DNA from: Nitrospirota bacterium
GTDB lineage: Bacteria > Nitrospirota > Thermodesulfovibrionia > Thermodesulfovibrionales > UBA9159
Direction of reading: 5' to 3'
DNA: 60,895 bases
Assembly: GCA_021790195.1 (NCBI GenBank)
Contig: JAJYIF010000021.1
Location: 1-60,895, forward strand
This document shows, one piece after another, positions 1 through 60,895 of the stretch; the first letter of the stretch is position 1, and each line of letters opens with the position of its first letter. Made by a program: the position numbers and the translations under genes. The notes beneath the pieces were generated by a model. That model was not told the origin of the DNA. It ran no database searches and worked only from the letters and a program-made list of their open reading frames with translations.

Positions 1-33
1 ACCCTTGAAATCAAGTTTGCTAACCTTCTTCAT
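1..33 (-). CDS. 5' end of an unidentified gene running off the left edge
   Basis: Reading leftward, an ATG at 33-31 opens a frame beginning MKKVSKLDFKG that stays open to the window edge. It is preceded by a strong Shine-Dalgarno AGGAGG (complement of 41-46) at a spacing of 7, which decides the start. Only eleven residues are visible, so no function can be assigned. Confidence 0.5.
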   Translation of the reverse strand, partial: MKKVSKLDFKG

Positions 34-348
34 GGCAAGTCCTCCTCTCGATTTGTTGAATCTGTCCCGATACAACATACTCGATCGGGGGACTTGTCTT
101 CTACCTTTTAATCATAGGGTCTGGATGGTTCTGTTGCCTCACGCGAAGTGAAAGTGCATGAGGTTATCCCCTCGCTTTATAGAATCAGCGTATCAGAGAG
201 GGGTAACCGAGTCAAGGTCTAATTGCCCGAACAATCCTGGACGCTTCCCGATGAAGCGAAAGGGGGATTCAGTCCTCGGAGATTTGACGGTTTTTGAGGT
301 ATTATGATAAAGTAAAAAGCTTTCTAAATACTCTAAATCATTGATTTT
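34..348. other. Intergenic region between a leftward gene and the tRNA pair
   Basis: No coding frame is convincing here. The leftward half forms the leader of the partial gene at 1-33 and is GC-rich near 55-200. The right end carries the probable tRNA promoter. I recognise no riboswitch family. Confidence 0.4.
284..311 (+). promoter_or_regulatory. Probable sigma-70 promoter of the tRNA-Gln/tRNA-Glu unit
   Basis: TTGACG at 284-289 is followed after 16 bp by GATAAA at 306-311, about 37 bp before the mature tRNA-Gln. The -35 box is good and the -10 box is weak (4 of 6), so the assignment is tentative. Confidence 0.45.
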
Positions 349-422
349 TGGGGAGTCGTCCAATGGCAGGACGGCAGACTCTGGATCTGCTTATAGGGGT
401 TCGAATCCTCTCTCCCCAGCCA
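349..422 (+). tRNA. tRNA-Gln (CTG anticodon)
   Basis: A 74-nt cloverleaf with CCA encoded. The acceptor stem pairs TGGGGAG with CTCCCCA. The anticodon stem GCAGA/TCTGC closes a loop with anticodon CTG at 381-383. The T arm contains GGTTCGAATCC. It lies 3 bp before a tRNA-Glu gene, so the two are probably co-transcribed. Confidence 0.95.
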
Positions 423-425
423 GAT

Positions 426-501
426 GGTCCCATCGTCTAGAGGCCTAGGACGTGGCCCTCTCAAGGCTAAAACACGGGTTCGAATCCCGTTGGGACCGCC
501 A
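426..501 (+). tRNA. tRNA-Glu (CTC anticodon)
   Basis: A 76-nt cloverleaf with CCA encoded. The acceptor stem is GGTCCCA/TGGGACC, the anticodon CTC is at 460-462 inside the loop CTCTCAA, and the T arm contains GGGTTCGAATCCC. It immediately follows tRNA-Gln in the same orientation. Confidence 0.95.
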
Positions 502-668
502 ATCTCTTTGTGCCGAGATCGTATCTTCGCACAATCAAGTTCTTAAACAAATAAAGGGCCGATAGAAATGCTTTTTTGAGGACAATATTCGCATTGTTTG
601 CCGTTATGGAATTGTAGTAGAATTTGTCAAAACAGGTAGAAGATACGATCAGTAGCCATTCAGTTCTA

Positions 669-1205
669 ATGAAGAAACAGAACTTCTTTCTGCATCCGTT
701 TCATAAGACCGGGAGCGAGCGGATCATTATTCAGGGAGAAATCGGACGTAAAGACGGTACGCTTTCACTGACCTGCTCAATATCCGGCTGTCTGTCTGAT
801 GTCCTGCTTCCGAAAACAACCGGGTCGCCGGAGCGCCGGGACAGGCTGTGGGAAGAGACGTGCTTTGAGTTCTTCATCGGCCCTGTGGGCTATAAGCATT
901 ATTGGGAGTTCAATCTTTCACCCGCCGGCCACTGGAATGTCTATAGCTTCACATCTTACCGGGAAGGCATGAAAGCAGAGGCTGCCTTTGAATCCCTGCC
1001 GTTTGTCGTGCAACGAGAACCGGACAGTCTCAAAGTCAGCGTGGAACTTCCTCTGAAGTCCCTGATCGACAAAGATCAGGCGATCGACATCTCTGCCTGT
1101 GCAGTCATAAAGCAAAGTGATCAGACAATGAGTTATTGGGCGCTGAGCCACGCCGGACGCACGCCGGATTTCCACCTCAGAGATAGTTTTGGCATAAGGC
1201 TCTGA
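669..1205 (+). CDS. DOMON-like domain protein
   Basis: A protein of about 178 residues that resembles the DOMON-like type 9 family, a beta-sandwich found in bacterial proteins proposed to bind a ligand such as heme or sugar; the true role is unknown. Family-like features are the segment LWEETCFEFFIG, then YWEFNLSPAGHWNVYSF, and a C-terminal YWALSHAGRTPDFH. No signal peptide is visible, so it is probably cytoplasmic. The frame is open upstream to a TTG at 624. I chose ATG 669 because the protein then begins MKKQNFFLHPFH, as family members tend to, but no clear ribosome binding site supports either start. It converges on the O-methyltransferase gene, 15 bp away. Confidence 0.7.
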   Translation: MKKQNFFLHPFHKTGSERIIIQGEIGRKDGTLSLTCSISGCLSDVLLPKTTGSPERRDRLWEETCFEFFIGPVGYKHYWEFNLSPAGHWNVYSFTSYREGMKAEAAFESLPFVVQREPDSLKVSVELPLKSLIDKDQAIDISACAVIKQSDQTMSYWALSHAGRTPDFHLRDSFGIRL

Positions 1206-1220
1206 GGGCAGGCGCGCTTC

Positions 1221-1916
1221 TCAGCGTTTCCTTATCAGATAGATCCCGTCCCGGATGGTGAGAAACAGCTTCTCGGCGCGGCTGTCCGCATTCACAAGGT
1301 CGTTGAACTCCGCCATTGCGCGACTTGAGTCGTCCTGCGGACCGAAGACCCTTCCGTACCACAAGACATTGTCGGCAAGTATCAGTCCTCCGCTGTGCAA
1401 CATCCGCATCGCTTCCCTGTAATAGGCACTGTAGTTCTGCTTGTCGGCGTCTATGAAGACAAGATCGGTCTCCGCATCGGGCAGGTCCTTCAGGATTTCG
1501 AGGGCCTCTCCCAGGCGAAGGGTGATCTTTGATCCACTCTGACTCCGGTCGAAAAAGCCCTGAGCGATCTTCGCGTGATCGGGATTGTGCTCGATGGTAA
1601 TGACGCGGCCGTCATCGGGAAGGACTTCTGCCATGGCGAGGGCAGAGTAGCCTGTGAATGTGCCGACCTCGACAATCCGTCTCGCGCCTGACAATTGGGC
1701 CACGAACTGCAGGAACCTGCCTTCGACCCGGCCGGTGAGCATATTAGGAAAGGGCGTCTTTGTTAGTGTAAAGGATTCGATCTCCTCAAGGAGAGGTGAG
1801 AGCGGCGATGTATGGGCTAATGCATATCCTTCCGCCTCCCCGGCCACCATGTCCATGTAGGAATATATGCCGGCGCCTTTGACTTTTCTGTCCGAGGCCG
1901 GGTGGTCCTGGTTCAT
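1221..1916 (-). CDS. Class I SAM-dependent O-methyltransferase
   Basis: A 231-residue protein of the bacterial/plant O-methyltransferase family 3 (caffeoyl-CoA and catechol O-methyltransferase type), which moves a methyl group from S-adenosylmethionine to a hydroxyl group. Visible motifs are the SAM-binding motif VEVGTFTGYSALAMA, the acidic end of the next strand (ITIEHNPDHA), and VFIDADKQNYSAYY, whose Asp residues coordinate the divalent metal in this family, followed by LILADNVLWYGRV. Length matches the family. The frame extends to a GTG at 1943, but ATG 1916 sits 7 bp downstream of a TATACT box (complement of 1924-1929), which suggests a leaderless mRNA. The natural substrate cannot be told. 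Confidence 0.88.
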   Translation of the reverse strand: MNQDHPASDRKVKGAGIYSYMDMVAGEAEGYALAHTSPLSPLLEEIESFTLTKTPFPNMLTGRVEGRFLQFVAQLSGARRIVEVGTFTGYSALAMAEVLPDDGRVITIEHNPDHAKIAQGFFDRSQSGSKITLRLGEALEILKDLPDAETDLVFIDADKQNYSAYYREAMRMLHSGGLILADNVLWYGRVFGPQDDSSRAMAEFNDLVNADSRAEKLFLTIRDGIYLIRKR

Positions 1917-1982
1917 ACGGGTTAGTATACCATCCGGCCGCACGTCGGTGCAGGCAGCAGTGGAGGCAAGTTCGTTCCGCGG

Positions 1983-2183
1983 TCAATCGCGGTAGTCGTA
2001 GTCCTGTTGCTCGTCGCGGTCCCTGTGTTCATGGTCCCGGTCGTAGTTGCGATCTCTGTGTTCCTCGTTCTCCCTGTACTCATCACGATGCCCCGGATAC
2101 TCGTCACCCCTGCGTTCAACGATGCAGCCCACGGATGCGAGCATAAGGCCCAGTCCTATAATTATCGCTAATCCTTTCTTCAT
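1983..2183 (-). CDS. Small putative lipoprotein rich in Asp, Arg and Glu
   Basis: A 66-residue protein with an N-terminal signal sequence (MKKGLAIIIGLGLMLASVGC) ending in a Cys that could be lipidated; the lipobox is imperfect because the -3 residue is Ser. The mature part is highly charged and low in complexity, dominated by HRD, YRD and DRD repeats, so it is probably unstructured. ATG 2183 was chosen because GGAGA lies 5 bp upstream and a good promoter lies at 2241-2268. It appears to be monocistronic. I do not recognise a family; a periplasmic role in ion binding or stress is possible but not shown. Confidence 0.7.
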   Translation of the reverse strand: MKKGLAIIIGLGLMLASVGCIVERRGDEYPGHRDEYRENEEHRDRNYDRDHEHRDRDEQQDYDYRD

Positions 2184-2240
2184 GGTTATCTCCTTTCGCT
2201 TCTTGCGTCTCACCAAAACCCGAACGTCCCCTTATCTAAA

Positions 2241-2268
2241 ATCATACTCCGGATTAGGACCTCGTCAA
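2241..2268 (-). promoter_or_regulatory. Promoter of the small lipoprotein gene
   Basis: Reading leftward, TTGACG (complement of 2263-2268), a 16-bp spacer and TATGAT (complement of 2241-2246) lie about 60 bp before the lipoprotein start. Confidence 0.55.
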
Positions 2269-2352
2269 AGCCCCTACAAAGGGAAGCAGGGTTACCTTGG
2301 TGACAGAACTCCCCATCTAATAAACAGGGACGAATTCGGGTATAATGAGGGC

Positions 2353-3090
2353 ATGAGACGTATCCATTATGCCCTGGTGGTCTTTCTCGTTTTAGCATGT
2401 TGCTATAGGATTTCTTCCGCCGAATCAGCCGTCTCCTCTGATGACGTCAAGTCCCTCGTCTCGAAGATTGTCACGGCGTACGGCGGCAAAGATGTCCTAG
2501 AAAAACTGAAGAGTGTGCATGCCTCAGGAAACATCGAGGCCTTTATGCGTCAGGATCACGGGACCTATGAGGTCTTCCTGAAGAGGCCGCGCAGGCTCCG
2601 GGTTGAGACTAAGTACCAGAACTCTTCGGAGACGAGGATATTAAACGGCGACGCCGGATACAGGGAAGCCGACGGTCTGCCCTTCTCGCAGGTAAAGGGA
2701 GACAGTCTTCTTGCGATGGTGTATCAATATAAGCACACGGACCTGCCTTACGGTCTGCTGAAGAACGCTTATTCGATAAAGATAAAGGGAGGAGAGGACC
2801 TTAACGGCAAACAGGTGGAGGTCCTGCATCTGACCGGCAGTGAGGGCCCTCCAATGGACATATACGTCGATGTCCGCACTTTCCTCATAGTGAAGGTCAC
2901 CGGCTATTTTGAGATGCCGGGCGGACAGTCGACCGCCTTGTCCGCGGAGTTTTCCGACTTCCGGAAGGTGGACGGCGCGGTCTTCCCTTTCAGGATCACG
3001 AATTTTGCTGGCGGATTCAAGATAGCGGAGACCGTGATGAAGTCTTACAAGATCAATCCCCCCATGCCCGATTCGCTCTTTAAGCCCTGA
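2353..3090 (+). CDS. Exported LolA-like / outer-membrane lipoprotein-sorting-type protein
   Basis: A 245-residue protein with a cleavable signal peptide (MRRIHYALVVFLVLACCYRISSAES) and a mature part typical of LolA-fold periplasmic proteins: an N-terminal helix (LVSKIVTAYGGKDVLEKLKSV) followed by alternating strands such as VHASGNIEAF and YEVFLKRPRRLRVET, and a C-terminal DFRKVDGAVFPFRI. These proteins form an open beta-barrel that binds lipids or hydrophobic ligands. The frame runs upstream to 2047, but that stretch lies opposite the lipoprotein gene and lacks coding character. ATG 2353 sits 6 bp after a TATAAT box at 2341-2346, so translation is probably from a leaderless mRNA. No lol genes are adjacent, so the ligand is unknown. 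Confidence 0.72.
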   Translation: MRRIHYALVVFLVLACCYRISSAESAVSSDDVKSLVSKIVTAYGGKDVLEKLKSVHASGNIEAFMRQDHGTYEVFLKRPRRLRVETKYQNSSETRILNGDAGYREADGLPFSQVKGDSLLAMVYQYKHTDLPYGLLKNAYSIKIKGGEDLNGKQVEVLHLTGSEGPPMDIYVDVRTFLIVKVTGYFEMPGGQSTALSAEFSDFRKVDGAVFPFRITNFAGGFKIAETVMKSYKINPPMPDSLFKP

Positions 3091-3102
3091 CCCTCCGGCA
3101 GG

Positions 3103-3915
3103 TCAAGCTTCGATGATCCCGCCAAAGACCTTTCTTGCCACTTCAAGAAGGATGGGCTGGAGGGCGCTGTTTCCCGCGATGATGTTCCCGGTGGAAAGAA
3201 AGCCCTTTCCGCCTCCGAAATCTGTGACAATGCCTCCGGCCTCGGTTACTAGCAGGCTCCCCGCTGCCACGTCCCACGGGCTGAGCTTCAGTTCGAAAAA
3301 ACCCTCTACGCGGCCAGCCGCAAGATATGCAAGGTCAATTGCCGCAGACCCTGCACGACGTATATCGCTCACCTCTTCGAAGACGGTCCTGAACATCCTC
3401 AGGTAGTCATCTATCAGGCCCTTAGCCCGGAAAGGAAATCCGGTGGCAACTAGACTCCTGTCGGGAGCAGTGATCCCGGAGACATGAATTTGTCTTTTGT
3501 TCAGGAAGGCGCCGTCTCCCCTGACAGCGCTGAAGACCTCATTACGAAAGGGGTCGAAGACAACGCCGAGGACAATCTCGCCGTCAGACTCCAGGGCTAT
3601 CGATACCGAAAACATCGGATATCCATGGATGTAATTGGTTGTGCCGTCGAGCGGGTCGATGATCCACCTGTAACCGCCAGGTCCTTCCTTCAGACCTTCT
3701 TCGGTCAGGATGCGATGACCGGGGTGGCGGTCCCTGATCGTCTGCACGATCACCTCTTCGGACCGGCGGTCGACCTCTGTAACAAAATCGAATGCCGCCT
3801 TGGTCTGCACATCGGCTGCCGAGAGCCGGCCGAGGTCTTGCAGAATAATATCTCCGGCCAGCCTTGCAGCGGTTGAGGCAGTCGAGAGAAAATCATCAAT
3901 AGAGTCAGAGGTCAT
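3103..3915 (-). CDS. suhB: Inositol monophosphatase family protein (SuhB-like)
   Basis: A 270-residue Mg-dependent sugar phosphatase of the inositol monophosphatase superfamily. It carries the metal-binding signatures EEGL (about residue 70), the family motif WIIDPLDGTTNYIHGYP (about 80-96) and the C-terminal SPWDVAAGSLLVTEAGG (about 210-226), so all catalytic acids are present. Likely substrates are myo-inositol 1-phosphate or related phosphates; fructose-1,6-bisphosphatase or NADP phosphatase activity is possible in this superfamily. The ATG start at 3915 lies 8 bp after a TATATC box, again compatible with a very short leader. It follows the VOC gene in the same direction at a gap of 42 bp. 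Confidence 0.88.
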   Translation of the reverse strand: MTSDSIDDFLSTASTAARLAGDIILQDLGRLSAADVQTKAAFDFVTEVDRRSEEVIVQTIRDRHPGHRILTEEGLKEGPGGYRWIIDPLDGTTNYIHGYPMFSVSIALESDGEIVLGVVFDPFRNEVFSAVRGDGAFLNKRQIHVSGITAPDRSLVATGFPFRAKGLIDDYLRMFRTVFEEVSDIRRAGSAAIDLAYLAAGRVEGFFELKLSPWDVAAGSLLVTEAGGIVTDFGGGKGFLSTGNIIAGNSALQPILLEVARKVFGGIIEA

Positions 3916-3957
3916 GCATAAATGATATAGGATTCAGGCTCAAAGTTCCAAATTCGG

Positions 3958-4362
3958 CTATTGACGCTGCTTGAGCTCGACGAGATTGCCTGAAAAGTCC
4001 TCGATGAAATAGACAGTCCTTCCTCCCCGTTCAGCTGATATTACCTTTACTTTGTTATCCTTCGCCTTTGCGAGCAGGGCGGCAAGGTCATGAACCAGGA
4101 GGCAGAAATGGGGGACCGACGGCGAGGGACCGCTGAAGTCCGGCACGATGAATATCTCGACCCTCGCGTCTTCTATGCCGTAGACCAGCATCCTTATCTC
4201 GCGATCGACGGCGAAGAGCTGTCTTGAGAGGCCCGGCGGGACGGAGGATTCCTTTATTTTTTCAAGACCGAGGATGTCACTATAGAAGCGGACTGCGCCG
4301 TCCTCGTCTTTGTTCATTATCCCTACGTGGTCGAGGACCACGGATCTTCCCGATCCTGCCAC
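3958..4362 (-). CDS. VOC (glyoxalase/bleomycin resistance) superfamily protein
   Basis: A 134-residue two-module protein of the vicinal oxygen chelate superfamily. It starts with LDHVGIMNKDEDGAVRFYSDILGLEK, the typical first beta-alpha-beta module with a metal-ligand His, and ends with VYFIEDFSGNLVELKQR, with the usual terminal Glu ligand. Methylmalonyl-CoA epimerase and glyoxalase I share this fold, but nothing in the neighbourhood selects between them. Start is GTG at 4362, which directly follows the TAA of the upstream small gene, so translation is very probably coupled. Confidence 0.78.
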   Translation of the reverse strand: MAGSGRSVVLDHVGIMNKDEDGAVRFYSDILGLEKIKESSVPPGLSRQLFAVDREIRMLVYGIEDARVEIFIVPDFSGPSPSVPHFCLLVHDLAALLAKAKDNKVKVISAERGGRTVYFIEDFSGNLVELKQRQ

Positions 4363-4560
4363 TTAAGCCTGCGTCACCGCGACGAGCGCTACCCCGAGTT
4401 TCTTCTCCGCGTCCCTGATCTGGGCGAGTTCATCCTCTCTCAGGGAACTGACCCCGATGTCCCCGCAGGAAAACGCGATGATGGTCTTACCCAATTTCTT
4501 TTCGAGAGACTGGACAGCCGAGACCTTTTCTTTGTCGAGATGTGCCAAAATGCATAGCAT
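4363..4560 (-). CDS. Small conserved-looking protein coupled to the VOC gene
   Basis: A 65-residue soluble protein beginning MLCILAHLDKEKVSAV, with a helix-rich, charged sequence. I do not recognise a family. Evidence that it is real is a strong AAGGAGG ribosome binding site about 7 bp upstream of the ATG, and a TAA stop abutting the GTG start of the downstream VOC gene. There are no membrane segments or metal motifs; one Cys occurs in AFSCGDIG. Confidence 0.6.
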   Translation of the reverse strand: MLCILAHLDKEKVSAVQSLEKKLGKTIIAFSCGDIGVSSLREDELAQIRDAEKKLGVALVAVTQA

Positions 4561-4680
4561 AACAACCTCCTTTTAAGCCCATCATATTTCATTAATATCT
4601 TCATGTCAATATATCTCAATACGGCGCAGGCTCTTCCCCTCGCCGTGCAGCGGGAAATGGGTTATGATATGAGACGATAC

Positions 4681-5427
4681 ATGGCAGGCAGCGTGCTTTC
4701 TGTAAGAAATATCTGTAAAGCTTACGGCGACACGGTCGCGGTGGACGGTATTTCGTTTGATATCGCCGAAAACGAGATAGTCGGTCTTCTCGGCCCGAAC
4801 GGGGCGGGCAAGACGACGACCATCAACATGACTCTCGGCGTGCTCGAACCGACCTCCGGCTCCGTCTATATAGAGGGCGTCGACCTCCGGGCGCAGCGGT
4901 CCCGGGCGCTCAGGCGGACCAACTTCGCGGCCGTATACGCCCCTTTGCCGGGGAACCTGACGGTGTATCAAAACCTGCGCATCTTCGGGCTTATCTATGG
5001 GGTGAAGGACCTGGCGGGGCGCATCGATATGCTGCTCGATCATTTCGACCTTGGCGTGTTCCGGGGCGTGAAGAGCGGGGTGTTGTCTTCCGGAGAACAG
5101 ACTCGCCTGGGTCTCGCCAAGGCCATGCTCAACAGACCGCGCCTGCTTCTACTGGACGAGCCCACCGCGTCTCTCGATCCGGCTTCGTCGCGCGAGATTC
5201 GCGGAAAGATCCGCGAGTTTGCAAAGCGGGGCGACAGCGGTGTGTTGTGGACCTCGCACAACATGTATGAGGTGGAGGAAGTCTGCGACCGGGTGCTCTT
5301 TCTCTCGCACGGGAAGATCTTGCTCGAAGGAGACCCGAAGACTCTGCCGCGCGAGCACGGTGAAGAGACGCTCGAGGAGCTCTTCATCGCCGTGGCGCGT
5401 GAAAGGCTCATGTCCGGGGAGGGCTAG
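4681..5427 (+). CDS. ABC-2 type transporter ATP-binding protein
   Basis: A 248-residue ATPase subunit of an ABC exporter of the DrrA/NodI type. It has the Walker A GPNGAGKTT (about residues 39-47), a signature loop LSSGEQTRL instead of the usual LSGGQ, Walker B LLLLDEPTASLDP and an H-loop His in WTSHNM. It couples ATP hydrolysis to substrate export by the permease encoded 3 bp downstream. The frame is open to 4603, but the protein aligned with relatives should start near MAGSVLSVRN, so I use ATG 4681; ATG 4669 is an alternative. A TATGAT at 4663-4668 just upstream favours a short or absent leader. Substrate unknown: a lipid, polysaccharide or drug is possible. Confidence 0.88.
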   Translation: MAGSVLSVRNICKAYGDTVAVDGISFDIAENEIVGLLGPNGAGKTTTINMTLGVLEPTSGSVYIEGVDLRAQRSRALRRTNFAAVYAPLPGNLTVYQNLRIFGLIYGVKDLAGRIDMLLDHFDLGVFRGVKSGVLSSGEQTRLGLAKAMLNRPRLLLLDEPTASLDPASSREIRGKIREFAKRGDSGVLWTSHNMYEVEEVCDRVLFLSHGKILLEGDPKTLPREHGEETLEELFIAVARERLMSGEG

Positions 5428-5430
5428 CTT

Positions 5431-6231
5431 ATGCATTCTAGTCGCGTCGCGGCCGTCGTGCTTCGCCAGTTCTATCTAATAAGAGGGAGCCTCTCCCGGG
5501 TGCTCCCCCTGTTTGTCTGGGTCGCGATCGACATGGTGCTCTGGGGGTTCATTACGAAATATCTCAATGCCGTTGCTGCGTCAGGCATCAATTTCGTCCC
5601 CATGCTCCTCGGGGCGGTTCTCCTATGGGACTTCCTGGTAAGGGTGATGCAGGGCGTAACGATGGCCTTTTTCGAGGATGTCTGGTCGCGCAATTTCCTC
5701 AATATCTTCGCCACGCCCCTGACCATCTCGGAATATCTCGGCGGTCTTGTGATTTCTAGCATTGCCACGAGCTCGGTCGGTCTGATCGTGATGATTGTCC
5801 TGGCGACCTCGCTCTTCGGTCTGTCCGTCTTCAGCAGCCTTATGCTTATTCCGTTCCTCCTCCTGCTCTTTCTGTTCGGGATCGCCCTCGGCATTTGCGG
5901 CAGCGCAGTGGTCCTGCGGTTCGGACCGGCATCGGAATGGTTCATCTGGCCGGTCCCGGCGCTTATAGCGCCGTTCGCAGCTGTCTTCTACCCGCTGTCG
6001 ACGCTTCCTCAGTGGATGCGCTATATCTCGCTGCTGTTGCCGCCGTCTTACGTATTCGAAAACCTGAGGGCGATCGTCTCGGGAGGAGCAGCCTCGGAAA
6101 GCGCTCTTCTGTGGGGCGGATGCCTGGCCGCTCTTTATGTCCTTCTGGCATGCCGGTTCTTTGTGCTCACGTATCGGCGCGCGGTCCGCACGGGCCTTAT
6201 CGCCCGCTACAGCGCGGAGACCGTGAGTTAG
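5431..6231 (+). CDS. ABC-2 type transporter permease
   Basis: A 266-residue integral membrane protein with about six hydrophobic segments, including LFVWVAIDMVLWGFI, LLGAVLLWDFLV, LVGLIVMIVLATSLF-like and LMLIPFLLLLFLFGIALGI. It matches the ABC-2 membrane fold by size and by the segment FYPLSTLPQWMRYISLLLPPSYVFENLRAI near the C-terminus, which is characteristic of this family. It pairs with the ATPase immediately upstream; GGAGGG inside the end of that gene serves as ribosome binding site. A dimer of each subunit would form an exporter. Nothing nearby identifies the cargo. Confidence 0.85.
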   Translation: MHSSRVAAVVLRQFYLIRGSLSRVLPLFVWVAIDMVLWGFITKYLNAVAASGINFVPMLLGAVLLWDFLVRVMQGVTMAFFEDVWSRNFLNIFATPLTISEYLGGLVISSIATSSVGLIVMIVLATSLFGLSVFSSLMLIPFLLLLFLFGIALGICGSAVVLRFGPASEWFIWPVPALIAPFAAVFYPLSTLPQWMRYISLLLPPSYVFENLRAIVSGGAASESALLWGGCLAALYVLLACRFFVLTYRRAVRTGLIARYSAETVS

Positions 6232-6582
6232 ACGCTTTTTGCGGTCTGGTCGAGGCAGACCGCGACAAGAGTTACCAAGGTTCTCATAATGATGTAGACA
6301 TCATTACAATCACGCTCCGACAGGCTCGGGGTGGCATGTCGTGGCGCGCCTGCCGAACCATATCCGGACTATTTCGAGACTATTAATATCGGGCCGGGAA
6401 TTCCGTCAGCAAGAAGAACGACCATTTTAGATTTGAAAACGATTGTTGTCTTTTATGCATCGTTTACAATCTTGCATCTTCCGTTCTTATTGGATGATCG
6501 TTCACAAATGTGCATCAGTTGTTGTAGATTTTAATTTTTTTGTTGACAAATAAAAAATTTTGGTATATAACTGTATAGAAGG
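6232..6582. other. Intergenic stretch after the ABC permease
   Basis: About 350 bp with no convincing gene. A 7-bp stem (6241-6247 with 6257-6263) follows the permease stop but lacks a T tract. The right third is AT-rich and carries the promoter of the next gene at 6543-6571. Confidence 0.5.
6543..6571 (+). promoter_or_regulatory. Strong sigma-70 promoter of the HTH/NTase-like regulator
   Basis: TTGACA at 6543-6548, a 17-bp spacer and TATAAC at 6566-6571. The expected start site is near 6578, only 5-11 bases before the start codon. Confidence 0.75.
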
Positions 6583-6588
6583 ATGAAG

Positions 6589-7134
6589 ATGCTAAAGAGT
6601 CTTTTTTCATCGTCCATACGCGCAGATGTTCTTTCACTGCTCCTGAACAGTCCGGACGAGAAGTTCTACGTCCGCGAGATAGCGAAGCTCCTCAGGAAGA
6701 ATCCATCCGGGGTGAAGAGGGAACTCGACAACCTCGAAAAGATGGGAATCGTAGTCAGTGAGAAAGTCGCCAACCTGAAATACTTTCAAGCCGAAAAAGA
6801 GTCTCCCCTTTTCTCCGAACTGAAGAACCTCATCACCAAGTCCCTCGGTCTGCCCGGGGCCATCAAGGCGGTTATAAGGGCCGCCGGCGCAAAGGGCGCC
6901 TTCATATACGGACCCTATGCCGAGGGTGAAGACGTAGAAACGGTCGACCTGTTTGTGATAGGCGCCTCACCCGCGGTAGCGAAAGGCATCAAAGACCTTG
7001 AAAAGAAATTCAGCCAGAAGATAAATTGCACACTGATGGATGAAGACGAGTATAAAGCCAAGCGGAGGAAAAAAGACGCGGCTTTGAAAAGACTTCTTTC
7101 AGGGAAGCGTATCTCCCTTATAGGAAGAATTTAA
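6589..7134 (+). CDS. Winged-helix regulator with a degenerate nucleotidyltransferase-like domain
   Basis: A 181-residue protein in two parts. Residues 1-80 form an ArsR/MarR-like winged helix (LFSSSIRADVLSLLLNSPD, then YVREIAKLLRKNPSGVKREL and a wing ending YFQAE). Residues 85-181 resemble the minimal nucleotidyltransferase fold, but the family motif GSxARGExxxxSDxDL is replaced by GPYAEGEDVETVDLFVIG, so the catalytic Gly-Ser and one Asp are lost. It is probably a DNA-binding regulator with a non-catalytic domain. ATG 6589 is preferred to 6583 because AGAAGG at 6577-6582 is then spaced by 6. The next gene encodes a tiny basic peptide, which it may control or accompany. Confidence 0.78.
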   Translation: MLKSLFSSSIRADVLSLLLNSPDEKFYVREIAKLLRKNPSGVKRELDNLEKMGIVVSEKVANLKYFQAEKESPLFSELKNLITKSLGLPGAIKAVIRAAGAKGAFIYGPYAEGEDVETVDLFVIGASPAVAKGIKDLEKKFSQKINCTLMDEDEYKAKRRKKDAALKRLLSGKRISLIGRI

Positions 7135-7177
7135 CAGGCTTCCCCGGTTATCCCGGGGATAGAAAGGGGGTGAAATA

Positions 7178-7252
7178 ATGGCAACAAAGAAAGCAGCAGC
7201 GAAGAAACCGGCGGCGAAGAAGACGGCGAAGAAGACCGCAAAGAAGAAATAG
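7178..7252 (+). CDS. 24-residue Lys/Ala-rich histone H1-like peptide
   Basis: A very short frame, MATKKAAAKK followed by PAAKKTAKKTAKKK, with 12 Lys, 7 Ala and only Thr, Pro and Met otherwise. It has a good ribosome binding site (AAAGGGGGTGAA ending 5 bp before ATG) and a strong terminator 20 bp after the stop, which supports a real expressed gene. The composition is that of the C-terminal tails of bacterial histone H1-like proteins (AlgP, Hc1), which bind DNA by charge. On its own it is far shorter than these, so it may be a nucleoid-binding peptide. It lies 43 bp downstream of the winged-helix regulator and is probably in the same transcript. Confidence 0.68.
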   Translation: MATKKAAAKKPAAKKTAKKTAKKK

Positions 7253-7272
7253 GAACTCTCTATGGAACTTAG

Positions 7273-7307
7273 GGCTGGAGAAGGGCATTCTCCAGCCTCT
7301 TTTTTTG
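7273..7307 (+). terminator. Rho-independent terminator
   Basis: A perfect 10-bp stem (GGCTGGAGAA, 7273-7282, with TTCTCCAGCC, 7288-7297), 5-base loop, followed by TCTTTTTTT. It ends the regulator/basic-peptide unit. Confidence 0.92.
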
Positions 7308-7370
7308 CCTTGCGGTCTTCCTTAGATATAAAACCCCATTTCCCGGAAAAATTCAAGGGAAATTTATAAC

Positions 7371-8270
7371 CTACTGATTTAAAAGGCTTTTTGTGGGGTA
7401 AAGCTGCGCCTGGGGCTGCTCCGCTTCCGAGATGATCTCCCAGCACTCCGGGCATGAGATGAGCTTCTTTATGAACTTCAGGTTCGTAGAATGCCCTGCC
7501 CTGTCGGCAAGGATATGTCCGAACACCGGAAAGCCGATCAAGGAGAAGTCGCCTATGGAATCCAGTATCTTGTGCCTCACGAATTCGTCCTTGAACCTGA
7601 GGCCGGTAGAGTTCAGTATCCCGTTGTCTCCCAGAATTATGGCATTGTTCAGAGAACCGCCTTTCGCGAGGCCGTTCGCCATCATATACTGGACGTCCTT
7701 GAGGAAACCGAAAGTCCTCGCCGGCGCCACTTCCTTTATAAAGGTCTCCTCATCGAGTTCTATACTCAAATTCTGCTCGCCGAGGAGATTGTGGTTGAAA
7801 TGTATCCTGTAGGTGATCTTTCTTCCCTCATAGGGGAAGACCGCTATCTCGGAGTGGCCGTCGTCCATGATAACGGGTTTAACAATCCTCATGTACGGCA
7901 TCCTCTTGCCCTGTTTCGCGATCCCGCCTTTCAGGATAATGCTGACAAGCTCGGTGGAACTGCCATCGAGAATCGGTATCTCCGGACCGTCAACCTCAAT
8001 GATCAGATTGTCAATCCCGATGCCGGCAAGGGCTGCAAGGATGTGCTCGACCGTCCTTATCTTCACCCCTTCGTTCCCAAGCGTCGTGGCAAAGGCAGTG
8101 TCGGTGACGGCGCCGGCATGGGCCCTTATGACGGCCGGCCGGTCCATCCTGTGAAAGATAATGCCGGAGTCGCGCGGGGCAGGTCTCAGCCTTACGGTCG
8201 CATTCCTGCCGGTATGCAGGCCGATGCCGCTGAAGGTTACTTCATGTCTAAGCGTCCTTTGTAAGCGCAT
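7371..8270 (-). CDS. lpxC: UDP-3-O-acyl-N-acetylglucosamine deacetylase
   Basis: A 299-residue zinc amidase that catalyses the first committed step of lipid A synthesis in the cytoplasm. The protein starts RTLRHEVTFSGIGLHTG, as LpxC does. It has the zinc His of TVEHILAAL (about residue 78), the motif EVDGPEIPILDGSS, the segment HKILDSIGDFSLIG that supplies two further metal ligands (about 233-246), and GHSTN near the end that supplies the catalytic His. Length is normal. ATG 8270 is the natural start. It stands alone, without other lpx genes. The presence of lpxC shows that the organism has an LPS-bearing outer membrane. Confidence 0.95.
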   Translation of the reverse strand: MRLQRTLRHEVTFSGIGLHTGRNATVRLRPAPRDSGIIFHRMDRPAVIRAHAGAVTDTAFATTLGNEGVKIRTVEHILAALAGIGIDNLIIEVDGPEIPILDGSSTELVSIILKGGIAKQGKRMPYMRIVKPVIMDDGHSEIAVFPYEGRKITYRIHFNHNLLGEQNLSIELDEETFIKEVAPARTFGFLKDVQYMMANGLAKGGSLNNAIILGDNGILNSTGLRFKDEFVRHKILDSIGDFSLIGFPVFGHILADRAGHSTNLKFIKKLISCPECWEIISEAEQPQAQLYPTKSLLNQ

Positions 8271-8429
8271 AAAACTACAATTTTAGTTTGCAAAGAAGAT
8301 GCCAGATAATTATATTGAAAATAAAGACTTTTTATTCGAGGTGGTGTTGTTTATATTCTTCAACTGTATAATTATTGCAACACTCCCCGCAACCTCAAGG
8401 CCGGGCGAAACCTGCAAAAGCGACAGCGG

Positions 8430-9818
8430 CTAGGTCTTTATCTCGCCGCCGACCACCATCTCGCTGATCCTGAGCGTGGGCATGGCGTCCGACACAGGCA
8501 CACCCTGGGAATCCTTACCGCAGGTGCCGATCGAAAAGCCGAGATCGGATGCCACCATATCGATGGCCTTGATAACGTCCGGGCCGTTGCCGGTCAGAGT
8601 CGCTTCCCTCACCGGTTCCCCGACACTTCCGTTTTCGATCCTGTATCCTTCCTGCACTTCGAATACGAAGTCGCCCGTCACCGTATTGACCTGGCCGCCG
8701 CCCATCTTTCTGACGAGGAGCCCGCTATGAACCGATTTCAGGACCTCTTCGGGACTCGCGCTTCCCGGCGCGACAAAGGTATTGCTCATCCTCGGTATGG
8801 GTCTGCTCTGGTAAGATTCTCTGCGGCCGTTTCCGGTCGACCTCGTTCCATCGAGCATAGCGTCCAGTTTGTCATACATAAAGCCCTTCAGCACCCCTTT
8901 GTCCACTAATACCGTCCTTTGGGAAGGAGTGCCTTCGTCATCGCACCGGTAGGAGCCTCTCTTGTAAGGTAGCGTGGCATCGTCGATGACCGTCACAAGC
9001 TCCGAAGCGACCTGCTCCCCAAGCCTGCCGGAATAAACGGACAAACCGAGTCGCGCGAGGTCGGCCTCGAGGCCGTGCCCTATGGCTTCGTGTATCATCG
9101 TTCCCCCGGCTTCGGAAGATATGATCACCGGCATTCTGCCGGCCGGAGCCCTCTGGGCGCCAAGCATCATGACTGCACGCCCGGAAGCCTTAAGGGAAAG
9201 CTCTTCCGCCGACAGGTCGTCAAACAGCTCGAAGCCGATGTGGCCGCCCGCGGTTTCGTATCCGGTCTGGACCATACTCTTATCAGAGGCAATAACATGC
9301 ACCGCAAAAAAGGTGTGAGTGCGCTCATCTTCAATAAGGGTGCCCTCGGAAGTGGCAATCAGGACTTTCTGGAAAGAATCACGATAACTTGCCGAAACCT
9401 GTCTGATTCGTCCGTCAAAAGACCGCGCCGTCCGGTCTGCCTCTTTCGCGAGTCCTATCTTTCTCGACACGGGGATATCCCCAGCGGGCATCTTGATGCG
9501 GAAATCCGTCCTGGTCTTTCCTTTTTTGAGATCGAGCACAAGATCGCGGGTTGCTCCGCTTGCAGCGTCAGTGAGAGTCCCTGCTATCTCCATCAAGGCG
9601 CCTGCGGAGAGGTCGTTGCCGTAGGCATAGAAAGTCTTCCCCTTTGATATAAGCCTTATTCCAACCCCGCTGTATGCTCCGGTAACGACCTTTTCTACCT
9701 TTTCATCTTCCAGATGTATAAAGGTCGTCTTCTTATTCTCCACGAAGACGTCGGCATAATCAGCGCCTCGCAACATTGTCTTGCGCAAGACTTCCGACAG
9801 CAGCATTTTATCGAGCAT
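8430..9818 (-). CDS. tldD: Metalloprotease TldD
   Basis: A 462-residue protein of the TldD/PmbA family. It carries the metalloprotease motif HEAIGHGLEAD (HExxxH, about residue 243), the upstream segment MPVIISSEAGGTMI and the C-terminal GNGPDVIKAIDMVASDLGF characteristic of TldD. With its partner TldE (PmbA), absent from this window, it forms a heterodimer that degrades unfolded or modified peptides, for example microcin B17 precursor or the CcdA antitoxin in E. coli. The ATG start at 9818 gives a family-standard N-terminus. A TATAAT on this strand (complement of 9870-9875) may serve as its -10 box, in the region shared with the divergent mtnP. Confidence 0.93.
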   Translation of the reverse strand: MLDKMLLSEVLRKTMLRGADYADVFVENKKTTFIHLEDEKVEKVVTGAYSGVGIRLISKGKTFYAYGNDLSAGALMEIAGTLTDAASGATRDLVLDLKKGKTRTDFRIKMPAGDIPVSRKIGLAKEADRTARSFDGRIRQVSASYRDSFQKVLIATSEGTLIEDERTHTFFAVHVIASDKSMVQTGYETAGGHIGFELFDDLSAEELSLKASGRAVMMLGAQRAPAGRMPVIISSEAGGTMIHEAIGHGLEADLARLGLSVYSGRLGEQVASELVTVIDDATLPYKRGSYRCDDEGTPSQRTVLVDKGVLKGFMYDKLDAMLDGTRSTGNGRRESYQSRPIPRMSNTFVAPGSASPEEVLKSVHSGLLVRKMGGGQVNTVTGDFVFEVQEGYRIENGSVGEPVREATLTGNGPDVIKAIDMVASDLGFSIGTCGKDSQGVPVSDAMPTLRISEMVVGGEIKT

Positions 9819-9875
9819 TATCTATCCTCTTAACCCAAAGACTGGACTTCCGGGAGGTTTTATTATAGCATTATA

Positions 9876-9943
9876 CCGAAATCAGACAGGTCCCACAGGT
9901 TGAGCCTTTGCTGATTTCGGCCCACTGAATTTTTTGGGAGGGC
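9876..9943 (+). promoter_or_regulatory. Structured leader of mtnP, candidate RNA switch
   Basis: A perfect 10-bp inverted repeat (CCGAAATCAG 9876-9885, CTGATTTCGG 9911-9920) encloses a 25-base loop. Directly after it, GCCCA (9920-9924) can pair with TGGG/GGGC (9935-9943), masking the GGGAGG ribosome binding site. I recognise no known riboswitch family. Confidence 0.45.
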
Positions 9944-9949
9944 ATATAT

Positions 9950-10735
9950 ATGCCGAAGGTCGGGATTATAGCAGGCAGCGGTTTCTACGAGTTCGAAGGG
10001 GTCGATACCGTTGATATAAGAACGGTAAAGACCCCATTCGGCGAGCCGTCCGACGCCTACAGGGTCTGCGAGTACGCAGGGACCGAGTTTGTCTTCCTTT
10101 CGAGGCACGGAATACCCCATCACATTCCTCCACACAAGATAAATTACCGGGCAAACATGTGGGGGTTCAGGGAGATAGGGGTCGAAAGGATATTGTCGGT
10201 CAATGCGGTCGGCGGAATCAGCTCTGTGTTGAAACCGGGAGACATGGTAATCCCGGACCAGATCATCGACATGACGCACGGAAGGGCAGCAACCTTTTAT
10301 GAGGAGGACGAGGTTGTCCATGTTGATTTCACAGACCCTTACTGCCCCGAATTGCGGCAGGCAATCTTTTTGTCAGGAGAGGAAGCGCGCGCAGAACTCA
10401 AACGATCCGGCGTTTACATTTGCGTCAACGGCCCGAGACTCGAAAGCAAGGCAGAGATCGGCTATTTCTCACGGATCGGCGCGGACATTGTCGGCATGAC
10501 GGTGATGCCGGAGGCCTGTCTTGCCCGTGAGCTCGAACTGTGCTATGCGGTAGTTGCTGTTGTCACTAACTATGCCGCGGGTATAGCAGCTAAGAGGCTG
10601 ACGACCGCCGAGGTAGTGAATGTTATGAAGGCATCGACAGGGCGGATGAGGAAACTCCTCGCGGATACGTTAAGACGTCTGCCCGCAAAAAGGACGTGCG
10701 GATGCTCCGCGGCCCTTAGAGAAGCGAGGATGTGA
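9950..10735 (+). CDS. mtnP: S-methyl-5'-thioadenosine phosphorylase family protein
   Basis: A 261-residue purine nucleoside phosphorylase-type enzyme that splits methylthioadenosine with phosphate to adenine and 5-methylthioribose-1-phosphate, recycling the by-product of polyamine synthesis. It starts KVGIIAGSGFYEFEG with the phosphate-binding Gly-Ser, and continues with SRHGIPHHIPPHKINYRANMW, NAVGGIS, the purine-site segment GMTVMPEACLARELELCYA and TNYAAGI. Methylthioinosine phosphorylase is close and cannot be ruled out. The start ATG is fixed by GGGAGG 8 bp upstream. The leader carries an inverted repeat that may mask this site. It is divergent from tldD. Confidence 0.9.
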   Translation: MPKVGIIAGSGFYEFEGVDTVDIRTVKTPFGEPSDAYRVCEYAGTEFVFLSRHGIPHHIPPHKINYRANMWGFREIGVERILSVNAVGGISSVLKPGDMVIPDQIIDMTHGRAATFYEEDEVVHVDFTDPYCPELRQAIFLSGEEARAELKRSGVYICVNGPRLESKAEIGYFSRIGADIVGMTVMPEACLARELELCYAVVAVVTNYAAGIAAKRLTTAEVVNVMKASTGRMRKLLADTLRRLPAKRTCGCSAALREARM

Positions 10736-10757
10736 CAGACTATTGCCCGGAGGTCTC

Positions 10758-11504
10758 TTAAAATATTGTCATTATTCCAATGGGGTTCGGTGAATGCCGC
10801 CGGTACCCCTTGCCCTGTGCCAGTATGTCCAGAGGTATGCTGATAATGTCGATAAGTTCGGGCGAATAGCTTTCAAGAAGGCCGGCGTTTACGGTCTTAA
10901 CGTAGCTCCCGCATTCGTTGCAGAGATCTATGCGGAAGCCCGTTTCCTCTTCTATTTCGTTGATTTCGAGCCCGCGAGGGCCTCTGTTTTGGCAGTTCGG
11001 ACATCCTATCCTTTGCCACTGTCCTGAAAAACCGCAATAGGAGCAAAAGAGGGTCCTTCCGCTGTCCTGATGAAGAAAGGCAAGAGAAGGCCGGGCTTTA
11101 CAGACTGGGCACCGACCCTCCGGCCGGAAAGCAGTGTCTACCCTGAGAGAATTCCTGAGTGATACGAAGAAGGGTTTTCCAATCATGAATAGAATGGTCT
11201 GAAGCTCATCTTCATGATACGGAAGCGAAAAAGCGGGTGTCTCATTCATCGGAAGTCTTGTGAAGTCGATCCTGCCGAGCTTCACGGCCTCTTTCAGCGG
11301 CGATAGGAAATCCTCCGGTATATCGAAGGCCGAGGTGAATGATTCGAAAACCGTATCCACTGATTCGGGACTATAAGCAGCGGCCCCGGCTTCAAAAAGG
11401 CTCGTATGCTGAACCAGCCCTTCAAACGTCTTCATCTTTTTGAAAAGGCCGAGGGCTTCCTGCAAATGCGGCCTGCTTTCAGCGATCTCTTCTATGGTCG
11501 TCAT
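10758..11504 (-). CDS. fdhE: Formate dehydrogenase accessory protein FdhE
   Basis: A 248-residue cytoplasmic chaperone needed for activity of respiratory formate dehydrogenases; FdhE binds the catalytic subunit before export. The C-terminal half is a rubredoxin-like domain with four Cys pairs: CPVCKA, CSYCGF, CPNCQN and CNECGS, all intact. The N-terminal half is helical. Position is consistent: it is the last gene of the operon that begins with fdnG, with a 4-bp gap after the diheme peroxidase gene. GTG/ATG choice is clear, MTTIEEIAESRPHLQE at 11504. Confidence 0.88.
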   Translation of the reverse strand: MTTIEEIAESRPHLQEALGLFKKMKTFEGLVQHTSLFEAGAAAYSPESVDTVFESFTSAFDIPEDFLSPLKEAVKLGRIDFTRLPMNETPAFSLPYHEDELQTILFMIGKPFFVSLRNSLRVDTAFRPEGRCPVCKARPSLAFLHQDSGRTLFCSYCGFSGQWQRIGCPNCQNRGPRGLEINEIEEETGFRIDLCNECGSYVKTVNAGLLESYSPELIDIISIPLDILAQGKGYRRHSPNPIGIMTIF

Positions 11505-11508
11505 AGGA

Positions 11509-12606
11509 CTAAGGGACCTCCGGATATTTTATGACTATTTCCTTTCCCGTCAGTGCCTCTGTGAGGAAAGTCTTCAGGTTTTTCTTCTCCTCCGGGGTCA
11601 GGTTCAACGGTCTCAGGACTTTATTGCCACTTCCTCCGCCCTCGTCGAAGAAGTCTATGACCTCATCGAGGGTCTTGAAGACCCCGTTGTGCATATAAGG
11701 AGCTGTCTTCGATATCTCTCTCAGCGTCGGCGTTCTGAAGGCCTTCCAGTCAGCTCTCTTCTTGGTTATAAGAAACCTGCCTGGGTCCTCCTTCAGATTC
11801 TTATAGTCGGCATAATGATAGACCTTTGCCACAAACCTCATCGTAGCTGTGACCCTCGGGTCATTCAGCAGGACAGGATTCTCCGGGACATTCAGTGCAT
11901 AAAACCTGTCGTCCGAGAGATTGACTCCGTTATGGCAGTCCGCGCACTTTCCTTTTCCCTCAAAAATCCTGTATCCCTTCGCAGCCCCCTCCGAAAGGGC
12001 GCTCGTGTCGCCTGTAAGATACCTGTCCAGGGGAGAATCAAAGGAAATCAAGGTCCTTTCAAAGGCGGCGATCGCCATAGCGATACGTTCCTTCGTGACA
12101 TCTCCGCCGAAAACCCTTCTGAAGGAATCGGCGTACTCGGGGACCACCCTGATCTGCTCCTCAAGATAAGCGAGGTTCTTGTTCATTTCGAAGGCGGACA
12201 TCATCGGGAAGAGCGCCTGGTCCTCCAGAGTACTTGCACGGCCGTCATAGAAGAAAGACTTGTGAAAGGCAACGTTGATCAGTGTCGGGGAATTCCGCCA
12301 ATTCTTTGTCGTGGGATAACTCAGGGATATGTCGAGGCCGTCTGTAAACGCCTGCTCAGGGTTATGGCATGTGGCGCAGCTCATAGTCCCGTCACCGGAA
12401 AGGCGGCGGTCAAAGAAGAGTTTCTTGCCGAGCTCGACCTTTTCCGGCGTCTGAGGGTTCGCCGGAGGGATCGGGACTGATTTGAAAGGCTCCAGATGAG
12501 AGGCATAAGAGGCAGGAACAAAAGCCAAGGTCAAGACTAAGGTCAAGACTAAAATCGAGCTTCTCAGCCTCAACCTCCGCCTGTCATTCTTTCTATCTCT
12601 TTGCAT
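11509..12606 (-). CDS. Diheme cytochrome c peroxidase (CcpA/MauG family)
   Basis: A 365-residue periplasmic protein with a signal peptide (LVLTLVLTLAFVPASYASH) whose hydrophobic core is encoded by a short tandem DNA repeat. It has two heme c binding motifs, CATCH (about residue 78) and CADCH (about 223), and the methionine-bearing YMHNGVFKTLDEVIDFF near the C-terminus, typical of bacterial cytochrome c peroxidases that reduce H2O2 to water. MauG-type oxidases share the fold. It overlaps the end of the selenoprotein gene by 14 bp, and GAGGAG inside that gene is its ribosome binding site, so expression is coupled to the formate dehydrogenase operon. It may protect the oxygen-sensitive selenoproteins from peroxide. 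Confidence 0.9.
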   Translation of the reverse strand: MQRDRKNDRRRLRLRSSILVLTLVLTLAFVPASYASHLEPFKSVPIPPANPQTPEKVELGKKLFFDRRLSGDGTMSCATCHNPEQAFTDGLDISLSYPTTKNWRNSPTLINVAFHKSFFYDGRASTLEDQALFPMMSAFEMNKNLAYLEEQIRVVPEYADSFRRVFGGDVTKERIAMAIAAFERTLISFDSPLDRYLTGDTSALSEGAAKGYRIFEGKGKCADCHNGVNLSDDRFYALNVPENPVLLNDPRVTATMRFVAKVYHYADYKNLKEDPGRFLITKKRADWKAFRTPTLREISKTAPYMHNGVFKTLDEVIDFFDEGGGSGNKVLRPLNLTPEEKKNLKTFLTEALTGKEIVIKYPEVP

Positions 12607-13261
12607 TTTTCAACTCCTCATCAATGATTTCCTTGAAATAATCAAACGGTCTGTTTCCGATCACCTTTCTCCCATTGATAAAGAAGGTCGGTGTATTATA
12701 CAGGTCAAGGTCCACGGCGAGCTTCTTGTCCCTTTCTATTTCGGAAGAATGTTTCATCCTGTCGATTGAATCCGTGAACCTCTTTACGTCCAAACCTAAT
12801 TCCTGCGCGTAGCGGATAAGGTTTGCCCGGTCGAGCTGCGGAGATTTCCTGAGCAGGAGATCGTGCATCTCCCAGAATTTGCCCTGGTCCCTCGCCGCAA
12901 GCGACGCCTCCGCCGCAATGTGCGAAAAGTCGCGGTACTTGTAAGGATAGTTCTTGATAATGAGACGGATCTTTCCTTTGTAAAGCTTCAAAATCTTCTT
13001 GACGGTCGGACCGACCCCAACGCAGTGCGGTCACTGATAGTCGAGAAACTCGATAATAGTAACCGGAGCATTTGCCGGTCCATAGGCCGGAGAATCGCCG
13101 ATAGGCACGTTGTATCTTTTTTCGTTGTCTGTGGAATATGATAGAGCCGGGAAGGCCACAAAGACGAAGACCAGCCACAGGGACACCGAGGCACGGCGGA
13201 AATAGAAGGGAACATGGAAAGCGGACGAGAAAAATTCCTGTCTCTTATTTCTTATCCTCAT
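12593..13261 (-). CDS. Selenocysteine-containing DsbA-like thioredoxin-fold protein (UPHC active site)
   Basis: A 222-residue exported thiol-disulfide oxidoreductase, split by an in-frame TGA at 13033-13031 that I read as selenocysteine (residue 77). Before it stands VTIIEFLDYQ, after it PHCVGVGPTVKK, so the TGA takes exactly the place of the first Cys of the CPHC motif of DsbA/thioredoxin_4 proteins. Downstream the frame continues with the DsbA helical insert (FSHIAAEASLAARDQGKFWEMHDLL) and the cis-Pro loop NTPTFFINGRKVIG. The N-terminus is a signal peptide (SLWLVFVFVAFPALSYS). The ATG at 13261 lies inside a small inverted-repeat element, and the in-frame GTG before SLWLVF is an alternative start. 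A hairpin fitting the bacterial SECIS position follows the UGA. It lies between fdnI and the peroxidase gene. Confidence 0.88.
13004..13016 (-). promoter_or_regulatory. Candidate SECIS hairpin of the DsbA-like selenoprotein
   Basis: In the mRNA, GGUCG-GUC-CGACC forms a 5-bp stem with a three-base loop beginning with G. The loop starts 20 bases after the UGA, within the 16-37 base distance known for bacterial SECIS elements. Confidence 0.65.
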
Positions 13262-13301
13262 TCAAATCTCTTTTTGGTTCCGTGTCTCTGTGCCCCTTTG
13301 G
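13175..13301. repeat. CACAGAG-type inverted-repeat element overlapping the selenoprotein start
   Basis: The arms are 13175-13196 and 13280-13301. They match at 18 of 22 positions when one is complemented, around a core like CCACAGGGACACCGAGGCAC. The same type of arm occurs at 47647-47738. No transposase is encoded, so it resembles a MITE or REP-like unit. Confidence 0.6.
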
Positions 13302-13313
13302 TTCAGCTATCGT

Positions 13314-13925
13314 CTATACCCCTATCTTCTGCACCCACTTCTGGTGTCTCTTCCTCGCCCATTCGAGAGGTACCGTGCCGTAAACCATGATCCTGAACGT
13401 GCCGGGATTGGCAAGTGTCGCCAGGTATATGTGGGCGGGGATGGCGAAGACGAGCAGGTCAAAACAGATGTTATGGATCAAATGCGAAATAAGCACAAGC
13501 CTCGTTATGTCGGAGGAGGCCGGTCTGAGCCATATGACAAGGCCGGAGGCGGATATCGCAATCCCTGCCACGAGGACCACAAGGTAATACAGTTTCTGAC
13601 CTGCATTCAGCTCGTCCTGCGGAGGCGCCTTAACCCTCCTTGATAAATACCCACCGGCCTTCGAGAACCATTCCATGTCATCGGAAGTGAAGCGGAGAGA
13701 CACGGAAAGATAATGGACTATGGTCAACACGAGCGAGACAATGAACACGACACCGGCCCAGTTGTGCCAGACCTTCATAGTATTGAAGCTTCCGAAAACT
13801 GAATTCAATTGTTCGAGCTGGAACAGGAAGCCGAAGCCGCTTACAGCCAGTACGAAAAAGCTTCCCGCGAGGACCCAGTGGTTCACTATCTCAAAGGCGT
13901 TTGCCTTCCTCACCATCTTATTCAT
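13314..13925 (-). CDS. fdnI: Formate dehydrogenase cytochrome b subunit (gamma)
   Basis: A 203-residue membrane protein with four transmembrane helices, of the FdnI/cytochrome b556 type. It starts VRKANAFEIVNHWVLAGSFFVLAVSG, with a heme-ligand His in the first helix, followed by VWHNWAGVVFIVSLVLTIVHYL, the third helix LYYLVVLVAGIAISASGLVI and the fourth segment SHLIHNICFDLLVFAIPAHIYL with further His ligands. It anchors the dehydrogenase in the membrane and passes electrons from the FeS subunit to quinone. It overlaps fdnH by 8 bp. An inverted-repeat element separates it from the downstream selenoprotein gene. Confidence 0.9.
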   Translation of the reverse strand: MNKMVRKANAFEIVNHWVLAGSFFVLAVSGFGFLFQLEQLNSVFGSFNTMKVWHNWAGVVFIVSLVLTIVHYLSVSLRFTSDDMEWFSKAGGYLSRRVKAPPQDELNAGQKLYYLVVLVAGIAISASGLVIWLRPASSDITRLVLISHLIHNICFDLLVFAIPAHIYLATLANPGTFRIMVYGTVPLEWARKRHQKWVQKIGV

Positions 13926-14688
13926 CTTTCTTCACCTCCTCGTCCTTCTTGGGACCAAAGGCGACATAATGAAGGACTGCTGCCGCTACCGCGCCTCCAA
14001 GGCCTATATAGGCAAGAGGCTTCAACACCTTATGCCAGAAGACGACCGATTCCGGGATCGCCGGTTTTTCGCTCATGCCGTAAAGTTTCGGGGGATCTAT
14101 AAAGGCATATAGCGCCCCAAGACCGTCAAGGTCCGCCTCTCCGTAAACCTTACCATATCCCTCCTTCTTCGCCATCCCTATGAGCGCGTCCCTTTCTCCA
14201 TAGCGAATGGCCCCGGTGGGGCAGGTCTTTGCGCACGCAGGCAGAAGTCCCTCCGAGGTTCTGTCATAACAGAGATGACATTTGGATATCTTGTCCTTGT
14301 CGTCATACCTCGGCACGTCAAAGGGGCAGCCTGCTACGCAGAGCTTGCAGCCGATACACTTTTCCTTGTTGAAAGCCACAGCTCCCTCTTTTGTCCTGAA
14401 AAGCGCACCCGGAGCGGGACAGATCTTTATGCATCCCGCATCGCCGCAATGCATGCACCTCTGGCTCACAAAGAGCCATCGCACCATATCAGCTTCCGTA
14501 GCCGTTTCGATATATCTTATCCTGTTATAAAGGTATGGCGTGAGGTCCGGGGGATTCTCCACGGTCCCCCTGTTCACTGTCTTTGTGCCTGGAAGATGGT
14601 TCCATTCCTTGCACGCTGTCTGGCAGCCCCTGCATCCAATGCATCTCTCCGGTGAAATAAGTAAAGCCTTTCTTGCCATTGTCTTCAC
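13918..14688 (-). CDS. fdnH: Formate dehydrogenase iron-sulfur subunit (beta)
   Basis: A 256-residue protein with four [4Fe-4S] clusters, the electron wire between the catalytic subunit and cytochrome b. The Cys motifs are CIGCRGCQTACKEW (about residue 16), CMHCGDAGCIKICPAPG, CIGCKLCVAGCPFDVP and CHLCYDRTSEGLLPACAKTCPTG. A single C-terminal transmembrane helix (PLAYIGLGGAVAAAVLHYVAF) anchors it, as in FdnH. It lies 4 bp after fdnG, has a GAGG ribosome binding site and overlaps fdnI, so the three subunits are made together. Confidence 0.95.
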   Translation of the reverse strand: MKTMARKALLISPERCIGCRGCQTACKEWNHLPGTKTVNRGTVENPPDLTPYLYNRIRYIETATEADMVRWLFVSQRCMHCGDAGCIKICPAPGALFRTKEGAVAFNKEKCIGCKLCVAGCPFDVPRYDDKDKISKCHLCYDRTSEGLLPACAKTCPTGAIRYGERDALIGMAKKEGYGKVYGEADLDGLGALYAFIDPPKLYGMSEKPAIPESVVFWHKVLKPLAYIGLGGAVAAAVLHYVAFGPKKDEEVKKDE

Positions 14689-14692
14689 CTCC

Positions 14693-17600
14693 TCAGGCCT
14701 TTTCTACATTGACCATAAAGGCCTTGGATTCAGGTATCATCGTGTTTGCGTCGCCGATAGTGGGCGTAAGGAGATTGGAGCTGTCTCCGCTGCTCCCGTC
14801 CTCGGGATATTGCCAGCCGAAGCACCACGGCATCCCCACCTGGTGTATCGTGGAATTTGCGACCCTGAACGGCTTGAACCTTTCCGTCACTATCGCAATC
14901 GCCCAAAGCTTTCCCCGGCCCGAGGACACAATGACCTTGTCGCCGTCCTTTATCCCCTTTTCTTTTGCAAGCTCCTTGCTCATCTCGATGAACATCTGCG
15001 GCTGCATCTCCAGCTGCCAAGGCTCGTGTCTCGTGAGGACGCCGGTCTGCCAGTGTTCTGAGACCCGATAGGTCGTTGCCACGAATGGATATCTCACATC
15101 GCAGGAATAATAAACGTCCTCGGCAGCCCCGCTCGACTTGTCGTAAAAAAGCTTGATTGTGGGATTGATCCTCTGTTTGGACATAAGGTTCTCCTGCAGC
15201 GGACATTCAAGAGCTTCGTAGTGCTCAGGGAAAGGACCCTCTGCAAGACCCGGTCCGAATATGCCGCCCATTCCCGTTGCCATCATGATAAAGGGATACT
15301 TCCCGCCTTCCATAGCCATCGGAGGCGCAGGTCCATCAGGCACGTCTCCTTCCCATACTCCCGGCTTCTTTGTGTTGGGGTCCGGCTTGGTGGGATTCCA
15401 TTTGATGACCGCGCGTTTGGAGTCCCAGGGCCTTCCCTGAGGGTCGACCGAGGCCCGGTTGTAGATTATCCTTCTGTTTACGGGCCAGGCCCAGGCCCAC
15501 CCGGAGAAGAGCCCCAATCCTGTGGGATCGTTCTTGCCCCTCCGGGACATCATGTTTGTCTTTTTGCCGTCTTTCTGGGTGTAGCTTCCGCTGAATATCC
15601 AGTTGCCGCAGGACGTTGTCCCGTCGGCCTGCAGGGTAACGAAATTCGTGCAGAGCGTTCCCCTCTTGCCGAGCTGTTTAGGAGGGGTGGCCTTGCTATC
15701 GAAAATGTCTTCCAGATAAGATCCGTTGATTTCTTCAGCGACGCGATGGATATCGACTTTCCTGACCTTGCCGTCGGGTCCTTTTTCCCCGTAATCCCAT
15801 GTCAGGTTCAGTATGGGGGCCGGAGTCTTTCCTCCCTGCTTCTGATAGAGTCTTCTGACCCTGAAATAAAGCTCGTTCATTATGTCCGAGTCAGGTTTTG
15901 ACTGGCCCATCGGCTCAATAGCAGCTGTGCGCCATTGAGCCAGCCTTCCGGAGTTCGTAATGCTTCCTTCTTTTTCCACGGAAGAGCAGGCGGGAAGGAA
16001 AAACACCTCCGTCTGTATGTCCTTAGGGTTCATCCCGGGCCCCTTCCAGAAAGAGCCTGTCTCGTTGTCAAAAAGGTTTACGTTTACCATCCACTTCAGC
16101 TTTGCAAGCGCCTTTCTCACCTTGTTCGCATTGGCCCCCGAACAGGCCGGGTTCTGGCCCCAGGCAAAAAACCCCTCGAACTTGCCCTTGAACATCTGGT
16201 CGAAAAGCATGAGCCAAGAACAGTTCATGCCCTCGTCGAGCTTGGGCAGCCAAGCATACCCGAAGTCATTGTCTTTGGTTGCCTTAGTCCCGTAAATCGC
16301 CTTGAGGTAGCTCGTGATATACTTGGGCCTGTTCCCCCACCAATTTACGCTCTTCGGGTTCTTTGTCTTGGGCGTAAATTTCTCGTTGTATGTCTTTAGA
16401 TCGGGGATTGTTGCGGTCGGAGCAGGAAGATAACCGGGCAGTATATTAAACAGAAGACCGTGGTCGGTGGAGCCCTGCACGTTGGACTCGCCCCTCAGGG
16501 CATTGATGCCTCCTCCGGCTATGCCTATGTTGCCGAGGAGGAGCTGGATTATGCACATCGCCCTTATATTCTGGGTCCCGATAGTATGCTGGGTCCAGCC
16601 CATGGCATAAAGCTCGGTGCCTGACCTGTTCGGTTTACCGGTGCTTGCATAAAGCCCGTAGATTTCGAGGAGTTTTTCCTTCGGCGTCCCCGTAATGTCC
16701 GAGACCTTATCGAGCGTGTAGCGTGCGTATTGTTTCCTGAGAAGCTGGAATACGCAATTGGGGTCTTTCATCGACGGGTCCTTCTTGGGCAGGCCGTTTT
16801 CGTCCGTCTGGAAGGACCAGGTCTTCTTGTCGTACTTTCTTCCCTTCTCATCGTATCCCGAAAAAAGGCCGTCAAGCTGCCAAGGTCCCTTGAATTCGGG
16901 ATTGACGAGGAAAGTGGCATTCGTATATTCCGAGACATATTGTCTGAAATAGAGATTGTTGTCGAGGATGTGCTTGATCATGCCGCCCAGGAATGCGATG
17001 TCCGTCCCCGAGCGCATCGGAGCATACACGTCCGCCTTTGCCGCGGTCCGCGTAAAGCGCGGGTCCACGACGATGAACTTAGCGCCGTTTTCCCTCGCCC
17101 GCGCTATCCATTTCATTGAGATTGGATGGTTCTCCGCAGGGTTTGCGCCCATCACAAGGATGACATCAGCGTTCTTTATGTCGATCCAGTGGTTTGTCAT
17201 TGCGCCGCGTCCGAACGACTCTGCCAGAGCCGCTACAGTTGCGGAGTGTCATATTCGCGCCTGGTGCTCTATATAAACGAGTCCCCAGGATCGGAGGAGT
17301 TTTTGGAGCATGTAGCACTCCTCGTTGTCGAGGGCCGCGCTTCCGACGTGTGCTATGCCGTCCGTCCTGTTTACTACAAACTCCTTTTCGGCCTCAACCT
17401 CTTTTCCGTCCGGCCCTTTTCCCTTGACCTTGGATTTGGTGCTTATCTTGAAGGTCTTATCGCGGGTCTGCTTGACCCTCTTTGCGATCTCATCCAGGGC
17501 CCAGTCCCATTCGACTTCCTGCCATTCCCCTGCGCCGGGGGCGCGATATCGGGGCTTCATGACCCTTGTCGGGTTGTTGATGATCTGGAATAGAGAGGCG

Positions 17601-17854
17601 CCCTTTGAACAGAGAGTGCCCTCACTGATGGGATGATCGGGGTCTCCCTCCGCGTTTATGACCTTTCCGTCAGAGGCATGCACGATGATACCGCAGCCGA
17701 CCGAACAGTAAGGACAGATGGTGGAGGATTCTTTTGCGTTCTTGATGCGGAGCGTTTGTGCATATGACCTGGCGGGGGCCAGATCGATACTCAGGGAGCT
17801 CAACAGCAATGATCCTCCGGAAAGCTTCAGGAAGTTGCGTCGAGATACATTCAT
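14693..17854 (-). CDS. fdnG: Formate dehydrogenase catalytic subunit (selenocysteine, molybdopterin)
   Basis: A 1053-residue periplasmic enzyme that oxidises formate to CO2. An in-frame TGA at 17251-17249 encodes selenocysteine at residue 202: the flanks HQARI and HSATVAALAESFGRGAMTNH match the active site of E. coli FdnG, where Sec binds Mo or W. A twin-arginine signal (SRRNFLKLSGG) directs folded export. Next comes a [4Fe-4S] site, CPYCSVGCGIIVHASDGK with a later Cys in GTLCSKG, then the molybdopterin domains (VMGANPAENHP, GWTQHTIGTQNIRAMC) and the C-terminal MopB domain (THRVSEHWQTG-like YRVSEHWQTGVLTRHEPW). Length fits the family. A perfect-consensus promoter lies about 215 bp upstream. 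An ordinary gene caller will split this gene at the TGA. Confidence 0.95.
17216..17232 (-). promoter_or_regulatory. Candidate SECIS hairpin of fdnG
   Basis: In the mRNA, CGGCUCU-GGC-AGAGUCG forms a 7-bp stem (one G-U) with a G-starting three-base loop, 23 bases after the UGA. Confidence 0.7.
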
Positions 17855-18001
17855 GAGTCACTCCTCCTCTTCAGTTGAAGGCCGTCAATGGCAATCAACC
17901 GAGATCGACGGGTTTATATATGGATAATGGTCTTGGATTGCGGGATCCGGCGAAGGAATGAAGTTCGTTTGTGACATCGTTCAGATTATCGGACGCTTTT
18001 T

Positions 18002-18017
18002 CCAAAATCGATTTTGG
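18002..18017. promoter_or_regulatory. 16-bp perfect palindrome in the fdn leader
   Basis: CCAAAATCGATTTTGG is fully symmetrical and lies about 50 bp downstream of the predicted transcription start of the fdn operon. It may be an operator for a dimeric regulator. The identity of the regulator is not known. Confidence 0.5.
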
Positions 18018-18068
18018 CCCTCAAAAGCATCACTCGATACAAAAAAGGCAATCGAACTGCTCAGGTGA

Positions 18069-18097
18069 ATTATAGAACTACGGAATGGGAGTGTCAA
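18069..18097 (-). promoter_or_regulatory. Perfect-consensus sigma-70 promoter of the fdn operon
   Basis: Reading leftward: TTGACA (complement of 18092-18097), a 17-bp spacer, TATAAT (complement of 18069-18074). The expected start is near 18062, giving a leader of about 208 bases before fdnG. Confidence 0.8.
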
Positions 18098-18134
18098 GCA
18101 TTTAACGAATCACGGAGTTCTGAAGGATGCTTGG

Positions 18135-18404
18135 TCAGATATGAAAGAGCAGGCCGACTCTATAGATATTCTCGCCCAATTCCTTACACCACCGGACAAC
18201 CCCGCTAGAATGACTAAAAGGGAGGCCCTGTTTAATAATTATCTTCTGCCCGACGCATAAAGGGACGAAAGCAAACAACCCGAGTCCGGAATCGCTGATG
18301 TCAACAATGATTCCTTTAAAGTTCCCACCCGAGGTCGCGCCATTCAGGTTGTACTCTATATCTTGGGTGAAGTCATAACGTATATGCGCCCTTCGATTTG
18401 TCAC
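18135..18404 (-). CDS. PilZ domain protein
   Basis: An 89-residue single-domain protein of the PilZ family, which binds cyclic di-GMP. The N-terminal RRAHIRYDF supplies the RxxxR motif, and the second motif is present as DISDSGLGLF (family form D/NxSxxG). The rest forms the short beta-barrel, ending GENIYRVGLLFHI. Start is GTG 18404 with GAGAGG upstream. It is preceded in the same direction by a two-CW gene, and is followed 38 bp later by the fdn promoter. It could act as a c-di-GMP sensor on another protein; no partner is evident. Confidence 0.82.
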   Translation of the reverse strand: MTNRRAHIRYDFTQDIEYNLNGATSGGNFKGIIVDISDSGLGLFAFVPLCVGQKIIIKQGLPFSHSSGVVRWCKELGENIYRVGLLFHI

Positions 18405-18418
18405 AAAAAATGCCTCTC

Positions 18419-18733
18419 TCAGGAATGTGGGATCATGCTGAATAATAACGCTCCGACATCAAAGGTCAGAATGTCGGTGCCTGAATCATAACCTTCTTCT
18501 TTCCGGACCTTCATGCGAAATTCGCACATAAGGCATGAGTCGACCTTCTGGGCGTATGTCCTCTGGACCTGCCCCCTGCAATATGTGCCCGCTATCGCCC
18601 AGCAGACCCTTCCGCCGTTTGTCCCGCCGTTCACTCTGTGGGCCTTGGTTTCGTTCGCGGCAGGACAGACCTCACGCGCGCCAGCCTTTTCTCGTCCGCA
18701 CTTTGTGAACTCCCAGCAATTCAGTCTTCTCAC
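18419..18733 (-). CDS. Two-CW domain Cys-rich protein
   Basis: A 104-residue soluble protein with the paired Cys-Trp pattern of the two-CW family: LNCWEFTKCGRE, then VCPAANETKAHRVNGGTNGGRVCWAIAGTYC, then CLMCEFRMKVRKEEG. Six to eight Cys residues are arranged to bind metal, probably zinc or an FeS cluster. Such domains often accompany PAS, PilZ or methyl-accepting proteins in deltaproteobacteria and Nitrospirota, and here PilZ is the next gene. The start is GTG 18733. Function is unknown; a redox or metal sensing role is an inference. Confidence 0.75.
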   Translation of the reverse strand: MRRLNCWEFTKCGREKAGAREVCPAANETKAHRVNGGTNGGRVCWAIAGTYCRGQVQRTYAQKVDSCLMCEFRMKVRKEEGYDSGTDILTFDVGALLFSMIPHS

Positions 18734-19011
18734 AAATGCTCCAGCGGTCTTTTGAGGTTTCGAAAAGCAAGAGAAATGCCAGACTGCAACCCGCTGAAGT
18801 TAAAAGCTTTTAGAAGAGAGGTCCTCTCACTTCCGGTCAAAGCGCCAATCTATATGGGCATAAAGCCAACCTTAAAGGTCAAAGCATATAACAGAGAGGC
18901 CCCTGTTTTGGAAGGAGGTCTTTGTTTCCCGAAGATATACTGAAGATCGTATTTGCGTCACAGACGACGATCAGTTGTATGAATCTTTCGTAATCTGATA
19001 TCCTTCCTCTC

Positions 19012-20283
19012 ATGGCGTCGCCCAAGGCCTCATACCGCAGCCCGTGGCTCTTCGTTCTCACGCTTTACTTCGGCGAAGGGCTGCCATATGTTCTTATCAA
19101 CACGGTCTCGGTCATCCTCTATAAGAAGATGGGCGTCGATAACACTGACATCGCCTTCTGGACAAGCTGGCTCTATCTCCCCTGGGTAATAAAGATGTTC
19201 TGGGCGCCCATTGTGGATGTCATCTGGACCAAGCGGACCTGGGTGCTCGCGGCCCAGGGGGCCATGGCGCTGAGCATCGGTCTTGTCGCCTACGCAGTCG
19301 GCAGGCCCGACTTCTTTTTTCCCTCCCTTGGGGCGTTCATGGCCGGCGCCTTCATCTCAGCCACCTATGACACCGCCACTGACGGCTACTACATGCTCGC
19401 CCTTACCGAAAAAGAGCAGGCCTTCTTTACCGGTCTCAGGTCAGGATTTTACCGTTTGGCGATGATTCTTGGCTCTGGACTGCTGGTCTATCTCGCGGGC
19501 GGCTTAGAGACCTCGACGGGAAGCGTCCGCATGGGATGGATAGCTATCCTGATCATCAGCAGCGGGCTTTTTCTTGCAGCCTGGCTCTATCATTATTCAG
19601 TTCTTCCATACCCGGCTGCAGACCGTCGCCGTTTGTCGGCAGGCCCTGCTCAAAGACCTAAGTTCGGAGAGGTCTTCTCCGCCTATTTCCGGCAGGAAAA
19701 GATAGGCGTGTTCGTGGCTTTCATACTATTCTATCGTTTGGGAGAGGCGATGCTGCTCAAGCTCGTCTCGCCGTTTCTGCTTGACAGACAAATTGACGGG
19801 GGACTGGGGCTCACTACATCTGAAGTTGGTCTTGTCTATGGCACTGTCGGCGTAAGCGCACTAGTGCTGGGAGGCGTGCTCGGAGGGTGGCTTATATCTC
19901 GCTATGGGCTTCGCCGCTGCACCTGGCCGCTCGTGATCAGCATGCATCTGCCGGACTTGTTCTTCGTTTATATGGCATGGACGCAACCTTCCCACGCGAT
20001 GGTCTATCCGCTTGTGGCGCTGGAGCAGTTCGGATACGGCATGGGATTCACCGTGTTTACGGTCTATCTCATGTACTCAGCCGAGGGCGGATATAAGACC
20101 TCCCACTATGCTATTTCTACCGGCATTATGGCTCTCGGCATGATGCTCCCGGGGTTCATCTCCGGCTGGGTCCAGCAAAGGGTCGGGTATCCCCTCTTCT
20201 TTATAATTGTCTGCCTTCTTACCGTCCCCGGCATGCTGACAATCCCGTTTCTGCCGGACAGGGGAGGATCCTTAAGGGAGTGA
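19012..20283 (+). CDS. AmpG-like MFS permease
   Basis: A 423-residue membrane protein with twelve predicted helices in the AmpG / PAT branch of the major facilitator superfamily. The beginning SPWLFVLTLYFGEGLPYVLINTVSVILYKKMG and KMFWAPIVDVIWTKRTWV (the family loop between helices 2 and 3) are typical. AmpG imports GlcNAc-anhydro-muropeptides for cell wall recycling; other relatives carry acetyl-CoA or siderophores, so the substrate is not certain. No ampD or nagZ gene is adjacent. The ATG start at 19012 has only a weak ribosome binding site. Confidence 0.83.
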   Translation: MASPKASYRSPWLFVLTLYFGEGLPYVLINTVSVILYKKMGVDNTDIAFWTSWLYLPWVIKMFWAPIVDVIWTKRTWVLAAQGAMALSIGLVAYAVGRPDFFFPSLGAFMAGAFISATYDTATDGYYMLALTEKEQAFFTGLRSGFYRLAMILGSGLLVYLAGGLETSTGSVRMGWIAILIISSGLFLAAWLYHYSVLPYPAADRRRLSAGPAQRPKFGEVFSAYFRQEKIGVFVAFILFYRLGEAMLLKLVSPFLLDRQIDGGLGLTTSEVGLVYGTVGVSALVLGGVLGGWLISRYGLRRCTWPLVISMHLPDLFFVYMAWTQPSHAMVYPLVALEQFGYGMGFTVFTVYLMYSAEGGYKTSHYAISTGIMALGMMLPGFISGWVQQRVGYPLFFIIVCLLTVPGMLTIPFLPDRGGSLRE

Positions 20284-20343
20284 GCTTGCATCTTGCTCAT
20301 CCCATTTCATCATACATATTGGGGACCGCGATGCCGGATGGAA

Positions 20344-20862
20344 TCAAAGGCTTCCCTCATGACCCCCCCTTGACCAAGGATCTGGCTTCGCCGACACCTT
20401 GGACCCCGGAGACGCAAGGTTCCCCGTGTCAAGACATGGGGCATATGGACCGTTAAAATTCCGGTAAAGCGTGCGACCTTCCTTATCCACGAGCTCTACC
20501 GGGTGAAACACCATCCCGGCCTCCGGGCTCTTCCTGAACGCATCTACGACCCTATCGAGACGCCCCGCATTATACGTGTCGTCGGAGTCGAGAAACGTGA
20601 TTATGTATCCCTTGGCCCTTGATATGCCCGCGTTCCTTGCCCCGGCTATCCCCTTGTTCTCCTGGCTGATGCAGTATATTCTCTCCCCGTATCCCTTCAG
20701 GATTTCACGGGTAGCGTCCGTAGATCCGTCATTCACGACGCTTATCTGCATGCGCTCTTCAGGGTACGTTTGCGCAAAGATGCTGTCCAGCGCAGCCCGG
20801 ATAAAGGACTGCCTGTTCCAGGTGGGAACGATTACAGAAATGAGCGGAAGTCCATCCGTCAT
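20344..20862 (-). pseudogene. Truncated family 2 glycosyltransferase
   Basis: An N-terminal GT-A domain of about 130 residues is clear: ISVIVPTWNRQSFIRAALDSI, VVNDGSTDATREIL, GIAGARNAGISRAKG and the metal motif LDSDDTY. GT2 enzymes normally have 280-350 residues, but this frame stops at 172. Its last 30 residues (GPYAPCLDTGNLASPGSKV onwards) have no family character. The acceptor half is therefore lost and the gene is probably a remnant. ATG 20862 is preferred over the upstream TTG. It faces the MFS gene, whose end may mark the deletion point. Confidence 0.6.
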
Positions 20863-21258
20863 AGATTTGCCAAACGCCGTCAAGAATGCCGGTTAAGGAT
20901 TTACCTCAATACAGGTATAATTACTCTGTAATGTTCTAATATGAAAGCATAGACATTTGTGAAGAGAACTTGGAGATAGTTGATGAAATGACTGTCCCCT
21001 TTGCTTCCCGCAGGGGTGCGGCATACGCCAGGAGACTATTGCGCCGGCAGTATCGTAACAGGCAAAATAAATCATAACGTGAACGGATTTGCCGGAGTAG
21101 CTTTTTATCACTCAGGCTATAATAATAGGGAGATGAAATCAGTGTCAGGCTCCTTGGTTAATGGTCATTCCAGTTTTTTGGAAATCCTTCTTCGGAAAGA
21201 CTCCGGACCTCCTCACTGCATGCCTGCCGATCAAGCGGGGACAGGCGGTCGAGCGTGG
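20863..21258. other. Intergenic region between the truncated GT and the substrate-binding protein
   Basis: About 400 bp with no convincing gene. A TATAAT at 21118-21123 stands 9 bp before an in-frame ATG at 21133 that could be an alternative start of the next gene. I see no repeat or RNA gene. Confidence 0.4.
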
Positions 21259-22413
21259 GTGACAAAGGGTGTTTTTAAACTCGTGCTCTTCTTTGTGTTT
21301 TCTTCATTCCCTGTCTCAGCTTCCTTTGCGTCTTCGGCCGAGCCGATCAGGATCGGGCTTTCCCTCGGTCTAACCGGCAAATATGCCCCGATGTCAGACC
21401 AGCAGATAAAGGGGTTCAGGCTTTGGGAAAGAGATGTGAACAAGCGGGGAGGGGTCCTCGGAAGGCCGGTCAAGGTAATCGCCTATGATGACGGGGGCAG
21501 TCCTCAAAAGGCCAGGGAAATCTACAGGCGTCTTATCCTGAAAGACAAGGTCGATCTTCTCTTCGCGCCGTATTCCAGTGAAATAACGGAGGCCGTCCTG
21601 CCCATCGCCGAAGAGTATGGGTATCCTCTTCTGGCCTCGGGAGCGAGCGCGGACAGGCTCTGGCAGAGGGGGCCCAAGTATCTGTTCGGCATGTGGCAGC
21701 CCGCAAGCAAAGACGCTGTGGGCTTTCTCGAGCTGTTGGTCTTGAACGGTTTTAAGAAAGTCGCCATAGTGTACGCAGATGATTCCTTTTCACTGGATGC
21801 GGCCGCCGGCGCACAAAAATGGGCGGAGAGGTTCGGTCTGAACATAGTCCTTTCCGAAGGCTTGGGGAAGAGTGCGAACGCAGTTGCGCTTGCAAGACGG
21901 ATAAGGGCTGCGAGTTCGCAGGCACTGATTGTGTGCGGTCATCTCGATGAGGCGGTGACCATGCGCAGGGCCTTGAGGGAGATAAACTGGTATCCGGATG
22001 CTTACTATAGCACAAGCGGTCCGGCCCTCCGGACATATTATGAAAGACTCGGCGCTGAGGCCGACCTCACCTTCTCCAGTTCACGCTGGGAATATGACGG
22101 GGGGCCAGGATGCTGCGAGTTCTATGATTCCTTCACGGACACTTATAAAAAGGCGCCTTCATATCACGCGGCCACGGCCTATGCCGCGGGCCAGATAATG
22201 GAAGAGGCGATAAGAAAGGCCGGCGGTCTCGACAGAAACAGGATAAGACATATCCTTTCGGCGACCGACATGCTTACTATTATGGGAAGATACAGCGTGG
22301 ACAGGACCGGGATACAAATGAAACAGTTCAACCTCATTATCCAGTGGCAGAAAGGCAAAAAGGAGATCGTCTGGCCGCAAGAGGCCAGAACTGCAAAGCC
22401 GGTTTTCAGATGA
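21259..22413 (+). CDS. ABC-type substrate-binding protein (branched-chain amino acid / amide type)
   Basis: A 384-residue exported protein of the Peripla_BP_6 family (LivJ/AmiC type). After a signal peptide (VFKLVLFFVFSSFPVSASFAS) the fold begins with IRIGLSLGLTGKYAP and continues with KGFRLWERDVNKRGGVLGRPV, LFAPYSSEIT, and the second lobe VAIVYADDSFSLDAA. GTG 21259 gives a normal signal peptide; ATG 21133 is preceded by TATAAT but would add 42 odd residues. No permease or ATPase follows; the next gene, overlapping by 4 bp, is a sensor kinase. The protein is therefore probably a periplasmic ligand sensor feeding that kinase rather than an uptake component. Confidence 0.85.
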   Translation: MTKGVFKLVLFFVFSSFPVSASFASSAEPIRIGLSLGLTGKYAPMSDQQIKGFRLWERDVNKRGGVLGRPVKVIAYDDGGSPQKAREIYRRLILKDKVDLLFAPYSSEITEAVLPIAEEYGYPLLASGASADRLWQRGPKYLFGMWQPASKDAVGFLELLVLNGFKKVAIVYADDSFSLDAAAGAQKWAERFGLNIVLSEGLGKSANAVALARRIRAASSQALIVCGHLDEAVTMRRALREINWYPDAYYSTSGPALRTYYERLGAEADLTFSSSRWEYDGGPGCCEFYDSFTDTYKKAPSYHAATAYAAGQIMEEAIRKAGGLDRNRIRHILSATDMLTIMGRYSVDRTGIQMKQFNLIIQWQKGKKEIVWPQEARTAKPVFR

Positions 22414-24776
22414 AAGGGTTTCTGCGAACATTGTTAAAAAGCCTCGCCTTCAGGACCATCACCCCGGTCGTCGCCATAGTCTTCCTGGTGGGTATCAGCT
22501 TCTACATATTCGTTCTAAGGTCGGTCTCGGACTTTGCAGGCGAAAACATAAAGGAAACCCTCAAAGAAATGTCCTATGAAATATACAACATATGCGACAG
22601 GAGCGTTAATGAGCTCCTGGTCTCGGGCGAAGCTAGGGACGAGAAGGCGGTGCGGATCAAAAAGGGCCTGACTCTCGGCGCAGTGGAAGATTATATGAGA
22701 CAGAACAACCTTAAAGGCGTTATAAGCGAATACGCGGCAGGGGAGAGGAAGAGGTTGTTGTCTGTCGGCGGTCTTCCTTCGGGTTTTTCACGGACCATTG
22801 AAAAAGACTATGCCGAGCACGCGGTATCGCTGACAAAATACGCCGGGGAGAAATACTATTCGCACTACACGGTGTTCGCGCCCTGGAATTGGCACATATT
22901 GATAACAAAACGCGCCGAGGCCTACTCTGCGCTGCTGAGAAAGGTCAATACAATCTACGGTGTGGCCGGCGCCATACTGCTTCTTTCCACTTTGCTTCTT
23001 CTCTTTTATCTGAGGGTGACGGTCAAGCAGCCTATCAGCGATATCATCGCCAAACTCGAAAAGGGCGAAAGGCCCGATTACAGAGGCATTTCCGAATTCG
23101 AATATCTGAGCGCGAGTCTGAGTGCAGCAATCGAGATGAAGGACAACGAAAACAGGATGTTGAACAACGTTTACCACATCGCTGCTTCGAGGCGCGGCGA
23201 GGAATTCTTCGGCGAGGTGGTAATGGCGATAGGCAGGATTTTCGGCATGAACTCCTTCATAGCAAAGGTTGCTCCGGGAAGCGAGGATGCCGAGGTGGTC
23301 GCAATGTATTACGAGGGCGACCTGAAGAAGGGCTTGACCATCTCGCTCAAAGGCACACCATGTGAGGGTGTAGTAGAAAAGAAACACATGCGCATTATCG
23401 AGGAAGACGCAATCAGGGAGTATCCGGATTCGGAACTCCTGATGAAAACCGGGGCTGATTCCTACATAGGTGTAGCTATATTCGACAGGAAGGGTGATGT
23501 GATAGGTGTCCTCAATGCCTTCGGGAAGCGGCGGGAGTTTTCGGAGTCCGACATAAAGGTCTTTCAAACGATAGGTCAGATGGCGGCGACCGAATTCGAG
23601 ATACTCGAAAAGGAGAAGGTCGAAGAGCACATGAAGGAAGAGCTGTTTCAGTCCCAGAAGCTCGAGGCCCTGGGGACCCTGGCCGGCGGAGTCGCTCACG
23701 ACTTCAACAACATGCTCCAGGGCATACTCGGCTATGCTTCCCTTCTTAAGATGAAGGTCTCCGAGGCGGACCCTATTTATAACGCCCTGTCCGTGATCGA
23801 GAATTCCGCCGAAAAGGCCGGGGAATTGACTCAGCAGCTGCTGGGTTTTGCGCGCAAAGGGAAGTATGTCGTCGAACCCCTGAACCTTAACCAAATAGTC
23901 GCCGAGGTATATAAGATTATCACTAGGACATTCGACCGGTCTATCGAGGTGAAGACAGTGTCCGAGGGCAGGCTCTGGACCATAGAGGGAGACCGGAGCC
24001 AGCTCGAGCACGTGGTGCTGAACCTTTGTCTTAATGCGAGGGACTCAATGCCTGCAGGAGGAGATCTCCTGATCAGCACATCGAACGTCGAAATCTCTGA
24101 AGGAGATGCCGTCCGCCTGTCCGGGACCGCTGGAAGGTTCGCTGTCGTCAGGGTCTCTGACCAGGGCATGGGAATGGACGATGAGGTGAAAAAGCGTATC
24201 TTCGAGCCTTTCTTCACGACCAAGGAAAAAGGCAAAGGGACCGGGATGGGGCTTGCTATGGTTTATGGCGTCGTTAAGAATCACGACGGCTTTATAACTG
24301 TCGAAAGTGAAATAGGCAAGGGATCGGCCTTCACGGTCTACCTCCCGGCGGTTGAAAAGGAGGCGGGAACCAACAAACAGCCCGAGAAGGCTCTTCCGCG
24401 CGGAAAGGGCACTGTCATGATCGTGGATGACGAGGATTTTGTCAGGACCTTTGCCAAAGAGACCTTGGAGAGGCTCGGTTACAAGGTCATAGAGGCATCC
24501 TGCGGCAAGGAAGCGGTCTCGATCTACGCATCCGGAGACAAAAAGATAGACCTCGTTATCCTCGACCTCATCATGCCGAAGATGGGCGGTGAGGAGACGT
24601 ACCGTGAGCTCAAGAAGAAGGACCGTCTCGTGAAGATCCTGATATCGTCGGGTTACGGGCTTGGGGAAAGGACGAAAGAAATCATGAAAGACCCGTGCGT
24701 CCTGGGTTTCATCCAGAAACCTTACAGCATCTCCGAAATAGCTGAGACCGTCAAGAAGGCATTGTCCTCTGCCTGA
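22410..24776 (+). CDS. Hybrid sensor histidine kinase (HAMP-GAF-HisKA-HATPase-REC)
   Basis: A 788-residue membrane kinase. Helix 1 (about 13-35) and helix 2 (about 180-205, GVAGAILLLSTLLLLFYL) flank a periplasmic domain. A HAMP-like linker follows, then a GAF domain (about 255-410), the phospho-acceptor box GGVAHDFNNMLQGILGYASLL (His about residue 429), ATPase boxes NLCLNARDSM, VSDQGMGMD and KGKGTGMGLAMVYG, and a C-terminal receiver with IVDDED and the phosphorylatable Asp of VILDLIMPKMGG. The start overlaps the stop of the substrate-binding protein gene (ATGA), so both are co-translated and probably work together. No DNA-binding output gene is adjacent; the phosphate must pass to a distant partner. 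Confidence 0.92.
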   Translation: MKGFLRTLLKSLAFRTITPVVAIVFLVGISFYIFVLRSVSDFAGENIKETLKEMSYEIYNICDRSVNELLVSGEARDEKAVRIKKGLTLGAVEDYMRQNNLKGVISEYAAGERKRLLSVGGLPSGFSRTIEKDYAEHAVSLTKYAGEKYYSHYTVFAPWNWHILITKRAEAYSALLRKVNTIYGVAGAILLLSTLLLLFYLRVTVKQPISDIIAKLEKGERPDYRGISEFEYLSASLSAAIEMKDNENRMLNNVYHIAASRRGEEFFGEVVMAIGRIFGMNSFIAKVAPGSEDAEVVAMYYEGDLKKGLTISLKGTPCEGVVEKKHMRIIEEDAIREYPDSELLMKTGADSYIGVAIFDRKGDVIGVLNAFGKRREFSESDIKVFQTIGQMAATEFEILEKEKVEEHMKEELFQSQKLEALGTLAGGVAHDFNNMLQGILGYASLLKMKVSEADPIYNALSVIENSAEKAGELTQQLLGFARKGKYVVEPLNLNQIVAEVYKIITRTFDRSIEVKTVSEGRLWTIEGDRSQLEHVVLNLCLNARDSMPAGGDLLISTSNVEISEGDAVRLSGTAGRFAVVRVSDQGMGMDDEVKKRIFEPFFTTKEKGKGTGMGLAMVYGVVKNHDGFITVESEIGKGSAFTVYLPAVEKEAGTNKQPEKALPRGKGTVMIVDDEDFVRTFAKETLERLGYKVIEASCGKEAVSIYASGDKKIDLVILDLIMPKMGGEETYRELKKKDRLVKILISSGYGLGERTKEIMKDPCVLGFIQKPYSISEIAETVKKALSSA

Positions 24777-25551
24777 CCGCCTCATACAGAAGGACGGCGG
24801 CAGAAACACCGGCATTAAGACTTTCGGCGGAGCCCATTATGGGGATGCGCAACAGGAGATCTCCCTTTTCCCGCACTGACTTGCTGACTCCACTTGCCTC
24901 GTTACCCAAAACAAAGGCAAGCGGCGTGCGGAGATCTGTTTCGTAAACGCTCCTGGTCGCCCTCGCATCGGCGACAACAAGCTTGATCGATCTCTTCTTG
25001 AGCCATTGTATCGTCGTGCCGAGTCCGGCTGCCATCACAGGAATACTGAAGATGCTGCCGGCGCTTGCCCTCACGACCTTCGATGAAAGGAAGTCGCAGG
25101 TCCCAGGCAGGAGTATCACCGCGTCGGCCCCGGCGGCGTCGGAAGTCCTGATGATTGTCCCGAGGTTGCCTGGGTCCTGTATCGCGTCGCACACCACCAT
25201 CATCGGTTTGTCTTTTAACGACAGGCTGTCAAATCCGTATTCTTTATAGAAGACGAGAGCCGCCACGCCCTGCGGGGTCTCCGTATCGGACAACCTGGAA
25301 AAGATATGCTCATCAGTCTCGATTAGTTCCGATCCCTTTCCTGATGTCCGTTTCAGGAGACCCTCGTTCTTCGATCTGAAGGAATATGTGAAGAAAACCC
25401 GTCTTATCCCCGCTCCCGAGGCCAGGGCCATCTCGAGAAGATGCGGCCCCTCAACCAGGAATTCATTCCGGCCGCCTGCCTTCCTTTCCTTTACCTTCAA
25501 GGCCTCTTTGATTACAGGGTTTGACGCGCTGACTATCTCTCTGTATCTCAT
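24751..25551 (-). CDS. SpoU/TrmH family RNA 2'-O-methyltransferase (RlmB-like)
   Basis: A 266-residue SPOUT-class enzyme that methylates a ribose in rRNA or tRNA with SAM. An N-terminal substrate-binding domain (EFLVEGPHLLEMALASG) precedes the knot region with motif 1 DPGNLGTIIRTSDAAGADAVIL, motif 2 LAFVLGNEASGVSKSV and motif 3 LRIPIMGSAESLNAGVSAAVLLYE. 23S rRNA G2251 is the target of RlmB, but relatives act at other sites. The 3' end overlaps the kinase gene by 26 bp on the opposite strand. ATG 25551 lies 10 bp after a TATAAT box. Confidence 0.88.
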   Translation of the reverse strand: MRYREIVSASNPVIKEALKVKERKAGGRNEFLVEGPHLLEMALASGAGIRRVFFTYSFRSKNEGLLKRTSGKGSELIETDEHIFSRLSDTETPQGVAALVFYKEYGFDSLSLKDKPMMVVCDAIQDPGNLGTIIRTSDAAGADAVILLPGTCDFLSSKVVRASAGSIFSIPVMAAGLGTTIQWLKKRSIKLVVADARATRSVYETDLRTPLAFVLGNEASGVSKSVREKGDLLLRIPIMGSAESLNAGVSAAVLLYEAVRQRTMPS

Positions 25552-25561
25552 CCTGAGTTAG

Positions 25562-25595
25562 ATTATAGAATGTCGGGCTTATTATTGTAAGCCCG
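25562..25595 (-). promoter_or_regulatory. Promoter and 8-bp inverted repeat upstream of the SpoU gene
   Basis: TATAAT (complement of 25562-25567) lies 10 bp before the start codon. An inverted repeat, CGGGCTTA (25574-25581) and TAAGCCCG (25588-25595), covers the spacer and -35 area, so it could be an operator. Confidence 0.5.
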
Positions 25596-25733
25596 ATGGT
25601 TACATCAGTTTCGCATCTCGAAACTCGTCCCTCAACGAGTATGGTAGTATTTCATTCTAAAACACACTATACTTTATTCAGGCCGGTCGAGGACGAGAGA
25701 GCGCCCCGAGGACCAGCTCTTTGGAGACCATCA

Positions 25734-26293
25734 ATGAAGATTCCGTCTGCCAATAAGATGGAGCGCTGTATCGGCTGCCATTCATGCTCGCTGGCGTGCG
25801 CCCGCATTGTGCACAAACGGCTTTCGGGGACACTGCGGGCAGCCGTATTATTTCCGCATGCGGCCTCTCAAGCGGCTTTGAGGCCAAGACCTGTCTGGCC
25901 TGCGACCCCGCTCCATGCGTTGCAGCCTCCCCGACAGGCGCGTATTCCCAGCGGCGGGACGAATGCGGCAGTGCCTTTCTTGCCTCGATGGTGTCCTGTC
26001 TCTTTGCAAGGAGCGTATACACCGACGAGGTACTCGCAAAATGCCTCAACGCGGCAGGGTACGGCGCACTTGCGGAGAATATGAAAGCCGTCTCGCGCTA
26101 CGCACAGAAATTACGATGGAAGACGCGTATAGGGACCGGCTTTGATCCGGAAGGTGTCTCTATACCGAAACGGTTCACCGAGGTCGTGACGGAGAGCGGC
26201 TCGGTAGATCCTTCATACCTTGAGGAACTGAAAAAAGAATATGCGAGACGCATCCGTGAGATTGCAAGAGACGATGGCATCAAAGGGCCTTAG
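25734..26293 (+). pseudogene. Remnant of a ferredoxin / aldehyde:ferredoxin oxidoreductase locus
   Basis: The frame from ATG 25734 (GGAGA upstream) begins as a [4Fe-4S] ferredoxin, MERCIGCHSCSLACARIVHKRLS. Between 25824 and 25829 a 1-nt gain or 2-nt loss shifts the frame, and the ferredoxin continues in the +2 frame as DTAGSRIISACGLSSGFEAK and CLACDPAPCV. After about 25965 the sequence switches abruptly to what looks like the C-terminal end of a tungsten AOR family subunit (LRWKTRIGTGFDPEGVSIPKRF, then YLEELKKEYARRIREIA). About 1.5 kb of AOR and the second ferredoxin half are missing. Such ferredoxin-AOR pairs act in aldehyde oxidation. The locus has decayed by deletion and frameshift. Confidence 0.68.
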
Positions 26294-26452
26294 AGATATT
26301 GAACCGCCATATGGACACAGAGTAAGAAGCACGGCTAAATAAGATTGTGAAATGCAAACCACAAGATCAGCGAGTTTCTATCTTTTATTTTTCGCTTTCC
26401 GGTTATTTGCCCGGTCTTCTCTGTGGTTGATTCTTCTATCAGGAGGGACGAC

Positions 26453-29011
26453 ATGAAGAAGAAACGTATTCAGAAAAACAACGCGGAGGAAGTTGAACTG
26501 GTCGACGATGTCCGGAGCGGCCCAGGCATCAGGACTCTCTGGCGCGATTACGTAGACAATCTCATCTGCGTTCAGGGAAGGGGAATCCCGGAGGCGGCGA
26601 CGCCGAACGACCGGTATATGGCATTTGCCTATACGGTGCGGGACAGGATGATGTACAACGCCGCCCACGCGCTTCATACGTATATGAAGAAGGACTTCAA
26701 GATAGTCTGTTACCTCTCCGCCGAATTCCTTATGGGCCCGCATCTCGGGAATAATCTTATCAACCTCGGTATCTATGAGGGAGTGTCGAAGGCGCTCAAG
26801 AATGCAGGGTACGATATAGAAGACATACTCGAGCAGGAGGAAGAACCGGGACTCGGCAACGGCGGCCTCGGACGGCTTGCCGCGTGCTATCTCGATTCCC
26901 TTGCCACGCTTGAGGTCCCGAGCATCGGGTACGGGATACGTTATGAGTTCGGGATCTTCGATCAGGAGCTGCGGGACGGCTGGCAGGTCGAGCGAACTGA
27001 CAAATGGCTCAGGCTCGGAAATCCTTGGGAGATCGCCCGCCCTGAAATCGTTCTCGACGTCAAATTCGGCGGCTATACCGAGTCCTTTACCGACGAACAT
27101 GGGCGCTACGGAGTGCGCTGGGTGCCTCACCACATTGTGAGGGGAGTGGCCTACGACACGCCGGTCCTCGGCTACAAAGTCGGCACATGCAATACGCTTC
27201 GTCTCTGGAAGGCGGAGGCCGCGGAGTCCTTCGACCTCCAGGCCTTCAACCACGGGGATTACTATCGCGCGGTCGAGGACAAGGTAGTTTCGGAGAATGT
27301 GACGAAAGTGCTCTACCCCAACGACGAACAGCTGCAGGGCAAGCAGTTGCGGCTGGAGCAGCAGTATTTCTTCGTCTCCTGCTCCCTCCAGGACATGGTC
27401 CGACTGCATCTCGGCAGGGGCAAGAGCCTCGACACATTCCATGAGACATATGCAGTCCAGCTCAACGATACCCACCCTTCCATAGCGGTCGCCGAGCTCA
27501 TGCGCCTTTTTGTGGACGAGCACCGGATGGACTGGGAAAGGGCATGGCACATTACGACGAACACTCTTGCATATACAAACCATACCCTTTTGCCTGAGGC
27601 CCTCGAAAAGTGGCCGCTTCAGTTGTTTGGAGAGCTTCTGCCCCGTCATCTGGAAATCATTTTTGAGATCAACAGGAGGTTTCTCGATTCGGTGAGGAAG
27701 AGATATCCGGGCGACGAAGGGCGCGCAACGCGGCTCTCGCTGATCGACGAGACCGGCGGCCGTTTTGTGCGCATGGCTCACCTCGCCTGTGTCGGAAGTC
27801 ATGCGGTGAACGGGGTCGCGGCGCTTCATACCGAGCTCCTAAAGGACACTGTCCTCCGCGATTTCTACGAACTGAGTCCTGAGAAATTCAGCAACAAGAC
27901 TAACGGCGTAACGCCCCGCCGCTGGATAGCCCTTAGCAACCCGGGACTGACGCAGTTAATGAGCCTCAAGATAGGCACCGGCTGGATCAGGGACACTGAT
28001 GAGCTGCGGAGACTTGAAGAGTTTGTGGAGGACGAAGGCTTCCGCGAGGAGTGGCGGCGTGTGAAGCTTGAAAACAAGAGAAGACTGGCCGCGAGGATCG
28101 AAAAGACGACTGGCATAATCGTGGACCCCGAGACGCTATTCGACGTACAGGTGAAACGCTTACATGAGTATAAACGCCAGCACCTCAATGTTTTCCATAT
28201 CATCTCTCTTTATATTCGAATCAAGCTGAACCCTGCCATGGACATCACACCGAGGACATTTATCTTCGGTGGCAAGGCGGCCCCGGGTTATTTCATGGCG
28301 AAACTGATTATCAGGCTCATTACCTCCGTCGCCGAGGTGGTCAATAATGATCCTGATGTTCACGGGAGGCTGAAGGTGGTCTTCTTTCCCGACTTCAACG
28401 TCAAGAACGGTCAGAGGATATACCCTGCGGCGGACCTGTCGGAGCAGATCTCCACGGCGGGTAAGGAGGCCTCCGGGACCGGAAACATGAAGTTCGCCTT
28501 CAACGGCGCTCTTACGATAGGCACGCTCGACGGCGCCAACGTCGAAATCAGGGAAGAGGTGGGGCCTGAGAACTTCTTCCTCTTCGGGCTGACCGCGGAG
28601 CAGGTGCAGGAGGCAAAGGCACAAGGGTACAAACCATCTGCGGTCTATGCGTCAAACCCGCTGCTGAGAGAAGTGATCGAGCTTGTCCGTGGAGGGCACT
28701 TTTCGCCGAGAGAGCCTGACCTCTTCAGGCCTCTTCTTGACAGCCTCATGAATTATGACGAATATATGCTGTTTGCGGACTTTCTGTCCTATATCGATTG
28801 TCAGAAGGAAGTCGGGAAGGCATACAGGGACAAAGAAAGGTGGACCCGCATGTCGATCCTCAACACCGCCAGGATGGGGAAATTCTCATCCGACAGGGCT
28901 GTAAGAGAATACTGCAGGGACATCTGGAAGGCTGAACCCGTGAAGGTCGACCTTACGGGTCACGTGGAGTGGAGTTTGCGGGACCAGACCTTGAACTCGT
29001 CAAATACCTGA
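26453..29011 (+). CDS. glgP: Glycogen / alpha-glucan phosphorylase
   Basis: An 852-residue GT35 enzyme that releases glucose 1-phosphate from glycogen with phosphate. Hallmarks are LGNGGLGRLAACYLDSLATL, the segment KTNGVTPRRWIALSNPGL, and the pyridoxal-phosphate site EASGTGNMKFAFNGALTIGT, where the Lys (about residue 680) binds the cofactor. Length equals the long bacterial and animal form. ATG 26453 is fixed by AGGAGG with a 6-bp spacing; the frame is open a little further upstream. It is the first of eight genes reading the same way; glgX starts 15 bp later. Confidence 0.96.
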   Translation: MKKKRIQKNNAEEVELVDDVRSGPGIRTLWRDYVDNLICVQGRGIPEAATPNDRYMAFAYTVRDRMMYNAAHALHTYMKKDFKIVCYLSAEFLMGPHLGNNLINLGIYEGVSKALKNAGYDIEDILEQEEEPGLGNGGLGRLAACYLDSLATLEVPSIGYGIRYEFGIFDQELRDGWQVERTDKWLRLGNPWEIARPEIVLDVKFGGYTESFTDEHGRYGVRWVPHHIVRGVAYDTPVLGYKVGTCNTLRLWKAEAAESFDLQAFNHGDYYRAVEDKVVSENVTKVLYPNDEQLQGKQLRLEQQYFFVSCSLQDMVRLHLGRGKSLDTFHETYAVQLNDTHPSIAVAELMRLFVDEHRMDWERAWHITTNTLAYTNHTLLPEALEKWPLQLFGELLPRHLEIIFEINRRFLDSVRKRYPGDEGRATRLSLIDETGGRFVRMAHLACVGSHAVNGVAALHTELLKDTVLRDFYELSPEKFSNKTNGVTPRRWIALSNPGLTQLMSLKIGTGWIRDTDELRRLEEFVEDEGFREEWRRVKLENKRRLAARIEKTTGIIVDPETLFDVQVKRLHEYKRQHLNVFHIISLYIRIKLNPAMDITPRTFIFGGKAAPGYFMAKLIIRLITSVAEVVNNDPDVHGRLKVVFFPDFNVKNGQRIYPAADLSEQISTAGKEASGTGNMKFAFNGALTIGTLDGANVEIREEVGPENFFLFGLTAEQVQEAKAQGYKPSAVYASNPLLREVIELVRGGHFSPREPDLFRPLLDSLMNYDEYMLFADFLSYIDCQKEVGKAYRDKERWTRMSILNTARMGKFSSDRAVREYCRDIWKAEPVKVDLTGHVEWSLRDQTLNSSNT

Positions 29012-29026
29012 TTTCCGGAGCGCGGG

Positions 29027-31105
29027 ATGAAACCATACAAAGTCGGTCATGGAAACCGGTTTCCCTTCGGGGCGACGCCTGACGAGCGCGGGACGAATTT
29101 CTCGATATGGGGATTAAGGTCGAGAGGCGCCGAGCTTCTGTTGTTCGAGAGCGCACAGGACCGGGAGCCTTTTCAGGTAATAGTCCTTGATCCGGTCGAG
29201 AACCGCACGTATTATTCATGGCACGTCTATGTCGAAGGGCTGCGGCCGGGCGTTCACTATGCATGGCGACTTGACGGACCCGATGAGGCGAGCAAGTCGG
29301 GCTTTCGTTTCGACAGGCAAAAAGTGCTGGTCGACCCTAACGCCCGCGCTGTAAGTGATCTCCTGTGGGACAGGGGACTCGCAAGCAGGGCCGGAGACAA
29401 CGTTGCCTCCTCGATGCGCGGCATAGTGGTAGCAGGCGATAGATACGACTGGGAAGGGGACCGGCCCCTGAACCGCGCGCCGGAGCAGTCCGTGATCTAC
29501 GAAATGCATGTTGGGGGGTTTACGCGTCATGCTTCTTCAGGCGTGAAGCACCCCGGCACTTTTTCAGGGGTAGTAGAGAAGATCCCTTACCTCAAATCTC
29601 TCGGGGTCACGGACGTCGAGTTGATGCCGGTAATGGCCTTCGATGAGCAGGATGTACCCGAGGCCGCGCGGGCCAGGGGCCTGAAGAATTATTGGGGGTA
29701 CAGCACGTATAGTTTCTTTTCACCCCATCCGGGTTACTGTGTGTCCCCTGAAATGGGGACCCATGCGGACGAGTTTCGCGACATGGTTAAGGCACTCCAC
29801 CGTGCAGGTATCGGGGTGATAATGGACGTTGTTCTGAACCATACGGCCGAAGGCGGCGCCGACGGACCTACCATCAATTTCAAGGGACTCGGCAACAGGG
29901 GCTTTTACCACCTCGACCCGAATGACCTGAGGGTCTACCGCGACTATACCGGCTGCGGCAATACCGTAAACTGTAATTTCCCGATAGTGACCGCATTCCT
30001 GATAGACTGCCTCGAATACTGGGTGAGCGAAATGCATGTGGACGGGTTCCGCTTCGATCTTGCGAGCGTCCTTGCAAGAGGTTATGAAGGGAAACCGCTT
30101 CATTACGCTCCGATGCCCTGGTATATAGAGCTCTCGGATGTTCTGGGGAATACGAGATTGATCGCAGAGGCATGGGACGCGGGGGGACTTTATCAGGTCG
30201 GGGACTTCCCGGGGTTTCGCTGGGCGGAGTGGAACGGAAGATACAGGGACGTGATCAGGCGCTTTGTCAAAGGTGACCACGGTCTTATAGGCGAAGTGGC
30301 CACGCGGCTTTCGGGAAGCAGCGACCTCTATGAACCCGAGGGAAGACTGCCGGTGAACAGCATCAACTTTGTCACCTGCCATGACGGTTTTACCCTGCGC
30401 GACCTTGTCAGCTATAACGCCAAACACAATGAGGCCAACGGTCAGGAAGACCGCGACGGCAGCGACGACAATGCAAGCTGGAACTGCGGGACGGAGGGAG
30501 AAACGGACATCCCCGAAGTCCTTTCTCTGAGAAGGAGACAGGCAAAGAATTTCATGGCCGTTCTTCTTTTGAGCCAGGGCGTGCCGATGATCCTTTCGGG
30601 CGACGAGGTTCTCAGGACGCAGCGGGGCAACAACAACTGTTATTGCCAGGACAACGGGACGGGCTGGTTCGACTGGAGACTGACGGAAGAGAACAAGGAC
30701 ATGCTCCGTTTTGTGACGGAAATGATCGCATTTCGAAAGCGGCATCCCTCGCTCATGAGAAAGCAGTTCCTGACGGGACGGATGAGCGGAGGCGGCATCC
30801 GGGATATTACATGGCACGGGCAGAGACTCAATGACCCTGACTGGGGCGATCCCGGGGCGCAGGTTCTTGCGTATACCCTTGTCGGAACAGATGAGTTTGA
30901 GGGACACCTGCATATTATGATGAACATGTCGGACAGGGAGATGGAGATGGAGCTGCCTGTAATTTCAGGACAAAAATGGCATGGCGCTGTCGACACATCG
31001 AAGCCTTCGCCCTCGGACATCTTGGGCATTGCGGCGCAGACTGAGATCGAGGGGAAGACTTACAGAATGGCGCCCCGGAGCGTGGCAGTGCTGGAGGGAA
31101 GGTGA
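29027..31105 (+). CDS. glgX: Glycogen debranching enzyme GlgX (isoamylase type)
   Basis: A 692-residue GH13 enzyme that hydrolyses alpha-1,6 branches left by phosphorylase. The N-terminal CBM48 (FPFGATPDERGTNFSIWGLRS) is followed by the catalytic barrel: VIMDVVLNHTAEGG, the nucleophile in VDGFRFDLASVLAR, the acid Glu in LIAEAWDAGGLYQVGDFP and the transition-state Asp in INFVTCHDGFTLRDLVSYN. Size is normal for the family. It lies 15 bp after glgP, an arrangement that fits joint glycogen breakdown. Confidence 0.95.
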   Translation: MKPYKVGHGNRFPFGATPDERGTNFSIWGLRSRGAELLLFESAQDREPFQVIVLDPVENRTYYSWHVYVEGLRPGVHYAWRLDGPDEASKSGFRFDRQKVLVDPNARAVSDLLWDRGLASRAGDNVASSMRGIVVAGDRYDWEGDRPLNRAPEQSVIYEMHVGGFTRHASSGVKHPGTFSGVVEKIPYLKSLGVTDVELMPVMAFDEQDVPEAARARGLKNYWGYSTYSFFSPHPGYCVSPEMGTHADEFRDMVKALHRAGIGVIMDVVLNHTAEGGADGPTINFKGLGNRGFYHLDPNDLRVYRDYTGCGNTVNCNFPIVTAFLIDCLEYWVSEMHVDGFRFDLASVLARGYEGKPLHYAPMPWYIELSDVLGNTRLIAEAWDAGGLYQVGDFPGFRWAEWNGRYRDVIRRFVKGDHGLIGEVATRLSGSSDLYEPEGRLPVNSINFVTCHDGFTLRDLVSYNAKHNEANGQEDRDGSDDNASWNCGTEGETDIPEVLSLRRRQAKNFMAVLLLSQGVPMILSGDEVLRTQRGNNNCYCQDNGTGWFDWRLTEENKDMLRFVTEMIAFRKRHPSLMRKQFLTGRMSGGGIRDITWHGQRLNDPDWGDPGAQVLAYTLVGTDEFEGHLHIMMNMSDREMEMELPVISGQKWHGAVDTSKPSPSDILGIAAQTEIEGKTYRMAPRSVAVLEGR

Positions 31106-31160
31106 GGGGGGGATACAATTTGCGAAGGCGCGGAATTAAGGATTAACCAAAGGAGGTACC

Positions 31161-32231
31161 ATGATTGACAGGATCGCAGGTATGTTGGGTAAAGAAGCCC
31201 AGGGTCTGCTTGGGCATCAATGCAAGACCATTCCGAAAGAACAGCTCCATCTTCCCGGCCCTGACTTCGTAGACCGCATATGGGCGAACTCGGATCGCAA
31301 GATTACCGTGCTCAGGAATCTCCAGGCCCTTTACAGCACAGGCCGTCTGACGGGGAGCGGATATCTTTCAATACTCCCTGTGGACCAGGGCATAGAGCAT
31401 TCGGGAGGGGCTTCCTTTGCGGCAAACCCGGCATATTTCGATCCCGAGCAGATCGTCCGCCTTGCTATAGAGGGGGGATGTAACGCGGTCGCTTCAACTT
31501 TCGGCGTCCTAGGGATAGTGGCACGCAAGTACGCGCACAGGATCCCTTTTATCGTAAAGATCAACCATAACGAGTTTCTCACCTATCCCAATAAATTCGA
31601 CCAGATAATGTTTGGCACAATCAGAGAGGCCTCTGAGATGGGGGCCGCGGCGGTCGGCGCGACCATATACTTCGGCTCGGCTGAATCGAGCCGCCAGATC
31701 GTCGAAGTGGCGGCCGCCTTTGAAGCGGCCCACCAGCTCGGCATGGCGACCATACTTTGGTGTTATCTCAGAAACAGCGCGTTCAAGATAGGCGGTGTAG
31801 ACTACCACGTGTCTGCGGACCTGACGGGCCAGGCAAACCATCTCGGCGTGACCATTCAGGCAGACATAATAAAGCAGAAGCTGCCGGAGAATAACGGCGG
31901 GTTCAAGGCCCTGAACACGAAAGAGAACCCCTATGGGAAAACCGATGAGCGCGTTTACAGCCAGCTCACAAGCGATCACCCCGTCGACCTCGTCCGCTAC
32001 CAGGTCGCGAACTGCTATATGGGACGGGCGAGTCTCATCAACTCCGGCGGGGCCTCGACAGGCAAAGACGATCTGGCGCAGGCAGTGCGCACGGCAGTCA
32101 TCAACAAGAGGGGCGGAGGCGCAGGACTCATTTCAGGAAGAAAGGCGTTCCAGAGGCCGATGAAGGAGGGAGTGGAACTGCTTAATGCGATTCAGGACGT
32201 TTATCTCTGCAAGGAGGTGACGGTTGCGTAG
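31161..32231 (+). CDS. fbaB: Class I fructose-bisphosphate aldolase (DhnA type)
   Basis: A 356-residue Schiff-base aldolase of the DhnA/FbaB archaeal-type family, cleaving fructose 1,6-bisphosphate to triose phosphates. It shows the family features [30 protein letters not shown] with a conserved Lys, and [12 protein letters not shown]. The long form with the N-terminal extension ([20 protein letters not shown]) is common in anaerobes and Nitrospirota. The ribosome binding site AAAGGAGG stands 7 bp before ATG. It follows glgX after 55 bp and lies about 30 bp before pta. Confidence 0.92.
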
Positions 32232-32261
32232 GGTCACTCTTTCATGGAAAGGAGGAGGCAT

Positions 32262-34364
32262 ATGCCGCAGGGTCTTTATGTAATGAGCGAAGAGCCGAGG
32301 GCCGGAAAATCGGCGGTCGCGCTCGGCCTGATGGAGCTTCTGTCGCGCAGCGGCATGGATGTCGGTTTTTTCAGACCGCTGGTGAGGTCCGCGGAAATGC
32401 GCGATCCTACCATTGAGCTCATCACCCGCCGTTATCGCCTCAATCTTCCCTACGAGAGCATGTTCGGATGCACGATGGAAGAGGCCCTGCGCCTGATTTC
32501 ATCAAGCCGGTATGAGGACCTTCTCTCTATCAGCCTCGACAGATACAAGGAGCTTGAGGCCGTCTGTGATTTTGTACTATGTGTGGGGACGGATTTTGCC
32601 GGAACAACGCCGTTCCCTCTTGAATTCGATTTTAACGCCGACGTTGCCAGGAACCTGGGCTGTCTCATGGTCCCGGTTGCGACCGGGCGGGGGAAGACGG
32701 CGCAGGAGGTTGCCGATACTGTCAGGACATTTCTCGAGTCCATCGAGAAGCGGCATTGCGACGTTCTGTCGGTCGTCGTAAACCGCGTGGCGCCGGACCT
32801 GATCCGCGATGTCTCGGAGAGGGTCGGGACTGTGATCAAGCAGGACGTGCCTTTCTTCGTTGTCCCCGAGATCGCGGTCCTCGGCAGACCCACGGTAGGG
32901 GAAGTTGCGGGCGAACTGAAGGCCGCGCTTATTATAGGCGATGGTGAGAGCCTTCATCGTGCTGTCGAACATTACACGGTCGCCGCCATGGAGCTCCCTC
33001 ATTTCCTGGACTATCTGAGAGAAGGGAGTCTTATCATAACGCCGGGCGACCGCTCCGACATAATCCTCGGAACGCTTCTCGCAGACGCCTCAGGAGAGTA
33101 TCCCCATATTGCCGGACTCATGCTGACCGGAAATCTTATGCCCGCTCCGCAGGTGAGAAGGCTTATTGAAGGACTGAACAAATCGCTGGTGCCCGTTTTG
33201 AGCGTCGAGACCGACACGTTCACTGCGGCGATGCGTGCCAGCTCGGTCGAGAGCAAGATCGCTCCCGGCAATACCCGCAAGATCGCGGCGGCCCTCGGCG
33301 TCATGGAGGCAAGCATAGATTTTGCCGGACTGGGAAATCGCCTCTCGATGACCCACTTATTACGCGTCACGCCGCTTATGTTCGAATACAAACTGATCCA
33401 TCAGGCAAAGTCGGACCGCAGACATATCGTCATGCCTGAGGGCACTGAAGAGCGCATACTGAGGGCTGCCGAAATCCTGCTGCTCCGGGGCGTCGTCGAT
33501 GTAACATTCCTGGGGAATGCCGAGGAGATCAGACGGGAGATCGGCTCTCTTGGACTGTCCCTCGACAGGGCGAAAATTATCGATCCTGCTGCATCGGAGA
33601 TGCGCGAGACCTTTGCGAACGCGTACTACGAGCTTCGAAAACACAAGGGGATATCCCTGCAGATGGCCCATGATGCGATGAGCGATGTAAGTTACTTCGG
33701 GACTATGATGGTGTACCAGGGTCTTGCGGACGGCATGGTGTCAGGCGCGGTGCATACTACTCAGCACACGATCCGCCCTGCCCTGGAGTTCATAAAAACA
33801 AAGCCGGGCTGCTCCATTGTGTCGAGCGTCTTCTTCATGTGTCTGGAAGATCATGTGGCGGTCTTCGGCGACTGCGCGGTCAACCCCGATCCAACGGCCG
33901 AACAGCTTGCCGATATTGCGGTAAGCTCCGCAGAGACCGCCCGCGCCTTCGGGATTGAGCCGTATGTGGCCCTGCTTTCGTACTCCACCGGAGAGTCCGG
34001 CAAAGGACAAGACGTAGACAAGGTAAGGGAGGCGACCCGCCTCGCGCGGCAGCTTCGTCCCGATCTCAAGATCGAAGGCCCGATCCAGTACGATGCGGCG
34101 GTAGATGCAACCGTTGCCCGTTCAAAGATGCCGGGCAGCGAGGTCGCGGGACACGCAACTGTGTTTGTCTTTCCGGATCTCAATGCCGGCAATAATACAT
34201 ATAAAGCAGTCCAGCGCTCCGCAAATGCCGTGGCGATAGGCCCTGTGATGCAGGGATTAAAGAAGCCTGTAAACGATCTCAGCCGGGGCGCCACGGTCAC
34301 GGATATTGTCAATACGGTCGCCATAACCGCTATTCAGTCGCAGTCGGAGAGGTCCGAGAAGTGA
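32262..34364 (+). CDS. pta: Phosphate acetyltransferase (long form)
   Basis: A 700-residue enzyme that interconverts acetyl-CoA and acetyl phosphate. It has the long architecture: an N-terminal BioD-like P-loop domain (LYVMSEEPRAGKSAVALGLMEL), a DRTGG-type middle domain and a C-terminal catalytic domain (HIVMPEGTEERILRAAEILL, GAVHTTQHTIRPALEFI, FSYSTGESG-like LLSYSTGESGKGQD, and VFPDLNAGNNTYKAVQR). ATG 32262 follows a GGAGGAGG site; the frame also offers ATG 32244. It overlaps ackA by 4 bp (GTGA), so Pta and AckA are coupled for substrate-level ATP formation. Confidence 0.95.
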   Translation: MPQGLYVMSEEPRAGKSAVALGLMELLSRSGMDVGFFRPLVRSAEMRDPTIELITRRYRLNLPYESMFGCTMEEALRLISSSRYEDLLSISLDRYKELEAVCDFVLCVGTDFAGTTPFPLEFDFNADVARNLGCLMVPVATGRGKTAQEVADTVRTFLESIEKRHCDVLSVVVNRVAPDLIRDVSERVGTVIKQDVPFFVVPEIAVLGRPTVGEVAGELKAALIIGDGESLHRAVEHYTVAAMELPHFLDYLREGSLIITPGDRSDIILGTLLADASGEYPHIAGLMLTGNLMPAPQVRRLIEGLNKSLVPVLSVETDTFTAAMRASSVESKIAPGNTRKIAAALGVMEASIDFAGLGNRLSMTHLLRVTPLMFEYKLIHQAKSDRRHIVMPEGTEERILRAAEILLLRGVVDVTFLGNAEEIRREIGSLGLSLDRAKIIDPAASEMRETFANAYYELRKHKGISLQMAHDAMSDVSYFGTMMVYQGLADGMVSGAVHTTQHTIRPALEFIKTKPGCSIVSSVFFMCLEDHVAVFGDCAVNPDPTAEQLADIAVSSAETARAFGIEPYVALLSYSTGESGKGQDVDKVREATRLARQLRPDLKIEGPIQYDAAVDATVARSKMPGSEVAGHATVFVFPDLNAGNNTYKAVQRSANAVAIGPVMQGLKKPVNDLSRGATVTDIVNTVAITAIQSQSERSEK

Positions 34365-35575
34365 AAGTCCTTGTTATCAACTCCGGAAGTTCTTCGATCA
34401 AGTACCGACTGTTCGATGCAAAGGATTATTCCATGCTGGCGATGGGACTGCTCGAAAGGATCGGGGAGCCGGGCAGCAGGCTTTCTCACCACTGGCGGGG
34501 ACCGACCGGGGAGTTTACCGAAACCGTATATGACCGTCGGATACAAAACCATAGAGAGGGCCTGATGCTCGTGGACTCGGCAATTGCAGAGTCCGGCATT
34601 CTCGGGAGCTGTTCCGAACTCTTCGGCGTAGGCCATCGCGTGGTCCACGGAGGGGAGACTTTTTATGAGCCGACCGTGATAGACGCTGCGGTGGTCGATG
34701 CGATCAGAAAGCTGGCCCCACTTGCCCCGCTTCATAATCCCGCAAACCTTATGGGGATAGAGGCATCTCTTGAACATATGCCGGGGGTGCCTCAGGTCGC
34801 CGTGTTTGACACGGCCTTCCACCACAAGATGCCGCCTCACGCATTCCACTATGCCCTTCCAAGCGATATGTATGCGAAATACCATGTCCGGAGATACGGC
34901 TTTCACGGGACCTCTCATGAGTATGTCGCAGGCAAAGTGGCCGTCCATATCGGAAAGCCCCTTGAAGAGCTGAATATCATAACCCTGCACCTCGGAAACG
35001 GCGCCAGTGCATCTGCGATCAGGGGCGGAAGGAGCATCGATACCTCTATGGGCATGACCCCTCTCGAAGGTCTCGTCATGGGTACCCGCTGCGGGGACCT
35101 CGACCCTGCCGTATCATTCTACCTGGGAAGAAGCACCGGCAAATCGGGAGAGGAATTGGAGTCGATGCTGAACCACGAGAGCGGCCTGAGGGGCATATGC
35201 GGGCTGAACGACATGCGCGAGATCCAGCGTCTGGCGGATAGGGGAGAAACGAGGGCGAGGCTCGCCTTTGACATGTTCTGCTACCGCGTCAAGAAATATA
35301 TAGGGGCGTATTATGCGGTCCTCGGAAGGGTGGACGTAGTTGTGTTCACCGGAGGCATCGGGGAGAACTCTCCCGACGTGCGCAAAGACTCGTGCAAAGG
35401 CCTCGAAGGTTTGGGTATTATAGTTGACGATAAAAGGAACAATTCGCACGGCGACGGGATTTGTGAGATTCAAAAAGAGGAGGGGTCTGTGAGGCTCCTT
35501 GTGGTTCAGACAAATGAAGAACTTGCGATTGCAAGACAGACAATGCAAAAGATCAGGTCTCTAAATACAGGATAA
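34361..35575 (+). CDS. ackA: Acetate kinase
   Basis: A 404-residue kinase that turns acetyl phosphate and ADP into acetate and ATP. It has the phosphate-binding [18 protein letters not shown] at the start, the substrate segment [49 protein letters not shown] and [11 protein letters not shown]. Start is GTG 34361, which overlaps the pta stop. Length is standard. The C-terminal part slightly diverges ([16 protein letters not shown]) where other members have a charged loop. Confidence 0.96.
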
Positions 35576-35589
35576 GGAGAGCGCGAACG

Positions 35590-36339
35590 GTGCATAAGTT
35601 GGTTCTGCTGAGACACGGAGAGAGCATTTGGAACAAGGAAAACCTTTTTACGGGCTGGACAGATGTAGACCTGTCCGATAATGGAATCGAGGAAGCAAGG
35701 GAGGCGGGTCGCGTCCTGAAAGAACAGAGTTATGCCTTCGACGTGGCCTTCACGTCGGTCCTGAAGAGGGCGATCCGGACACTCTGGATAGTGCTCGATG
35801 AGATGGACCTTATGTGGATCCCCGTGGTGCGGGATTGGAGGCTGAACGAGCGCCATTACGGCGCCCTTCAGGGACTCAACAAGTCCGAGACTGCCGCGAA
35901 ATACGGAGAGCAACAGGTGAAGATATGGAGGCGGAGTTATGATATGAGGCCGCCGACCCTTGAAGAAGAGGACCCCCGAAACCCGGCAAAGGACCGGAGA
36001 TACAAAGACCTGCGCAGGGAAGAGATACCTCTTGCGGAGTGTCTGAAAGACACGGTGGAGCGCTTTCTCCCCTGCTGGCATGACATGATCTCACCTGCCG
36101 TGCGGGCCGGCAAGAGGGTCGTGATCGCTGCGCACGGCAACAGTCTTCGTGCCCTTGTAAAATATCTGGATGGTATTTCAGATGAGGCGATCACCGAGCT
36201 CAACATCCCGACCGGGATGCCTCTTGTTTATGAACTGGACGAAGGACTGAAGCCGATGAGAAGCTACTACCTCGGGGACCCGGAAAAGGTAAAAAAGGCG
36301 ATGGAGGCTGTAGCGAGTCAGGGCAAGGCAAAGAAATGA
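35590..36339 (+). CDS. gpmA: 2,3-bisphosphoglycerate-dependent phosphoglycerate mutase
   Basis: A 249-residue enzyme that isomerises 3- and 2-phosphoglycerate. The catalytic His lies in [20 protein letters not shown] at the N-terminus. Further residues are in [25 protein letters not shown] and the second His of [17 protein letters not shown]. Start is GTG 35590 with AAGGAGAG just upstream. It continues the operon 14 bp after ackA. Confidence 0.95.
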
Positions 36340-36349
36340 GGGGGTAAAT

Positions 36350-37633
36350 ATGGAAAAGATATATCCCGATTTCACTGTGGAGACGCTTGGCGAGTGCGCC
36401 ATTCCCTCTCCCGTGACGGATGTGCCCTTCATCGAAGACGGCCACGTTCTCTACTATGCCCATATAGGCAAAATCAGGGAATGCCTTGACGCAGGCTTCG
36501 AACCTCCGCAAATGGAGATTGCCGGGCCAAGGGCAAAGATCTTTTTCCAACCTTCCGAACTCAGATGCGGCATTGTGACCTGCGGCGGTATATGTCCCGG
36601 AATCAACGATGTGATCCGCTCCATAGTGCTGTGTCTTCGCTACCATTACGGGGTGGAGCGGGTCTTCGGTTTCCGCTTCGGTTATGAAGGGCTTGTGCCG
36701 AAATACGGCCACGAGCCTCTTTCTCTCACGCCGGAGTCGGTCAAGGGGATACATCAGATAGGGGGATCGATCCTTGCGTCTTCGCGCGGGTCTCAGGATG
36801 TCGGTGAGATGGTCGACACCCTTGAGAGGATGAAGGTAGGAATCCTTTTTACCATCGGGGGAGACGGCACCCTTCGCGGCAGTCAGGCGATAGCCGAGGA
36901 GGCGAAGCGGCGGGGGGCGAAGATCGCCGTGATAGGTATCCCGAAGACTATAGATAATGATATCTCCTATGTGGAGGAGACCTTCGGTTTCGAGACCGCT
37001 GTGACAGAGACGAGGACGTCGCTCTATTCCGCTCATGTAGAGGCCACAGGGGCGCGGAACGGAGTCGGCCTCGTAAAGTTGATGGGACGCCAGTCCGGGT
37101 TCATCGCGGCGTACGCCACTCTTGCCAACAGCGAGGTGAACTTCTGCCTTGTGCCTGAGGTGCCCTTCACTCTTGAGGGCTTCATGAAGGCCCTTGAAGA
37201 AAGGCTCTCGAAAAAAGGTCATGCCCTTGTCGTGGTCGCCGAAGGAGCAGGGCAGGACCTCATGGAAGGGACCGGGGCCTGTGACGCCTCCGGTAATGTC
37301 AGACTCGGCGATATCGGCATCTTTCTCAGAGGCAGTATCAGAGAACATTTCAGGAAGAAGGGCGTCGAGATGAACCTTAAATATATCGATCCCAGTTATA
37401 CAATCAGGAGCACGCCGGCCAACGCAAGGGATTCCGCCTTCTGCCTCCTTCTGGGTCAATATGCGGTCCATGCGGGAATGACCGGCAGGACGGGCATGAT
37501 TGTTGGCGTATGGAGGGGGGAGTTCACGCATGTACCGATCTTGATGGCGATCTCCAGGCGCAAACAGGTCAACCCCGAAGGCTGGCTTTGGGCAGCGGTG
37601 CTTTCATCGACCGGCCAATCGAAGAGCATGTGA
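36350..37633 (+). CDS. pfkA: 6-phosphofructokinase, group II long form (probably ATP-dependent)
   Basis: A 427-residue phosphofructokinase of the clade that includes plant-type and spirochaete enzymes. It has CGGICPGINDVIRSIV, the nucleotide motif FTIGGDGTLRGSQAIAEEA and the catalytic GIPKTIDNDISY. In place of the GGDD seen in pyrophosphate enzymes it has GGDG, which points to ATP as donor, but the clade contains both and this is only an inference. ATG 36350 has GAGGGGG upstream. It follows gpmA by 10 bp and ends 14 bp before pyk. Confidence 0.9.
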   Translation: MEKIYPDFTVETLGECAIPSPVTDVPFIEDGHVLYYAHIGKIRECLDAGFEPPQMEIAGPRAKIFFQPSELRCGIVTCGGICPGINDVIRSIVLCLRYHYGVERVFGFRFGYEGLVPKYGHEPLSLTPESVKGIHQIGGSILASSRGSQDVGEMVDTLERMKVGILFTIGGDGTLRGSQAIAEEAKRRGAKIAVIGIPKTIDNDISYVEETFGFETAVTETRTSLYSAHVEATGARNGVGLVKLMGRQSGFIAAYATLANSEVNFCLVPEVPFTLEGFMKALEERLSKKGHALVVVAEGAGQDLMEGTGACDASGNVRLGDIGIFLRGSIREHFRKKGVEMNLKYIDPSYTIRSTPANARDSAFCLLLGQYAVHAGMTGRTGMIVGVWRGEFTHVPILMAISRRKQVNPEGWLWAAVLSSTGQSKSM

Positions 37634-37647
37634 TGTCAGGAGGTACC

Positions 37648-39078
37648 ATGGACCTTCCGTTAAATAAGACAAGGATTGTTTGCACCATAGGCCCGGCTTC
37701 CGACTCTCCCGAGGTGCTGAAAGAGATGATCAGGGCGGGAATGAATGTTGCGCGCCTCAACTTCTCGCACGGCGCTTTCGAAGAACACAAAAAGGTTATC
37801 GATTCTATTCATGCAGTCGCCAAAGATGCAGGCAGGCGCGTGGCCATCCTGGCGGACCTGCCGGGTCCGAAGATACGCATCGGCAGACTTTCGAATGAGC
37901 CGGTCCCTCTCAGGCAGGGCGATTTAATCGGTCTGACTACTGAAGAGATCGTCGGGGATGAAAAGCGCGTCTTTGTCGCTTTCGATAAGCTTCCCCAGGT
38001 GGTCAGGCAAGGCGATATCCTTTTTTTGAGCGACGGCCTGATCCAGCTTGAAGTACTCTCGGTCAAGGACAGAGACGTCAAGTGCCGGGTCGTCGTAGGA
38101 GGAGAGTTACGGTCGAGAAAGGGCCTTAATCTGCCCGGCATCGATCTGGGCATCAGCGCCTTCACAGAGCGCGACCGCGAGTGTCTGCGTTTTGCGCTCG
38201 ATGCCGGCGTGGACGCAGTCAGTCAATCGTTCGTCGAAAGCGCCCGCGACATTACCGCAGTTCGTGAGGCGGCGGCCTCCTTCGGATATAGTCCCTTTGT
38301 CCTGGCCAAGATCGAAAGGTCGAGGGCGCTTGACCATTTTGAGGAGATCCTCGAAGCCGCAGACGGCATCATGATAGCGCGCGGGGACCTGGGTGTCGAA
38401 ATCCCGATCGAGCGGATCGCGGTTGTCCAGAAGAGGCTCATGCGCGAGGCCAACATGAAGGCAAAGCCTGTAATCACGGCCACGCAGATGCTTGAGTCTA
38501 TGACCGACAACCGGCGGCCTACAAGGGCAGAGGCAACGGATGTTGCGAACGCGATCCTCGACGGGACGGACTGCGTAATGCTTTCCGAAGAGTCGGCCAC
38601 CGGCAAATATCCCGTGGAAGCCGTATCGGTCCTTTCAAGGATCGCAGTAGCAACAGAGCCGTACCGGCCGCGCCGAAGCATAAAAGAGACAGCCCCTGAC
38701 ACCGGAGAAAAGGGGACGTCAGGCATCAAAGATCTTATTGCACTCAGCGTAGGAACTATCTTTGAGCATGCCCTCCCCGCTGCGGTATTCGTTCCGACAA
38801 GGAGCGGGGCCACTGCGAGGAGCATTTCGAGATTCAGGCTCCCGGTCTGGATCGTCGCTGTCAGCTCCTCGGATACGACCTGTCAGAGACTGCAGTTCAC
38901 CTATGGGGTTCAAGCGGTTTGCGAGCCTGTTCATCCCGAAGACTGGCGCGCTTACGTGAAGGACTGGCTTTTGTCGCAGAAGATCGAAGGCGGCTTCGTC
39001 GTTCTTACAGAAGGGCCCTCGTCAAAGCACCCCGAGGCCAACCGCAGGGTCGAGATCATAGAAATCGAAAGGCCATAA
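37648..39078 (+). CDS. pyk: Pyruvate kinase
   Basis: A 476-residue enzyme that forms pyruvate and ATP from phosphoenolpyruvate. Signatures are TRIVCTIGPASDSPEVL, MNVARLNFSHG, VLAKIERSRALDHFEEI (catalytic Lys), MIARGDLGVEIP, KPVITATQMLESM and MLSEESATGKYPVEAV. The C-terminal domain is complete and ends with VVLTEGPSS. AGGAGG at 37638-37643 selects ATG 37648; ATG 37633 is a weaker option. It is the last gene of the glycogen-to-acetate cluster. GAPDH, PGK, enolase and pyruvate oxidoreductase are not in the window. Confidence 0.95.
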   Translation: MDLPLNKTRIVCTIGPASDSPEVLKEMIRAGMNVARLNFSHGAFEEHKKVIDSIHAVAKDAGRRVAILADLPGPKIRIGRLSNEPVPLRQGDLIGLTTEEIVGDEKRVFVAFDKLPQVVRQGDILFLSDGLIQLEVLSVKDRDVKCRVVVGGELRSRKGLNLPGIDLGISAFTERDRECLRFALDAGVDAVSQSFVESARDITAVREAAASFGYSPFVLAKIERSRALDHFEEILEAADGIMIARGDLGVEIPIERIAVVQKRLMREANMKAKPVITATQMLESMTDNRRPTRAEATDVANAILDGTDCVMLSEESATGKYPVEAVSVLSRIAVATEPYRPRRSIKETAPDTGEKGTSGIKDLIALSVGTIFEHALPAAVFVPTRSGATARSISRFRLPVWIVAVSSSDTTCQRLQFTYGVQAVCEPVHPEDWRAYVKDWLLSQKIEGGFVVLTEGPSSKHPEANRRVEIIEIERP

Positions 39079-39232
39079 GAACGGTTTAGAGCCTACAGCG
39101 CCTATCACTCATCTCGCTCATCTGATACACTCAAGAAAACTGTATGTGCCGAAGCCGTCAATTCGATTGCCCCGTGTCTGTCTTTAGGACTATACTTATG
39201 CGTGTGTCTCGGGTCAAAGGCGGAAGAGCATC

Positions 39233-40168
39233 ATGGATAAAGAACCGCTCATAAGCATATTGTCATCCGTATATAACGAACGTCCATACATTGAGAGGAC
39301 GATCGACAGCGTATTGAGGCAGACATACGAACATTGGGAATGGATAATTGTGGACGATGGATCTACTGACGGCACGGGAGATATCCTCGCGGGTATTGGT
39401 GATAAAAGAGTAAAGTACTTTTTTCAAGAAAGAAGCGGTTCGTTGGCCGGGAACATGAACAGGGGCCTCTCAATATGCAACGGCGACTTGATTGCCGGAC
39501 TGGATGGAGATGATTATTGGCCGGATAGCAAGATCGAGGTCCAGATCAAGAGTTTTGAAGATCGTGACGTCGTCCTTAGCTATGGCGAGTGCGCCATAAT
39601 AAACGACAAGGGTGAAAATATAGGATATGTTGGACTCCCGCCGGATTCAAGAATAGCACATAATGAACCGAGGGGCTCCGCTCTAATGAGCTTGGTGATA
39701 GATGTCGACTGCTTCATTTGCAATGCTACGGTAATGTATAGAAGAAGCAGTTTGCTGGAAGTCGGCGGTTTTGTGGAAAAATATGGCTTGCCTCCGGATT
39801 TTTCAACGTGGGTCAGGCTCTCATTAGCCGGTAAATTCTCTCCCATACCGTCCTGTCTCGGCTATTATCGGAAACACTTAAAGTCGATGTCATTCACGAT
39901 AGATCATGTCTCTACTTTCGAGAAACAAGTTCAGTTCCTCAGGGAATTCTTGATCGAGAACTTCTACACCCTTCGCGATCTCGGTTTTGAGATAAAGACG
40001 GGCTCCCTTGAAAGCGGCTGGAGGAAGATAAAGACGAAGACGTACATCGTCCAAAAGCTGATGAGGTTCTCTTCATTCATTGGCGTAGATTTAGTCAATC
40101 CGCCTATACTTTTTCTAAACAGGCACGCTCCTATAAAAAGAATGATAAGGAGAATCATATATCCGTGA
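39233..40168 (+). CDS. Family 2 glycosyltransferase
   Basis: A 311-residue GT2 enzyme that transfers a sugar from a nucleotide-sugar donor, probably for a surface polysaccharide. The GT-A motifs are ISILSSVYNERPYIERTIDSVL, IVDDGSTDGTGDIL, the DxD-type LIAGLDGDDYWPDSKI, and FSTWVRLSLAGKF for the acceptor area. There are no transmembrane helices. It is somewhat more AT-rich than its neighbours, hinting at separate acquisition. It begins about 155 bp after pyk and is followed by the PAP2 fusion gene. Confidence 0.85.
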   Translation: MDKEPLISILSSVYNERPYIERTIDSVLRQTYEHWEWIIVDDGSTDGTGDILAGIGDKRVKYFFQERSGSLAGNMNRGLSICNGDLIAGLDGDDYWPDSKIEVQIKSFEDRDVVLSYGECAIINDKGENIGYVGLPPDSRIAHNEPRGSALMSLVIDVDCFICNATVMYRRSSLLEVGGFVEKYGLPPDFSTWVRLSLAGKFSPIPSCLGYYRKHLKSMSFTIDHVSTFEKQVQFLREFLIENFYTLRDLGFEIKTGSLESGWRKIKTKTYIVQKLMRFSSFIGVDLVNPPILFLNRHAPIKRMIRRIIYP

Positions 40169-40284
40169 ACATCTCTATGCTTCGGGTTCCCTTCGATAGT
40201 CCCCGATGCTTATTGGCCGGAGGTGGTTGAAGCAGAATTCAAATTCTTTGAGGCGATAGCGGAGCAGGGTCGGTCGTATCAGTG

Positions 40285-40293
40285 TGATATTAT
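40285..40293 (+). promoter_or_regulatory. Extended -10 promoter of the PAP2-glycosyltransferase gene
   Basis: TGATATTAT fits the extended -10 form TGnTATAAT and ends 2-5 bp before the two candidate ATG codons. Confidence 0.45.
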
Positions 40294-40298
40294 ATATG

Positions 40299-42383
40299 AT
40301 GCTCGATTGGATAAGGCAGCTGGATGCGTCTTTATTCCTGTTCCTGAACAGTGACTGCCGCAACAGAGTGTTCGACGTCGTTATGCCCTTTGTTACCCAC
40401 AGGATGCCGGCCATGGTCGCGCCGTTCGTCATCCTGCTCCTGATAAAAGAAAGGAAGAAGGCCCTTGCGGTCTTTTCGGTTGCTTTTTTCTCGCTCCTCC
40501 TTTCCGACGCCTCCTCGATGGCGCTCAAGGGAGTAGTGGGAAGGATAAGACCGTGCAATGCCCTGGAGAATGTCCATCTCCTAGTAGGCTGCACAAAGTC
40601 TTTTTCTCTGCCTTCGGGCCACTCGACTAACGCCTTTGCCTTTGCCGTTCCCTTTCTCTTTATGACACAGAGCCGTCTGCGCTATGTCTTCGTTTTCCTT
40701 GCGACCGTCGTAGGCCTTTCAAGGATATTTGTCGGCGTGCATTATCCCCTCGATGTCGCTTCCGGAGCAGTGCTTGGATCACTCTGCGCGGGGATTGTCG
40801 TATATCTCTACAGGTGGGCGGAAGGACGGTTCCGCGAGAGACCCTATACCACCGTCATGTATGTCTTCCTCCTTGTTCTCAGCATCTTCAGGATCTACTT
40901 CATCCGTTACGGCCCTCTTGACCTCAGTCCGGATGAGGCCCACTACTGGGAATGGTCGAGGAGACTCGCTCTCAGTTATTATTCCAAAGGGCCTGCGATC
41001 GCGTATCTGATAGCCGCCGGGACAGCGATATTCGGCGACAACGTGTTCGGTGTCCGCTTTTTTGCGGTCGTGTTTTCCGTTCTAAGCAGTCTGACGCTTT
41101 ACAAACTCGGAAAGGATACCTTTGATGAGAAGGTCGGCGCATGGTCGGCCATACTCTTTCAGTTAATCCCTCTCTTTTCAGTCTTCGGAGTGATCTTCAC
41201 GGTCGATTCGCCGTTCATATTCTTCTGGATATTGTCCCTCTACTTGTTCTGGAAGGCGGTAACAAGTAACGAGTCACGAGTTACAAGTGAGAAGTCGGGC
41301 GCTAACCCGCAGGAAGTTTCTCGTTACTCGTCGCCTGTTGCATTTTATTGGCTATTACTCGGCATTACGGTGGGCGTTGGCCTGCTCACAAAATACACTA
41401 TGGCTTTCTTCTATGTCTGTTCCCTGTTCTTTTTATTGTCGTATCCGGCGGGAAGAAGGACCCTGAAAGCGCCGGCCCCCTATATTTCCCTGATAATAAG
41501 TCTGATTGTTTTTGCCCCGGTGATCATCTGGAATGCCTCGCACTACTGGGTCACCCTCAGGCATACCGCGGGGCAGGCACATCTCGAGGACGGACTTCGC
41601 ATTTCATTAGGCAGCCTTCGTGATTTTATCGGCTCACAACTGGCCGTTGTTACCCCGATCATCCTCGGCCTGATTATCGCTTCCGTCCTGCGGACGAAGA
41701 GAAGAGAAATCGTTCCGGAAGACAGGGGAAATTTTATCTTCTGGTTTTCCGTTCCCGTCATCTTTTTCTTCTTTCTAAAAAGCATACAGGGAAAGGTCGA
41801 GGCCAACTGGGCCATGATGGGCTATATTACAGGCATTATCGGATTGTCATCTGTATTTATAGACGGCTGGAAAAGGCACAGACTCTATCTGAAAGGTATT
41901 ATCGTCGCCGGTATCATTCTTTCTTCGATCGTGACAGCGGCAGCCTATTATCCCTCAAAGTTTCATGTCCCTCTCCGGCTCGATCCCTCTTCGAGGCTAA
42001 GAGGATGGAAGGAGCTCGGCAAGGAGGCGGACGTCCTTTATCACGGTCTCGGTGCAAACGCCTTTGTCTTTTCGGACAATTACCAGATCGCAAGCGAACT
42101 CGCCTTTTACATGGAGGGCCATCCTGTTACGTATTGCGTAAACATCGGGAGAAGGATGAACCAGTATGACCTCTGGCCCAAACTGAACGGCCTTATGCAT
42201 TCCGACTCGGTTTTTGTTACAATAGCCGATGCCCGGCTGTCGCCTGTAATAAGTGACGCTTTCGGTGAGTGCAGGAAGAACCTCTTCCCGGTTTATGAGA
42301 AGGGCAGGCTGCTGAGGCAGTATTCATTGTTCGTCTGCCGCGACTTCAGGGGGATTGAAGAGAAGGCGATAAGGAGTTATTGA
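40299..42383 (+). CDS. PAP2 phosphatase - GT39/ArnT-like glycosyltransferase fusion
   Basis: A polytopic membrane protein of about 694 residues with two domains. Residues 1-180 are a PAP2 lipid phosphatase with all three motifs: KGVVGRIRP, PSGHSTNAF and GLSRIFVGVHYPLDV. From about 190 onwards it is a C-type glycosyltransferase of the ArnT/PMT group, with the catalytic acidic site LSPDEAHYWEWSRR and many helices. The former would dephosphorylate a polyprenyl pyrophosphate, the latter would use a polyprenyl-phosphate sugar, so both act on one carrier. The insertion at 41261-41339 adds about 26 residues (start AVTSNESRVTSEK) in a loop without breaking the frame. It overlaps the next GT2 gene by one base. 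Confidence 0.85.
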   Translation: MLDWIRQLDASLFLFLNSDCRNRVFDVVMPFVTHRMPAMVAPFVILLLIKERKKALAVFSVAFFSLLLSDASSMALKGVVGRIRPCNALENVHLLVGCTKSFSLPSGHSTNAFAFAVPFLFMTQSRLRYVFVFLATVVGLSRIFVGVHYPLDVASGAVLGSLCAGIVVYLYRWAEGRFRERPYTTVMYVFLLVLSIFRIYFIRYGPLDLSPDEAHYWEWSRRLALSYYSKGPAIAYLIAAGTAIFGDNVFGVRFFAVVFSVLSSLTLYKLGKDTFDEKVGAWSAILFQLIPLFSVFGVIFTVDSPFIFFWILSLYLFWKAVTSNESRVTSEKSGANPQEVSRYSSPVAFYWLLLGITVGVGLLTKYTMAFFYVCSLFFLLSYPAGRRTLKAPAPYISLIISLIVFAPVIIWNASHYWVTLRHTAGQAHLEDGLRISLGSLRDFIGSQLAVVTPIILGLIIASVLRTKRREIVPEDRGNFIFWFSVPVIFFFFLKSIQGKVEANWAMMGYITGIIGLSSVFIDGWKRHRLYLKGIIVAGIILSSIVTAAAYYPSKFHVPLRLDPSSRLRGWKELGKEADVLYHGLGANAFVFSDNYQIASELAFYMEGHPVTYCVNIGRRMNQYDLWPKLNGLMHSDSVFVTIADARLSPVISDAFGECRKNLFPVYEKGRLLRQYSLFVCRDFRGIEEKAIRSY
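41261..41339. repeat. ACGAGT-type inverted repeat inserted in frame within a gene
   Basis: The arms are 41261-41280 (AACAAGTAACGAGTCACGAG) and 41320-41339; complemented, they match at 16 of 20 positions. The 79-bp unit is translated as a low-complexity Ser/Thr/Arg-rich loop between two membrane helices. Confidence 0.6.
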
Positions 42384-43327
42384 TGACCGTATCCGTAGTC
42401 ATTCCGGTGTTTAACGAAGAGGACAATGTGGAGACCCTCCACGAGCGTCTGAAGGAGGCGCTCGATCGCCTCGGCGCGGAATACGAGATAATCTATGTGG
42501 ACGACGGCAGCAACGACCGGACCCTCTCACTTCTTGAGCTTCTCCAGGGAAGGGACCCCTCGGTGATAGTCCTCAGCCTCAGGAGAAACTTCGGACAGAC
42601 CGCCGCCTTTGCGGCCGGGTTCGATTTCGCGAGGGGGGACGTTGTAGTGACCATGGACGGTGATCTGCAAAACGATCCGAACGATATCCCTAAACTGCTT
42701 GAACTGATAAAAGACAACGACCTTGTGAGCGGCTGGAGGCGGAAGAGAAAGGACCCCTTCTTCAGTCGAAGACTTCCTTCCATTGCCGCCAACTGGCTTA
42801 TCAGCAAGGTCACGGGGGTCAAGCTCCACGACTATGGGTGTTCCCTCAAGGCCTATAGGAGGGACGTTATCAAGAACCTCAAACTCTACGGCGAGATGCA
42901 CAGGTTTATCCCTGCCGTGGCGAGCTGGTACGGCGTAAGGGTTGCGGAAGTCGAGACCATGCACCACCCGAGGCTCCGGGGAAAGTCCAAGTACGGCATC
43001 ACAAGGACGATAAAGGTCGTCCTTGACCTTATAACGGTAAAGTTCCTTCAAAGTTTCTCCACGAAGCCTCTTCAGTTCTTCGGCACCATCGGGATGGCCG
43101 GGGGATTCATCGGCTTCCTGGTACTGCTTTATTTGAGCGTGGAAAAGATCATCCTCGGCAGCCCGATCGGGGGAAGGCCGCTTCTCCTCCTCGGCGCCCT
43201 TCTTTTGATAGTGGGTATCCAGTTTATCGGGATGGGTCTTCTCGGCGAGATGATCGTAAGGGTCTACCACGAGACCCAGCGCAAACCTATTTATGTCATA
43301 AAAAAGGTCCTTGGCCAGTCCAAATAA
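42383..43327 (+). CDS. Polyprenol-phosphate glycosyltransferase (GT2, DPM1/ArnC-like)
   Basis: A 314-residue enzyme that moves a sugar from a nucleotide donor to polyprenyl phosphate at the inner membrane face. Motifs include VSVVIPVFNEEDNVETLHERL, YVDDGSNDRTL, the metal site VVTMDGDLQNDPNDIP and DYGCSLKAYRR. Two C-terminal helices (MAGGFIGFLVLLYLSV and LLLLGALLLIVGIQFIGMGLLGE) are those of the ArnC/GtrB type. Such a product would be the donor for the ArnT-like fusion encoded just before it. The start codon overlaps the upstream stop (TGATG), and it overlaps the next gene by 17 bp, indicating tight coupling. Confidence 0.92.
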   Translation: MTVSVVIPVFNEEDNVETLHERLKEALDRLGAEYEIIYVDDGSNDRTLSLLELLQGRDPSVIVLSLRRNFGQTAAFAAGFDFARGDVVVTMDGDLQNDPNDIPKLLELIKDNDLVSGWRRKRKDPFFSRRLPSIAANWLISKVTGVKLHDYGCSLKAYRRDVIKNLKLYGEMHRFIPAVASWYGVRVAEVETMHHPRLRGKSKYGITRTIKVVLDLITVKFLQSFSTKPLQFFGTIGMAGGFIGFLVLLYLSVEKIILGSPIGGRPLLLLGALLLIVGIQFIGMGLLGEMIVRVYHETQRKPIYVIKKVLGQSK

Positions 43328-44219
43328 GACAATAATCCTCCTGGCCAAGGTATTGGTAAGCGGGGTTTTTCTTTATGTAGTCGTCTCCAAGACAGGCTTA
43401 GGGAAGATAGTCTCTTCCCTAAGAGACATCAGCCCGTTCTCTTTCTTCCTCGCCGTCTTGATATACATATTCTCTCTTCTTATAAGCGCCCTGAGATGGC
43501 AGCTGCTTCTTCATGAGCGCTTCAGCTTCAGGAGACTCTTGTCCTTCTACATGATAGGCTCTTTTTTCAACCATATACTGCCGGGCATAATCGGCGGCGA
43601 CGCGGTGAAGGCGTATTATCTTTACAGGGACACGGGCAAGGGCGGGCCGGCCGTAGCTTCAGTATTCATGGACAGGTACATAGGGTTTACGGCGCTTATG
43701 TTTGTGGGGATTATCGCTTTTCCATTAGGGCTGGAATACTTCAGAGGGTCTTACATAGAATGGATTCTGCCTCTCATAGTCCTGCTCTTTGTGGCCGGGA
43801 GCCTTGTTGTCTTCGGCCTGAAACTGGGCAAGGGCATAAAGTATCTGTCAGGCTTTTACGGATATTTTGAACTTTATAAAGGCAAGCTAAGGACGATCAT
43901 GAAGACGTTCGGCATATCTCTTGTCATACAGGTGGTGATCATATTTGCGATCTATATCCTGAGCAGGGGTCTGAAGATGGACACGCCGCTTCTGCCTTTC
44001 TTTATGTTCATTCCGATCATCACCACGATCTCCTCGATACCCGTCTCCATTGCCGGCATTGGGGTGAGGGAGGCCTCGTTTGTCCTTCTTTTCGGCTCTC
44101 TCGGAGTGAGTCCGACCCACGCGACTGCGATGTCATTTGCCTGGTTCTTGTCGATCCTGACCGGCAGTTTACCCGGGCTCGTCGAGTATATAAGATATAG
44201 GAAGACGATGGCCGGCTGA
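43311..44219 (+). CDS. Lysylphosphatidylglycerol synthase transmembrane-type protein (flippase-like)
   Basis: A 302-residue protein with about eight transmembrane helices of the LPG_synthase_TM / UPF0104 family. It has the typical segments FNHILPGIIGGDAVKAYYLYRDTGKGGPAVASVFMDRYIGF and SIPVSIAGIGVREASFVLLF. These proteins are seen as stand-alone lipid or polyprenol-linked sugar flippases. The soluble aminoacyl-transfer domain of MprF is absent. It overlaps the GT2 gene and so is likely to move the same lipid-linked sugar, which is inference. Confidence 0.85.
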   Translation: MASPNKTIILLAKVLVSGVFLYVVVSKTGLGKIVSSLRDISPFSFFLAVLIYIFSLLISALRWQLLLHERFSFRRLLSFYMIGSFFNHILPGIIGGDAVKAYYLYRDTGKGGPAVASVFMDRYIGFTALMFVGIIAFPLGLEYFRGSYIEWILPLIVLLFVAGSLVVFGLKLGKGIKYLSGFYGYFELYKGKLRTIMKTFGISLVIQVVIIFAIYILSRGLKMDTPLLPFFMFIPIITTISSIPVSIAGIGVREASFVLLFGSLGVSPTHATAMSFAWFLSILTGSLPGLVEYIRYRKTMAG

Positions 44220-44252
44220 GCGGAAGAGGCCTGTGGGCCGTCGAGATTAGTG

Positions 44253-44282
44253 TTGTCAGAGGCGTCTGACATGGTGTACAAT
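44253..44282 (+). promoter_or_regulatory. Promoter of the cyclic nucleotide-binding protein gene
   Basis: TTGTCA at 44253-44258, 18-bp spacer and TACAAT at 44277-44282. The start codon lies only 8 bp downstream, so the mRNA is probably leaderless. Confidence 0.6.
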
Positions 44283-44290
44283 TCAGCCAG

Positions 44291-44803
44291 ATGGTCTTCG
44301 AAAGCAAAATAGTGAAAAAATATTTTGCCTGGGCGTTGGACGACGCCAAAGAACCCAGCCTTCGTGTGCTTGCTGAAGTCCCCCTTTTTAAGGGCATGGG
44401 CAAGGGCCTGCTAAGGAAGCTCCTCACAGACCTGATAGAGAAGAAGTATGTCTCCGGCGACATCATCTTCCACGAAGGGGACAGCGGTAAAGCCCTCTAT
44501 GTGGTCCTCGACGGGTCGGTCAGGATATCCAAGCGGTCTAATTCGGGAGACAAGACTCTTGCCGTTTTGGGGCCGGGCTCTCACTTCGGCGAGTTGGCCC
44601 TGGTCAACCAGTATGCCCGTTTCGCAACCGTAACGGCGGAAGAAGACGCCGTTCTTTTGATTATGTACAAGTCATATTTCGACGACCTTATCAGGGGGAA
44701 CAGCGCTGTTTCCTCCAGGATCCTTTTGAACCTGGCCTCAATCCTGTCCGATTACATCCACTGCGAGCGGCCCGAGGAGAAGGCCGAGAAGGAATCGGCG
44801 TGA
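44291..44803 (+). CDS. Cyclic nucleotide-binding domain protein
   Basis: A 170-residue protein with one cNMP-binding domain of the CAP/EPAC type: FKGMGKGLLRKLL, the barrel GDIIFHEGDSGKALYVVLDGSVRI, and the phosphate-binding cassette PGSHFGELALVNQYARFATVTAEED. No DNA-binding helix-turn-helix follows, so it is not a CRP-like transcription factor. The Arg of the cassette is present (YARFATV). It is coupled by a GTGA overlap with the AI-2E family permease and may gate or regulate it. Confidence 0.85.
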   Translation: MVFESKIVKKYFAWALDDAKEPSLRVLAEVPLFKGMGKGLLRKLLTDLIEKKYVSGDIIFHEGDSGKALYVVLDGSVRISKRSNSGDKTLAVLGPGSHFGELALVNQYARFATVTAEEDAVLLIMYKSYFDDLIRGNSAVSSRILLNLASILSDYIHCERPEEKAEKESA

Positions 44804-45945
44804 CCGGCGGAAGGCGTAAGGAAGGCGTCTCGATCAGCGATCTGCGCCGGCTGCACCACCAGATGCCGAGATGGGTCATCGTCCTCCTGATCCTCGGTCT
44901 CTCCGCAGTTGTGGCTTCCCGTATTCCGCATCTTCTTATGATGTTGATGGCGGCCTCGTTCGTCTCCTACATATTCAGCTCTATCATACGCGCTCTCGAA
45001 AGGAGAGGAGTAAAGAGGAGCATCGCGGTTGTTCAGATTTTTGTTATCTTTGCCATCATCGTTGTCTCGGTGGACCTCTTTTTCGCCCCGAGCCTTAAAC
45101 AGGAAATGGTGACTGCCTACAAGAAGCTCCCCGAATTTTCGCGGATAGAAGGCACTATCCTGGCGAGCGTTCAAAAAAGTGTGGCCGATTATCCCGTGGT
45201 CGAATCAAATATAAGAAAGTTTCTGGATAACATGTTCGGCCCCGGGGGGTTCCTCGAAAGGAACCTCAATGTCCCGGAGATCCTCGGACAGTTGACACCC
45301 TTTCTCATGGGGATAATCCTGGTCCCTTTTTTTGTCTTCTTCCTGCTTAAGGACTGGCCGAAGATCCTCAGGAAAGTGATGGACTGGGTCCCGCCTTCTT
45401 ACGTAGAGACGACCATTTCGGTAATTACCGAGATAGATATACTTGTCGGCAAGTATCTTCGGGGACTTGCAGCGGACTGTTTTTTCGTCGGCGTATTAGC
45501 TTCTCTCGGACTGGCGCTGATCGGGATCAACTACCCCATAATACTGGGCATAGTAAGCGGGGTGGCCAACATAGTGCCTTATCTCGGTCCGATCACCGGA
45601 TGCCTCGCGTCCTGCCTCGTCGCGCTGATGCAGTTCAACAGTTTTGATAATGTTTTGAATGTCCTGCTCCTCTACCTTGCCATAAAGCTTACGGATGACC
45701 TCGTTATACAGCCTCTGATGATCGGCAAGAGCGTGGAACTCCACCCTATGCTGCTCGTTATCACTATAATTGTGGGTGAGAAGTTGTTCGGCATAAGCGG
45801 GATGATATTGGGCGTTCCTGTGGTCACCGCCACACAGAAGACCATCGGCATCCTCCTCGAACACCGCCGCGAAATGCTGAGGAGGGAGAGGCCGGGAATA
45901 CTCATAAGGTCCCATCCTGATAAGTTGCCGGTCAGGCCGATTTAG
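44800..45945 (+). CDS. AI-2E family transporter
   Basis: A 381-residue membrane protein of the AI-2 exporter (TqsA/PerM) superfamily, with helices near the N-terminus (WVIVLLILGLSAVVASRI, LLMMLMAASFVSYIF), a long soluble stretch with FLMGIILVPFFVFFLLKDWPKI and the C-terminal signature ANIVPYLGPITGCLASCL and DDLVIQPLMIGKSVELHPMLL. Members export autoinducer-2 or act as Na+/H+ antiporters; the substrate here is unknown. Start is GTG 44800, overlapping the preceding TGA. Confidence 0.88.
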   Translation: MTGGRRKEGVSISDLRRLHHQMPRWVIVLLILGLSAVVASRIPHLLMMLMAASFVSYIFSSIIRALERRGVKRSIAVVQIFVIFAIIVVSVDLFFAPSLKQEMVTAYKKLPEFSRIEGTILASVQKSVADYPVVESNIRKFLDNMFGPGGFLERNLNVPEILGQLTPFLMGIILVPFFVFFLLKDWPKILRKVMDWVPPSYVETTISVITEIDILVGKYLRGLAADCFFVGVLASLGLALIGINYPIILGIVSGVANIVPYLGPITGCLASCLVALMQFNSFDNVLNVLLLYLAIKLTDDLVIQPLMIGKSVELHPMLLVITIIVGEKLFGISGMILGVPVVTATQKTIGILLEHRREMLRRERPGILIRSHPDKLPVRPI

Positions 45946-46052
45946 TATTTTATTGAGACCCTCTTTTCTTGACGTACTTCCTTCCCCTGATAAAATTACA
46001 TATATTGAAAGTCATCACTCCGCAGTCCTAACCCGACTGGCAGGCGCGACTT

Positions 46053-46122
46053 AAGTCTTTTTTGAAGTCGGCGAGGTTATCAGGCCAAGCCCGACTCTCC
46101 TCGGCTTCGACTAAAAAGACTT
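46053..46122. repeat. Imperfect long inverted repeat upstream of dnaJ
   Basis: The arms 46053-46076 and 46099-46122 share AAGTCTTTTT exactly and end with a GAGG match; the middle is imperfect. The 3' arm reaches the -35 box, so this may influence promoter access. Confidence 0.5.
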
Positions 46123-46149
46123 GACAAAGATCGAAGCAAGACTTATTAT
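46120..46149 (+). promoter_or_regulatory. dnaJ-hspR-clpB promoter with a HAIR-like HspR box
   Basis: TTGACA (46121-46126), 17-bp spacer, TATTAT (46144-46149). Overlapping the -35 box is CTTGACA-N7-AAGCAAG (46120-46140), which has the size and outer half-sites of the HspR box CTTGAGT-N7-ACTCAAG (5 of 7 in each half). Confidence 0.65.
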
Positions 46150-46171
46150 ATGAATTAAAGAAAGGTTTCGA

Positions 46172-47266
46172 ATGGCGGCAGGCGTAAAGGATTATTATGA
46201 GACTTTGGGAGTTTCGAAAGGGGCCTCTGAAGACGAGATCAAGAGGGCCTTCAGGAAACTCGCGCGCAAATACCATCCTGATCTGAACCCCGGTGATAAG
46301 TCTGCGGAAGAGAAGTTCAAGGAGATAAATGAGGCCTATGCAGTCCTGAGCGATCCGAAAAAGAGGGAGGAGTACGACCGTTTCGGTAAGGCGCATTTTG
46401 AGGGAGGAGGCGGTCCATGGTACGAGGGTGCGGGCGCGGGGACACCTGGATATGAAGACATCTTTGAATTCGGGCTGGGCGACGTGTTCGGCAATATCTT
46501 CGGCGGACCTTCCCGGACCGAGCGTCATGCAAGAGGCGCTGATCTTCTTATGGAGCTTACCCTTTCCCTTGAGGAGGCGTTTTCCGGAACCCAGAAAACT
46601 ATAAACATAAGCCGCGAGGCGGCATGTCGCTCATGCGGAGGCAGCGGGGCCGAGACATACGAGACCTGCAGGAAGTGCAAGGGGAGCGGCGCTGTTCAGA
46701 TGGCAAGGGGCTTTTTCAGGATGCAGCAGCCCTGCCCCGAGTGCGGAGGCACCGGTAAAAAAATAACCAAGGCCTGCAAGTCGTGCGGCGGCAGGGGGAC
46801 AATAGTCTCCCCAGAGTCTGTTAAAGTCAAAATACCGGCGGGAGCGGACAATGGATCGAGAGTGAAACTGAAAGGGATGGGCAATGCCGGTCCGGCGGGC
46901 GGTCCGCCCGGCGATCTTTTTATTGAAATTACCGTAAAGCCGCATCCGTTCTTCAAGAGAGAAGGCAACGATCTGTATGTAGATATACCGGTGACCTTTG
47001 GCGAGGCGGCGCTGGGTGCAAAGGTAGAGGTCCCGACTATCGACGGAGTGGCTGTTATGACCATACCGCCCGGGACCCAGAGCGGGCAAAAATTCAAACT
47101 GACCGGAAAGGGTTTTCCTTCTCCCAAGACGGGACAAAGGGGCAGCCAATTCGTGAATATAAAGATCGTCGTACCGAAGGAAATGGGCGGGCGAGCCAGG
47201 GAGGCGGTCAGGGAAATCGAGAGTCTGTACAAGGAAAATCCCCGGAAAGGGCTATTCGGACGATAG
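46172..47266 (+). CDS. dnaJ: Chaperone DnaJ
   Basis: A 364-residue co-chaperone that stimulates the DnaK ATPase. It has the J domain with HPD ([10 protein letters not shown]), a Gly-rich and aromatic linker, four zinc-finger repeats ([32 protein letters not shown]) and the C-terminal substrate-binding domain ([39 protein letters not shown]). It is the first gene of a dnaJ-hspR-clpB unit, without dnaK or grpE alongside. ATG 46172 follows AAAGG. The promoter overlaps an HspR-like box. Confidence 0.94.
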
Positions 47267-47281
47267 CCTGCGGAGCTGACG

Positions 47282-47629
47282 ATGGAACCAAGAGACAGGA
47301 AGCAGCCATTGTTTATGATAAGCGTAGTTTCGAGGATGTTGGGCGTTCATCCCCAGACACTTCGACTATATGAAAGGGAAGGGCTTGTGACCCCGCAGAG
47401 GACGAAGAGGACGCGGCTCTATTCACAGGAGGATGTGGAAAGACTGGCCATGATCGTGAGGCTCACGAGGGAGCTGGGCGTCAACAGGGCAGGTGTAGAT
47501 ATTATCCTCAGACTAAGGCACAGGCTGGAGGTCATGCAGCAGGAAGTGGACGAGATGATGCAGTTCCTCGAAGAAGATCTGAGGCATGATTTCATGGAGA
47601 GGTTCAAAAGGCTATTTTTTGAGGAATGA
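47282..47629 (+). CDS. hspR: HspR-type MerR family heat-shock repressor
   Basis: A 115-residue regulator with a MerR-type winged helix: LFMISVVSRMLGVHPQTLRLYEREGLVTPQRT, then the wing RLYSQEDVERL, and a C-terminal helical part rich in charged residues. HspR represses chaperone genes and dissociates from DNA at heat shock when DnaK is occupied. Placement directly after dnaJ and before clpB is the classical arrangement. There are no Cys residues for metal or redox sensing. It follows dnaJ by 15 bp with GGAG upstream. Confidence 0.9.
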   Translation: MEPRDRKQPLFMISVVSRMLGVHPQTLRLYEREGLVTPQRTKRTRLYSQEDVERLAMIVRLTRELGVNRAGVDIILRLRHRLEVMQQEVDEMMQFLEEDLRHDFMERFKRLFFEE

Positions 47630-47646
47630 TGAAAGATAGAGATTTA

Positions 47647-47738
47647 GCCACAGAGATCACAGAGGGCACAGAGGAAGAAAATGGATTCTTTTTTTAGGTT
47701 ATTTGGTCTTTCTCGGTGCGCTCTGTGGCCTCTGCGGC
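47647..47738. repeat. CACAGAG-type inverted-repeat element between hspR and clpB
   Basis: The arms 47647-47669 (GCCACAGAGATCACAGAGG...) and 47716-47738 match at 19 of 23 positions after complementing. It sits within an operon and has no open frame; the arms resemble those at 13175-13301. Confidence 0.65.
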
Positions 47739-47763
47739 AAGAATGTTTTTTAGGAGGTAATTT

Positions 47764-50409
47764 ATGAGAATGGACAAGCTGACGATAAAGAGCCAGGAGG
47801 CGTTCCAGGAAGCCCAGAGAATTGCCGAGTCGAAGGGCAATCAGGAGCTGCAGCCGGAACACCTCCTCCTGGCGTTGATCTCTGATGAAGAAGGCATTTC
47901 GTACCAGATTCTTAGAAAGCTGAACGTGGACATACAATCGCTTCATTCGGGCATGGAAAAGGAAATAGACCGCCTTCCGAAGGTTGCGGGCGCTTCGCCT
48001 CTCGGCCAGCTGTATGTGTCCGCGAGACTTAAGGAGGCGATGGAGAAAGCGTTTAAGGAAGCGCTGCACCTTAATGACGAATATGTGAGCGTCGAACATC
48101 TCCTCCTCGCCTTAATATCCGTCGGAGGTCCGTGCAGCGAACTTCTTCAGAGATACGGCGTAGACGCAGACAAGGCGAGGTCCGCGATGCAGGAGATACG
48201 CGGGACCCAGCGTGTCACGGACCCTAATCCAGAGGACAAATATCAGGCCCTCACGAGATACAGCAGAGACCTTACGGCCCTTGCAAGAAAGGGCAAGCTG
48301 GACCCTGTCATAGGAAGGGACGACGAGATCAGGAGAATTATCCAGGTTCTTTCGAGAAGGACGAAGAACAACCCGGTAATTATAGGAGAACCCGGTGTCG
48401 GCAAGACCGCAATGGCTGAGGGCCTTGCCCAGAGGATAGTGGCCGGAGATGTGCCCGAGACCCTGAAGGACAAGCGGGTTGTGTCCCTCGATATGGGTGC
48501 GCTCGTTGCAGGGTCCAAGTTCAGAGGAGAATTTGAAGAGAGACTGAAGGCGGTCCTCAAGGAGATCGAGCAGGCCGAGGGCAAAGTCATTCTCTTTATC
48601 GATGAGCTTCACACAGTTGTGGGGGCCGGCGCGGCTGAAGGAGCTATAGACGCCTCGAACATGCTTAAGCCGGCCCTTGCAAGGGGAGATCTGAGGTGCG
48701 TGGGGGCCACGACCCTGGACGAATACAGGAAGTACATAGAAAAGGACCCGGCCCTCGAAAGAAGGTTCCAGCCGATTTATATAAAAGAACCCACTGTCGA
48801 GGACACTATCTCGATCCTCCGCGGGCTGAAGGAAAAGTATGAGGTCCACCACGGCGTGAAGATAAAGGACTCGGCCCTTATAGCCGCTGCGGTCTTATCG
48901 AACAGATACATTACGGAGAGGTTCCTCCCCGACAAGGCGATAGACCTCATAGACGAAGCCGCTTCAAAGCTCAGGATGGAGATAGATTCCATGCCTGTGG
49001 AGCTCGATGAGATAGAGAGAAAACTGAGGCAGTACGAAATCGAGAAACAGGCCTTGCTGAAAGACGATTCCAGGGACGCCAAGGAAAAGCTCAGGAAGAT
49101 AGGGAAGGAAATAGCGGAGTTGCAGGAGAAGAGGAACGAGCTCAGGGCGCAATGGCTGAGCGAGAAGGAGATCATTGCCAGGATTAGAGAGATAAAGGAA
49201 GAGATTGAAAGAACCAGGATTGAATCCGAGAAGGCGGAGCGTGAGGGAGACCTTTCGAAGGCCGCAGAGCTCAGGTACGGAAAGCTGCTTGACCTTCAGA
49301 AGGGCCTTGACGCGGAAAGCAGGAGGCTTGTCGAAGTGCAATCCCGGAGGAAGATGCTCAAGGAAGAGGTGGACGAAGAGGACGTGGCGGAGGTCGTCTC
49401 CAAATGGACCGGCATTCCGGTATCGAGGATGATGGAGGGAGAGGTCCAGAAACTCCTTCATATGGAAGAGAGGTTGCGGTGCAGGGTCGTGGGGCAAGAC
49501 GAGGCAGTGATCGCTGTGGCAAACGCGGTGCGGCGCTCCAGGGCAGGCATCCAGGACATCAACAGACCGATCGGCTCTTTTATTTTTCTCGGACCGACCG
49601 GGGTAGGAAAGACAGAACTCGCAAAGGCTTTGGCGGAGTTTCTGTTCGATGATGAAAATGCGATGATCAGGATCGATATGTCGGAGTATCAGGAAAGGCA
49701 CACTGTATCGAGGCTTATAGGCGCCCCGCCGGGATACGTCGGTTATGAAGAAGGAGGCCAGCTCACCGAGGCCATCAGGAGAAGGCCATACTCGGTGATC
49801 CTCTTCGACGAGGTTGAAAAGGCCCACCCCGAGGTCTTCAGTCTCCTTCTTCAGCTTCTTGACGACGGCAGACTGACGGACGGCCACGGGCGGACCGTGG
49901 ACTTCAGAAATACCGTTGTGATCATGACTTCGAATATCGGGAGCGCCCATATCCAGGAGATCCTGACGGAACGCGAGAAACGCCCTATGGCATACTGGGG
50001 AAGGACCAATGAAGAGGACCTTAAAGAGGGCGTGATGAACGAGCTGAAAGAGTTCTTCAAGCCGGAATTCCTTAACAGGGTCGATGAGATCGTTATCTTC
50101 AATCCGCTTTCGAGGGAACTCCTGAAGCAGATCGTAGAGATACAGGTGAACAGGATGAAGAAGTATCTCAAAGACAAAGGGGTCGATATCGTTCTCACGG
50201 ATGCCGCAAAGGGAAGACTCGGTGAAATCGGCTATGATCCTGTATACGGAGCGCGACCGTTGAAGCGGGCGATACAGAGGGAGGTGCTGAACCCCCTGGC
50301 CGTCAAGCTGCTGGACCGGACTTTTGGGGAGGGCGATGTAGTAGAGGTGGATGCCGACGGCGACAGGCTGACCTTCAGGAAGCGGGTCGAGGCTGAGGCA
50401 GTGGCATAG
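47764..50409 (+). CDS. clpB: ATP-dependent chaperone ClpB
   Basis: An 881-residue AAA+ disaggregase. It contains the N-terminal Clp repeats ([28 protein letters not shown]), the first ATPase with [17 protein letters not shown] and [10 protein letters not shown], the middle coiled coil (about 410-530, rich in [15 protein letters not shown]) and the second ATPase with [21 protein letters not shown] and [13 protein letters not shown]. The presence of the coiled coil separates it from ClpA/ClpC. AGGAGG at 47752-47757 selects ATG 47764. Heat-shock control by HspR is expected from the operon. Confidence 0.95.
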
Positions 50410-50456
50410 TCTAGCTTGTGTATGGTATCAGGCGGACATGCCTCAAGACCTTGGAC

Positions 50457-51935
50457 TTACGGGACCGGCGAGAAGGATTCGGCATGGTCCTCGATAAACC
50501 GCCTGACCTCTTCCGGCATTGCGCCGCGGACGGACCTGATTTGAGAGCCGAGGTATGAATGCTCCATAAGGAGCTTCATGACCGCTATCATATAATCCTT
50601 CTTGAAGGAGCTCATGTGCTTCAGCCTTGAGAATTTATCCATATAGAAGAGCCTTGTGGCTTTGTTGAACTCGTCCCTCAATTCCTCGGGCGTCATTTTC
50701 TCGGGTTTTACGACCGGCTCAATGAGGTTATATTTGCTGTAATCCTTTGTGACGATATACTGCTCAAGCTCCCGGTAGATCTCGGAATAGGGCCATGGGG
50801 TAATGGCCAAAAAGAAGGCCATGTCGGGGTTGTAGAATTTGGCCAGCTCAAGGGTATTCGCCACAGAGTCCCTTGTCTCGTAGGGCATTCCAAGGACAAA
50901 AGAGGTCTCGGATATGATGTCCTCATTATTGATCAGTTCTATCGCCCGCCTCGACTCTTCAACGCTCACATCCTTGGCGTATCGCGCAAGGGTTTCGGGG
51001 TTTGTGGATTCAACGCCCACGTAAATGTGCACTATGCCGGCCTTTCTGTATTTCCAGAGGATGCCCTCGTCCCTGACGATGTCCTTTACCCTTGTCTCCA
51101 TGAAGAGCTCGAAATCCATTCCCCTGTCGATCAGCAGGTCGAGGGTCCGCTCCCACCTCCACCTGTCGAGGGTCGGCGTCTCGTCGGCAATCATGGCGCA
51201 ATTCACGCCGTATTCGGTATGGATATGCTCGAGCTCGGACACGAATTTCTCGGGCGACTTGGCCCTCCATCTTCTGTTCCAGAAGAGTTGCTGCGAGCAG
51301 AAACTGCAATGCTGGTTGCAGCCCCTCGAAGAGTTCACGATGGCGAGGACAGAGCCCTGCTTGGGGCGATAGGTGTAGGCCTTCCAATCCACCAGGTCCC
51401 ATGCGCCTTCAAGGGAATCGAGGTCCCTTATATATTCCCGAGGCTCTGTCGCGACCGCCCTTTGGCCGTCCCAAAAAGCGACCCCCCTCACCTTAGCAGG
51501 GTCTCCTTTGGAAAAGTGACAGTCCAGGAGCTCAGGCAAGGTCATTTCCCCTTCGCCGCGCACAATATAATCAATGCTCTGACGGTTTTCCCTCAGCATC
51601 TCTTCCCAGCAAAAAGTGGGATGAACGTTGCCGAGGACAGTGACTATTTCAGGATTGATCTGCTTCGCCAAACCGCTCACCTTCAGACAATCGTTTACGG
51701 AGGCGGTAATCGCCGTTGTTGCCACAACATCCGGCCTGCAAGTCTCGATCTTCCCGGCTATTGCAGCGTAGCCGTGGAAATATGACATGGCATCGTAGAT
51801 TTCGACGTCGTATCCGGACTTTCTAAGGGCCCCGGCGATATAGACGAACCCCAGGTTGAGCCATGTCCCCGCAGCTTCTACAACACCCGAGTGGTAGGGG
51901 GGCGTTATGAGCAGCACTTTCTTGCGTCTCTGCAT
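50457..51935 (-). CDS. B12-binding-type radical SAM protein
   Basis: A 492-residue protein with an N-terminal cobalamin-binding-like Rossmann domain (KVLLITPPYHSGVVEAAGTW, LGFVYIAGALRKSGYDVEIYDA, VVATTAITASVNDCLKVSGL) and a radical SAM domain with CNQHCSFCSQQ (CxxxCxxC, about residue 211-218). Members of this class methylate or rearrange unactivated carbons; BchE-like cyclases and hopanoid methylases are relatives. The DxHxxG cobalamin motif is not obvious, so B12 use is uncertain. An extended -10 box lies upstream at 51985-51993. It follows a second radical SAM gene in the same direction. Confidence 0.85.
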   Translation of the reverse strand: MQRRKKVLLITPPYHSGVVEAAGTWLNLGFVYIAGALRKSGYDVEIYDAMSYFHGYAAIAGKIETCRPDVVATTAITASVNDCLKVSGLAKQINPEIVTVLGNVHPTFCWEEMLRENRQSIDYIVRGEGEMTLPELLDCHFSKGDPAKVRGVAFWDGQRAVATEPREYIRDLDSLEGAWDLVDWKAYTYRPKQGSVLAIVNSSRGCNQHCSFCSQQLFWNRRWRAKSPEKFVSELEHIHTEYGVNCAMIADETPTLDRWRWERTLDLLIDRGMDFELFMETRVKDIVRDEGILWKYRKAGIVHIYVGVESTNPETLARYAKDVSVEESRRAIELINNEDIISETSFVLGMPYETRDSVANTLELAKFYNPDMAFFLAITPWPYSEIYRELEQYIVTKDYSKYNLIEPVVKPEKMTPEELRDEFNKATRLFYMDKFSRLKHMSSFKKDYMIAVMKLLMEHSYLGSQIRSVRGAMPEEVRRFIEDHAESFSPVP

Positions 51936-51984
51936 GAGAAACTTCTTCTCCTTATAAGCAATTCCAGGAAAATATCTCGATATT

Positions 51985-51993
51985 ATTATAGCA
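51985..51993 (-). promoter_or_regulatory. Extended -10 promoter of the first radical SAM gene
   Basis: Reading leftward, TGCTATAAT (complement of 51985-51993) is an exact TGnTATAAT. It lies 50 bp before the ATG at 51935. Confidence 0.5.
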
Positions 51994-52007
51994 AAAAACG
52001 AGCCACC

Positions 52008-53345
52008 TTATGCGTTTCTTTGCACTTCTCCAGGGGGCTTAGCGATTTTCCATTTCTCATAGGCCTTCCTGAATCCTTTTCTCATAGCTATCTGCTTCAT
52101 AAAGGCGATCATGTGCGCAACAGGAAATCCCCTGTAGTTGATGTGAAAGGTCCTCCTAAGGATCCTCTTGAACGTGAATAGGTCTCTATTTAACCTCAGA
52201 AGTCTTTCCTCCCGGTTCTCCACAGACATAGAAGGGTCGTCGTGCTCAAAAACCGCGTGGACGCCGTCATAGAATCTCCAGGAGACATCCTGTCTCATAT
52301 ACTGCTTATACTCGTCATATATTTCGGTGCCGGGATATGGAGTGAGGAGGACCGGGTGTATTGTGATTTTCATCCTGTCGGACAGCTCAAGGGCGTTGTC
52401 AAAGTCTTCCACACCGTCGTTTCTTCCTCCTAATATGAGAAAGAAGACGACTTCGATGCCGGCATCCATGATCTTCTTAACAGCCTCTCTGCGGTCGCTT
52501 CCCTGTTTTGATGCGGCCCGATAATAGTTAAGATTGGCATCCTTCTCGGATTCGTATCCAACCCATACAGAGCGCAGGCCCGACCGGTACGCCCACTTCA
52601 GCATCTCTTCGCCCCTTGGTTTCTGGACTGTCACGAGGTCGCCCTGCCCGAACCACCACTTTCTTGAACCCATCGAAAGTTCCTTGAATAGATCAATGGA
52701 GCGCTCGATGTTCGAGCCCCAGATATTGTCATCTCCGTTGTAGTAAATACGCCCGACGGATTCTTCAACGTCCCTCGCCACTTCATCGACGGGACGGAAC
52801 CTCACTGTGTCGCCGAAGAAAGCCCTCACACTGCAAAACGAGCATTTATGGATGCATCCCCTGGCAGTGAAGACGGCTCTGAAGGGATAGTGCCCTTTCA
52901 AAGCTCCCTTGAGCGGAGCCGGGAGTCCGTTAAGTGGTATTCTTCCGCCTCTATAAAGCGATTGCAACCGTCCTCTCCCGGTGTCCTCAAGGATATCTTT
53001 CCAGACTGACTCGGCTTCACCGATAACAACGGCATCTGAGTGTTTTATCGCCTCATTCGGCAGGGCACTTGGGTGTATTCCACCCATGACAACCTTGATG
53101 CCTCTTCCCCTCAACCGATCCGCAAAATTGTATGACCAGTCCGCGGTCGGGGTCATGATGCTTATACCAACGAGATCTGCGTCAATTCCCGATGCCGAGA
53201 TCATTTCCCTGTTGGCGTCGATGAGCTGAAGCTCAACATCGGGTTTACATTTTAGAGTCAGCGCTCCGAGGTACTCCAGAATCGGTGGGGCAAGAGGAAA
53301 ACCGCCCTTGTTCGGGAACTCGGGAGAGATAATAGTTATCTTCAT
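52008..53345 (-). CDS. Second B12-binding-type radical SAM protein
   Basis: A 445-residue protein of the same class as its neighbour: an N-terminal cobalamin-like domain (ITIISPEFPNKGGFPLAPPILEYLGAL, DLVGISIMTPTADWSYNFADRL, VVMGGIHPSALPNEAI) and a radical SAM site CIHKCSFCSVRAFFG (about residue 164-171). The HPSALPNEA stretch is usual for the B12/radical SAM lineage. Its start overlaps the stop of the lipoprotein gene (ATGA). Substrate unknown; a lipid or peptidoglycan-related step may be guessed only from neighbours and is not supported directly. Confidence 0.85.
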   Translation of the reverse strand: MKITIISPEFPNKGGFPLAPPILEYLGALTLKCKPDVELQLIDANREMISASGIDADLVGISIMTPTADWSYNFADRLRGRGIKVVMGGIHPSALPNEAIKHSDAVVIGEAESVWKDILEDTGRGRLQSLYRGGRIPLNGLPAPLKGALKGHYPFRAVFTARGCIHKCSFCSVRAFFGDTVRFRPVDEVARDVEESVGRIYYNGDDNIWGSNIERSIDLFKELSMGSRKWWFGQGDLVTVQKPRGEEMLKWAYRSGLRSVWVGYESEKDANLNYYRAASKQGSDRREAVKKIMDAGIEVVFFLILGGRNDGVEDFDNALELSDRMKITIHPVLLTPYPGTEIYDEYKQYMRQDVSWRFYDGVHAVFEHDDPSMSVENREERLLRLNRDLFTFKRILRRTFHINYRGFPVAHMIAFMKQIAMRKGFRKAYEKWKIAKPPGEVQRNA

Positions 53346-53839
53346 TTAGGCGTAGTCTTCTCTTCAGGGACCGAAGTAACCTTTGCCACAAGCCACTTAT
53401 CATCCTTCTTAACTAACTCATAAACGAGATTATAAATAAACCCCTTTTCGTCCAACTGAATTTTCTGCGTGATATAATTTACATGCTTGAAGTCCCATGT
53501 TTCTTCGGTTCGGACAAGAGCGCTCCCGGCATTAATGAGTTTAACATCCTGGAATTCTATTCTCTTGAGTTCAGACTCAAGCCTGACCTTAGCCTCTCCC
53601 AGCGCGGCCATGTGGAAATACAGTCTTGCAACCTCCTCTTTGGTGGCGACTTCATTCATAGACGTCATATTCATTTCCCGATAGCCTTCAGCAAGCAACT
53701 GGTCATATTTCAAAACCGCGTCTTTAATCTGTCCGATCTCCTGTGATCGACTGCAGGCTGGAGCTAATATAACAAGCCATAATAAAATAAATATTATTAT
53801 CGGCCGTAGCTTGCGATAAACGGTCATCATACTATCCAA
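53342..53839 (-). CDS. Putative lipoprotein of unknown function
   Basis: A 165-residue protein with a signal sequence (IIIFILLWLVILAPACSRSQ) ending in a candidate lipidated Cys. The rest comprises a helical part (IKDAVLKYDQLLAEGYREMN) and a beta-rich C-terminus (VRTEETWDFKHVNYITQK, YELVKKDDKWLVAKVTSV) that resembles the IMS/NTF2-like tail domains. I cannot name a function. It lies between ccsB (25 bp downstream of it on this strand order) and the radical SAM gene, with which it overlaps by 4 bp. Confidence 0.7.
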   Translation of the reverse strand: MDSMMTVYRKLRPIIIFILLWLVILAPACSRSQEIGQIKDAVLKYDQLLAEGYREMNMTSMNEVATKEEVARLYFHMAALGEAKVRLESELKRIEFQDVKLINAGSALVRTEETWDFKHVNYITQKIQLDEKGFIYNLVYELVKKDDKWLVAKVTSVPEEKTTPK

Positions 53840-53864
53840 CTTTTCAGGTTTCTTTTCTCACGGT

Positions 53865-54692
53865 TTATCTGAAATACTCCGAATGGATTGACGAGTTAAT
53901 GAGAGGGGTAAAAAATATTGCAACCAGCGAGATAATAAAGCAGGCGATGAAGAAATAGGCCGCGCTCTCACCACGCAAGCCCAAGAAACGACGCAGATGA
54001 AGATAGATGCCGAATGCGACCCACGTTATCAGTGACCACGTCTCAACCGGGTCCCACGCCCAGAAACGGCCCCACGATTGGTAGGCCCAAATGGAGCCTG
54101 CAAGCATTGCTATTGCCCAAAAAGTGAAACCAAAACCGGCAAAACGATATGCGAAAAGATCTATTGCCTCAATATCCGGCAGTTTGTTCAGCCACCTGAT
54201 CCTTGTCCGTTTTTTCAGAATATAGAAGACCGAAAAGGCCACCGCTATCAGGATTGTTCCAAGTGCGATCTTATAGAAGAGAACGTGAAAAACAAGCCAT
54301 ATGCTCCGCAAGCTCGGAGGAAGTTTTCGCACCTGGGGATTATAGAAAAGCCCCAGCGCTACGAGCAGGAAAGCGGCAGGAAAGATGATGATGCTCGCAG
54401 CCGCAATGCGGGGGAAAAACCTTTTGAATATCACAAACATCAAAAGGACCATCCAGGCGTTGGATGAAAGGACCTCATATCGGGCCATATAAGGGCCGTG
54501 ACCAACCACATGCCACCAGTAGACGAGGGCCCCCCCGTGTATGATAAGACCAACGGTGACTAAGCGATAACTGATATACTCGGCTTTCTCTTTCTGGAAG
54601 ATCAACCCGTAGGTATTGAACAGAGTAGCAAGAACATAAAAGATAACCGCTATCCAATTTATTCCTACGGCAATGGCGATTGAATTGTCCAT
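53865..54692 (-). CDS. ccsB: Cytochrome c biogenesis protein CcsB (CcsA-type heme handler)
   Basis: A 275-residue protein with about eight transmembrane helices, of the CcsA/CcmC heme-handling family in system II cytochrome c maturation. The tryptophan-rich WWD signature is present as IWAYQSWGRFWAWDPVETWSLITW, and His residues occur in outer helices (GGALVYWWHVVGHGP, VFHVLFYKIALG, HLRRFLG). It exports heme and, with ResB, attaches it to CXXCH motifs in the periplasm. ResB is encoded 78 bp upstream in the same direction. The multiheme cytochrome further upstream is a probable client. Confidence 0.93.
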   Translation of the reverse strand: MDNSIAIAVGINWIAVIFYVLATLFNTYGLIFQKEKAEYISYRLVTVGLIIHGGALVYWWHVVGHGPYMARYEVLSSNAWMVLLMFVIFKRFFPRIAAASIIIFPAAFLLVALGLFYNPQVRKLPPSLRSIWLVFHVLFYKIALGTILIAVAFSVFYILKKRTRIRWLNKLPDIEAIDLFAYRFAGFGFTFWAIAMLAGSIWAYQSWGRFWAWDPVETWSLITWVAFGIYLHLRRFLGLRGESAAYFFIACFIISLVAIFFTPLINSSIHSEYFR

Positions 54693-54770
54693 ATCAAACT
54701 TTCTCCCTAATAAGCATTGTCGCCGGGGCAGATATCCAAACCTATATCCGCGGCTTCCCGATTTTTGTTG

Positions 54771-56123
54771 TCACGTCTTCTTGAAAGCCGATTCGAGTCT
54801 TTCATATTCGTCCACATAGAATCTTGTGAACCTCGTTCCTCTCCACGATACAAGAATCCGGCCTTCACTCTTTATAATAATAAAGTCTCTGGGCGGAGTA
54901 AAATAGTGTAATACTCCACCTAAAACTATAACAAAAAAAGAGAGGTAGATTCCCGACATTCCGGAAACAGCCACAAATATAAGCGACACCCACTTTGATG
55001 CTGAAACGAGGTTGGCTGTATAGTGCCCTATTTTTCCGCTTTCACCGACCCTGAGCTGGGTTTCACCGACCACCCTGCCGCTTTTCAGAAATCTCAGAAC
55101 CAGCAGAGGGTCTAAGCTGTCCATTGACTTCTTGCGGGCATCGGCAAAATATTTGGTTTCGATTTTAAAAGGAACACTCGTCACGGTAAAATCCCTGTAG
55201 CTCGCCTGGTCTCTCCGGGAAGGCACTGGGATTAGTAAGATGGAACGGGTTACCGTTCCATCTTTATCAATAAACGTCACATAGAGTGCGGGACCGAAAT
55301 CCTTCTGGTACAACCGTATCCCTTTGTAGTTGACCACTTTGTTGATCGAAATCTTAAAAGACCCCGCATCCGAGTGAGAGTCTATGAAGCTGAATTCGGT
55401 CGTCAACTGTTTCAGGTCATCTGTTTCCCAGAACTCAGGAATCACCTTATCGATCCTCAGGGTTGCGGGCAGAACCAATTCCTTGGCCAAGATTCCATGG
55501 GTCTCAAGGGTCCAGTCGCTTCCCGGAGCAAAACTCTCTCCTTCAACAAGGCTGACAACGCCTCTTTGCTGAGTCAAAACAATAAGCAGCGATGAGGCGA
55601 TTGCGATCACGATACCGAAGTGCAAAAGCACATTGCCCCAATGGCCCCACGGGTATTTGGTGAACCTGGTCCAATTGTAACCTTCCGCAAACTGGAAATA
55701 TCCCTCTTTTTTTATAGCTTTTGTCAATACCTCTTCGCTCCGGGCGCTTTCAAACGACCCGCCTTTTCCCTCCGTGATAAAGCTCTCTGGAAAAAATAGC
55801 GGGATACTCTTTCCATATGTCTTTCTTATCGATGTCTTTGTCTGCTCTATTAAAGAGGTTATCAAGGAGAGCAGGAATACAAGCAAAAGTATGGCAAACC
55901 ATGGCGTGGTATATACATGATCGAGACCTATCCGCCTGACCCAGGGCGCCCAGAAGGGGTGCGTCTCTTTCCACTTCCAAAGATCAGCCGGTGAAGTAGA
56001 AAAACGCTGTGGAAAAACGTAGCCGGTGATTATGGCGGTGAAAATCAGGATGATAAGAGCAATGATAGTTTTTTTTGATAGGAGGAACTTTCTTAGGGCT
56101 TTGAATTGTCTATTTGCCGGCAT
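54771..56123 (-). CDS. resB: Cytochrome c biogenesis protein ResB
   Basis: A 450-residue membrane protein of the ResB/Ccs1 family. It has N-terminal helices (TIIALIILIFTAIITGYVF, FAILLLVFLLSLITSLIEQT), a third helix (LLHFGIVIAIASSLLIVLTQQRG), a large periplasmic domain with FPGS-like repeats and DVRLYQKDFGPALYVTF-like IRLYQKDFGPALYVTFIDK, and a final helix. With CcsB it forms the system II cytochrome c synthetase. It overlaps the PMT/TPR gene by 14 bp. Confidence 0.9.
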   Translation of the reverse strand: MPANRQFKALRKFLLSKKTIIALIILIFTAIITGYVFPQRFSTSPADLWKWKETHPFWAPWVRRIGLDHVYTTPWFAILLLVFLLSLITSLIEQTKTSIRKTYGKSIPLFFPESFITEGKGGSFESARSEEVLTKAIKKEGYFQFAEGYNWTRFTKYPWGHWGNVLLHFGIVIAIASSLLIVLTQQRGVVSLVEGESFAPGSDWTLETHGILAKELVLPATLRIDKVIPEFWETDDLKQLTTEFSFIDSHSDAGSFKISINKVVNYKGIRLYQKDFGPALYVTFIDKDGTVTRSILLIPVPSRRDQASYRDFTVTSVPFKIETKYFADARKKSMDSLDPLLVLRFLKSGRVVGETQLRVGESGKIGHYTANLVSASKWVSLIFVAVSGMSGIYLSFFVIVLGGVLHYFTPPRDFIIIKSEGRILVSWRGTRFTRFYVDEYERLESAFKKT

Positions 56124-58296
56124 TTTGTATCGCCTCTAACTCTTCCTTTGCCCTGGCAATCCAGCGGTCTCCGGATTTTGCGAGTCGAATGCTATTCCGA
56201 TAGGAGGCCTCCGCCTCCGAAAACCTGCCGGTCTTTTTAAGAACTACTCCAAGTCCGTATTGTGCCTCGGCCGAGTATGCGTCGCTGGCAATCGCCCTGC
56301 TGAAGGCGTTTCCGGCGGCCTTTAGATTTTTCACGGTCAGTGCGGCAAAACCTCTGGCCACTTCTCTTCTTGCAGCCCATTTCGGTTGTTCCGCCTGTCC
56401 TTTGCACGCCTGCCCGTACAGTTCGGCGGCACGACTAAAATTGCCTAGATGGTCTTCCGCATAAGCCAGAAGTCTGATGAGTCTGCCGGAATGCGGCAGT
56501 CGCTGCAAAGCCTTTTGGACTGTCTGTTTCGCGTCAAGGAAACGTCGTTCCCTGAAGTATCCCCAAGCGAGCCTCTCAATATCATCAAGTGTCTCCTCGC
56601 CTTTTTTCATCCGGCCATATTCGCCGGTCAGGTCGGCAGGGGGCTCATCTCCATAAAGATTCTGCAAGAGCTGATGGCCGGCCCGGAAGGACGAGACCCG
56701 ATCAATCATCTCAGCAAGTGCCTGCTTTGCTCTTTCAACCTCCCCTTGCGATGAAAGAGCAACCGCATAGTCCAGCGCTCCTTCCTGAAAATTAGGGTTC
56801 AACTTAAGGGCTTCGCCATAAAATTTATATGCGTCATCTGTCTTGCCGGATCTCCAAAGGCTGTTTGCGAGGTTCAGCGCCGACCAGAAACTGTTGTCCT
56901 CAATATTCACCGGCATGTATGCGAATGCCCCGAGCGCGAGAAGGGAAAGAACTGAAAGAAAAATATTCCGTAGTTTCCCGTTCTGCCACCAATCTTTGAG
57001 AACCGGGACTAACGAAGAGCCGAAAAAGATAAGCATCACCGCGGCCAGATACCGATGGCGGGAATATACGAGGATTATTATTTGAGACAGCGCGACAATC
57101 AGTAGAATCGAATAGGGAAGAACGAGTTCTCTGAAGCGTCTTCTCTGCAGAACCATGCCGATGATTCCGAAGGGCATTACAAAACCAAACCCGGGCCATG
57201 GAAGGCCCAGCCAGGGGATATGTCTCTTAAAATAGCCGAAATCAAAGTTGTCTCCGCTTTCATAGTTATTAAACAGAAGCGCGACCTTTTTTATTGTGAT
57301 GAGGAGAGCGGCCTTCGGTTCGTCTTTCCAGAATTTCAGCCCTCTTCCGAGCCAGAAGTCTGACGCTTCCGACCACTTAACAGGATGACCGAGTTCGCGG
57401 GAGGGGAAGACAAGGGTTGACCGGGCATATTTTAGGGGATCATTATTAATTCCAAGACCTTCCGGGACATAAAACACGCCTGAAGCGTCGGAGTTGTTTC
57501 CAATATAAAAAACCCAGCCTCCACCTGCGCTGGTAAGGACCCACTCACCACCTACAACCTTGTTTCTTTCAGCAACGGGGACCAAAACAAACAATACTCC
57601 AAGCAGGGCAAGTACCGATGGTTTCACTTTCTCAAATAATCTCTCACCTCTGTCCTGCCTCGGGGGAGCAATAAATAGCACAGGGACGAGCAGGAGGAGA
57701 TATGGCCTTGTTACAAACGCTGTCCCCAGCAAAATCCCGGACGCAAGAGATAAAGCGGACCGTCTTGTATCTTGAGAGCGATAATAAAGCGCCAGCCCGG
57801 CAAGAAGCGAAAACAGTATCGGCAGATCTATAAGGGGTTGCGCACTCCCGGCAATAAAAGGACCGTATAATCCATATGCAATCCCGGCGATAACGCCCGC
57901 CTTATTCCCGAAAAAGCGTTTGGCGAGTATGAGCAAAAGCGCGGCCGAAAAAGAATCTAAGATTGCCTGTGCGATCTTTACCGGAAGCAGGGACGGCCCG
58001 AAGAACAGGCGGAATAAGGCAAGGAAATAAGGGTAGAGGAAACCGCTCTGGAAAAAGACCTCGTTCCCCTGCCAGTTTCCTTGCAGAATATGATTTGCCT
58101 GGGAGATGTAAAAGTCAGTATCCATGCTGCTGAGAGCTGAAAGAGGGGAATTTTCGAGAAACAAGATATACAGCAAGCGGACCAAAAGCGCAAGGGTAAT
58201 AACCAGGAAGAAGGGCAGCATTTTCCCCTTCGGGAGGAATCTATTCCTGAGAGACGGCAGAGGATAACCGCGTTGGCGGATGCTGTCTAAAGACAT
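56110..58296 (-). CDS. Membrane protein with PMT-like N-terminus and C-terminal TPR domain
   Basis: A 728-residue protein. The first 450 residues contain about ten hydrophobic helices, in the pattern of GT39-type mannosyltransferases and O-antigen ligase-like proteins (an early acidic loop SSMDTDFYISQANHILQG, then PYFLALFRLFFG). Residues 475-728 carry about five tetratricopeptide repeats (NLANSLWRSGKTDDAYKFYGEAL, AQYGLGVVLKKTGRFSEAEASY). It may glycosylate or ligate a lipid-linked product with help from a protein-binding tail. The promoter TTGATT-17-TATAGA ends 8 bp before the start. It is the first gene of the resB-ccsB operon. Confidence 0.8.
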   Translation of the reverse strand: MSLDSIRQRGYPLPSLRNRFLPKGKMLPFFLVITLALLVRLLYILFLENSPLSALSSMDTDFYISQANHILQGNWQGNEVFFQSGFLYPYFLALFRLFFGPSLLPVKIAQAILDSFSAALLLILAKRFFGNKAGVIAGIAYGLYGPFIAGSAQPLIDLPILFSLLAGLALYYRSQDTRRSALSLASGILLGTAFVTRPYLLLLVPVLFIAPPRQDRGERLFEKVKPSVLALLGVLFVLVPVAERNKVVGGEWVLTSAGGGWVFYIGNNSDASGVFYVPEGLGINNDPLKYARSTLVFPSRELGHPVKWSEASDFWLGRGLKFWKDEPKAALLITIKKVALLFNNYESGDNFDFGYFKRHIPWLGLPWPGFGFVMPFGIIGMVLQRRRFRELVLPYSILLIVALSQIIILVYSRHRYLAAVMLIFFGSSLVPVLKDWWQNGKLRNIFLSVLSLLALGAFAYMPVNIEDNSFWSALNLANSLWRSGKTDDAYKFYGEALKLNPNFQEGALDYAVALSSQGEVERAKQALAEMIDRVSSFRAGHQLLQNLYGDEPPADLTGEYGRMKKGEETLDDIERLAWGYFRERRFLDAKQTVQKALQRLPHSGRLIRLLAYAEDHLGNFSRAAELYGQACKGQAEQPKWAARREVARGFAALTVKNLKAAGNAFSRAIASDAYSAEAQYGLGVVLKKTGRFSEAEASYRNSIRLAKSGDRWIARAKEELEAIQNAGK

Positions 58297-58304
58297 GTCT
58301 TAAT

Positions 58305-58333
58305 TCTATAACAGCACCCGCAGTGCGAATCAA
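58305..58333 (-). promoter_or_regulatory. Promoter of the PMT/TPR-resB-ccsB operon
   Basis: Reading leftward: TTGATT (complement of 58328-58333), a 17-bp spacer, and TATAGA (complement of 58305-58310). The ATG at 58296 is 8 bp downstream, again suggesting a leaderless message. Confidence 0.6.
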
Positions 58334-58408
58334 CCCGGATCATAAATGTGTAGTGCAAAGAAACTGCCCTCACATAGACAGCCGCGGGCAAGTAATATTC
58401 CTTATTTC

Positions 58409-60895
58409 TTACCAGTGTTCTTTTGTGTTCGTTTGGTAGCTCATGTGCTGGTTACAGGCGCTAACAGACGAACCGCAGTTTGAATCCGAATAGCCGGTGC
58501 CGCTGGAGGCCTTTGTGAAACCGTCTAAATATGGCGTCACACCTTGATATTGAGACGGAGCATTCGGCATGACAATAAGTCTTGAAATCTTTGATCCGTG
58601 AGGTATCCTCACATGACAGCCGACACATGGCGCACTTTGGTGCTCGGAGTGGGCTGTGTGAGGCCTGTTGGCGCTTATATTATGACAATTCAGGCAGAAC
58701 AAGCCGTTCACCGTGCCGGAATTTGTAGAATTGGTGTTATAAGTCCATAACGTTGTACTCCCGTTCACACCCTGATACGGCCAGCTGCGGTTTGTGCCGG
58801 TCAGCATGAACTTCACAGCCGAGCCGTGCGGTCCCTGGGCCGCAGGAGAGGCCGAATCATTGCCATGACAATCAGTGCAGGTCATCGTCTGATTGCCCAC
58901 ATTTGTCCACGGAGCAACCATGTCTGTTGAAGCTAAAGGCCATTTTCCAGCATATCCCCACGGGTTCCCGAAGTTGTTGCTGTTCGTAACAACCGGATGT
59001 GACGAGGCGTTATTGGGGTTGAATTCAAGGGCCTGGTCCGTCTCCTGGAAGCCGCCCGACGGCGAAGTCGGCAGCGTCCCGTAATAAGCCGAATGACACT
59101 TAAAACACAGCGTTGCCTCAATATCGGTTCCCGCCGTGATAGTCGTCTTCGTAAAGTTCCCTGCTGCGGGCGCAGTCCAGTTGGCCGGGTACGAAGAGAG
59201 TTTCGCTCCCCATGCGCTCTGAAGCGCAGGCGCGGCAGCATTGCCGGTAAGGGTTCCGGCGCCTGAGTGCAATCCCTGCTTTGCGGAATGCTCATCATGG
59301 CAGTCGATACAGTTCGCATGGCGCGATACCCCACCAAGTGTGTTCCCGAATGCGGCATTATTGAATTCAGTTACACTGTTATGGACATTATCGCTATTGA
59401 CGGGATGACCGTATCCGGTGGAAACCTTGGCAAATTCAGTCGCCAGATCTTTTCCGGAGTAGTTCGTTCCGATAGTACCGTTTCCGTGGCAGTTGTAACA
59501 GATGAAATTGGCCGGGGAGCTCGCCGTGGGCGTCGTTGTCGCATCGCCGGGGTTGGTGCTCCCCGCGAGCAGGGACTTCCAGTCGGAGAAGTGCACCGCT
59601 CCGAAAGGAGAACCGCTGTCATTGGGCATCGCATCGCCCCGGTCGGAATGGCACTTTGTGCAATTCCTGGCAAAAGTCGAGCCGTCATGCAACGTATAGG
59701 TCCATGCGCCGCCCGGCGTTGTAGAAGTCGAGTTGTGAGCCGAGGCCTGATAAGCGCTCTGACTCAACGCAGGATGGTTTGCGTCGACAGGGTTTGTATG
59801 ACAAGAAAGGCACATGCCGCCCGATGTACTTTCGTAATCGGTAGTGTCCTTTGTCGCAACTGTTTTTGTGGTAGCGGCGCGGCTCGCCGACGAGCTCGAA
59901 TTAACATAGACATCGTAATTGTGCGCGTTCGGATTGGCGGCGTCCGTGGCGTTATGTATATGGTCGTCGTGGCACATGTTCACGCAGGAGCGCGCAGCAG
60001 GCGCGTTGCCGGACAGGGGATTACCCCAGGAGATGCCGCTGTCCGTATAGGCGTCGTTTGTCCCCGCCACGTTTCCAAGGGTGTGCTTGGTCGTTTTTGC
60101 CACGGCTCCGGTCATGCCCTGCCAGGTAGAAACGTGGCAAGCACTGCAATAATACCCGCCTTTCGACTCCACCGGCGCAAATCCAGCCTTGTGGCTATGG
60201 CAACCTGTGCATTCCGCAGCATTATTATGGGTCGTCCCTCCGGTGTTGTTCGCGGTATTATAATTATGATATTTGTTCTGGCTATGGCAGACTTCGCAGA
60301 CCCTCGTCGAGGTCGAATGGCCGTTCGTGTCGTCACCCATCAGTCCGGGCGTTGAACCGGCCGTTCCTGATTTGTTTTCGAAATCAACACTGACGCTGGA
60401 TGTGCCTGTTGAGGCCCAATTTGTGCCGTCAGGGGTCGCTATGCTCTGATTTATCAAATAAATGTTCGTTGTATCGTGTGCCGTATGGCAAGTCGTGCAA
60501 ACGAACTGGCCGTATTTCTGTCCCGAGATCCCCCAGCCTCCGGGCGCCCATCTTCCGGGCGTCCATGTGCCTCCTCCGCCCGTGCAGGAGGCATAGTCGG
60601 TATATAAACTATTGGAGCATGTCCCGTTCCAGTTGGAGCTATGAGACTTGATCGAATTAGCGTCGGCCGGCGCGTTTTGGTCTGTCTTATGGCAGGCGTT
60701 GCACGTCTCTTCCTTTGACCTCTTAAGGAGGTTGCCGTCGCCTGGAACTGCTTTAATTACAGTGCTCGTAACCGTGTTGCTCGTGACCGCAGAATGGTTT
60801 GCATCGGATGCGGCAACGTAAGTCTGGTATTGACCGCCTACCGTAGCGCCGGCGGTCGCCGCATGAGTGAAGGTCACTGTCGGACTGCTTGCCCC
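58409..60895 (-). CDS. Large multiheme cytochrome c, 5' end beyond the window
   Basis: At least 828 residues are visible and the frame is open past the right edge, so the N-terminus and signal peptide are missing. There are 13 CXXCH motifs and one CX3CH (CVNMCH), each expected to bind heme c: examples are CNACH, CTTCH, CEVCH, CTGCH, CSACH, CFKCH and CVGCH. The spacing and linkers (repeats of the form SHSSNWNG, HDDHIHNATD) resemble periplasmic or outer-surface multiheme proteins of Geobacter and Nitrospirota that carry electrons across the envelope. The C-terminal tail (SSVSACNQHMSYQTNTKEHW) is not heme-binding. The downstream operon encodes the maturation pair ResB/CcsB. Which redox partner it serves is unknown. 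Confidence 0.9.
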   Translation of the reverse strand, partial: GASSPTVTFTHAATAGATVGGQYQTYVAASDANHSAVTSNTVTSTVIKAVPGDGNLLKRSKEETCNACHKTDQNAPADANSIKSHSSNWNGTCSNSLYTDYASCTGGGGTWTPGRWAPGGWGISGQKYGQFVCTTCHTAHDTTNIYLINQSIATPDGTNWASTGTSSVSVDFENKSGTAGSTPGLMGDDTNGHSTSTRVCEVCHSQNKYHNYNTANNTGGTTHNNAAECTGCHSHKAGFAPVESKGGYYCSACHVSTWQGMTGAVAKTTKHTLGNVAGTNDAYTDSGISWGNPLSGNAPAARSCVNMCHDDHIHNATDAANPNAHNYDVYVNSSSSASRAATTKTVATKDTTDYESTSGGMCLSCHTNPVDANHPALSQSAYQASAHNSTSTTPGGAWTYTLHDGSTFARNCTKCHSDRGDAMPNDSGSPFGAVHFSDWKSLLAGSTNPGDATTTPTASSPANFICYNCHGNGTIGTNYSGKDLATEFAKVSTGYGHPVNSDNVHNSVTEFNNAAFGNTLGGVSRHANCIDCHDEHSAKQGLHSGAGTLTGNAAAPALQSAWGAKLSSYPANWTAPAAGNFTKTTITAGTDIEATLCFKCHSAYYGTLPTSPSGGFQETDQALEFNPNNASSHPVVTNSNNFGNPWGYAGKWPLASTDMVAPWTNVGNQTMTCTDCHGNDSASPAAQGPHGSAVKFMLTGTNRSWPYQGVNGSTTLWTYNTNSTNSGTVNGLFCLNCHNISANRPHTAHSEHQSAPCVGCHVRIPHGSKISRLIVMPNAPSQYQGVTPYLDGFTKASSGTGYSDSNCGSSVSACNQHMSYQTNTKEHW

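Follow-up and report, generated by a model that had tools for sequence, protein, structure and literature searches.

Selenocysteine-containing DsbA-like and DsbG-like proteins figure on published lists, one for the Sargasso Sea (PMC1088965) and others in PMC1794560, PMC5029168 and PMC13188914. As described there, the surveyed DsbA-like members (PF01323/COG2761) have a DsbA-type thioredoxin fold with a UxxC active site, and a bacterial SECIS whose small apical loop contains a G. These features are shared by the gene here called dsbU, which lies beside formate dehydrogenase genes in a 60,895-nucleotide stretch of DNA from a Nitrospirota bacterium (contig JAJYIF010000021.1; this whole stretch is the window). 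The overall reading, to which a probability of about 0.85 is attached, is that dsbU would be decoded with selenocysteine to give a protein of periplasmic redox function, and would belong with a di-haem protein of the cytochrome c peroxidase (CCP) family to a formate dehydrogenase unit.

dsbU occupies 12593-13261 of the minus strand. When TGA is translated as U this interval is a single open frame of 222 residues with one recoded codon, U77 (minus strand, 13033-13031), in the context VTIIEFLDYQ-U-PHC, and the active site of the predicted DsbA/BdbD-type selenoprotein is U77-P-H-C80. Assignment of the in-frame UGA as Sec 77 is based on the presence of TGA in every close homologue. The coordinates and motif given by the sequence-only reading were thus correct on re-translation, and its claim of a DsbA-like protein with selenocysteine for the first active-site cysteine is supported. 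The start codon is uncertain (ATG 13261 or GTG at codon 26) and the N-terminus forms a hydrophobic helix, either a signal peptide or an anchor. Matches to Pfam Thioredoxin_4 (PF13462; 97 bits, E 1.4e-27) and DSBA (PF01323; 66 bits over a cut-off of 25.6, E 4e-18) cover the whole fold, and the part following the TGA scores clearly lower by itself, at just 64 and 48 bits, respectively. In the structure model (pLDDT 89) a DsbA-type fold is predicted, together with the N-terminal hydrophobic helix, and its best matches are BdbD (TM 0.83 by target) and other DsbA-type proteins. The thioredoxin fold, inserted helical domain, UxxC and cis-proline (in the motif NTPTFFING) of DsbA-type proteins are all found. 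Standard annotation would truncate such a gene at its UGA or overlook it.

A hairpin with a G-starting loop had been noted 20 bases past the UGA, and it is present as described, now with comparative support. The apical hairpin of the bacterial SECIS is at 13004-13016 (minus strand), GGUCG-GUC-CGACC, the loop G being 20 nts after the UGA. Folded alone, the sequence of this region gives no significant signal (z = +0.65), and the case for the hairpin comes from comparison between sequences. With the first base of the UGA counted as 0, a stem of five pairs (+17 to +21 with +25 to +29) is kept across 68 distinct sequences. Its two wobble-wobble pairs hold in every one of 136 cells, where 1000 synonymous-codon shuffles gave an expectation of 52 ± 5.7 with a maximum of 68. 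Four sequences have compensatory double changes (A-U in L039 and L088, U-A in L073, C-G in L077). The stem is imperfect in some, with a C-A mismatch at pair +19/+27 in 27 of the 68. Measured as entropy, synonymous variation drops at codons +5 to +9 to 0–15% of the expected value, against approximately 85% elsewhere. Together these comparisons argue strongly that an RNA element 3′ of the dsbU UGA is under selection. Its position and G-starting loop match bacterial SECIS elements (PMC1088965). In fdhG, the formate dehydrogenase gene of the window, a similar hairpin follows the TGA (z = −2.3).

The conservation of the TGA itself is complete among close relatives. Read directly, the active-site codon is TGA in 85 of 85 close loci, which come from Nitrospirota, Desulfobulbaceae and Desulfocapsaceae and also from single MAGs labelled Deferribacterota, Actinomycetota and Deltaproteobacteria. 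A survey of 396 Nitrospirota genomes yielded 66 close DsbU homologues in 65 genomes, nearly all with the in-frame TGA; in G274 the gene is split between contigs, the N-terminal piece having the TGA and the C-terminal piece, on another contig, being without it. Chance or sequencing error is excluded because the TGA is conserved in all close relatives. In the maximum-likelihood tree 80 distinct UPHC rows form a single clade (support 99/98), all 80 with selenocysteine, and neither a cysteine form nor a reversion to cysteine was seen among them. Cysteine forms (CPFC/CPYC) fall outside this clade, outgroups mostly have cysteine at the aligned column, and a few other selenocysteine forms (UPFC) are scattered elsewhere in the tree. 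More distant DsbA-like genes with an in-frame TGA at the same position also lie outside the UPHC clade, in L136, L106, L116, L118 and L138; L136 (G058) has two of them, at 8054-8566 and 11234-11746, the active site is UPFC in L106, L116 and L118, and some of these distant genes are in tandem.

What decodes the UGA can be judged against the source genome (3.3 Mb, 96% complete). A selenocysteine decoding system had been predicted by the sequence-only reading, with selA, selB and selC as the check on it, and all three are in the genome: a tRNA with a UCA anticodon, called as tRNA-SeC, SelB (377 bits, cut-off 242) and SelA (615 bits). dsbU therefore has the features by which bacterial selenoprotein genes are recognised, namely a UGA aligned with cysteine, a conserved bacterial SECIS and selA, selB and selC in the same genome. 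Standard gene callers would end the gene at the TGA, and an ORF with a TTG start (12593-12991) lies 3′ of it, as a real stop or a sequencing error would have it, the gene then being a pseudogene or two separate proteins. That is hardly credible: the TGA is in every close homologue across several phyla, the SECIS covaries, the selenocysteine machinery is in the genome, and neither half would be a complete fold if the protein were divided at the active-site helix. Purifying selection is also evident on both sides of the TGA (against the nearest relative, 91% identical, dN is 0.04 on each side and dS 0.47–0.81). On the conserved TGA, the selection on both sides and the covarying SECIS, the pseudogene, sequencing-error and split-gene readings are rejected. 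Readthrough alone would likewise keep the frame open, so the UGA could in principle be read by a reassignment to tryptophan or by non-specific readthrough. However, the homologous residue in outgroups is cysteine and not tryptophan, TGA serves as the terminal stop codon in 15 of 52 dsbU homologues, and tRNA-Sec, SelA and SelB are present alongside a SECIS under selection; decoding as tryptophan is rejected on these grounds, and decoding otherwise than as selenocysteine has a negligible probability. Decoding of the UGA at 13033-13031 as selenocysteine through the SECIS, SelA, SelB and tRNA-Sec, to give an exported UPHC oxidoreductase, is almost certainly the correct prediction.

The gene order on the minus strand is fdhG(Sec)-fdhH-fdhI-dsbU-ccp-fdhE, closely packed. 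fdhG (14693-17854) encodes the alpha subunit of formate dehydrogenase-N (TIGR01553, 1377 bits, cut-off 814) with its own selenocysteine codon, TGA 17251-17249, and so the earlier statement that the operon includes a selenocysteine formate dehydrogenase is confirmed. fdhH (13918-14688) encodes the iron-sulfur (4Fe-4S) subunit with a C-terminal transmembrane helix, and fdhI (13314-13925) the cytochrome b subunit (TIGR01583, 127.7 bits, cut-off 115.9). ccp (11509-12606) is of the di-haem c-type MauG/CCP family (CCP_MauG, 183.6 bits), and the fdhE-like accessory gene (10758-11504) matches FdhE_C. Approximately 215 bp upstream of fdhG, on the same strand, is a TTGACA-17-TATAAT match (18069-18097; 12/12), a possible operon promoter by its sigma-70-type consensus. 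In the window the ccp start overlaps the dsbU end by 14 nts. This overlap is common to many Nitrospirota loci, and gaps of a few bases mostly take its place in Desulfobulbales, though the comparison is rough as start codons were guessed.

Coupling to formate dehydrogenase, which the sequence-only reading had stressed, holds as a frequent neighbourhood and not as a constant one. Among 32 loci whose upstream flank reaches 7.5 kb or more, 31 have FdhG within 7 kb upstream of dsbU, and FdhE is downstream in 25 of 48 with enough flank; these loci were picked by similarity to the query. In the Nitrospirota survey FdhG is within 8 kb for 41 of 66 dsbU genes, and many of the others lie on broken contigs. 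The distance is 27 to 742 kb in four genus g10 genomes that have large contigs (G047, G052, G079, G168), and FdhGHI is unlinked from dsbU in f6/g10 genomes, G160, G290 and L086. Even where FdhGHI is unlinked, fdhE still follows dsbU-ccp at L132, where a MoeA-type gene is next, at L133, and at L137 and L140, both fragmented g10 loci; L131, L134, L135 and L086 have dsbU-ccp with neither FdhG nor FdhE close beside it, and in L134 and L135 no formate dehydrogenase gene of any kind accompanies the pair. The membrane subunit of the formate dehydrogenase is, in some loci (e.g. L080), an NrfD-type protein and not a cytochrome b.

The constant genetic partner of dsbU is the di-haem peroxidase gene downstream. 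ccp is directly 3′ of dsbU in 52 of 52 loci with enough flank (loci chosen by similarity to the query dsbU). In the Nitrospirota survey 62 of 66 dsbU genes adjoin a CCP gene, and 62 of 63 close CCP genes adjoin dsbU; at least one of the exceptions, G300, is at a contig end. In L139 (G217; 8540-9790) a tandem pair of dsbU genes of the UPHC clade comes after fdhGHI, and no CCP gene was found following it.

The ccp product has two haem motifs, CATCH and CADCH, and a conserved glutamate, E140, at the peroxidase active-site position. In the alignment of this protein with its homologues from 59 loci, the position of the MauG ligand Tyr294 is occupied by Phe, Leu or Ile, methionine is absent from the classic CCP ligand position, and the inter-haem tryptophan position is mostly His. 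Given the altered residues at ligand positions, the activity of the protein may differ from that of a standard peroxidase, and it is a possible new sub-type of the MauG/CCP family.

The mechanism envisaged starts with the SECIS hairpin just 3′ of the UGA, which would direct the ribosome to read it as selenocysteine and, with the SelA, SelB and tRNA-Sec of the genome, to synthesise an exported oxidoreductase of DsbA/BdbD fold with UPHC. What is known of the family makes selenol/thiol redox chemistry in the periplasm, with recycling at the membrane, quite probable. The selenol of DsbU would attack disulfides or oxidised sulfur, sulfenic or selenenic groups, Cys80 would resolve the intermediate to give a selenenylsulfide, and a membrane donor or acceptor would recycle the protein. 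The source genome has CcdA/DsbD-like and VKOR proteins. The VKOR domain, in L128 on contig C15, is part of an open frame of 358 residues, which may be a fusion, and is a candidate oxidase for DsbA-type proteins.

The peroxidase would be translated right after DsbU, and the two would make up a unit for maturing the Sec/Mo formate dehydrogenase-N or, alternatively, for shielding it from peroxide and from thiol or selenol oxidation at the periplasmic face. Gene order and co-occurrence suggest such a unit only tentatively, at somewhat less than even odds. FdhG is in 65 of 65 dsbU-bearing Nitrospirota genomes and in 117 of 396 overall, no dsbU was found in a surveyed genome without FdhG, and none in the at least 55 SelB-positive, FdhG-negative ones, though these counts ignore shared ancestry. 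Formate dehydrogenase does not require DsbU, because FdhG occurs without it in many genomes (at least 27). The fullest version, in which DsbU and the atypical di-haem protein are a dedicated selenium-dependent periplasmic system for maturation or repair of the Sec/Mo formate dehydrogenase and the peroxidase is translationally coupled to the UGA gene, is rather unlikely; if it were true, peroxidase synthesis would depend on selenium supply through that coupling.

The client of DsbU might instead be the di-haem protein itself, whose haem-binding cysteines would be kept reduced, or with whose peroxide substrate DsbU would react, the link to formate dehydrogenase then reflecting shared selenocysteine dependence or operon regulation. 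This is plausible though doubtful, and CCP as the main client ranks only slightly below service to formate dehydrogenase in likelihood: adjacency to ccp is more constant than adjacency to the formate dehydrogenase genes, the only cysteines of the CCP protein are those of its two CxxCH motifs, and the 14-nt overlap is frequent. Against it stand the absence of DsbU from the surveyed Nitrospirota genomes that lack FdhG, even SelB-positive ones, the fdhGHI-dsbU-dsbU arrangement without CCP in G217, and the accompaniment of dsbU-ccp by FdhE at loci where FdhGHI is elsewhere. That DsbU serves as a DsbA for general disulfide formation in the periplasm, in the operon by happenstance, is improbable. 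Its motif is of the CPHC type of E. coli DsbA and a VKOR is available in the genome, but most Nitrospirota genomes lack DsbU, the operon is fixed, and selenocysteine is never swapped for cysteine, unlike the case of a house-keeping oxidase; selenocysteine, moreover, usually favours reductive or peroxidatic chemistry. A DsbU-CCP unit serving formate dehydrogenase-N stays the tentative choice. Cultured carriers of dsbU (Desulfopila aestuarii DSM 18488 and Desulfofustis glycolicus DSM 9705) make the system experimentally approachable.

Among known proteins, the closest solved folds to DsbU are those of Bacillus subtilis BdbD and of other DsbA-type oxidoreductases (E 3e-12, 28% identity), which have cysteine where DsbU has selenocysteine. 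The DsbG-like/Rcas_1661 thioredoxin-like (seleno)lipoproteins of NF041057 share its Pfam family (PF13462) and a selenocysteine UxxC, but DsbU, with 92.4 bits where the cut-off is 190, falls outside that curated family, and for the UPHC clade no NCBIfam model scored above its own cut-off. From the surveyed selenocysteine DsbA-like proteins it differs in that Thioredoxin_4 (97 bits) is ahead of DSBA (66 bits) as its best Pfam match, and in belonging to a UPHC clade without cysteine forms. A fixed dsbU-ccp pair by a formate dehydrogenase-N operon goes unmentioned in the accessible parts of PMC1088965, PMC1794560, PMC5029168 and PMC13188914, and no paper tying a selenocysteine DsbA-like protein to formate dehydrogenase or to a di-haem peroxidase/MauG was found in the open-licence literature. 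The operon has the same upstream subunits and accessory protein as formate dehydrogenase-N (FdnGHI) with FdhE, its alpha subunit scoring over the TIGR01553 cut-off, and adds a selenocysteine DsbA and a di-haem peroxidase-family protein. The latter shares the two CxxCH haems and the active-site glutamate (E140) with MauG and the bacterial di-haem cytochrome c peroxidases; unlike MauG it belongs to a family with Phe, Leu or Ile at the Tyr294 position, and unlike classic CCP it lacks the methionine ligand in the alignment and mostly has His at the inter-haem tryptophan position. The findings suggest that the selenocysteine formate dehydrogenases of Nitrospirota and Desulfobulbales are accompanied by a partner system that includes a second selenoprotein and is undescribed in the literature found. 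Selenocysteine DsbA-like proteins as such were already known, and DsbU is a UPHC variant with a ccp/formate dehydrogenase context: a selenoprotein clade in which no cysteine form was found, with a SECIS backed by covariation and a link to formate respiration, both in Nitrospirota and in the sulfur-cycle Desulfobulbales.
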